Below the pieces are notes generated by a model. It did not search any database and was not told the DNA's origin. It saw nothing but the letters and a program-made list of their open reading frames with translations. From Balneolaceae bacterium (GTDB lineage: Bacteria > Bacteroidota > Rhodothermia > Balneolales > Balneolaceae), in the NCBI GenBank assembly GCA_007127745.1, contig SKYV01000255.1, positions 1 to 35,170 of the forward strand: 35,170 nucleotides of DNA, written 5' to 3'. A program made the translations under genes and the position numbers. Each line of letters opens with the position of its first letter. Positions within the stretch are counted from its first letter, which is position 1. Below, piece after piece: positions 1-35,170 of the stretch.

Positions 1-1034
1 CCGGCTCGGTTGGGAGTGGAAAATTCAATCCGGGCTTCATCGCCGTCAACATTACTTAATACGTCGGCCAGATATTTTGCATTAAATCCGATCTCCATCT
101 CTTCGCCGTCAAATTCGCAGCTAATGGTCTCTTTTGCCTCACTGCTCATGTCCAGGTCTTCTGCGCGGATTGTGAGCTTGTCTTTTTGCAGCATCAGGCG
201 GATTTGCCGTGTGGTGGTGCTCGAAAACACGGAAACACGCCGCACGGTTGAAAGCATCTGGTTTTTGTCTGCCATCAGCACTTTGTCGTTATCGCGCGGA
301 ATGACCGAATCGTAGTTGGGATACTGCTCATTGATCAGGCGGGTTATGACAATGGTGCTGCCGCTGTTGAACTGTGCATGTTCTTCAGAAACGGTCAGAT
401 CGCAATCGGGGGCGTCCAGTGCTTTTGAAACAAGGTTCAGCGCTTTATCGGGAACGATGAATGAAAGCGGCTCATCAGCAGTAAAATTTTTATTTACAAA
501 CTTCACCAGCCGATGGCCGTCGGTGGCCACAAATTTTGAATCTTCTGCACCGATATCAAAAAAGACGCCCATCATGGCGGGGCGCAGGTCGTCGGTGGAA
601 ACGGCGAATTTGGTTTTTCCGATGGCGTTCTGGAGCAGGTCGGTATCGGTTGAGAGTGTTACACCTCTTTCCATATCGGGAATCTCCGGAAACTCATCGG
701 CCTCTTCACCAACCAGTTTGTATTTTCCCTTGTCGGTTTTGAATTCCACATTCTGGTTCTCGTCCACCTCAAAAAAGACAGGGATATTGGGCAACTGCCT
801 CAGGGTTTCCAAAAGCCGTTTGGCCGGAATCGCAACGGCGCCTTCCTCTTCAATATCGGCATCAATATACTCGATGATTGAGATCTCAAGGTCGGTGGCT
901 GTCATTTTCAGCCGGCCGTTTTCGCTCTCAAATAAAATAGTTTCAAGAATTGGCAAAGTGGCTTTCGTGGGAACAGCTCCTATTACTGCAGAAAGCCCCG
1001 CGTTCAGGTCGTTACTCGATACATTAAATTTCAT
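1..1034 (-). CDS. dnaN: DNA polymerase III beta subunit (sliding clamp), 3' end outside window
   Basis: The reverse strand reads from an ATG at 1034-1032 without a stop to the left edge, giving about 344 residues. The N-terminus begins MKFNVSSNDLNAGLSAVIGA and contains TKATLPILETILFE, PAKRLLETLRQLP, VATDGHRLVKF and the Asn-Glu-Gln-Tyr-Pro-Asn-Tyr segment, all typical of the beta clamp. The fragment ends in EFSTPNRAG, so about 20-30 C-terminal residues are missing. The protein forms the ring-shaped clamp that tethers the replicative polymerase to DNA. No purine-rich ribosome-binding site precedes the start. Its upstream side faces a repeat-rich gene-free stretch, not dnaA, so the common dnaA-dnaN pair is broken on this side. 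The family call is certain. Confidence 0.97.
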   Translation of the reverse strand, partial: MKFNVSSNDLNAGLSAVIGAVPTKATLPILETILFESENGRLKMTATDLEISIIEYIDADIEEEGAVAIPAKRLLETLRQLPNIPVFFEVDENQNVEFKTDKGKYKLVGEEADEFPEIPDMERGVTLSTDTDLLQNAIGKTKFAVSTDDLRPAMMGVFFDIGAEDSKFVATDGHRLVKFVNKNFTADEPLSFIVPDKALNLVSKALDAPDCDLTVSEEHAQFNSGSTIVITRLINEQYPNYDSVIPRDNDKVLMADKNQMLSTVRRVSVFSSTTTRQIRLMLQKDKLTIRAEDLDMSSEAKETISCEFDGEEMEIGFNAKYLADVLSNVDGDEARIEFSTPNRA

Positions 1035-1260
1035 AGTCAGTCGGTTATCAAAAAGTTTAGGGTCCCGTTCGGATGCAAAAACAAGCATCGTTTCAACTCT
1101 GTTTCATTCAACTTATACTAACAAATCCTGCTTCTTACCGCAACCATCAAAACAGCGGGGCTTGTTTGTTTTTATTGTTTGAAAGACGGTTTTCGAACTG
1201 CCGGAATTTACGAACTATTTGGCTTCAGCCGAAAGAAATTCTGATGATACCCAAACGTAC

Positions 1261-1310
1261 AACGGGCAGTTTATTCTACGAAGTTTTATACGTAGTTGAG
1301 CCTGCCCGTT
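1261..1310. repeat. Imperfect hairpin with AACGGGCAG / CTGCCCGTT arms
   Basis: AACGGGCAG at 1261-1269 is the exact reverse complement of CTGCCCGTT at 1302-1310. A second nested arm pair, CTACG (1276-1280) and CGTAG (1291-1295), lies inside, so the segment can fold as a two-tier hairpin. The right arm is also the start of direct repeat copy A, and the same 9-mer recurs at 1435-1443 in copy B. It could be the end of a decayed mobile repeat or a structured transcript end. Confidence 0.6.
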
Positions 1311-1404
1311 ACTCAAAATTTAAGCACAAGACTGAGTTATAATTTCTGGCAGCAAATATTTTTCCTGAATTCAACTTTGGGCAATTTCCTGGGCTTTTCT
1401 GGCC
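1299..1404 (+). repeat. Direct repeat, copy A (about 105 bp)
   Basis: Copy A starts AGCCTGCCCGTTACTCAAAA and matches copy B at 1432-1535 at about 85-88 percent by eye. Shared blocks include the first 22 bases, TTTCTGGCAGCA, TTCCTGAATTCA and TTTGGGCA. The offset is 133 bases, which is not a multiple of three, so the copies fall in different frames and are not a protein repeat. Confidence 0.8.
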
Positions 1405-1419
1405 GGACAAGCTGTCCGG
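1403..1419. repeat. GC-rich palindrome CCGGACA-AGC-TGTCCGG
   Basis: Seven perfectly paired bases flank a three-base loop, immediately after repeat copy A. No T-run follows on either strand, so an intrinsic terminator is unlikely. A second small palindrome (GGGCA-GCC-TGCCC, 1428-1440) follows at the start of copy B. Such hairpins at repeat borders resemble REP-type elements. Confidence 0.5.
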
Positions 1420-1431
1420 TGTACAAGGGGC

Positions 1432-1535
1432 AGCCTGCCCGTTACTCAAAATTCAAGCATAAGACAGAGTTATCATTTCTGGCAGCAGGTTTATTTCCTG
1501 AATTCAGTTTTGGGCATTTTCCTTGGTTTTCCCGG
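1432..1535 (+). repeat. Direct repeat, copy B (about 104 bp)
   Basis: Second copy of the repeat that begins at 1299. It carries the same opening 22 bases and the same internal blocks, with scattered substitutions, for example AAGCATAAGACAGAG against AAGCACAAGACTGAG in copy A. It ends directly against the inverted-repeat element at 1537. Confidence 0.8.
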
Positions 1536-1536
1536 A

Positions 1537-1694
1537 GGCTGTCCAAAAAAGGTGTCATCCCGCACTTGATGCGCTCATTTTTTGAACGCGAAGCGAAATC
1601 TCCAGTCGTTGATATAGGCAGGAGATGCCGGATCGTGGTCCGGCATGACGAATTTTTTTATGTTTTAGCAATTTCACGCCCCTTTTGGACAGAC
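1537..1694. repeat. MITE/REP-like element with CTGTCCAAAA terminal inverted repeats
   Basis: CTGTCCAAAA at 1539-1548 is perfectly inverted as TTTTGGACAG at 1683-1692. Inside lies a second inverted pair, GTCATCCCG (1553-1561) against CGGCATGAC (1641-1649, one mismatch), then ATCTCC (1598-1603) against GGAGAT (1621-1626), and the hairpin GCCGGA-TCGTGG-TCCGGC (1627-1644). There is no coding capacity. The nested symmetry and roughly 158-bp size fit a non-autonomous transposable element or a REP-like element. I see no clear target-site duplication. Confidence 0.6.
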
Positions 1695-1755
1695 TCGTAC
1701 ATTTTCTTTTTTGATGTTTTTCACCGATACTGTTTGCAAAATTAAACCCCGGAGA

Positions 1756-1854
1756 ATGATGATTTCTTTTTATCTGATCATGTTTGTTTTGCCGGCTCTT
1801 ATCATCGCAGCGGTTTTTTATCTTGCAATTAAAGATGCCCGAAAGGATGGATGA
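1756..1854 (+). CDS. Possible 32-residue single-pass membrane microprotein overlapping the symporter start
   Basis: The frame runs from ATG ATG at 1756-1761 to TGA at 1852-1854. The product begins MMISFYLIMFVLPALIIAAV, continues through FYLAIKDARKDG, and is a single hydrophobic helix with a charged C-terminus. Its stop overlaps the likely symporter start (ATG 1847) by eight bases, which would suit translational coupling. GGAGA at 1751-1755 lies right before the first ATG, only three bases from the second, so ribosome binding is uncertain. Small helix proteins are known to accompany some sodium/solute symporters, and this could be one. The alternative is that it is untranslated leader or an N-terminal shadow. 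Confidence 0.35.
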   Translation: MMISFYLIMFVLPALIIAAVFYLAIKDARKDG

Positions 1855-3337
1855 AACTCCGATTATCGCCGTAGAATTTGATCCGTATGCCGTTGCCGCT
1901 TTTGTTGGGTACTTGCTCTTGCTGGTAGCGATCGGGATCTATTCAACTCGCTTCTCATCAAAAGGCCTCAGCGAATATTTTATTGGCGGACGAAAAATGA
2001 ATCGTTTTGTGGTGGCACTTTCCGCCGTAGTGTCGGGCCGGAGTGCCTGGCTGCTGCTGGGGGTGACCGGCATGGCGTATGCCCAGGGCCCGTCAGCGGT
2101 TTGGGCGGTTGTGGGTTATATTGTGGTTGAACTGTTTCTTTTTCTCTATTATGCCAGGCGCCTCAGAAATTTTACGGAGAAAAGGAACTGCATCACCATC
2201 CCCGATTTTTTTGCTGAACGGTTCAGCGACCGAGACGGAATGTTGCGCATTACAATCGTGACTATTTTTCTGGTGTTTATGATCGGTTACGTTTCCGCAC
2301 AGTTTGTGGCCGGTGGTAAAGCATTTGCCTCAGGCTTTGGGATGGAGATGAACACCGGGATTCTGCTTACTGCTTTGATTGTTGTTGCATATACAATAAT
2401 TGGCGGATTTCTGGCCGTAAGCCTGACGGACATGTTCCAGGCCATTTTTATGATTCTGGCGCTTGTTATTCTCCCCATTATTGCCATCACAAATTTTGGA
2501 GGGCTGCCGGTTCTGCTTGAACAGCTTGCTTCCATGGATCTACTTTATGTTGATCCGTTTGCCATTTCTGTGGGAGCTGCCATCGGGTTTGTGGGAATCG
2601 GTCTTGGCTCGCCCGGCAATCCGCATATTTTGGCGCGGTACATGTCGATTGATGATTCAAAACAACTGCGTTTTGCGGCGGTCATCGGTACCATCTGGAA
2701 TGTGCTGATGGCCTGGGGTGCTGTTTTCATCGGGCTGGCCGGCCGCGCCTATTTCCCTGATGTTGCGATGCTGCCCGCTGCCGATACCGAAAACCTGTTC
2801 CCGGTGCTTGCCCAGCACCACCTTCATCCGGTGATTTTTGGCGTGGTGCTGGCATCCATCTTTGCAGCCATCATGTCAACGGCCGACTCCCAACTGCTGG
2901 TTGCGGCGTCGAGCGTGGTGAGAGATGTGTACGAGAAGATCATAAAAAAAGGAGAGGTGATCCCTCAGAAAAAGCTGGTGCTTTACAGCAGATTTATTGT
3001 TTTTGTGCTGGTGGTGATATCGCTGCTTTTCGGATTTTTGGCCGAAGAACTTGTGTTCTGGCTGGTGTTGTTTGCCTGGGCCGGTCTCGGCGCCTCCATC
3101 GGCCCAACCTCTATTTTGGCACTCTACTGGAAAGGCACCACCCGGGCTGGAATTTTTGCAGGGCTAATTAGCGGAACAGCCGTCACCATTGCCTGGTACT
3201 ACATCCCGGTTCTCAAAGATTCCATGTACGAACTGGTACCGGGCTTTATAGCCGCACTTCTTGCAACATGGCTGGTCAGCCTGTTCACATCACCCGCATC
3301 CGATACAGAGCGCGCTTTTGAGGATATGTTTGATTGA
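1847..3337 (+). CDS. Sodium:solute symporter, PutP-like (SSS/SLC5 family)
   Basis: About 496 residues with some 12-13 hydrophobic segments, the usual size for this family. The conserved region FIGGRKMNRFVVALSAVVSG followed by GRSAWLLLGVTGMAYAQGPS matches the first unwound helix of proline permease relatives. FAAIMSTADSQLLVAASSV is the family's helix 8 segment, which holds the second sodium site. It imports a small organic solute with sodium across the inner membrane. Proline is the best guess from the PutP resemblance, but the substrate cannot be proved here. The frame is open back to a TTG at 1784; I prefer ATG 1847 (or 1835) because the added residues do not resemble family N-termini. A possible microprotein overlaps this start. 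Confidence 0.9.
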   Translation: MDETPIIAVEFDPYAVAAFVGYLLLLVAIGIYSTRFSSKGLSEYFIGGRKMNRFVVALSAVVSGRSAWLLLGVTGMAYAQGPSAVWAVVGYIVVELFLFLYYARRLRNFTEKRNCITIPDFFAERFSDRDGMLRITIVTIFLVFMIGYVSAQFVAGGKAFASGFGMEMNTGILLTALIVVAYTIIGGFLAVSLTDMFQAIFMILALVILPIIAITNFGGLPVLLEQLASMDLLYVDPFAISVGAAIGFVGIGLGSPGNPHILARYMSIDDSKQLRFAAVIGTIWNVLMAWGAVFIGLAGRAYFPDVAMLPAADTENLFPVLAQHHLHPVIFGVVLASIFAAIMSTADSQLLVAASSVVRDVYEKIIKKGEVIPQKKLVLYSRFIVFVLVVISLLFGFLAEELVFWLVLFAWAGLGASIGPTSILALYWKGTTRAGIFAGLISGTAVTIAWYYIPVLKDSMYELVPGFIAALLATWLVSLFTSPASDTERAFEDMFD

Positions 3338-3481
3338 CAATTGCACGGCTTCAAACAGCAAAGTCAACCGTTGTTGATGAGGGTTGATCGGTTTATCTGA
3401 AATCTCATGATGTTCGCATTGCTAAAAGAAATTCCCGGATATATATTGATCCAATCTTTACCAACCTGTTCACATAAAAAA

Positions 3482-5011
3482 ATGTTTATGAGCTCACTAA
3501 ATTCAAATAGATCCACTCATCCCGGTTTTTTAAAAGTGATCTCTGCTCTCCTTTTTCTAATGGTATTTTCTGCCACTACTTTATCGGCTCAGGACAGAGG
3601 TTTTTACCCTGATGAGGGAGCAATCACACAGAGTCAGGTAACTATAAACGGCGAACAAATTCCGTATGAGACTACGGCAGGTACGCTTCCGGTTCTGAAT
3701 GATGACGGCGAAACCCTGGCGGCTCTTTTTTATGTGTATTACCGACGCACGGATGTTAATGATATTTCTGAACGCCCTCTGATCTTCTCCTTTAACGGCG
3801 GCCCCGGTTCGGCATCAGTCTGGATGCACATCGGCTACACCGGCCCGAGATTTCTGGCAATCGATGACGAAGGTTTCCCGGTTCAGCCCTATGGTGTCAT
3901 CGAAAATAACCACTCCATTCTGGATGTAGCCGATATCGTATATATCGATCCGGTAAATACCGGCTTTTCCCGAATTATTGATGAGGGTGCGGACCGGGAT
4001 CATTTTTTTGGTGTGAATGCAGATATTCGTTATCTGGCAGAGTGGATCGATCTGTTTGTGAGCCGGCATGGGCGATGGACTTCCCCGAAATATCTGAAAG
4101 GCGAAAGCTATGGAACAACACGTGTGGCCGGCCTGGCACAACGCCTGCAAAGTGCCCACTGGATGTATTTTAACGGAGTTATTTTGGTGTCGCCCACAGG
4201 CCTCGGCCTGGAGCCACCGGCCATGGCACCCCGCTCTCAAATTCTGAAACTTCCCTATTATGCTGCTACGGCATGGTATCACAATGCACTGCCGGATGAT
4301 CTGCAGCAACAGGATCTTTATGATATTTTGCCGAAAGTAGAAGAATTCACCATCGAAGAGTATCTTCCGGCCGTTGCCCGGGGCGGATCGCTCGATGAGG
4401 AACAAAAAAATCTGATAGCCGAACAGGTTTCGCGTTATTCGGGAATTGACAAACAGGATGTTCTGAACCACAATCTCACCATTCCAACATCATTTTTCTG
4501 GAAAGATCTTATTCGGGACGAAGGGCTTACCATGGGCCGTCTCGATTCGCGTTACCGCGGGATTGACCGGCAGGATGCGGGCGAGCGTTACGATCACGAT
4601 CCGGCGCTGACCTCTTGGAACCACTCCTTCACCCCGGCCATTAACCACTATCTCCGGGAATATCTTGGTTTCGAAACGGACCTTCAGTACAACATTTTCG
4701 GGCCGGTACATCCGTGGGACAGAAACAACGATACCACCGGTGAAGATCTTCGAAGAGCTATGGGTGAAAATCCGTTTTTGCATGTTTTGGTGCAGTCGGG
4801 TTATTACGATGGCGCCACCGATTATTTCTCGGCAAAATATGTGATGTGGAATTTGGACCGAAGCGGAAAAGTGCAGGATCGCATGAGATTTGAAGGTTAT
4901 CGAAGCGGCCACATGATGTACCTGCGTCAGGATGATCTGGTCACCTCCAATGAACACATCCGGGAGTTTATCCGCGATACAAAGACCAACGGTCAGGCAG
5001 CCAGATATTAA
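3482..5011 (+). CDS. Secreted serine carboxypeptidase (peptidase family S10)
   Basis: The product has the S10 hallmarks. FSFNGGPGSASVW forms the oxyanion region, and KGESYGTTRVAG carries the nucleophile Ser (residue 234 counted from the in-frame ATG at 3407). The Asp is in VQSGYYDGATDYF (468) and the His in YRSGHMMYL (502). It would remove C-terminal residues from peptides outside the cytoplasm. The frame is open from 3407, but ATG 3482 places the hydrophobic stretch FLKVISALLFLMVFSATTLS and an SAQ cleavage site in normal signal-peptide position, so I chose it. It follows the symporter on the same strand after about 140 bases. A peptidase beside an amino-acid-type symporter would fit peptide scavenging, which is inference. 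Confidence 0.93.
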   Translation: MFMSSLNSNRSTHPGFLKVISALLFLMVFSATTLSAQDRGFYPDEGAITQSQVTINGEQIPYETTAGTLPVLNDDGETLAALFYVYYRRTDVNDISERPLIFSFNGGPGSASVWMHIGYTGPRFLAIDDEGFPVQPYGVIENNHSILDVADIVYIDPVNTGFSRIIDEGADRDHFFGVNADIRYLAEWIDLFVSRHGRWTSPKYLKGESYGTTRVAGLAQRLQSAHWMYFNGVILVSPTGLGLEPPAMAPRSQILKLPYYAATAWYHNALPDDLQQQDLYDILPKVEEFTIEEYLPAVARGGSLDEEQKNLIAEQVSRYSGIDKQDVLNHNLTIPTSFFWKDLIRDEGLTMGRLDSRYRGIDRQDAGERYDHDPALTSWNHSFTPAINHYLREYLGFETDLQYNIFGPVHPWDRNNDTTGEDLRRAMGENPFLHVLVQSGYYDGATDYFSAKYVMWNLDRSGKVQDRMRFEGYRSGHMMYLRQDDLVTSNEHIREFIRDTKTNGQAARY

Positions 5012-5051
5012 GACAGGAACTACTATTTCGCTTCGTACGCTGTCAGTTTAT

Positions 5052-5801
5052 TCAGGAAATCGCACGCCTGAATACGTTTAAATGACGAAAAGCCTTCAGC
5101 ATACGCGAACCGTACCAGCTAAACCATTCACCATTTGCAAGCACCACATTGGAGCCCGGGCAGGCATCACCCACTTCTTTGATGTGTTTTTCTTTGAACG
5201 GGTACGGTTCACTGCTCAGAAGAATTAAATCGGGCTTTTTGAGCGAAAGTTCATGGAGTGATGTTTTGGGATAGCGCTTCTTATTTGCATATACATTATC
5301 AAGCTTCCAGTGGTTCATTACTGAATGGATATACGTATCATTTCCCACACTCATCCACGGATCGCGCCAGATAAAATAGGCAGCCTTCATGACATGTTCA
5401 TCGGGCACCCGTTCCATCTCGCGCTGAATGTCATGAATCAGCGATGTTGCCTGGTCTTGCACCCCGCATTTCCAGCCGATATCGTGAATGGCAAACAGCG
5501 CCTCCTCAATGGTTCCAATCTTGGTTACCAGAACATTAAAATCCCGTTCAAGTTCTTCAACATCTTCTTGTCGGTTTTCTTCTTTGTTTGCAATAATCAA
5601 ACCGGGATTCAGTTCCCGTATTTTCTCCAGACGCGGATTTTTCGTACCGCCAACGATGGGCACACTTTCAATTTTATCTTTCGGGTGCACGCAAAAACGG
5701 GTTCGCCCAATCACTTTTTCTCCAAGGCCCAGATCAAACAGCAATTCGGTTAACGATGGAACAAGACTGATAATGGTTTCGGGATGATTATCTGTTTGCA
5801 T
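5052..5801 (-). CDS. BtuF-like helical-backbone metal/cobalamin-binding protein, no signal peptide
   Basis: The 249-residue product starts MQTDNHPETIISLVPSLTEL and continues LFDLGLGEKVIGRTRFCVHP, the classic start of the mature domain of BtuF/FecB-type ABC binding proteins (COG0614). VPIVGGTKNPRLEKIRELNP, DLILLSSEPYPF and a long linking helix also fit this fold. Relatives deliver cobalamin or iron chelates to inner-membrane ABC transporters. Unlike a periplasmic receptor it has no signal peptide or lipobox, and no permease or ATPase gene lies beside it. It may be cytoplasmic, or its ligand role may be different. It converges on the S10 peptidase gene, 40 bases apart. Confidence 0.85.
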   Translation of the reverse strand: MQTDNHPETIISLVPSLTELLFDLGLGEKVIGRTRFCVHPKDKIESVPIVGGTKNPRLEKIRELNPGLIIANKEENRQEDVEELERDFNVLVTKIGTIEEALFAIHDIGWKCGVQDQATSLIHDIQREMERVPDEHVMKAAYFIWRDPWMSVGNDTYIHSVMNHWKLDNVYANKKRYPKTSLHELSLKKPDLILLSSEPYPFKEKHIKEVGDACPGSNVVLANGEWFSWYGSRMLKAFRHLNVFRRAIS

Positions 5802-5969
5802 TAGTTCTGAGGATAGATTTTTTGCAAATTGTTCAAATGATTTATAATAACTTACAGACTCATAGTAAGTATCAAACGCTTTCGAAACAAAATCGTCTTA
5901 TTTTGAAAGTAGAAAGTTATCTAAAATTTTTACGGGCTAAAACCCAAGACCAAATACGGGGCTTTTAAG

Positions 5970-7049
5970 ATGAAATTTTTTCAAGGATTTTTGAAGATCC
6001 TCATCATAACAACTTTATCAATATCTGTTTCTTCATGCAGCCAGCCTGATCAAGATTCAGCAGACTCTCCATCGGCTGCCTCCATCACAACAGCCGAGGC
6101 TGAAATCAGGAACTTGTCCGACGAATTTACAGTCAGCTCGGAAGTAACTGCTTACAAGCGTGTTTATGTAGCTTCGCGGATATCCGGAGTGATTGAGGAA
6201 GTAAATTTTGAAGAAGGCGAGTATGTAAACCGCGGAGATATTATGGCCCGGCTGGATGTACGCGAACAAGAAGTAAACCTGAGGCGCGCTAATACAGCAT
6301 TGAATGAAGCCGAAGATGTTTACCGCCGCACTGAAAGTTTGTTTGAACAGGATGCTGTAGCCGAGGCAGAATATTTAAGCGCCAAGCGGGCCCTTGAACA
6401 GGCCGAAACTGAAGTTGAACGCCTGAAACTTCTGGTAGAATACGGAGAAATTAAGGCCCCGATCAGTGGTGTGGTCACTGCTCGTTTGGTTGAAATGGGT
6501 AATAATGTATCAGCAAATGAGCGAATGTTTACAATTGCTGATCTTGATTTGCTTGTAACCCGCCCCGGAGTCTCCGAATTAAACCTTGCCGGTCTTGAAG
6601 AAAGCCAGCATGTTGATGTTCGGCTGGATGTTTACCCCGACGTGATTTATCCGGGAACTATTCGCCGAATTTTTCCGGCGGTTGATGCTTTAACCCGACT
6701 GTTTACTGTTGAAGTGGAATTGATTCAGGAAGATCACCTGCCTGCTATCAGGCCGGGATATCTTGCCAGGGTTCGCTTTGCTGCCGATGATCGGCAAGAG
6801 GTTATCACTGTACCTTCCGAAGCTGTGTATCTGCTCAACGGAGAATCCTACTTGTTTGTACTGAGCCAGGATGAAACGTCCGTCAGCCTGACTCCTGTTG
6901 AAGTGGGCGTTCAGAGAGACGGATTTGCCGAAATCAGAGATGGGCTGGAAGCCGGGATGAAGGTCGCCGCATCCAATCTTGAAGCCCTCGAAGATAGCGC
7001 CCATGTACAAGTAGTTGGAACTTTCCGGCGGCACGGGTTCAGAAACTGA
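5970..7049 (+). CDS. RND efflux system periplasmic adaptor (membrane fusion) lipoprotein
   Basis: 359 residues with a lipoprotein signal: a hydrophobic N-terminus followed by SVSSC with Cys23. The biotinyl-lipoyl half-motifs VYVASRISGVIEEVNFEEGE and YGEIKAPISGVVTARLVEMG flank a coiled coil at about residues 95-155, the usual HlyD-type plan. A beta-barrel and C-terminal domain follow, with VPSEAVYLLNGESYLFVLSQ. It would bridge the inner-membrane pump to an outer-membrane channel. The pump gene begins two bases after its stop, so the pair is one operon. No TolC-like gene is present, so the channel must be encoded elsewhere. Confidence 0.94.
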   Translation: MKFFQGFLKILIITTLSISVSSCSQPDQDSADSPSAASITTAEAEIRNLSDEFTVSSEVTAYKRVYVASRISGVIEEVNFEEGEYVNRGDIMARLDVREQEVNLRRANTALNEAEDVYRRTESLFEQDAVAEAEYLSAKRALEQAETEVERLKLLVEYGEIKAPISGVVTARLVEMGNNVSANERMFTIADLDLLVTRPGVSELNLAGLEESQHVDVRLDVYPDVIYPGTIRRIFPAVDALTRLFTVEVELIQEDHLPAIRPGYLARVRFAADDRQEVITVPSEAVYLLNGESYLFVLSQDETSVSLTPVEVGVQRDGFAEIRDGLEAGMKVAASNLEALEDSAHVQVVGTFRRHGFRN

Positions 7050-7051
7050 GG

Positions 7052-10000
7052 ATGAACAGCGCTATGCAAAACCAAAATTCATCACATTCTGAAAAATCGA
7101 ACCAGGGCATCTCTTCATGGTCCATTCGCCGTCCAATCAGCACCATTGCTATCACTTCGGTGGTGATTGTACTCGGCATTTTGTTCTCCGGACGTTTGGC
7201 TGTAGATCTGATGCCCCAGATCGATTATCCTCATATCCGGGTTGTTGTAAACTACCCGGGTGTAATGCCCGAAGTGATTGAGGAGCAGGTAACACGGCCG
7301 CTGGAGAGAAATTTATCAGCCACCGAAAACCTGACTGAAATCCATGGCCGTGCATCCGAAGGACGCAGTTACATCGAAATGTATTTCGATTTTGATACCG
7401 ACATCGATCTTGCCCTGCAGGATGCCAGCCGCCAGCTTGAACGGGCACGGACTGAACTGCCCGACGGTATTGATCCGCCCCGGATTATGAAAATGGATCC
7501 CTCGCAAAGCCCCGTTTTTGAACTGGCCATCTCCTCTCCGGTTCGCTCTCCCATTGAGGTGCGCGAATGGGTCGATCAGCGGCTGATGCCGCAACTCCTT
7601 TCTGTTTCCGGAGTGGGCACAGTGGATATTGCCGGAGGCAAAGAACGCGAAATAGACGTTGTTGCCGATCCGGAACGGCTGCGAAGTTACGGACTCTCAA
7701 TAAACCAAATCAGCGAAGTGCTTGCCGGCAGAAATGTAGATCAGTCTATTGGAAATATTACCTCGCCCGAATACGACATCATGGGGCGAACCGAAACCCG
7801 GTACCAATCTGCAATCGATGTTGGCAATACGTTGATTCCACTGCAGAACGGAAATCAGTCGGTACGCCTGTCTGATATTGCCACAGTTTCAGACAGCCAC
7901 CGCGAACAGCGCCTGTTTGCCTATCTCAACGGACAGGAATCGGTACAGGTTTCCATTATGAAACAGCCGCTTGCAAACACCGTTGCCGTTATTGAAGGCC
8001 TTCAAAATCGGCTTGAAGAGCTCCGGGCCACAGGCTTCATCACGCCCGACATCGAATATCAGGTGATTCGTGACGATTCGTTTTTCATCACTAACTCCAT
8101 TCAGTCGGTAACCGTGGCAGCCGTTATCGGCGGTTTACTGGCCATGATTGTAATTCTGCTATTTCTGGGGAGCATCCGCCGTTCTTTAATTGTAGCACTG
8201 ATGATTCCCGTTGCCATTATCGCCACATTTGTGCTTATGACGATGAGCAATCTTACTCTGAATATTATGAGCCTGGGCGGACTTGCCCTTGGTGTGGGTT
8301 TGCTGATCGACAATGCCATTGTGATGATCGAAAATATTTATCGTCATCAGAATCAGCTTGGCAAATCTCCGGAGACTGCAGCACACGATGGTTCCCGGGA
8401 AGTGCTCTCTGCCGTGGTTGCCGGTACCATGACAAATCTTGCTGCCGTACTCCCCTTTCTGCTGATTACGGGGCTGGCCGCACTGCTGTTCAGAGAACTG
8501 ATTTTCACCATTGCTTTTGCCATCATCGCCTCGCTGCTTGCGGCTATTACACTTGTTCCGGCCCTGATGGCGATGTTCCGTGAACAAAAACAGAAAGGTT
8601 TTTCGAATACCTGGTTGTTCAAAATCTTTAACCGCGGATTCAATAAACTTCAGGGATTTTATCACTCCCTTCTCACTTTTTTCATCCGGCGAAAATGGGT
8701 TTTTATCATTTCAGCCCTCATCATACTGGGCGGCAGCATTTATTTGATTCGGGGGCTTGGCACTGAATTTTTACCACCTGTGGATGACGGACGCATTACC
8801 ATGAGATTTACCCTGCCTTTGGGTACTTCCATTGAACCAACGAACGAAGTTGCTTCTATCTTGCAAGAAACCATTGAAGAAATGCCACACGTCGAAACGG
8901 TTTATATGACCGTTGGAGGGTATTTCCGCGGAGGGCAGCTATCCATTCGGGGCGGTATGATCGATATGGTGGTTCAGCTTACATCCCCATCGGAAAGGCG
9001 TGGCTATCCTGCAGAGCAGTGGGTAACTGAATTTGGTGAAAAAATATCCGGCCTGGGGCTGCCCTTTGTTCAGCAGCGCATACGCGGTCCCCGGATTGAA
9101 GGACTTCAAACCAGCCTGGTGGATGCCGATATTGCCGTTGGCCTGGTGGGTGACGATCTGGATATGCTGGATAACCTTGCCCGTTCAGCATTTCGTCAAA
9201 TTGAGGATATAGAGGGAATCGGCAGTATTCAAATCGGACGGGATGAACGTGTACCTCAAATGCTGCTGAAAGTGGATGAAGAACGGGCCTCCCAATTGCA
9301 ATTAACTTCAGGCGGTATTGCCAATTTTCTGCATGGTGTTGTAGAGGGTACCGTACCTACGCAATATGTTGAAGGTGGTTTTGAGTATAACATCCGGGTT
9401 CGCTACTCCAGAGATATAACCGGCACCGTTGAGGGATTGCGACAAATTCCGGTTACTAATCTGGCAGGACAGGCAGTGCCGTTGAGCAGTCTTGTTTCTT
9501 TTGAAGAAACCACCGGCCCTGCCCATATCGAACGGTTTAATCAAATCCGCGTGGTTTGGGTGAACACAACCGTAAACCTCGATGATGCAACTGTTGGCGA
9601 AGTGAGCAACCGGATTCGTGAAACACTGAGAGATTTTGATCTGCCCGATGGCTACAGTATTGTATATGCCGGTGAGCAGGAAGCCATCGAAGAAGCCGGC
9701 CGATCACTGCAGCTTGCTATTCTGCTGGCTATCTTTTTTGTGTTTGTTGTGATGGCGGTTCAGTATGAAAAACTATTCAGCCCGCTGGTTATCATTACAT
9801 CACTCCCGTTTGCCCTGATTGGTGTGGCTGCAGCTTTATGGATAACAGGATTGCCCCTGAGCGCTTCTGTACTGCTTGGAATAGTTTTCCTGACCGGAAT
9901 CGTTGTGAATAATGCCATTTTACTCGTTGAGTTTGCCGAAAATTATCAATTAAAGAAAGATCAGACTGTGGAAGATGCAATAATAGAAGCCGGAAATGTA

Positions 10001-10222
10001 CGGTTTCGCCCGATTATGATGACCACATTGACAACCATTTTCGGGATGCTGCCGCTGGCCATCGGAATAGGTGAAGGATATGAAATTTTGCAGCCGCTGG
10101 CTGTAACAGTAATCGGCGGTTTGATTGCCGGTACATTCCTCACATTGATGATTCTACCGGGAATGTATGTTCTTCTCTCGGATTTGTTCTCTTTCCTTGG
10201 ACACAAAAAAGCTGAAAATTAA
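7052..10222 (+). CDS. RND multidrug-type efflux pump, inner-membrane permease (HAE1-like)
   Basis: 1056 residues in two repeated halves, each with one transmembrane helix, a large periplasmic loop and a group of helices, as in AcrB. The N-terminus has WSIRRPISTIAITSVVIVLG, and the porter domain has PQIDYPHIRVVVNYPGVMPE. The proton-relay helix reads GLALGVGLLIDNAIVMIENI, with Asp420 followed by Asn421 where AcrB has two Asp. The partner helix has IVVNNAILLVEFAE, lacking the AcrB lysine. This pattern is common in the broader family and suggests a modified relay. Substrates are unknown. ATG 7052 follows the adaptor stop by two bases. Confidence 0.95.
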   Translation: MNSAMQNQNSSHSEKSNQGISSWSIRRPISTIAITSVVIVLGILFSGRLAVDLMPQIDYPHIRVVVNYPGVMPEVIEEQVTRPLERNLSATENLTEIHGRASEGRSYIEMYFDFDTDIDLALQDASRQLERARTELPDGIDPPRIMKMDPSQSPVFELAISSPVRSPIEVREWVDQRLMPQLLSVSGVGTVDIAGGKEREIDVVADPERLRSYGLSINQISEVLAGRNVDQSIGNITSPEYDIMGRTETRYQSAIDVGNTLIPLQNGNQSVRLSDIATVSDSHREQRLFAYLNGQESVQVSIMKQPLANTVAVIEGLQNRLEELRATGFITPDIEYQVIRDDSFFITNSIQSVTVAAVIGGLLAMIVILLFLGSIRRSLIVALMIPVAIIATFVLMTMSNLTLNIMSLGGLALGVGLLIDNAIVMIENIYRHQNQLGKSPETAAHDGSREVLSAVVAGTMTNLAAVLPFLLITGLAALLFRELIFTIAFAIIASLLAAITLVPALMAMFREQKQKGFSNTWLFKIFNRGFNKLQGFYHSLLTFFIRRKWVFIISALIILGGSIYLIRGLGTEFLPPVDDGRITMRFTLPLGTSIEPTNEVASILQETIEEMPHVETVYMTVGGYFRGGQLSIRGGMIDMVVQLTSPSERRGYPAEQWVTEFGEKISGLGLPFVQQRIRGPRIEGLQTSLVDADIAVGLVGDDLDMLDNLARSAFRQIEDIEGIGSIQIGRDERVPQMLLKVDEERASQLQLTSGGIANFLHGVVEGTVPTQYVEGGFEYNIRVRYSRDITGTVEGLRQIPVTNLAGQAVPLSSLVSFEETTGPAHIERFNQIRVVWVNTTVNLDDATVGEVSNRIRETLRDFDLPDGYSIVYAGEQEAIEEAGRSLQLAILLAIFFVFVVMAVQYEKLFSPLVIITSLPFALIGVAAALWITGLPLSASVLLGIVFLTGIVVNNAILLVEFAENYQLKKDQTVEDAIIEAGNVRFRPIMMTTLTTIFGMLPLAIGIGEGYEILQPLAVTVIGGLIAGTFLTLMILPGMYVLLSDLFSFLGHKKAEN

Positions 10223-10284
10223 CCGACAGATTATGTGGTAAAACAGTACCATTCATTTTTCCGGAAAAATTTTGGGGAGACACC
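10223..10284 (+). promoter_or_regulatory. SDR upstream region with a 16-bp perfect palindrome and a strong ribosome-binding site
   Basis: ATTTTTCCGGAAAAAT at 10255-10270 is perfectly palindromic. GGGGAGA at 10274-10280 sits a few bases before the ATG at 10285, one of the clearer Shine-Dalgarno matches in the window. The palindrome could be an operator or a short hairpin. A shorter form, TTTCCGGAAA, occurs at 11859-11868 before the propeller gene. Confidence 0.4.
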
Positions 10285-11238
10285 ATGAAGAAACAAACCG
10301 TCATCATCACCGGGGCTAATTCTGGTATCGGAAAATCGGCCACTCGCCTTTTTGCGGATGCGGGCTTTTCGGTCATCATGGCTTGCCGGAATATCGAAAA
10401 GAGTGAACCGGTGCGAAAGGAGATTGTGGAAATTTCTGGTAATCCTCAGGTACAATTGATGCCGTTGGATATTTCGTCTTTTCATTCGATTCGAACATTT
10501 TGTGATCGATTCGACGAGAAATATGATCAGCTGGATATACTGATTCATAATGCCGCCTATTTCAGCCACGGTTCTCCTTACAAATTGAGTGAAGACGGGC
10601 TTGAGCTCACCTTTGCCACCAACCTCTTCGGCCCGTTTTTGATGACAATGGAACTGCACGATCTCTTGAAAAAATCGGATACTCCAAAGATTTTAATGGC
10701 TGGGAGTAACATCATCAAGCATTTTTTTAACCCCAAATTGGCGGTCAACCTGAATAATCTCAGAGGTGAAAATCCCGATGATTCATCATTCAAAGTGTAC
10801 AATCAGTACCGCGATTCAAAGATGGCATTGTTTATGATAAGCAGGCGATTTGCAGACTATTTTCAACCTGATGGCATCAGGGTAAATATGCTGCAAATAA
10901 ATGGAGCTACCATGTCGGAAGAGGCACTTCAAAAAGTAACACCAGGCTACCGGATGATCGCACGCATTCAAAATCTATTTTTCAGGCCGCCCGAGTTTAT
11001 GGCAAAACACTATTTTGAAATATGCACTTCAGATAAGTTCAAGGATGTATCGGGAAAACTGATCAATCACAAACAGCAAGTAATGCAGTCTTCAAAAAAA
11101 CATCCGGGAATTGCCAATCAGGTTCGTCAGCTGGCCGGCGCCGTATATTATCCAAATTATGCTGAGGGCAGACAGGCACAAGATGAGATCTGGAATTTCT
11201 GCCTGAACGTTACTGGCCTTGACACTGAAGACAGGTAA
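10285..11238 (+). CDS. Short-chain dehydrogenase/reductase (retinol-dehydrogenase-like)
   Basis: 317 residues. The Rossmann cofactor motif TGANSGIG is at residues 9-16, an NNAG-like segment HNAA at 88-91, structural Asn113 in FATNLFG, the catalytic Ser at 141 (LMAGSN), and Tyr175-x-x-x-Lys179 in YRDSK. Arg36 after the second beta strand (MACRN) suggests NADP(H) preference. The overall pattern, with FATNLFGPFLMTMELHDLLK, recalls the retinol dehydrogenase/WWOX-like SDRs. The physiological substrate is unknown. It may follow the RND operon or have its own promoter, and it converges tightly (six bases) on the DUF4440 gene. Confidence 0.9.
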   Translation: MKKQTVIITGANSGIGKSATRLFADAGFSVIMACRNIEKSEPVRKEIVEISGNPQVQLMPLDISSFHSIRTFCDRFDEKYDQLDILIHNAAYFSHGSPYKLSEDGLELTFATNLFGPFLMTMELHDLLKKSDTPKILMAGSNIIKHFFNPKLAVNLNNLRGENPDDSSFKVYNQYRDSKMALFMISRRFADYFQPDGIRVNMLQINGATMSEEALQKVTPGYRMIARIQNLFFRPPEFMAKHYFEICTSDKFKDVSGKLINHKQQVMQSSKKHPGIANQVRQLAGAVYYPNYAEGRQAQDEIWNFCLNVTGLDTEDR

Positions 11239-11244
11239 TCTTCT

Positions 11245-11697
11245 TTACGGAATTTGAGTTGCCTGCCACGCAACAGCCTGCCAAACTCCTTCCCTCTTTA
11301 AAAATGTTCCGGTATTGTAAAATCTGATAGTTTCAGTTTCACCCGTATCGAAAGAAATTTCAGCAATCAGCATGAAAGCAACAACGGCTGAATCTCCGTA
11401 CAGATTAATCTGAACATCCCTGGCTGTATAAACTGGTGAATTTTCAGAATCATTGGGTTCGGCGGGCAAGCTTCTCAGGATATCATCCTTTCCCATCCGT
11501 TCGCCGGCGGCACTTGTATAGATTAAATCATCGGCCCAAAACCGGTCGTGCGTATTATAGTCGTTTACAGAGGCGCCTTCTAAAAAATTGGATAACATCC
11601 GTTCAAGCACATCTCTGTCGTCGGTATTCTGATGATTCATACCAAAAATCAGTGTCACAAATGCCATTAAACCGATCAATTTTTGTATGGAGATCAT
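11245..11697 (-). CDS. Exported DUF4440/SnoaL-like (NTF2-fold) protein
   Basis: 150 residues. A hydrophobic N-terminus (MISIQKLIGLMAFVTLIFGM) suggests export. The rest matches the DUF4440 pattern: an early helix with RDVLERMLSNFLEGASVNDY, then FWADDLIYTSAAGERMGKDD, a strand with GDSAVVAFML, and the ending FLKREGVWQAVAWQATQIP. NTF2-fold proteins of this type form small cone-shaped pockets, and only some are enzymes, so no reaction can be assigned. It converges with the SDR gene. Confidence 0.85.
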   Translation of the reverse strand: MISIQKLIGLMAFVTLIFGMNHQNTDDRDVLERMLSNFLEGASVNDYNTHDRFWADDLIYTSAAGERMGKDDILRSLPAEPNDSENSPVYTARDVQINLYGDSAVVAFMLIAEISFDTGETETIRFYNTGTFLKREGVWQAVAWQATQIP

Positions 11698-11941
11698 AAG
11701 CTATGGTTTAGTAGATTTTTCAAGGTCTCATTTTTTCTTCTTTTATTACAAAGACATAAACATCCGGATAATTTAAGAAACAAAATTTTTGAATGATTAC
11801 GGGTACTTTTGTACAATACTTTTTTAAAGTGTGAAGTTATTTATTTACAGGCACGGATTTTCCGGAAAGCGGAGTGGCCGGAACTTTTGCTGTGGACATA
11901 TTCTTTTTCTTGATAATTGACGATTAATTGTTGGCAGTTCT

Positions 11942-12967
11942 ATGAAAAAAATCCATACCATTTTCCATTTTTTAATTTTTCTCCTTTTTTCAGGCCTGAT
12001 CGCTGCTGGTGGACTTTTTGCCCAAACCTACACCCCTGAAAGCTTACACGGCGGGCCTTCATGGTCACCTAATGGATACAAAATTGCTTTTGCGGCAGCG
12101 TATTCCGGAACTTACGACATCTACACCATCGACATCTGGAGCGGAGAGCAGCAGCGCGTTTCCGATCATCCCGCTAATGACCTTTACCCCGCGTGGGCTC
12201 CAAACGGGCAGTGGCTTGCTTACTATTCTGACAGGCCCAACGAAATTGGCCCCTTTCCGCCTGATACCATCATTTATAACGTTAGCGGCCTGTACGAAAC
12301 CTATGCCCGCGATGGTTACACTCCTTCGTGGTCTCCCGACGGCCGCACCATAGCCGCACATTTTCGGGGAGAAAAAGGAAATTATGAAATTTATCTGATG
12401 AACCGGCGTGGCAGAGACCGGAGACCGATTACAGACAATCTTGCCACGGATGTACATCCAAAATTTTCGCCTGATGGGAATAAAATTGCTTTTGTTTCCG
12501 ACAGGGATTATCAACCCGAAATTTATCTGATGAATGCCGACGGAACGGATCAAACCCGGCTTACAAACTCGCCCTATTATGACCTGGATCCGACATGGTC
12601 GCCCGACGGAACGCAGATTGCATTCATATCAAACCGGCTGGGCTCCTTTGATATTTATCTGATGGATGCGGATGGCAGCAACAAAATAAATCTCGTCCAT
12701 TCGCCCTCTATCGACATGGCGCCGGTATGGTCTCCGGATGGAAGTAAAATTCTGTTTTCATCAAACCGGAACGGATATTTTGACCTGTATGTGATTGATA
12801 TCGACGGAGAAAATCTTCAGCAACTCACCTCATCAGAACATCATGAATATTACGGGTCGTGGTCACCCAAAGGCAGCCGGATTGCATTTCTTTCAACCCA
12901 GCGAGGTGAACCCCACCTGTTTGTGATGAATGCCGACGGATCAAGAAAGAGGCAGCTTACCCGATAA
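11942..12967 (+). CDS. Secreted seven-bladed PD40 (TolB-type) beta-propeller protein
   Basis: 341 residues. A signal peptide (MKKIHTIFHF... to LFAQ, about residues 1-28) is followed almost entirely by PD40 repeats. Seven blade motifs are visible: SWSPNG, AWAPNG, SWSPDG, KFSPDG, TWSPDG, VWSPDG and SWSPKG, each followed by a strand and a DIYLMDADG-like turn. It thus resembles the TolB propeller without TolB's N-terminal domain, and no tol-pal genes are near. A periplasmic or surface binding role is likely, but the partner is unknown. It converges with the lipoprotein gene after 11 bases. Confidence 0.85.
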   Translation: MKKIHTIFHFLIFLLFSGLIAAGGLFAQTYTPESLHGGPSWSPNGYKIAFAAAYSGTYDIYTIDIWSGEQQRVSDHPANDLYPAWAPNGQWLAYYSDRPNEIGPFPPDTIIYNVSGLYETYARDGYTPSWSPDGRTIAAHFRGEKGNYEIYLMNRRGRDRRPITDNLATDVHPKFSPDGNKIAFVSDRDYQPEIYLMNADGTDQTRLTNSPYYDLDPTWSPDGTQIAFISNRLGSFDIYLMDADGSNKINLVHSPSIDMAPVWSPDGSKILFSSNRNGYFDLYVIDIDGENLQQLTSSEHHEYYGSWSPKGSRIAFLSTQRGEPHLFVMNADGSRKRQLTR

Positions 12968-12978
12968 ACCGGACTTTA

Positions 12979-13560
12979 TTACTCGTCCAGTGTCAGTTCA
13001 GCCCGGAATCTCGGTTCATCGTGGCGCTCCAGATAGTACACAAACACACCGTTTTCCAGATCCAGGTCCATCATCCACACATTGGTAGCTGCTTCGGGAA
13101 TAATCTCGCCTGTCACATCATCAGCGGGGAAAAATTGGAAAGTTGCTGAACCGCGCTCATCGGCATACCCGCCGTAACCGGTATAATCATCATCCCCAAG
13201 CTCCTCTTCGGTTCTCACCTCGCCGAGATGGTCATGGTAAAGATGCAGGCCTTCTTCTCTCATTTCAAGAACCCAGGCTCCGTGCCAGTAATCGCCGTCT
13301 CGATAGAGTTCGATCCTCACCATATCCTCATCACATTCGGAAATATGAGTCCGCAGTTCGGTGGCCACGAGCGGATGGTCCGGATTGTCCGGGTATGTAG
13401 ATTCTCCCGAAAACCACTCGCCACAAAGCGAGGAAAGATTGGTTAAAAATGCCGCTTGTGGATTTTCCATTTCAAACTCGAGTGTTTCGTCTGTACGTTC
13501 TCCATCGGCGCAGGCAGTAAGGATTAATAAAAGTGAAAATATTTTCAGAACAAGTTTCAT
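12979..13560 (-). CDS. Acidic lipoprotein of unknown function
   Basis: 193 residues starting MKLVLKIFSLLLILTACADG, a lipoprotein signal with lipobox Cys17. The mature part is strongly acidic (runs such as EEELGDDD and SECDED) and rich in Tyr and Trp. It opens with LCGEWFSGESTYPDNPDHPL and appears to be a beta-rich barrel-like domain (DYWHGAWVLEMREEGLHLYH, NGVFVYYLERHDEPRF). Two cysteines, at about 46 and 76, could form a disulfide. I do not recognise the family. The acidity fits a marine or halophilic host. Confidence 0.8.
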   Translation of the reverse strand: MKLVLKIFSLLLILTACADGERTDETLEFEMENPQAAFLTNLSSLCGEWFSGESTYPDNPDHPLVATELRTHISECDEDMVRIELYRDGDYWHGAWVLEMREEGLHLYHDHLGEVRTEEELGDDDYTGYGGYADERGSATFQFFPADDVTGEIIPEAATNVWMMDLDLENGVFVYYLERHDEPRFRAELTLDE

Positions 13561-13664
13561 ATCAATTATTTGGTTAAAAAGATTGAACTAAAATCAGCAT
13601 TCGGTCTGTTAAATACAAAAAATGTATCTTCCTTCAACGTAAATATAACCTTTAATGATTTTCG

Positions 13665-13877
13665 ATGAGCCAAGAAGTAGCATCCTATAAACTCGGGAAT
13701 ATCCGGGTTATTATTACCGAAACCGACGATCCAAAGCGCCTGAAAGTGGATTGTAACGACGGGAATTTCCATTCTGAATTTTCCGTCAGCCGTTATGAAT
13801 ATCAACACTATAAACGGCATATGAATCAGAAAATATCCACGGCTTACAAAAAACAATATGAGCAGGAGAAAGAATAA
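13665..13877 (+). CDS. Small hypothetical protein, 70 residues
   Basis: The product begins MSQEVASYKLGNIRVIITET and ends in a charged helix rich in Lys, Gln and Glu (TAYKKQYEQEKE). It looks like a short beta strand region followed by one helix. Codon usage looks protein-like, and the frame fits between two convergent or divergent neighbours with little overlap. A competing 96-residue reverse frame (13566-13856) has a less protein-like composition. No family recognised. Confidence 0.55.
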   Translation: MSQEVASYKLGNIRVIITETDDPKRLKVDCNDGNFHSEFSVSRYEYQHYKRHMNQKISTAYKKQYEQEKE

Positions 13878-13895
13878 TCAATCCAAAACCGGCGG

Positions 13896-14912
13896 CTATA
13901 AAATTAACATTGCATCCCCGAATGAGTAGAAACGGTACTTTTCTTTGATGGCGTGCTGATAGATTTTTTTCGTCTCCTCAAATCCTGCAAAGGCCGAAAT
14001 CAGCATTAAAAGTGTACTTTTTGGAAGGTGAAAGTTTGTAATTAGATGATCAACATACTTAAACTTATATCCCGGGGTGATGAAAATATCGGTCTCCCCA
14101 GAGCAAGCAATAAATTTCCCGCCTTTTTTTTGAGCCGATTCCAGTACTCTCACCGATGTGGTTCCGACCGTGGTAATACTCTTTGCCAGGTTCAGCGATT
14201 TCGCCTGACTTTCGGTCATTTGATACCACTCGCTGTGCATATTATGCTCTTCGATTTGTTCCGTTTTTACCGGCGCAAAAGTACCTAACCCCACATGCAG
14301 CGTGGTTTCAATTTTTTGAAAACCCTGTTTCTGAAGTTTTTTAAGCAGTTCTGGCGTAAAGTGGAGGCCGGCCGTAGGTGCAGCCTTGCTTCCCGAATCT
14401 TTTGCAAACACCGTTTGATAGCGATCGGAGAGGGACTCATCCCGTTCAATATACGGCGGAAACGGGGTGCATTTGAATGGTGCAACTTTTTCGTCATCCA
14501 GCGGATGGCTCAGCTCCAGCGTACGGATACCATCCCCTGCAACAGATAATGTTTTAGCTGAAATGTCTTCTGTTAACGAAAGGCTTTTTCCGATTTTAAA
14601 TTTTTTTCCCGGCCGCACCATCGCCTCTACAATCCGGTTGTTTACGGCTTTGGTTACAAAAATTTCAATCCTGCCTTTATTAAACAGCAGGCGGCATTTA
14701 TCCACTTTGCTGTTGTTAACGACCAGCGAGGTGCCTGACGGCAAGTACTTCCCAATATTGAAAAAATGGTCGTCTGTTATTTCCCGGGTTTTTCGGTTAT
14801 AAACCAGTAGTCTGGAATGATCGCGGGGTGTGGCCGGTTGTTGTGCGATCAGTTTTTCGGGAAGCTCGTAGTTAAAATCGCTGAGTGAATAATTTCTCAA
14901 ATCAAACAACAC
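13896..14912 (-). CDS. queA: S-adenosylmethionine:tRNA ribosyltransferase-isomerase
   Basis: 338 residues, close to the family's usual 340-356. Visible QueA signatures are FNYELPEKLIAQQPATPRDH near the start, VNNSKVDKCRLLF, MVRPGKKFKIG, APTAGLHFTPELL, HVGLGTFAPV, TTVGTTSVRVLE, NFHLPKSTLLMLISAF and YSFGDAMLIL at the end. It transfers and isomerises ribose from S-adenosylmethionine onto 7-aminomethyl-7-deazaguanine at tRNA position 34, making epoxyqueuosine. It lies 45 bases downstream of dxs on the same strand and is probably co-transcribed. Other queuosine genes are not in the window. Confidence 0.95.
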   Translation of the reverse strand: MLFDLRNYSLSDFNYELPEKLIAQQPATPRDHSRLLVYNRKTREITDDHFFNIGKYLPSGTSLVVNNSKVDKCRLLFNKGRIEIFVTKAVNNRIVEAMVRPGKKFKIGKSLSLTEDISAKTLSVAGDGIRTLELSHPLDDEKVAPFKCTPFPPYIERDESLSDRYQTVFAKDSGSKAAPTAGLHFTPELLKKLQKQGFQKIETTLHVGLGTFAPVKTEQIEEHNMHSEWYQMTESQAKSLNLAKSITTVGTTSVRVLESAQKKGGKFIACSGETDIFITPGYKFKYVDHLITNFHLPKSTLLMLISAFAGFEETKKIYQHAIKEKYRFYSFGDAMLIL

Positions 14913-14957
14913 TAAGTTTTGTGGAATTGAAATAGATCAACTGAATAGATAATCAGA

Positions 14958-16877
14958 TTAAACCAACACATTCAGCACCCGCCTCACCTCATCCACAATG
15001 CCGTCCGGTCCAATCCCTACTTCATCATGAAGTTCCCGCTGGGTTCCGTGTTCAATTATTTCATCGGGCACTCCCATGATTTTTACCGGAACACCTGTGC
15101 CTTTCCCTGCTGCATATTCGGCCACGGCCGATCCGAATCCGCCGAGAACGGTACCGTCTTCTAGAGTAATAATGCTATCATAATCTGCCAGCACATAGTC
15201 AATCATGCCGGTGTCGAGTGGTTTGGCATAGCGCATATCAAAATGGCCAATTTGGATGCCTTCTTTTTCCAGAATTTCAGAAGCCTCAATCACATATTTT
15301 CCAATCGGGCCAAAACTCAGAACTGCTACTTTTTCTCCCTCTTTGATGATGCGGCCTTTCCCGATTTCAGTTTTCTCGAACTCCTCGCGAACGGCCATTC
15401 CGGTTGAGCGCCCCCGGGGATACCGGACAGCCCAGGCACTCTCCTGATATTCAGATGCCGTATAGAGCATATCGCGCAGTTCTTGCTCGTCCATCGGAGA
15501 AGAAACAATCATGTTGGGTACAGCCCTCAGGTATGCCGTATCGTAAAGTCCGTGATGGGTGGGGCCGTCTGCTCCCACAAGGCCTGCACGGTCGATGCAA
15601 AAAACGACCGGCAGTTTCTGAATGGCTACATCGTGAATCACCTGATCGTAGGCCCGCTGCAAAAATGTGGAATAGAGTGCAGCAAAAGCTTTTTTACCCT
15701 GGGTTGCCAGTCCGGCTGCAAAGGTAACGGCGTGCTGCTCTGCAATACCCACATCAAAAGCGCGGTCGGGAAACGTTTTCATCATTGGCCAGAGGCTGGA
15801 ACCGCTCGGCATAGCAGGAGTGATGGCAACAATGTCATCATTATTTGCAGCCAGTTCTACCAGTGCCTCACCAAACACATCCTGATATTTTGGAGGTTGT
15901 TTTTTCCCATTATTAGGCTTTACAAGCGATTTACCAGTAATTTTATCAAATGGGCTGCTTTGTGCGTGCCATTTTGTTTGTTCGCGTTCGGCAGGTGCAA
16001 AGCCTTTTCCTTTTACCGTTACTATGTGGAGCAATTTTGGACCGGAAACGGTTTTTAAATCTTCAAGATGCCGCCGAAGTGCATCTACGTTGTGGCCGTC
16101 AACAGGCCCGTAATATTTAAATCCAAGCGCCTGAAACAGTGCACCAGGGGTTATTGCGGCTGTCATTGCACGTTCCAGTTTTGATGCAGCTTTTCTCATT
16201 TTTTCGCCGGCCCCTTTCAAGTGGCCGAGCAAATCATAAACTTCATCGCGCATTTTGTTGAAGGTCTTGCTGGTGGTAATCTCGGCGAGATATTCCTTCA
16301 ATGCGCCAACATTCGGATCTATTGACATGTTGTTATCATTTAGAATCACAAGCATGTCGCTTTCCATGGCGCCGGCATTATTCATAGCTTCAAATGCCAT
16401 ACCACCGGTCATGGCTCCATCCCCGATAATAGACACAATTTTTTCGTCTGACTGATTCAGATCCCTGGCAATGGCCATTCCCAGTCCGGCAGAAATTGAG
16501 GTGCTTGAATGGCCGACTCCAAAGGCATCATACTCGCTTTCGCTTCGCTTTGGAAAACCTGAGACTCCCTTGTACTTTCTGTTTGTGTGAAAAATATCTC
16601 TTCTTCCGGTTAAAATTTTATGACCGTATGCCTGATGGCCAACATCCCACACAATTTGGTCTTTCGGGGAGTCATAAATATAGTGCAGTGCAACGGTTAA
16701 TTCTATCACTCCCAAACTGGCACCAAAATGACCTCCGTGCACGGCCACCATATCAATGATAAACTCTCTTAATTCATCGCAAACATCCTGCAGTTGCTCG
16801 GGTTTCAGTTTTTTCAGGTCTGTAGGTAAATTAATTTCCGATAACAGCGGCCCGGCTTTGGGTTTATAGATTTCCAT
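14958..16877 (-). CDS. dxs: 1-deoxy-D-xylulose-5-phosphate synthase
   Basis: About 639 residues, normal for Dxs. The thiamine-diphosphate motif GDGAMTGGMAFEAMNNAG, the early DVGHQAYGHKILTGRR, FGVGHSSTSISAGLGMA, GPVDGHNVDALRRHL, and the transketolase-central part with DVGIAEQHAVTFAAGLA and DGPTHHGLYD are all present. It condenses pyruvate and glyceraldehyde 3-phosphate in the first step of the MEP isoprenoid pathway. ATG 16877 (MEIYKPK) is preferred; a GTG lies two codons upstream at 16883. It follows xseB closely, an xseB-dxs pairing seen in many bacteria. Confidence 0.97.
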   Translation of the reverse strand: MEIYKPKAGPLLSEINLPTDLKKLKPEQLQDVCDELREFIIDMVAVHGGHFGASLGVIELTVALHYIYDSPKDQIVWDVGHQAYGHKILTGRRDIFHTNRKYKGVSGFPKRSESEYDAFGVGHSSTSISAGLGMAIARDLNQSDEKIVSIIGDGAMTGGMAFEAMNNAGAMESDMLVILNDNNMSIDPNVGALKEYLAEITTSKTFNKMRDEVYDLLGHLKGAGEKMRKAASKLERAMTAAITPGALFQALGFKYYGPVDGHNVDALRRHLEDLKTVSGPKLLHIVTVKGKGFAPAEREQTKWHAQSSPFDKITGKSLVKPNNGKKQPPKYQDVFGEALVELAANNDDIVAITPAMPSGSSLWPMMKTFPDRAFDVGIAEQHAVTFAAGLATQGKKAFAALYSTFLQRAYDQVIHDVAIQKLPVVFCIDRAGLVGADGPTHHGLYDTAYLRAVPNMIVSSPMDEQELRDMLYTASEYQESAWAVRYPRGRSTGMAVREEFEKTEIGKGRIIKEGEKVAVLSFGPIGKYVIEASEILEKEGIQIGHFDMRYAKPLDTGMIDYVLADYDSIITLEDGTVLGGFGSAVAEYAAGKGTGVPVKIMGVPDEIIEHGTQRELHDEVGIGPDGIVDEVRRVLNVLV

Positions 16878-16886
16878 AGTCACTAT

Positions 16887-17105
16887 TTAAGCTTCGTCGG
16901 AGTCTTTTTTTGAAGATTTTTCAATCTGTTCAATTTTTAATGTTGCCTGCTCAAGCGTCTCAGAACAAATCCTCGATAGTTTCAACCCTTCTTCGTAAAG
17001 TTCTACCGATTTTTCAAGGGTAATTTCTTCATCGCTCAGTTTTTCAACGATCTTTTCCAATTTCTCTAAAGCTTCTTCGAAACTGGGTCGTTCCTTTTTA
17101 GCCAT
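16887..17105 (-). CDS. xseB: Exodeoxyribonuclease VII small subunit
   Basis: From ATG 17105 the product is 72 residues, MAKKERPSFEEALEKLEKIV, then KLSDEEITLEKSVELYEEGL and an acidic or lysine-rich helical tail. This is the standard XseB helical hairpin. It binds the XseA catalytic subunit to form a single-strand-specific exonuclease. An in-frame start 13 codons upstream exists, but the AAAGAAAT sequence before 17105 and family N-termini favour the shorter form. xseA is not in the window. The stop lies about ten bases before the dxs ATG. Confidence 0.93.
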   Translation of the reverse strand: MAKKERPSFEEALEKLEKIVEKLSDEEITLEKSVELYEEGLKLSRICSETLEQATLKIEQIEKSSKKDSDEA

Positions 17106-17349
17106 AATTTCTTTTAAATCATTTTTGCTCAAGCAGACTAACAAACAGTAAAGATAATATTATCAATTAGTTAGAAACAGCCAGAAATTTTTTATAAATA
17201 AATGGTAATCTCATTCAATTTAATCAATAAACAATCTGAATAAAGACCAATATAGAAAGTAAGCCACTTATCAATCAGCTTCAACTTACAAAAGAGTTTT
17301 TATCTTAAAACCGTGTCTGAATTGCCAGATATTTTCGAATTGCGGTGAT

Positions 17350-19770
17350 TTAATCTCTCCAGATAATTTCCCGAATGTTTGCTCCATCGGATGTGTATTG
17401 TACAGCTCCGCTCAGGCTGGTAAATTTTTGTGTTTCACTGAAACGGTATAATCTGGTTACGGCATCTTGTCCGGGATGGCCAAATTGATTCCGAAAAGCG
17501 AGCGATGCTACTGATATATCCGGATTCACATACTGCATAAAATACTTCGTTGAACTGGTGTTGCTGGAGTGATGTCCCACTTTGTAGAGATCCGATTTTA
17601 AAAAATCTCCATAACGATCGGCTATTTGCCTTTCCTGGCTCACCTCGGCATCACCGCTAAATAAAAACGATGTGTCGCCATATACCAGTTTTAAAGCCAC
17701 AGAATGATTATTGGGATTTCGGTCGCGAGCCGCGCCTCTTTCAGGGCCTACAACAAACATGCGAATAGCCGTGTCCAGATTTATCAAATCTCCGGCAAAA
17801 GCATATTTTACTGGAATACCATTCTCTTCGGCCAGCTTCATATAGGTTTGATACAAATTGGAACTGTATGAATAATCACTTTGATAGATCACATCAATAT
17901 CAAGATGCTCAATTAAAACGGGCATACCACCGATATGATCGGCATGAGGATGGGAAAGAATCACAGCATCGAGTCTGTCAATATCCTTGGATTCAAAATA
18001 AGGCAACAGCACACGATCCCCGCTGTTTGCCATAGGCGACCACCTGCCTGCATCTATCAGAAGGTTTTTCCCTGATGGTGTTTTTACGTGAATGGCATCA
18101 GCCTGTCCCACATCCAGTACTGTAACTTTTAATTGATGTTTTTTTTGTCCGTTTAATACCAATTCAACAAATAATAAATTGAGCGAAATGAACAAGGCGA
18201 TAAGCAGTTTCCATCGGTATTGCGGCAAACGAATGGAGGCTACAAACAGAATGGCAAACAGCCACACAAAAAAGAGAAAGAGTTGAGTTTCATCCACGGT
18301 AATATAACTGAAGGTTTGGCCGCCAAAATAGTCGGCCACGCCGTGAATCCAATCAAGGGAATATTGCACGGGAAGCGCAGCAAGTTTAAAAAAAGATGGA
18401 TATACCGGGCTTAATACAACGAATCCAAGGCCAACCGGAACCGTGAACGATAGCAGCGGCACTACCAATGCGTTGGCTGCCGGCCCGGCAATGGAAAACT
18501 CATTAAAATAATGCGCTAAAATAGGGAACAAGCCCAGCTGAACCACAAATGAAACCAGCACCACCATCAACAACTTCCCTTTCCAGCCATATCTGTACTG
18601 ATCCGGAATAGCCCGCTGAGCCTCGGGAAGAATGAGCAATATGATAAAAACTGCAGCAAAGGATAACTGAAAACCTACATCAAAAAGTTGTTCCGGATTA
18701 ATCAACAAAATGATGATGGCTGCTACTGCAGTTAGGTTTACAGAATTCCGGACCTTGTGGAACAATTTTCCATAGGTAAGGAGCCATGCCATCAGCGAAG
18801 CCCGGCTCACTGACGGACTAAATCCGGTTATACCGGCATACATCAAAAGAAGCAGGGTGAGCAGAATAATTCCCAGCCATTTTCCTTTTTTTGAACCCCA
18901 CAAATATGGAATAAAAAACCATAACGGTGCCACCAAAAATCCTACGTGCAAACCTGATACAGCCATTATGTGTGACAGGCCTGCCCGATTGAAATGTTGC
19001 CTCGTTTCGGATCTCAAATCATCCTTATAGCCCAGCAGGAGGGCTTTTGCCAAATCAGAATACTCTCCTTCAAAAATTTCATCTGAACGTTGATGAACAG
19101 CATTTCGTAAATATCCCCAGCCGAAAAGAGACTCTTCTGTTTGCTCTTTCACTTCTTTTAGCTCTCCATGTGCTGATATTCTCCGGCCGATCAGCCATCC
19201 CCCATAATCAAATTCATGGGGGTTTCTTCTTTCCGGAAATTCATAAAGGCGAACAGTAGCTGATAATTGAATACCTTCAGAAAATCTGTTTTCACCATCA
19301 AATTCACCATACAGCCGAATTTGATACGGGTATTTCCAGGCCACTTCTTCCGGGAGTATGGTTTTGTTTATCTCCATTTCATAAACATCCCGGCCTGTCC
19401 CGCTTCGCCCACGGTTTTTGATTGTTCCTTTCACTTCAATCTCTTCCCAGGCATATAAATTCAGCATTTTAGCAGTTTCTTCAGCCTGAACTTTTTGCTC
19501 ATCTTTCAGACTATAAAGCATCATCGAAGCCGAAATGATCAGCAGCAGATAGATGAGAGTTGCCATGATTCCTGATGTTTTTAGCCATTTTTTTCGAATG
19601 AAAAATTCAAAAATCAGCCAAAAACAGAATAGAGTGGTGATGATGGTAAGAGCACCCGTAATTGAGAGAGTAAATAAACGGCCCAGCAGTATTCCAGCCA
19701 TCATTAGCAGCATGATCCGCAGCGCCGGATATGCAGCAAAGGGAAACCGGTATGTTACATCGTACCGCAT
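17350..19770 (-). CDS. comEC: ComEC/Rec2 competence DNA-uptake channel protein
   Basis: About 806 residues with the full ComEC plan. Hydrophobic N-terminal helices come first, then an OB-like DUF4131 region (WEEIEVKGTIKNRGRSGTGR). The competence membrane domain follows, with AGLSHIMAVSGLHVGFLVAP and ITGFSPSVSRASLMAWLLTY. A C-terminal metallo-beta-lactamase domain closes it: VTVLDVGQADAIHVKTPSG, LSHPHADHIGGM and KVGHHSSNTSS. It carries single-stranded DNA across the inner membrane, and the C-terminal domain is a likely nuclease. A GTG lies six codons upstream (19788); ATG 19770 is preferred. No other competence genes are adjacent. Confidence 0.95.
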   Translation of the reverse strand: MRYDVTYRFPFAAYPALRIMLLMMAGILLGRLFTLSITGALTIITTLFCFWLIFEFFIRKKWLKTSGIMATLIYLLLIISASMMLYSLKDEQKVQAEETAKMLNLYAWEEIEVKGTIKNRGRSGTGRDVYEMEINKTILPEEVAWKYPYQIRLYGEFDGENRFSEGIQLSATVRLYEFPERRNPHEFDYGGWLIGRRISAHGELKEVKEQTEESLFGWGYLRNAVHQRSDEIFEGEYSDLAKALLLGYKDDLRSETRQHFNRAGLSHIMAVSGLHVGFLVAPLWFFIPYLWGSKKGKWLGIILLTLLLLMYAGITGFSPSVSRASLMAWLLTYGKLFHKVRNSVNLTAVAAIIILLINPEQLFDVGFQLSFAAVFIILLILPEAQRAIPDQYRYGWKGKLLMVVLVSFVVQLGLFPILAHYFNEFSIAGPAANALVVPLLSFTVPVGLGFVVLSPVYPSFFKLAALPVQYSLDWIHGVADYFGGQTFSYITVDETQLFLFFVWLFAILFVASIRLPQYRWKLLIALFISLNLLFVELVLNGQKKHQLKVTVLDVGQADAIHVKTPSGKNLLIDAGRWSPMANSGDRVLLPYFESKDIDRLDAVILSHPHADHIGGMPVLIEHLDIDVIYQSDYSYSSNLYQTYMKLAEENGIPVKYAFAGDLINLDTAIRMFVVGPERGAARDRNPNNHSVALKLVYGDTSFLFSGDAEVSQERQIADRYGDFLKSDLYKVGHHSSNTSSTKYFMQYVNPDISVASLAFRNQFGHPGQDAVTRLYRFSETQKFTSLSGAVQYTSDGANIREIIWRD

Positions 19771-19869
19771 ATCTGTAAGAACCGGCACAACAGGAATTCT
19801 TACAGAATTATTTGAAAAATGGGTTCTACAGCGTCAGATCAGGTAAATGTGTATCGAGCAGATCTTTTA

Positions 19870-20316
19870 TTACTCTTTCTTGCCCAATTTTTGGCACAAA
19901 TCGGCCAGTGTTTTTTTCTCTTCTTCGGAAAGGATGCTGAACTCTTCCTTGATTTTTTCGAGATGTTTTGGAAAAAATTCCTCAATAAACTGTTTTCCTT
20001 TCGGGGTGAGATGAATTAAAACAGCACGGCGGTCTTCCGGGTCTTTTTTCCGGCTTACATATCCCAGCCGCTCAAGATTGTCAACAACCATTGTGATGTT
20101 GCCACCGCTTTTCAGAAGCTTTTCGCCAATTGCCCGCTGGTTAAGCGGCCCAAGGTGGAGAAGTGCTTCAAGGGTGCCAAACTGGCTGACTGTTAAATTT
20201 GCATCAGACAGGTGGCGGTTCAGACGCATATTGAGCGATTCGGTTGCCCTCATCAATTTAATGAAAGCATTTAAGGTGTTTTTTTCTGAGGCACTGCCCG
20301 GGTAATGAGTTCCCAT
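19870..20316 (-). CDS. MarR-family transcriptional regulator
   Basis: 148 residues with the MarR winged-helix layout: an N-terminal dimer helix (TLNAFIKLMRATESLNMRLN), then LTVSQFGTLEALLHLGPLNQ, recognition helix KSGGNITMVVDNLERLGYVS, the wing RKKDPEDRRAVLIHLTPKGK and C-terminal dimer helices. No cysteine sensor is evident. It is upstream of comEC on the same strand, 99 bases from the comEC ATG, but no functional link is established. The AT-rich DNA upstream (20317-20363) probably carries its promoter. Confidence 0.92.
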   Translation of the reverse strand: MGTHYPGSASEKNTLNAFIKLMRATESLNMRLNRHLSDANLTVSQFGTLEALLHLGPLNQRAIGEKLLKSGGNITMVVDNLERLGYVSRKKDPEDRRAVLIHLTPKGKQFIEEFFPKHLEKIKEEFSILSEEEKKTLADLCQKLGKKE

Positions 20317-20361
20317 ATATATCTTTTAATATCAATAAGCCATAAGAAGATACAATATATA

Positions 20362-20384
20362 GAGAAAAACGGCACACTGCCGCA
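20362..20384 (-). terminator. Intrinsic terminator of tyrS
   Basis: Read on the reverse strand, CGGCA-GTG-TGCCG (20382-20370) forms a five-pair GC-rich stem with a three-base loop, followed directly by TTTTT. It begins two bases after the tyrS stop, fitting a terminator for the yqeY-cvpA-tyrS operon that separates it from the MarR gene. Confidence 0.6.
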
Positions 20385-21599
20385 TTATACCGATCTTAAT
20401 ATCGCGAATTTCCGTTTCCCGACTTTCAGGTTAAGCTCGTCTCCATTTTCAAATGTGATGGTGTGGTTGGGATCTTTGATTTTTTTATCATTCACACTTA
20501 CACCACCCTGTTTCATCATTCGTTTTGTTTCGCCATTGCTGGACGTCAGATTTGCCTTTGAAATAATATCCAGCAAACGATGATTGGAGCCTTCTTCAAA
20601 TTCTAAAACCGGGGCGTCGTCGGGAATATCTTTTTTGACAACTGTTTTTTCGAAATGTTTTTTTGCAGCTTTTGCAGCCTCTTTGCCATGATACATTTGG
20701 GTAATTGTGAAGGCAAGATCGTGCTTGGTATTTCTCGGATCTTTTTTTACTCTCGATTTTATCGTTTCGAGCTCTTCGAGTGAAATATCCGTTACCAATT
20801 CAAAATATGGGTAGATCAATTCATCGGGAATGGAAAGGGTTTTGCCATATATTTCGCTGGCGGGTTCATCAATTCCGATGTAATTATCGTACGATTTGCT
20901 CATTTTCATGGATCCGTCGGTGCCTACCAGCAGTGGCATCATCAGGCAAATCTGAGGTTCAATGCCATCTGTTTTCTGGAGTTCGCGACCCACAAGCAGG
21001 TTGAATTTTTGATCGGTTCCTCCCAGCTCAACGTCCGATTTCAGGTAGACTGAATCCTGGCCCTGTGCCAGTGGATATAAAAATTCGTGCAGTGAAATCG
21101 GTTCATTATTCCGGTATCGTTTAGAAAAATCATCCCGCTCAATCATCCGGGCTACGGTTATCCGGGATGAAAGTTTAATCACATCCATAAAGGACATTCC
21201 GCCAAGCCAGTCGTTGTTATTAACCAGAGTGGTTTTGCTCTCATCCAGTATTTTCCGGGCCTGTTTTATGTAGGTTTCGGCATTCTCTTTTACTTCTTCT
21301 GCTGTAAGCGGCGGTCGGGTTTTGTTTTGTCCGGAGGGATCGCCAATCATGGCAGTAAATCCGCCGATTATAAGAATAGCTTCGTGGCCCAAATCCTGAA
21401 ACTGCCTGAGTTTTCTTAATATAACAGAGTGGCCAAGGTGCAAATCGGGGCGAGTGGGATCAACTCCGAGTTTTATTTTAAGCGGCTCATTTTTTTTCCG
21501 GGAGGTTTCAAGCTTTTTTATCAGTTCTTCTTCGGGTAAAATTTCTGAAGTGCCTCTTTTAATAATAGCAAGCTGCTCTTCTACGGGTGGAAATTTCAT
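20385..21599 (-). CDS. tyrS: Tyrosine--tRNA ligase
   Basis: 404 residues. The class I signature is HLGH at 54-57 within [34 protein letters not shown] follows, then [20 protein letters not shown] and KMSKS at 232-236 ([14 protein letters not shown]). The C-terminal S4-like RNA-binding part has [20 protein letters not shown]. It charges tRNA-Tyr in the cytoplasm. The length and GGTDQ-type motif place it with the shorter TyrZ-like form of bacterial TyrRS. Its ATG overlaps the cvpA stop (ATGA, 21596-21599), so translation is probably coupled. Confidence 0.97.
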
Positions 21600-22165
21600 G
21601 AATTCAAATCAAGTTTTTCAAAAATTGGAAGTTCTCGCAGTGTGTTACTTTCCTGTATGGACTTTTCGATGGTTTCAACAAAATCTACGGCATCGGGATA
21701 AATGGTGGCTACTATATCGAAAGCGGCCGGGGCCAGATAGATAACCACGGGATAGGTGGTCGATTCTGTGCGGGTTTCGTCAGCCGGCATATTGAATCCG
21801 GCCAGCAGCAGTAATATGGCACTAACCAACAACGCAACTTTTAATGCACCGAACAGAAGACCGGCTATTTGATTGATAAATCCAATACTTACCAAATCGA
21901 ATATTTTTTCCATCCAAATAGCTGCCCCTTTTACAACAGCCAGAGTCAACAGAAAAATTACAACCCCGGCTATCATTGTCGCTTTGTCCTTGTCGTCGGC
22001 AAAAGGTGCCAAAAAACTGGCAATGGGCCCCATATAATTAAAGGTTACGAAAATGGCCAGCACCAAACCCGCAATACCAAAAAACTCCTTAATGAATCCA
22101 CTCATAAATCCCCTGTAGGCAAAATAGCCAATCGGGAGGATAATGAAGAGATCGAGCAGATTCAT
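21596..22165 (-). CDS. CvpA-family inner-membrane protein
   Basis: 189 residues. The N-terminus [20 protein letters not shown] followed by [20 protein letters not shown] is the CvpA pattern (a Rxx-Gxxxx-E start and about four transmembrane helices, roughly 5-25, 28-45, 65-82 and 100-122). A soluble tail follows. CvpA is linked to colicin V production and envelope stress tolerance, but its molecular role is unclear. It sits between yqeY (seven-base gap) and tyrS (four-base overlap). Confidence 0.9.
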
Positions 22166-22172
22166 GATGGTA

Positions 22173-22631
22173 TCATTTAGACAGTTCTTTTTTTACAATT
22201 CTGCTGATAGCGGCTCCTTCGGCTTTTCCTTTTAATTTTCCCATTAAGGCACCCATCACTTTACCCATATCGGCCATGGATGATGCGCCCATCTGTTCAA
22301 TCTGTTTGACCACTTCGGCCCGAATTTGATCGTCATCCATCATTTCGGGAAGGTATTTTTCAATAAGGGCCAGTTCTTTTTTCTCTTTTTCGGCAAGGTC
22401 GGGCCTGTCGCCCTGTTCAAATTGTTCGATCGACTCTTTTCGCTGTTTGGCGGCTTTCATCAATACTTCCGCTATCTGCTCGTCACTCAGGGTTGATTCT
22501 CCGCCTTTTCTTTCGCTGATCTCTTTTTCCAGAATTTTGGCCTTCAAAGATCGCAACAGCATGGTTTCTTCATTCCGCTTCGACTTCATGGCGGCTTTCA
22601 GGTCGTCCAAAATTTGTTTTTTTAAACTCAT
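22173..22631 (-). CDS. GatB/YqeY domain protein
   Basis: 152 residues of the YqeY family: MSLKKQILDDLKAAMKSKRN, LLRSLKAKILEKEIS, LSDEQIAEVLMKAAKQRKES, EKYLPEMMDDDQIRAEV, and the closing MGKVMGALMGKLKGKAEGAA. The domain matches the tail of the GatB/GatE amidotransferase subunits that contacts tRNA. The stand-alone function is not settled. First gene of an apparent operon with cvpA and tyrS; no purine-rich ribosome-binding site is visible. Confidence 0.92.
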   Translation of the reverse strand: MSLKKQILDDLKAAMKSKRNEETMLLRSLKAKILEKEISERKGGESTLSDEQIAEVLMKAAKQRKESIEQFEQGDRPDLAEKEKKELALIEKYLPEMMDDDQIRAEVVKQIEQMGASSMADMGKVMGALMGKLKGKAEGAAISRIVKKELSK

Positions 22632-22760
22632 ATCACATCAAAATTAATGAAAAGTAACTTACAATTTGGATAGATTTTGTTAACAGTAATAGAACAGTTA
22701 TTTGGAAATGAAGCAAGTAAAATAATTGCGTAGTGCATTTGGGCTGATCACTGAAAATTG

Positions 22761-22799
22761 TCAAAAAAAAAAGGTTTCACCCGCATGGATGAAACCTCT
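22761..22799 (-). terminator. Strong intrinsic terminator of rpmB-rpmG-DUF4295
   Basis: On the reverse strand AGGTTTCA (22797-22790) pairs with TGAAACCT (22779-22772). The stem extends inward through T-G, C-G and C-G pairs around an ATGC loop, about 11 pairs in all. A run of T follows the stem. It lies 20 bases after the DUF4295 stop and isolates the ribosomal operon from yqeY. Confidence 0.85.
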
Positions 22800-22817
22800 T
22801 AGATAACTTCAAACTTT

Positions 22818-22988
22818 TCAGGATTTATTCTTTTTCAAAAAATCCTGTACACTTTCCTGATCCACCATGGTTTCTCTGAAGGCGTATTTACCGCGTGTAT
22901 TTTTTGTGGAAATAATCACTTTCGCCATTTTGCGGTGGGAGCTTTTCAAAGATTTTGCCTCTTCACCAAATACTTGTCGCTTAGCCAT
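22818..22988 (-). CDS. DUF4295 small basic ribosome-associated protein
   Basis: A 56-residue gene reading MAKRQVFGEEAKSLKSSHRK, then MAKVIISTKNTRGKYAFRET and MVDQESVQDFLKKNKS. It matches DUF4295, a short family that follows rpmB and rpmG in Bacteroidota and relatives, by the YxFRExxVxxxxVxDFLKK ending and by position. The family has been described as a lineage-specific large-subunit ribosomal protein; that is from memory, not from this sequence. It starts nine bases after the rpmG stop, with AAGG upstream as a possible ribosome-binding site. Confidence 0.85.
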   Translation of the reverse strand: MAKRQVFGEEAKSLKSSHRKMAKVIISTKNTRGKYAFRETMVDQESVQDFLKKNKS

Positions 22989-22997
22989 AACTAACCT

Positions 22998-23162
22998 TTA
23001 TTTAATTTCTTTGTGTACGGTATGTTTTCTTAATACCGGATTGTATTTTTTAAGCTCGAGTCGTTCGGTCGTAGTTCTCCGGTTTTTTGTTGTTACATAC
23101 CGAGAACTGCCCGGTTTCTCTGTGCATTCAAGAATTACCTGTATTCGATTACCTTTTGCCAT
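22998..23162 (-). CDS. rpmG: 50S ribosomal protein L33
   Basis: A 54-residue gene. [20 protein letters not shown], then [20 protein letters not shown] and [14 protein letters not shown], match L33. Zinc-binding L33 carries two CxxC pairs. Here only the first cysteine (ECTE) survives and the others are Lys, Asn and Leu, so this is the zinc-independent type. AGAGGTG lies seven bases before the ATG, a strong Shine-Dalgarno match. It lies four bases downstream of rpmB. Confidence 0.95.
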
Positions 23163-23166
23163 ATTC

Positions 23167-23412
23167 TTACACCTCTTTTAACAATGTTCCTTTTTTTCTG
23201 GCATCTTTAAGCACGGCTGTAATACCCTTTTTGTTAATTGTCCTGAGGGTTTTGGCCGATACTTTTAAAGTAACCCACCGGTTTTCTTCCGGGATGTAGA
23301 ATTTCCTCTTCTGCAGGTTTAACTGAAACCGATGTTTGGTTTTATTATTCGATTTAGACGAGCGATATCCATTTAATGCTGTCTTTCCGGTAATATCGTC
23401 TTTACGTGCCAT
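23167..23412 (-). CDS. rpmB: 50S ribosomal protein L28
   Basis: From ATG 23412 the product is 81 residues: [20 protein letters not shown], then [20 protein letters not shown] and the ending [20 protein letters not shown]. The ITGK start and TKxRFxxNLQxxxFY segment are typical of L28. It lacks cysteines, so it cannot bind zinc. A 12-residue upstream extension in frame is rejected because AGGAAG stands in ribosome-binding position before 23412. First gene of the rpmB-rpmG-DUF4295 operon. Confidence 0.95.
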
Positions 23413-23896
23413 AATATCTTCCTGTTGATAAAATTTGATAGACACCAAAAATATGGCTAATCCATTTTAATTTCAATAATTATTTAATCATAAAATAAAT
23501 ACTTTTCTCACTGCCATTCAATTCGGCAGAATTTTGCCTGCATAGCTCTTTCTGCCCACAGTAAAATACCGGTAAAAACCTATTCAATCCAGCCTGCAAT
23601 AACCATCCGGTTTTGGTGGTTTTTCTGAAATTATTCTAATCATTTTTTGAAATTCAGCACATCACACAATGATCATCGCGGCTACCCTATTTTCTCTTTA
23701 AATAACCGCTTTTTTGTCGAATAATTTTCATGATAACAGCAAGGGTTTTCTTATATTTGACAGGTCATTCAACGGGAAAATGAATTACCCTCGATTCAAC
23801 GAAGAAATTATTTAGACATTGCGATCTCATCAAATGGCAATAAAAATCATTATCCCTTTGATTTTGCAAGCACAAACGCTATTTTTAGGCGTTTAA
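23413..23896. promoter_or_regulatory. Divergent control region between rpmB and gyrB
   Basis: 484 bases with no supportable gene. It is AT-rich and must hold promoters for the ribosomal operon (left) and gyrB (right). TATATTTG at 23752-23759 matches the TAnnTTTG minus-7 element of Bacteroidota promoters on the gyrB side, and an overlapping TTGACA lies at 23757-23762. Neither has a well-placed partner element, so both are weak candidates. TGTTGATAA (23423-23431) differs by one base from an inverted DnaA box, but it stands alone. Confidence 0.4.
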
Positions 23897-25870
<1,974 letters not shown>

Positions 25871-25979
25871 CCAGATGTTCCAAATAGGGAAACAAGTACA
25901 AAAAAAGTTTGTGGCTTCCTTTCCTGTTCATCATAATCTACCATTACTTAAGACTTATTTATTCATTACTGATTAATCT

Positions 25980-28451
25980 ATGGCAAGCGAAAAAATTATA
26001 CCGATTACAATAGAAAATGAAATGCAATCGTCGTACATCGACTATTCGATGTCCGTAATTGTATCAAGAGCTCTGCCGGACGTGCGTGACGGGTTGAAGC
26101 CCGTTCACAGGCGTGTTCTGTACGGAATGAGTGATCTGGGCATGCTTCATAACCGGAATTATAAAAAAAGTGCCCGTATTGTCGGAGAGGTTTTGGGTAA
26201 GTATCATCCCCATGGAGATTCTGCTGTTTATGATTCGATTGTTCGGATGGTACAGGATTTCTCGCTGCGTTATCCTCTTGTGGACGGACAGGGCAACTTC
26301 GGTTCCGTTGACGGAGATTCTGCAGCAGCTATGCGTTATACAGAAGCGCGGATGCAACGAATTGCCGAGGAGTTGCTTACAGACATCAACAAAGATACGG
26401 TAGATTATCAAACCAACTTTGATGATACGCTGACCGAACCAACGGTACTTCCAGCCATGCTTCCGAATTTGCTTTTAAACGGAGCCTCCGGAATTGCTGT
26501 AGGAATGGCCACAAACATGCCTCCGCACAATATCAATGAGGTGATTGACGGAACCATTGCGGTAATTGACAATCCTGACATTGAAGTCAGCCAATTGATG
26601 AAACACATCACAGCACCTGATTTTCCCACCGGTGGAATTATTTACGGGTACGAAGGCGTAAAAGATGCCTACGAAACCGGCCGTGGAAAAATCACGATGC
26701 GTGCAAGAGCCAACGTTGAAGAATTGCGCAACGCCCGGGAACAGATTGTTGTAACAGAAATACCTTATCAGGTTAACAAATCTACTCTTATAGAGAAAAT
26801 TGCCAATCTGGTTCAAAACGAAAAAATCACAGACATTGGTGAAATTCGTGATGAATCAGACCGCGACGGCATGCGTATTGTTATTGTACTGAAGCGAAAT
26901 GCCAATGCCGGTATTGTGTTGAATCAGCTTTACAAATACACGCAGATGCAGCAAACTTTTGGCGTGATTAATCTTGCGCTGGTTAAAGGCCGACCAAAGG
27001 TTATGCCGCTCAAAGAGCTGATTGGACGATTTATTGAACACAGGGTCGAAGTCATTATTCGAAGAACCATATATGATCTCGATCAGGCTGAGGCTCGTGC
27101 TCACATCCTGGAGGGATTAAAAATTGCCCTCGATAACCTGGATGAAATCATCAAAACCATTCGGGCATCCAAAAATCCGCATGAAGCCAACGATCAGCTT
27201 CGCAAAAAGTTTGCTCTTACCGACATTCAGGCAAAAGCCATTCTCGACATGCGGCTTCAGAAACTGACCGGCCTCGAACGTGACAAGGTGGATCAGGAGT
27301 ATCGTGATATTGTGGAAAAAATTGCTGAATACAGGGAAACTCTTTCAAACCGGGATAAACAAAACGCCATTATCAAAGAGGAACTTTCGGAGCTGAAAGG
27401 GCGATATGGTGATGAACGCAGAACTCAAATAGTTTACTCGGCGGATGATTTCAGCATTGAAGATATGATTGCTGACGAAGATGTGGTAGTAACCATTTCT
27501 AATAAAGGGTTCATTAAACGAATGCCTTTAAGCGGATACCGGCGCCAGCGCAGAGGCGGCAAGGGTATGAAGGGCACCACCACCAAAGATGATGAATATG
27601 TAGAACATCTGTTTGTGGCTACCAATCACAATTACATTTTATTCTTTACGGAAAATGGAAATTGTTATTGGCTGAAGGTTTACGAAATTCCTGAAGGATC
27701 AAGACTTTCCCGTGGGCGTGCAATCGTAAACCTGATTGACATTCAGAAAGACGACAGCATTAAAACCTTTGTACCTGTAAAAACCCTGGATGATGAAGAG
27801 TATATCCAAAATCATTCCATTATCATGTCAACCAAACAGGGGCAGGTTAAGAAAACCTCCCTTGAGGCGTACAGCCGTCCGCGGCGTGATGGAATTATTG
27901 CCATCAACATCCGTGAAGGCGACAGTTTGCTGGGTGCAGCACTGACCGATGGCGAAAGCAACATTATCCTCGCCAATAAGAAAGGGCGTGCCATTCGCTT
28001 CCACGAAAGTGACGTACGCGAAATGGGCCGAAATACATCCGGTGTGCGAGGTATGACACTCGGAAAAGATGATGAACTTGTTGATATGGTTGTTATCAAA
28101 AACACACACGAAGCAACCGTGCTTGCCATCTCAGAAAACGGATACGGCAAGCGATCTTTCGTGGATGATTACCGCGAACAGAGCCGTGGCGGGAAAGGAG
28201 TGATCACACTGAAGGTGACTCCAAAGACCGGAAATTTAATTGCTCTGAAGGAGGTGTCTGATAAAGACGACCTGATGGTGATTACCGAGCGCGGCAAAGT
28301 AATCCGAATGCAGTGTAAGGCCATCCGAACCATGGGGCGAAATACCCAGGGGGTTCGCATCATGAGACTCGACGATGACGGTAAAATTGCTGCCATCACC
28401 CGGGTGGTAAATGAAGATGAAGACGAAAGTGAAGTGCCGGTCGTCAAGTAA
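25980..28451 (+). CDS. gyrA: DNA gyrase subunit A
   Basis: 823 residues. The breakage-reunion domain contains [19 protein letters not shown] and the quinolone-determining stretch [16 protein letters not shown]. Ser81 and Asp85 are the sensitive-type residues, matching E. coli 83 and 87. The catalytic Tyr120 is in [11 protein letters not shown]. The C-terminal wrapping domain carries the GyrA box QRRGGKG at 523-529, which separates it from ParC, and an acidic tail ([10 protein letters not shown]). It introduces negative supercoils with GyrB. No purine-rich ribosome-binding site is visible before the ATG. Confidence 0.98.
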
Positions 28452-28471
28452 TCTTTTAAAAATGACAAAAC

Positions 28472-28504
28472 AAAAAAGGCTCCGGATTGTATGGAGCCTT
28501 TTTT
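28472..28504. terminator. Bidirectional intrinsic terminator between gyrA and the WYL regulator
   Basis: AAAAAAGGCTCC (28472-28483) pairs perfectly with GGAGCCTTTTTT (28493-28504) around a nine-base loop. The T-run serves gyrA on the plus strand, and the A-run becomes a T-run on the minus strand for the WYL gene ending at 28525. It lies 20 bases from each stop. Confidence 0.9.
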
Positions 28505-28524
28505 GTTTCCAGTGCAATTTTAGA

Positions 28525-29478
28525 TCAACAATTTTCGAGCATTTTATTCAGAACATTTCTTCGTTTCTCTTTGAGGCTATCCGGAGAAATTATTTCAACT
28601 TTTTCACCGAACTGGAGCAGCCACTCATTCAAATAGCCGAGATTATCGAAAAAGAAGCTCACCTTAATTTTTTTTGATGATGATTCTTTTTTCTTAAATA
28701 TTTTTGTCGGGAGGCTTGCTCTGAACGCGCGATCGACGCCTTTATCAACCAACACCTCTACCAATTGCCCGGACTCGTTAGAGCCAAAAATAAGAGCCTC
28801 TGTGTCGATTTCTGAATTTTCTGTAAATTTTTCTTCCCTGATTTTCACATTACTCATCCGGTCGAGTACAAAATTCCGAATGGCCTGCCGTTTATGTGAA
28901 AAACCGATCACATTCCAGTGGTCGCGATAAAATACGAGCAGGTATGGATCTACTTTTCGGTTTGAAACCGTTTCATCACTTTTACTCCGGTACGAAAATG
29001 TCATCATCTTTTTTTGTGAGATGGCACTACTTACCAAATACCAGTTTCCGCCCTCCTTTTTTTCGTAGCCGAAATGAAGAAATGGATCCACCACTGTTCT
29101 GTCATCCAGCGAATTCATAAACTGCTTCAGTTCATCCGGCAACACATTTTTGATTTTCACCTCCACTCCCCTCGCATCATCCACCAGCATTTTATCCACC
29201 TGGGATTTCACAAAATTCAGGCCCACCATAATGGTTGCCAGCTCCCTGGAGGTAAACATCAGCGGCGGAATTTTATAACCGTCCATAACACCGTATCCGC
29301 TGTATTTATCCCAGGTAACAGGTACATTTATTTCCGATAAAACATTGAAATCTCTGAAGATAGTTCTCCTGCTCACTCCAAAAGTGTCGGCGAGTTCATT
29401 CACGGTCAATTTCTTTTTGGAATCCTGCAGCATCAGGATCAATTTCATTCGTCGTTCAGAGCTTTTTAATCGGGACAT
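28525..29478 (-). CDS. HTH/WYL-domain transcriptional regulator (YafY-like)
   Basis: 317 residues. An N-terminal winged helix (KLTVNELADTFGVSRRTIFR, then DFNVLSEINVPVTWDKYSGY) is followed by DGYKIPPLMFTSRELATIMV. The WYL ligand-sensing region comes next, with KMMTFSYRSKSDETVSNRKV and DPYLLVFYRDHWNVIGFSHK. The canonical WYL triplet is altered. A C-terminal WCX-like part has RASLPTKIFKKKE and YLNEWLLQFGEKVEIISP. Such proteins sense nucleic acids or small ligands and regulate DNA metabolism or defence genes. Targets are unknown, and no defence genes lie nearby. GGTACT direct repeats upstream (29508-29513, 29522-29527) could be an operator. Confidence 0.92.
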   Translation of the reverse strand: MSRLKSSERRMKLILMLQDSKKKLTVNELADTFGVSRRTIFRDFNVLSEINVPVTWDKYSGYGVMDGYKIPPLMFTSRELATIMVGLNFVKSQVDKMLVDDARGVEVKIKNVLPDELKQFMNSLDDRTVVDPFLHFGYEKKEGGNWYLVSSAISQKKMMTFSYRSKSDETVSNRKVDPYLLVFYRDHWNVIGFSHKRQAIRNFVLDRMSNVKIREEKFTENSEIDTEALIFGSNESGQLVEVLVDKGVDRAFRASLPTKIFKKKESSSKKIKVSFFFDNLGYLNEWLLQFGEKVEIISPDSLKEKRRNVLNKMLENC

Positions 29479-30086
29479 AACGTTATTTTCTTCCTCTTTT
29501 TGATGAAGGTACTAAAATCCCGGTACTGTTTTGATGTAAAATCAGAGGAGTCTAAACAGGCGTCTCATAAATCTGCAAGCCCAGGATTATTATATTGCCA
29601 ATCCTGCGGGGTTTTCAGCTTGTAGTTTTCTCAACTTTATTATTCCACCAAGCTCATTTTTGAGACAACACAGCCCACAGGAAATTTTCACTTCGCGTAC
29701 AAAAAATGAGTACTACATGAGGATTGCTAACGCCTGACTTCCGTATCTCGAACACATTTGAGAGAAAGAAAACGGGAATCAGGACAAATCCAGCTTCGTC
29801 AGGAGCAGTCAAAATAATAACCCCGGACAAGAGAGGCATGAAAAACACATTTAGGATTTTATCCAAATACAGCCGGGGGTAGCGAATCTCCCCAAAAAAT
29901 ATCCCGGGGCCGAGGTTTTTAAAAAAACAAACAGCATCGAAGGGATTGGGTATCTGTTTCTGAATGCATCAATCATATTACTATTACCCTTCAAAATTAT
30001 AGTCCTGCGATTTTGGGTTATGAAAAGCACAAAACAAGAAAAAATTCAGCAGTTAAGAAAGCCGCCGAATAATCCACGGATGAGGA
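29479..30086. other. Gene-free region between WYL regulator and rsmG
   Basis: About 608 bases with no convincing gene. A 70-residue reverse frame (29654-29866) has low-quality composition and no start context. Visible structure: GGTACT twice, 14 bases apart, near the WYL start. A nested inverted repeat follows, AGGATT (29583-29588) / AATCCT (29600-29605) inside CAAGC (29576-29580) / GCTTG (29618-29622). TTATCCAAA (29859-29867) matches the DnaA box consensus at eight of nine positions. It is next to the parS-bearing rsmG, so an origin role was considered but is not supported by a DnaA-box cluster. Confidence 0.6.
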
Positions 30087-30740
30087 TCAATTTTTTCTCT
30101 CTACCAACACCAAGCTCTTGCCCTCGTAGAATGGTTCATCACCACCAAAATCAAATTCACAGATTTTGCAGTTCAGCTTTATCCGGGAATTTTTCACCTC
30201 CTCCTCCGCATCCTCCGAGCCCTTCCACATCAGAATAGTTTGCCATGGTTTTTTGCCCAGGAGTCTTAATAAATCGGGAATTTTAAAGGCGTGTTTTGTC
30301 ATGATTCCCGCTCCCTTTTTCAGCTCAACAAGAGAAATACTTTTGGTAACCGTACGCACATTTTCAAGGCCCAGTGAACTGACAATATCCCCTACGGCTC
30401 TCATTTTTTTTCTCACATTGTCGTTCAGAAAAAGAAATTTTCCCGGTTCACAAATGGCAATCGGGATTCCAGGAAGGCCACCACCTGTACCTGAATCAAG
30501 CCATTCCTGGTGCTCATCAAGCAGGCCTAGCGTGATCGGCAGTAAAGAATGGACCACATGTTCTTGCACTGTTTCACGTGAAACATTACGGCTCACCAGG
30601 TTGATTTTCTCATTCCATTCCAGCAAAAAATCAATATACCTCTCAAGATCTACCCGATTTTTCCTGTAAATTTCTCTCGTTTGATCCAAAACCTCACTAT
30701 TGACAGAAATTTTTGAAATATTTTGTTTCACGTGAAACAC
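30087..30740 (-). CDS. rsmG: 16S rRNA m7G527 methyltransferase
   Basis: 217 residues. The SAM-binding motif LDSGTGGGLPGIPIAI, the N-terminal LLEWNEKINLVSRNVSRETV and VVHSLLPITLGLL are typical of RsmG. It methylates N7 of G527 in 16S rRNA. The only plausible start is GTG at 30740-30738, right after the mnmG TAG stop, giving residues fMet-Phe-His-Val-Lys-Gln. No ATG is available until far inside the SAM domain. The start overlaps a perfect parS site, and a second parS encodes the VSRET segment, so both protein segments are constrained by DNA-binding sites. Confidence 0.96.
   Translation of the reverse strand: MFHVKQNISKISVNSEVLDQTREIYRKNRVDLERYIDFLLEWNEKINLVSRNVSRETVQEHVVHSLLPITLGLLDEHQEWLDSGTGGGLPGIPIAICEPGKFLFLNDNVRKKMRAVGDIVSSLGLENVRTVTKSISLVELKKGAGIMTKHAFKIPDLLRLLGKKPWQTILMWKGSEDAEEEVKNSRIKLNCKICEFDFGGDEPFYEGKSLVLVERKN
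30570..30585. promoter_or_regulatory. parS: parS centromere site, ParB-binding, inside rsmG
   Basis: TGTTTCACGTGAAACA is the perfect 16-bp palindromic parS consensus used by chromosomal ParB in most bacteria. It lies within rsmG, where it encodes part of NVSRETVQ. Its centre is 154 bp from the other parS. Such sites cluster near the replication origin and nucleate ParB spreading for chromosome segregation. parA and parB are not in this window. Confidence 0.92.
30724..30739. promoter_or_regulatory. parS: parS centromere site at the mnmG-rsmG junction
   Basis: A second perfect TGTTTCACGTGAAACA. It begins one base inside the GTG start of rsmG and encodes its first residues (Phe-His-Val-Lys-Gln), directly after the mnmG stop. 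The match is exact, which by chance is very unlikely twice in 170 bases. Confidence 0.94.
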
Positions 30741-32630
30741 CTACCCTTTTAAATAAACCATGAGTACCGCCACATCACTTGCCGAAACACCACTGATTCT
30801 TGATGCCTGACCGATGGTTTCAGGTTTAATTTTTTCAAGTTTGCTCTTCCCTTCCGAGGAAAGGCTTTGGATCTTGTTGTAATCAATCTTCTCTGGAATA
30901 GCCGTGTTTTCTTTTTGATTTAACTCCTCAACCATTTCAAATTCACGCTTGATATAGCCATCATATTTAATCTGAATTTCTACCTGCTCAATAACATACC
31001 GGTTTTTCGTGATTTGATTGACTTTATTCGCCAATTCTACATCGGCATCGAGCAGGTTTTGTAAGTGGAGTTGTGGCCGGGGAATCAAGGATTTTGCTTT
31101 AACAGGTTGAGAAAGCTTTGTTGTTCCCTTGGCCTCAAGCATTGGATCCATTTTTTCTGGCCTGACTGTATAATCGCTTATCAGATCAAATAAACCATCC
31201 ACTTCTTCCTTCTTTTGAGTAAACCTAATGTACCTTTCATCATCCACCAGGCCGATTCTCCTGCCAAGATTTGTAAGGCGCAGATCTGCATTATCCTGCC
31301 GCAATAAAATGCGATGTTCTGCTCTTGAGGTAAACATTCTGTACGGCTCTTCGGTACCTTTATTGATAAGATCATCAATCAATACTCCAATGTACGCTTC
31401 TGATCTTTTCAGTACAAAGGGCTCCTTCTCCTGAACATACAGCGCTGAATTAATGCCAGCCATAAGACCCTGGCAGGCGGCTTCCTCATATCCTGTTGTA
31501 CCGTTAATCTGACCTGCAAAAAAGAGGCCATTGACCAACTTTGTCTCAAGGCTTCTTTTAATTTGATAAGGCGGAAAATAATCGTATTCGATAGCATATC
31601 CCGGACGAATCATCACCGCTTTTTCGAACCCTGGAATAGTTCTGAGCGCATGATACTGAACATCTTCGGGAAGTGAAGTAGAGAAGCCGTTCAAATACAT
31701 TTCGTAGGTATTCCACCCTTCCGGCTCAAGAAATAACTGGTGGCGTTCTTTATCTGCAAATCGATTGATTTTATCCTCAATACTTGGACAGTACCTTGGC
31801 CCTATCGATTTAATTCTCCCGTTGAACATCGGGCTTTTGTCAAATCCGGTTTTTAATGTCTCGTGAACTTCCTGGTTGGTGTATCCAATCCAGCACGTCA
31901 GTTGCTCTTCCAGTGAAGGAAGCTCACCCGTCAGAAAAGAAAATGGCCCGGGTTCTTCATCTCCATACTGAATTTCAAGTTTGTTAAGATCAATAGAGCG
32001 CCCATCCAATCTTGGAGGTGTACCGGTTTTTAATCTTCCTATTTCAAAACCGAGTTTTTCGAGAGAAGCAGAAATGCCCACAGATGCCCTTTCTCCTGAA
32101 CGGCCGCCCCCATATTGGCTCTCCCCGATGTGGATGACACCATTTAAGAACGTACCACTGGTTAAAATTACAGAAGATGCATGAAATGACTGCCCGGTTT
32201 GAGTAATCACTCCATTCACAATCTTACCATCATTATCTGTAATAATATCAACAACATTGTCTTGACGAAAATGCAGATTTGGTATCTTTTCAAGCTGCTC
32301 TCTCATCATTTGAGAATACAACATGCGATCACTTTGACAGCGCGGGCTCCACATGGCCGGTCCTTTGCTGCGATTCAGCATTCTGAATTGAACACCGCTT
32401 TTATCACTCACAATTCCACTTATACCACCCAGTGCATCTATCTCTCTCACAAGTTGTCCTTTTGCAACGCCTCCGATTGCAGGATTACAGGACATTTTGG
32501 CGATGGCATCCAGATTCATTGTAATCAGCAGGGTTTTTGCACCCATCTTTGCAGCAGCTCCCGCTGCCTCACTTCCGGCATGCCCTGCACCGACCACAAT
32601 TACATCGTATGTTGGATAGATATTACCCAT
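30741..32630 (-). CDS. mnmG: tRNA U34 carboxymethylaminomethyl synthesis enzyme, FAD-dependent
   Basis: 629 residues, standard length. The FAD dinucleotide motif is [19 protein letters not shown] near the start. [32 protein letters not shown] and [14 protein letters not shown] follow. [20 protein letters not shown] is the second conserved block, and the C-terminal helical region has [15 protein letters not shown]. With MnmE it modifies the wobble uridine of several tRNAs. It is upstream of rsmG in the classic gidA-gidB pair, with adjacent stop and start. No Shine-Dalgarno is visible, and an ATTATA at 32645-32650 (TATAAT on the reverse strand) is a weak promoter candidate. Confidence 0.98.
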
Positions 32631-32793
32631 TACTGACTGTTTTTATTATACTTGATGTATTTCAATTATTTTAAACATTTGCACACAAAATATTGTTTTC
32701 TTTTCAATATTTAAACGTTGCGTTAATAGAATAACAGAATCTCCAAAAACGTACCATCAGGCAGATTCTTGCATCCAAACATTCCTATATACT

Positions 32794-34119
32794 ATGTGGT
32801 TCAATAAAAAGGAAAATAAATCAACAGACAGATATTTTACGGAAGAGTGGGCTCGTAAATGGAAACAATCCATCAACAATAGTGCCGATTACAAACGGAA
32901 AGGAAAAAGCTGGAATGCACCATTGATCCTTAAATTTAATCCGGTTCCTGAACATCTTCAAAAAGAAGAAGCCATTGGATTTTTTCTGAGCCTGAAATAT
33001 GGTGAATGCACCGAATTACGATTTGCCCGGATTTCCGATACTGATATCAGTGATGTTATTCTGACGGCTGATGAAGAAACCTGGATACGGTTGATTGAGG
33101 AAAAAAAAGACCCAACTTCGGCCATCATGAAAGGGAGGCTGAAACTGGAAAAAGGAAGTCTTTTACTTTTGTCGACCCAGAAAAAAGCAGCAACATCTCT
33201 TCTTGAAACCGCACCGGTGTACAAAAAATCGAAACAGAAAAGAGAATTTGTAGAACGGATAAAAAAAAGAAAAGCAGAAGATTCTACTCACAATCAATTC
33301 AAAACTGCCAAAAATGGGCTGGATCTCGACAGCTACCCCATGCAGTTATTTCAGAAGGCGAAAAAGTTCGGCATATGGAATCCTGCTGATATTGATTTTA
33401 CATCAGACAGAGAACAGTGGCGCAAATTCGCAGATGATGAGAAAGAAATCATTATTCACCTATCCTCTCTTTTTATTGCCGGCGAAGAAGCGGTAACCTT
33501 AGATCTTCTCCCCCTCATCCAAACTATTGCCCGTGAAGGAAGAGTTGAGGAGGAAATTTTTCTGACCTCTTTTTTATGGGAGGAAGCCAAGCATACCGAG
33601 TTTTTCTCACTATTTGTGCGCGATGTAATCGGTTATCAGCCCAATTTTGAATCGTATCACGCCCCTTTTTATAAAAAACTATTTTACGACCAGCTACCTG
33701 CCGACCTTACACAATTGAATACTGACAGTTCTCCCCTGGCCCAGATAAAAGCTTCAGGAACCTATAATATGATTGTGGAAGGCACCCTTGCCGAAACCGG
33801 TTATGCCGCCTTTTCAAAAATGCTGAACGAAAACAATCTGCTTCCCGGTTTACAGGAAGGAATCCAAAAACTGAAACAGGATGAATCCCGTCATATCGCT
33901 TACGGACTTTATCTGATCAACCGGCTGCTTCAGGACAATCCCGACCTGAAGCTTCCGTTTGAAAATCATCTTGAGGAGCTTCTTGATGACGCTACAAACA
34001 TCATTCATGAAATTTTCGAACCTTATGAGGTAGTACCCTTTGGTCTGGAAAAAGAGTGGTTTTTAAATTATGCGATTAAACAATTTCAGCTCAGAACGAA
34101 TAAATTGGGGATTTTTTAG
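32794..34119 (+). CDS. Fusion of SCP2 lipid-binding domain with R2-like ligand-binding oxidase (R2lox)
   Basis: 441 residues in two domains. Residues about 20-140 are SCP2-like: ADYKRKGKSWNAPLILKF, YGECTELRFARISD, SDVILTADEETWIRLI and KKDPTSAIMKGRLKLEKG match the SCP2 pattern W..AI, VI.G....W..., DP..AIM.G.L.L. A lysine-rich linker follows (141-178). Residues about 183-441 are R2lox. They show metal ligands Glu231, Glu264, His267, Glu329, Glu364 and His367, with Val234 and Tyr324 placed like the Val/Tyr ether pair of known R2lox proteins. The spacing 231 to 264 equals that of the mycobacterial enzyme, and later ligands are one residue shorter. R2lox binds a Mn/Fe pair and a fatty acid. Automatic annotation may call it ribonucleotide reductase beta chain, which is unlikely. 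No Shine-Dalgarno precedes the ATG. Confidence 0.88.
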   Translation: MWFNKKENKSTDRYFTEEWARKWKQSINNSADYKRKGKSWNAPLILKFNPVPEHLQKEEAIGFFLSLKYGECTELRFARISDTDISDVILTADEETWIRLIEEKKDPTSAIMKGRLKLEKGSLLLLSTQKKAATSLLETAPVYKKSKQKREFVERIKKRKAEDSTHNQFKTAKNGLDLDSYPMQLFQKAKKFGIWNPADIDFTSDREQWRKFADDEKEIIIHLSSLFIAGEEAVTLDLLPLIQTIAREGRVEEEIFLTSFLWEEAKHTEFFSLFVRDVIGYQPNFESYHAPFYKKLFYDQLPADLTQLNTDSSPLAQIKASGTYNMIVEGTLAETGYAAFSKMLNENNLLPGLQEGIQKLKQDESRHIAYGLYLINRLLQDNPDLKLPFENHLEELLDDATNIIHEIFEPYEVVPFGLEKEWFLNYAIKQFQLRTNKLGIF

Positions 34120-34152
34120 TACAAAGTTTTAATTTGAATGAAAAAATAACAA

Positions 34153-35170
34153 ATGGTAAAAAAGCTACAGTTAAACCTATTCATCGTTATTATCTTTTTC
34201 TTTTTAATGGAGTCGCTTTTTGCACAACAATCTTCATCACTTTTCACAATTGTAAGTGAAGCTGAAGCAGAATGGGCGGGCAAGGTTCAGGCCGATCTTG
34301 AATTTGTACAGATTGAGTTTAGTGATCAAAAAATATCCCGCATTCAAAACCGGCAGGCCGAGGAGTTTGTGATAACATCGCCCGAAGGTATTGAATACTC
34401 AGTATCGATTCAGCGGGTTATTGATTTCGGTGACGGAAACTGGTCAGTGTCCGGCCATATAAACGATAAATGGAAAAATTCCTTAACACTCTCCTTTTCC
34501 GATGATAAAGCTCTGTCAAGCATAAATATAACTACCGATCACAATTTTTATCAGCTTCGGTATGATGAAACCCTGGATAGCCACATCATGGTAAAAATCG
34601 ACCCTCATGAAACCGATGTGATTTCCTGTGGTGTAGATCATGATCAGATACTGTATCATTCCCACAGAAACATTGATGAAACAAGAGAGAAGCAGCAATC
34701 ACCGCAACCAGAACAGGACTCCCATACCACCATCGACGTAATGATTGTCTATACACCTGCAGCAAGAAATTGGGCTAACCAGCCCGGAAATGGTGGAATT
34801 GATAACATTATTAACGAGGCTATGAATATGGCACAAATGTCAACTGACGCAGCGCAGATTAATTTGGAATTTCGATTGGTTCACCGTGCATTGATTGAAT
34901 ACAGTGAATCTGGAGATTCAGGTACAGACCTGAGAAGATTAACAGCTTCTCCATCATTCAATCCATTTGGCTCAGAGTATGCCGGTTATCTGAATGAAGT
35001 ACACGATATGCGAAATGAATATGGCGCCGATCTTGTGGCCATGTTTACCCTGGCTGACGATGTTGGCGGATTAGCCTGGTTATTGCGGGATGCACAGGGT
35101 TGGCCGGAGATCGGTTTCTCAATTACAAGAGTTCAACAGGCAGCGCGGTCACCAACACACGCTCACGAAA
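34153..35170 (+). CDS. Secreted zinc metallopeptidase (reprolysin-like), 3' end outside window
   Basis: From ATG 34153 an open frame of 339 residues reaches the right edge. A signal peptide (MVKKLQLNLFIVIIFFFLME, then SLFAQ) precedes a propeptide-like beta-rich region of about 170 residues. The catalytic domain opens with IDVMIVYTPAARNWANQPGN, GIDNIINEAMNMAQMSTDAA and INLEFRLVHRALIEYSESGD, then YGADLVAMFTLADDVGGLAW. The fragment stops at THAHE, apparently the first part of the HExxHxxGxxH zinc motif. The single cysteine seen, in DVISCGVDHD within the propeptide, could act as a cysteine switch (inference). It begins 33 bases after the R2lox fusion gene and may be co-transcribed. Full domain content, such as a C-terminal sorting domain, is unseen. 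Confidence 0.85.
   Translation, partial: MVKKLQLNLFIVIIFFFLMESLFAQQSSSLFTIVSEAEAEWAGKVQADLEFVQIEFSDQKISRIQNRQAEEFVITSPEGIEYSVSIQRVIDFGDGNWSVSGHINDKWKNSLTLSFSDDKALSSINITTDHNFYQLRYDETLDSHIMVKIDPHETDVISCGVDHDQILYHSHRNIDETREKQQSPQPEQDSHTTIDVMIVYTPAARNWANQPGNGGIDNIINEAMNMAQMSTDAAQINLEFRLVHRALIEYSESGDSGTDLRRLTASPSFNPFGSEYAGYLNEVHDMRNEYGADLVAMFTLADDVGGLAWLLRDAQGWPEIGFSITRVQQAARSPTHAHE

Follow-up and report, generated by a model that had tools for sequence, protein, structure and literature searches.

Published work on R2-like ligand-binding oxidases (R2lox) describes a Mn/Fe cofactor, an ether cross-link and a fatty-acid tunnel (PMC6399176, PMC10867098), with a fatty acid bound at the cofactor (PMC6399176). 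The preliminary description of the locus studied here held that these proteins have no settled reaction, which agrees with a 2019 statement that their physiological function had not been identified (PMC6399176) and to which a 2024 claim of alkane hydroxylation by GkR2loxI has to be added (PMC10867098). That claim is based on the loss of alkanes with crude lysate, and E202A/H205A exchanges in GkR2loxI led to only a slight decrease in this loss; the same paper places an alcohol dehydrogenase (ADH) and an aldehyde dehydrogenase (ALDH) in the GkR2loxI gene cluster and refers to earlier copurification of C16/C18 hydroxy fatty acids (PMC10867098). In the preliminary description, no earlier account of a fusion of R2lox with an SCP2 lipid carrier domain was known, and our literature search, with most subscription papers outside its scope, likewise gave no paper on an SCP2-R2lox fusion. 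The main text of PMC10867098 contains no term that starts with "SCP" or "sterol."

The window, a stretch of 35,170 nucleotides from a Balneolaceae bacterium (GenBank assembly GCA_007127745.1, contig SKYV01000255.1), carries such a fusion gene at 32794..34119 on the + strand. Its open reading frame is intact, beginning with an ATG at 32794 and encoding 441 residues with no internal stops, and the coordinates include the stop codon. The claim that an SCP2 domain and an R2lox domain share one chain was borne out by Pfam, NCBIfam, phmmer and Foldseek, and both domains scored above the curated cut-offs of their profiles. The borders lie near those first given: the SCP2 domain spans residues 13-140 (32830..33213, + strand) rather than 20-140, as judged from phmmer (13-140), Pfam (62-119), the structural model and its fold match, and the R2lox domain spans residues about 165-438 (33289..34107, + strand, counted from residue 166) rather than 183-441, as judged from NCBIfam, PDB sequence matches and Foldseek. 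The linker between them (residues 141-165, 33214..33288, + strand) was modeled at low confidence; in the full-length AlphaFold2 model, built with 41 sequences (pLDDT 90.8, pTM 0.67), the blocks at residues 141-170 drop to 64-70. Across 21 fused proteins, the linker between A140 and G175 measures 32-62 residues. On the same strand, 33 bases downstream of the fusion gene, a further open frame (34153-35169) is cut by the end of the window; no Pfam match was found in its visible part, and homologues lie downstream of the fused gene in 10 compared loci.

The Pfam profile for SCP2, PF02036, matched residues 62-119 (E 1.8e-6, 28.6 bits versus a cut-off of 21.3), within the region to which the domain had been assigned, and it was also matched by 22 of 26 relatives at E 0.01 or better. 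When PDB sequences were searched with phmmer, residues 13-140 aligned with the SCP2 protein of Thermus (1wfr, E 2.2e-14; 2cx7, E 4.1e-14). An AlphaFold2 model of residues 1-145 reached a pLDDT of 89.7 and a pTM of 0.82, and its best Foldseek match in the PDB was again 2cx7 (E 7.5e-11, TM 0.84 by target length). After 2cx7 and 1wfr, the order of fold matches continued with eukaryotic SCP2 proteins, the SCP2 domain of UbiJ and the SCP2-like part of the alkylsulfatases Pisa1 and SdsA1. Residues F15, W19, W40, G70, C72, W97 and G121 are kept in both fused and separate members. Cys72 (33007..33009, + strand) is invariant in all 21 fused proteins aligned. We considered and rejected this cysteine as a hallmark of the fusion because 21 of the 23 unlinked domains, counted after matches under 90 profile positions had been dropped, have it too, as does the Thermus SCP2 protein.

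The C-terminal part was assigned to R2lox by NCBIfam NF006202 (E 3.2e-105, 351.7 bits versus a cut-off of 315) and matched R2lox chains among PDB sequences at E 5e-55 to 1e-61; with the whole model as query, the first 34 PDB matches in Foldseek were all R2lox. We aligned the domain with GkR2loxI (PDB 4hr0), taking the residue numbering from PMC10867098 and PDB titles. All six metal ligands proposed in the preliminary description align with the 4hr0 ligands, namely, Glu231 (33484..33486, E69 of GkR2loxI), Glu264 (33583..33585, E102), His267 (33592..33594, H105), Glu329 (33778..33780, E167), Glu364 (33883..33885, E202) and His367 (33892..33894, H205), all on the + strand. The proposed cross-link pair, Val234 (33493..33495, + strand) and Tyr324 (33763..33765, + strand), likewise falls on V72 and Y162 of 4hr0, and no mismatch was found at either site. 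Ala333 (33790..33792, + strand) corresponds to A171, a fatty-acid tunnel position that is occupied by Ala in R2lox but by Phe throughout the R2 groups of ribonucleotide reductase (RNR) (PMC6399176). These nine sites and G230 are identical in 99 of 99 aligned R2-type domains (38 fused, 12 SCP2-adjacent, 9 about one gene away and 40 with no SCP2 in the stretch). Y337 (Y175 of GkR2loxI) differs in 5 of the 99.

How often the fusion occurs, a question raised along with the preliminary description, was addressed by a genome survey, which placed it in 51 genomes from several phyla among the matches listed. Within the order of the window, 39 of 128 genomes had an SCP2 or R2lox match at E 1e-20 or better, and in 36 of these 39 a single open frame covers both parts, with truncation at a contig end in some. 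Only one part was found in each of G026, G048 and G100, at contig starts in G026 and G048; in G006 and G103 both parts were found as one match. The genome search gave no SCP2-R2lox match in some congeners (for example, G005, G015 and G016). The named isolate Rhodohalobacter halophilus (L033) has the same protein as L015, whose genome is listed in the window's genus, so that the window probably derives from a Rhodohalobacter-like member of the Balneolaceae. A sample of 395 genomes across the phylum added four fusions from other orders (G649, G652, G724 and G731), one adjacent SCP2/R2lox pair (G505) and R2lox without SCP2 in G559, G710, G738 and G780. Beyond the phylum, the fusion was found in 6 of 150 genomes of Gemmatimonadota, 2 of 40 of Calditrichota, 2 of 82 of KSB1 and 1 of 201 of Chloroflexota, and in none of the 198 genomes from the class of an Actinobacteria metagenome-assembled genome.

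The two parts are also linked as separate genes. In two loci, L050 and L051, a shared ATGA holds both the stop codon of SCP2 and the probable start codon of R2lox. Among 299 genomes of the Bacilli class, with up to five candidates scored per genome, we found 16 SCP2 loci, spread over 15 genomes. Each was examined together with its flanks, and 15 lie no more than 3 kb from an R2lox-type gene. In 14 of the 15 linked pairs, the two genes share a strand and are no more than about 1.1 kb apart; the R2lox gene of G163 is on the strand opposite to SCP2, and the SCP2 locus of G172 is without an R2lox match. In G177, the gene paired with SCP2 encodes a diverged paralogue of the R2 type (106 bits) in which the Val and Tyr are kept. 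Collectively, the fusion, the ATGA overlap and the gene linkage in Bacilli support a functional coupling of SCP2 and R2lox.

At L155 (4027-5580), the SCP2 and R2lox genes share a reading frame and are separated by just one stop codon, an arrangement that is a natural intermediate between gene pair and fusion. At L156 (2899-4387), only 53 bases separate a weak SCP2 gene from the gene of a divergent R2-type protein (106 bits) that keeps the Val/Tyr and metal residues; this may be another SCP2 linkage, distinct from the first. The loci L138-L140, L160 and L161 of Gemmatimonadota form a divergent R2lox-like clade, which in two genomes, G909 and G915, has an adjacent or nearby SCP2 gene. Lastly, G134 (C1:2349460-2361986) and similar Chloroflexota genomes have R2lox together with several further R2-type matches, a weak one being about 11 kb away.

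The coupling does not extend to every member of either family. An SCP2 gene is not obligatory for R2lox given that no SCP2 is linked in 40 of the 54 Bacilli genomes whose R2lox match reached E 1e-50 or better. We hand-picked 20 Bacilli R2lox loci of this kind for comparison; the closest shares 54.6% identity with the Gk segment, and an SCP2 match was absent from all 20 stretches. For Gemmatimonadota, 1 of the 36 separate SCP2 matches listed is near an R2lox-type gene (G909), and G915 has an adjacent SCP2/R2lox-type pair; for Chloroflexota, no separate SCP2 gene among the matches listed has an R2lox match within 3 kb. SCP2 domains of this type are thus mostly unlinked in these two phyla and therefore have other uses too.

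To compare the history of the fused proteins, R2 matches under 200 profile positions were dropped. In the R2 tree, three changes are needed for the fused proteins, which form a main clade (Balneolota, KSB1, Calditrichota and Kutchimonas) and a Gemmatimonadota group; when G1312 was added, it fell outside both fused groups. In the best trees, the fusions of Gemmatimonadota and Chloroflexota do not group with the main fused clade, and a quick, weakly supported SCP2 tree, which left out four SCP2 fragments, placed most SCP2 parts of the Gemmatimonadota fusions among the unlinked SCP2 domains of that phylum. These placements would suggest repeated independent fusion. We do not claim it, given that a single fused clade was not rejected by the AU test (p 0.173) on a tree that left out near-copies from Balneolota and nine R2-type rows that were divergent or had long branches.

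The neighborhoods of the fused and separate genes were also compared. In 20 of the 29 fused loci compared, mnmG stands divergent beside the fused gene, and beyond it lie rsmG, a WYL regulator and gyrA. No lipid pathway gene adjoining the fused gene was found in the compared Balneolaceae loci; acyl-CoA dehydrogenase-type genes lie downstream of two fused genes, L041 and L045 (AidB-like). At the 15 linked Bacilli loci, searched by blastp with representatives and with neighbor names taken from Pfam, an ABC1-type kinase is near 13, ALDH near 9 and a Zn ADH near 7, and these counts are not independent, the loci being related to each other. The corresponding counts were ALDH 8/20, ADH 2/20 and ABC1 2/20 for the R2lox loci without SCP2 and 0/23 for all three at unlinked SCP2 loci, a rough comparison in which the stretches cover about 8-17 kb (linked), 12 kb (R2lox without SCP2) and 4-8 kb (unlinked SCP2). 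Because ALDH is also near R2lox without SCP2, it is no argument for SCP2 itself. An ABC1 homologue was not found in the stretches around the fused genes. The ABC1 atypical kinase is of the UbiB/COQ8 type (L154:5958-7751), with homologues at L054, L142-L150, L153 and L155. Other recurring neighbors in Bacilli are a GAF/LuxR-type regulator (L146:1751-3319) and a small protein with no Pfam match (L153:1249-1686), each with homologues.

If a lipid monooxygenase had a dedicated carrier, just this combination of a lipid carrier and an oxidase with a lipid tunnel would be expected, and we give a probability of roughly 55% to the reading of the fusion protein as a lipid monooxygenase that has its own carrier on the same chain. 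In this reading, SCP2 would bind a long-chain aliphatic molecule of the fatty acid, alkane or alcohol class and, by way of the flexible linker, exchange it with the hydrophobic R2lox tunnel. The R2lox domain would assemble the Mn/Fe cofactor, form the Val234-Tyr324 ether link once and then use O2 to oxidize a C-H bond of the lipid. In Bacilli with separate genes, those for the next oxidations, from alcohol to aldehyde to acid, are often found alongside. We infer lipid binding by this SCP2 domain, the exchange, the reaction and the substrate. The preliminary description had proposed that the oxidase acts on, or is loaded with, a lipid delivered by its own N-terminal domain; that the two parts work together was strengthened by the fusion and linkage data, while delivery is the inferred portion of that proposal. 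Substrate delivery is most likely the role of SCP2, possibly with product removal too, and product removal or tethering of the enzyme would be equally possible. An alkane hydroxylase would fit the claim made for GkR2loxI, with the gene context of the Bacilli relatives being the only pointer that way.

Two readings would make the fusion something other than a carrier-linked oxidase. Joining of two genes through an assembly or frame error could be suspected given that most members come from draft assemblies; we rejected it as next to impossible because the same single frame recurs in 51 genomes, including that of R. halophilus. The protein might also be an RNR small subunit with an added domain, as the Pfam name of the fold (Ribonuc_red_sm, residues 194-409) would have it. 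This too was rejected as highly improbable, since the best RNR beta model scored 43.7 bits (cut-off 309) versus 351.7 for the R2lox model, and the tunnel position holds Ala333 where RNR R2 proteins have Phe. Moreover, the genome of the window has a class II RNR, NrdJ, above its family cut-off, and the fusion protein is therefore not needed as an RNR subunit.

The other two readings accept both domains and differ over what SCP2 does. It could have lost lipid binding and serve only in folding, dimer formation or regulation; the faster divergence of the SCP2 part than of the R2lox part in the fused proteins compared and a Pfam match of only 58 residues point in this direction. We consider such a loss quite unlikely, given the retained aromatic, glycine and cysteine positions, a model with the whole SCP2 fold and the recurrence of the linkage as fusion, overlap and neighbor genes. 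Alternatively, the SCP2 domain may dock the oxidase to the membrane or to a multienzyme complex, or release the product into the membrane, with R2lox loading its own lipid. R2lox alone does copurify with fatty acid (PMC6399176), UbiJ-SCP2 is among the fold matches, and the SCP2 domain of UbiJ has been proposed to act in membrane contact and ubiquinone release (PMC9499169). The frequency of the ABC1-type kinase at linked Bacilli loci compared with the two control sets, with their differing stretch lengths, also favors this role, against which stands the lack of an ABC1 homologue in the stretches around the fused genes. Docking or product exit is possible, if somewhat unlikely.

Structurally, R2lox is a well-studied Mn/Fe enzyme. 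A lipid-carrier partner that is fused in several phyla and a neighbor gene in others narrows the question of R2lox function to a lipid, and having both in one chain makes carrier loading, cofactor assembly and turnover testable together. The ADH, ALDH and ABC1-type kinase genes near the Bacilli pairs are candidate pathway steps.

In comparison with known systems, GkR2loxI (GK2771, PDB 4hr0) shares with the fusion protein the whole R2lox domain, the metal ligands, the Val/Tyr pair and the tunnel alanine; unlike the fusion protein, the solved R2lox chains matched in the PDB have no SCP2 domain. Among solved structures, TT1886 of Thermus thermophilus (1wfr, 2cx7) is nearest to the N-terminal domain by sequence as well as by fold; it is a stand-alone protein that is about 28% identical and has the same Trp/Gly/Cys pattern. 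The bacterial alkylsulfatases SdsA1 and Pisa1, recognized by fold match, carry an SCP2-like domain on the chain of an enzyme that acts on alkyl chains, the enzyme being a sulfatase and not an oxidase. Their domain is C-terminal, at the other end than in the fusion protein, and has a substrate-recruiting role. UbiJ forms a coiled coil with UbiK, and the ubiquinone system uses flavin hydroxylases. As an accessory protein of the ubiquinone metabolon in Escherichia coli, UbiJ links an SCP2 fold to lipid hydroxylation (PMC9499169); unlike the fusion, it is a separate protein, with 12-13% identity. The ABC1 link in Bacilli recalls UbiJ with UbiB, an analogy that would cast SCP2, R2lox and the ABC1/UbiB-type kinase as a Mn/Fe counterpart of the ubiquinone metabolon, in which SCP2 presents a membrane lipid to the heterobimetallic monooxygenase and, in Balneolota, does so within one chain. 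We regard this counterpart as unlikely; if it proved true, R2lox would gain a defined lipid-presenting partner, one that points to its physiological substrate.
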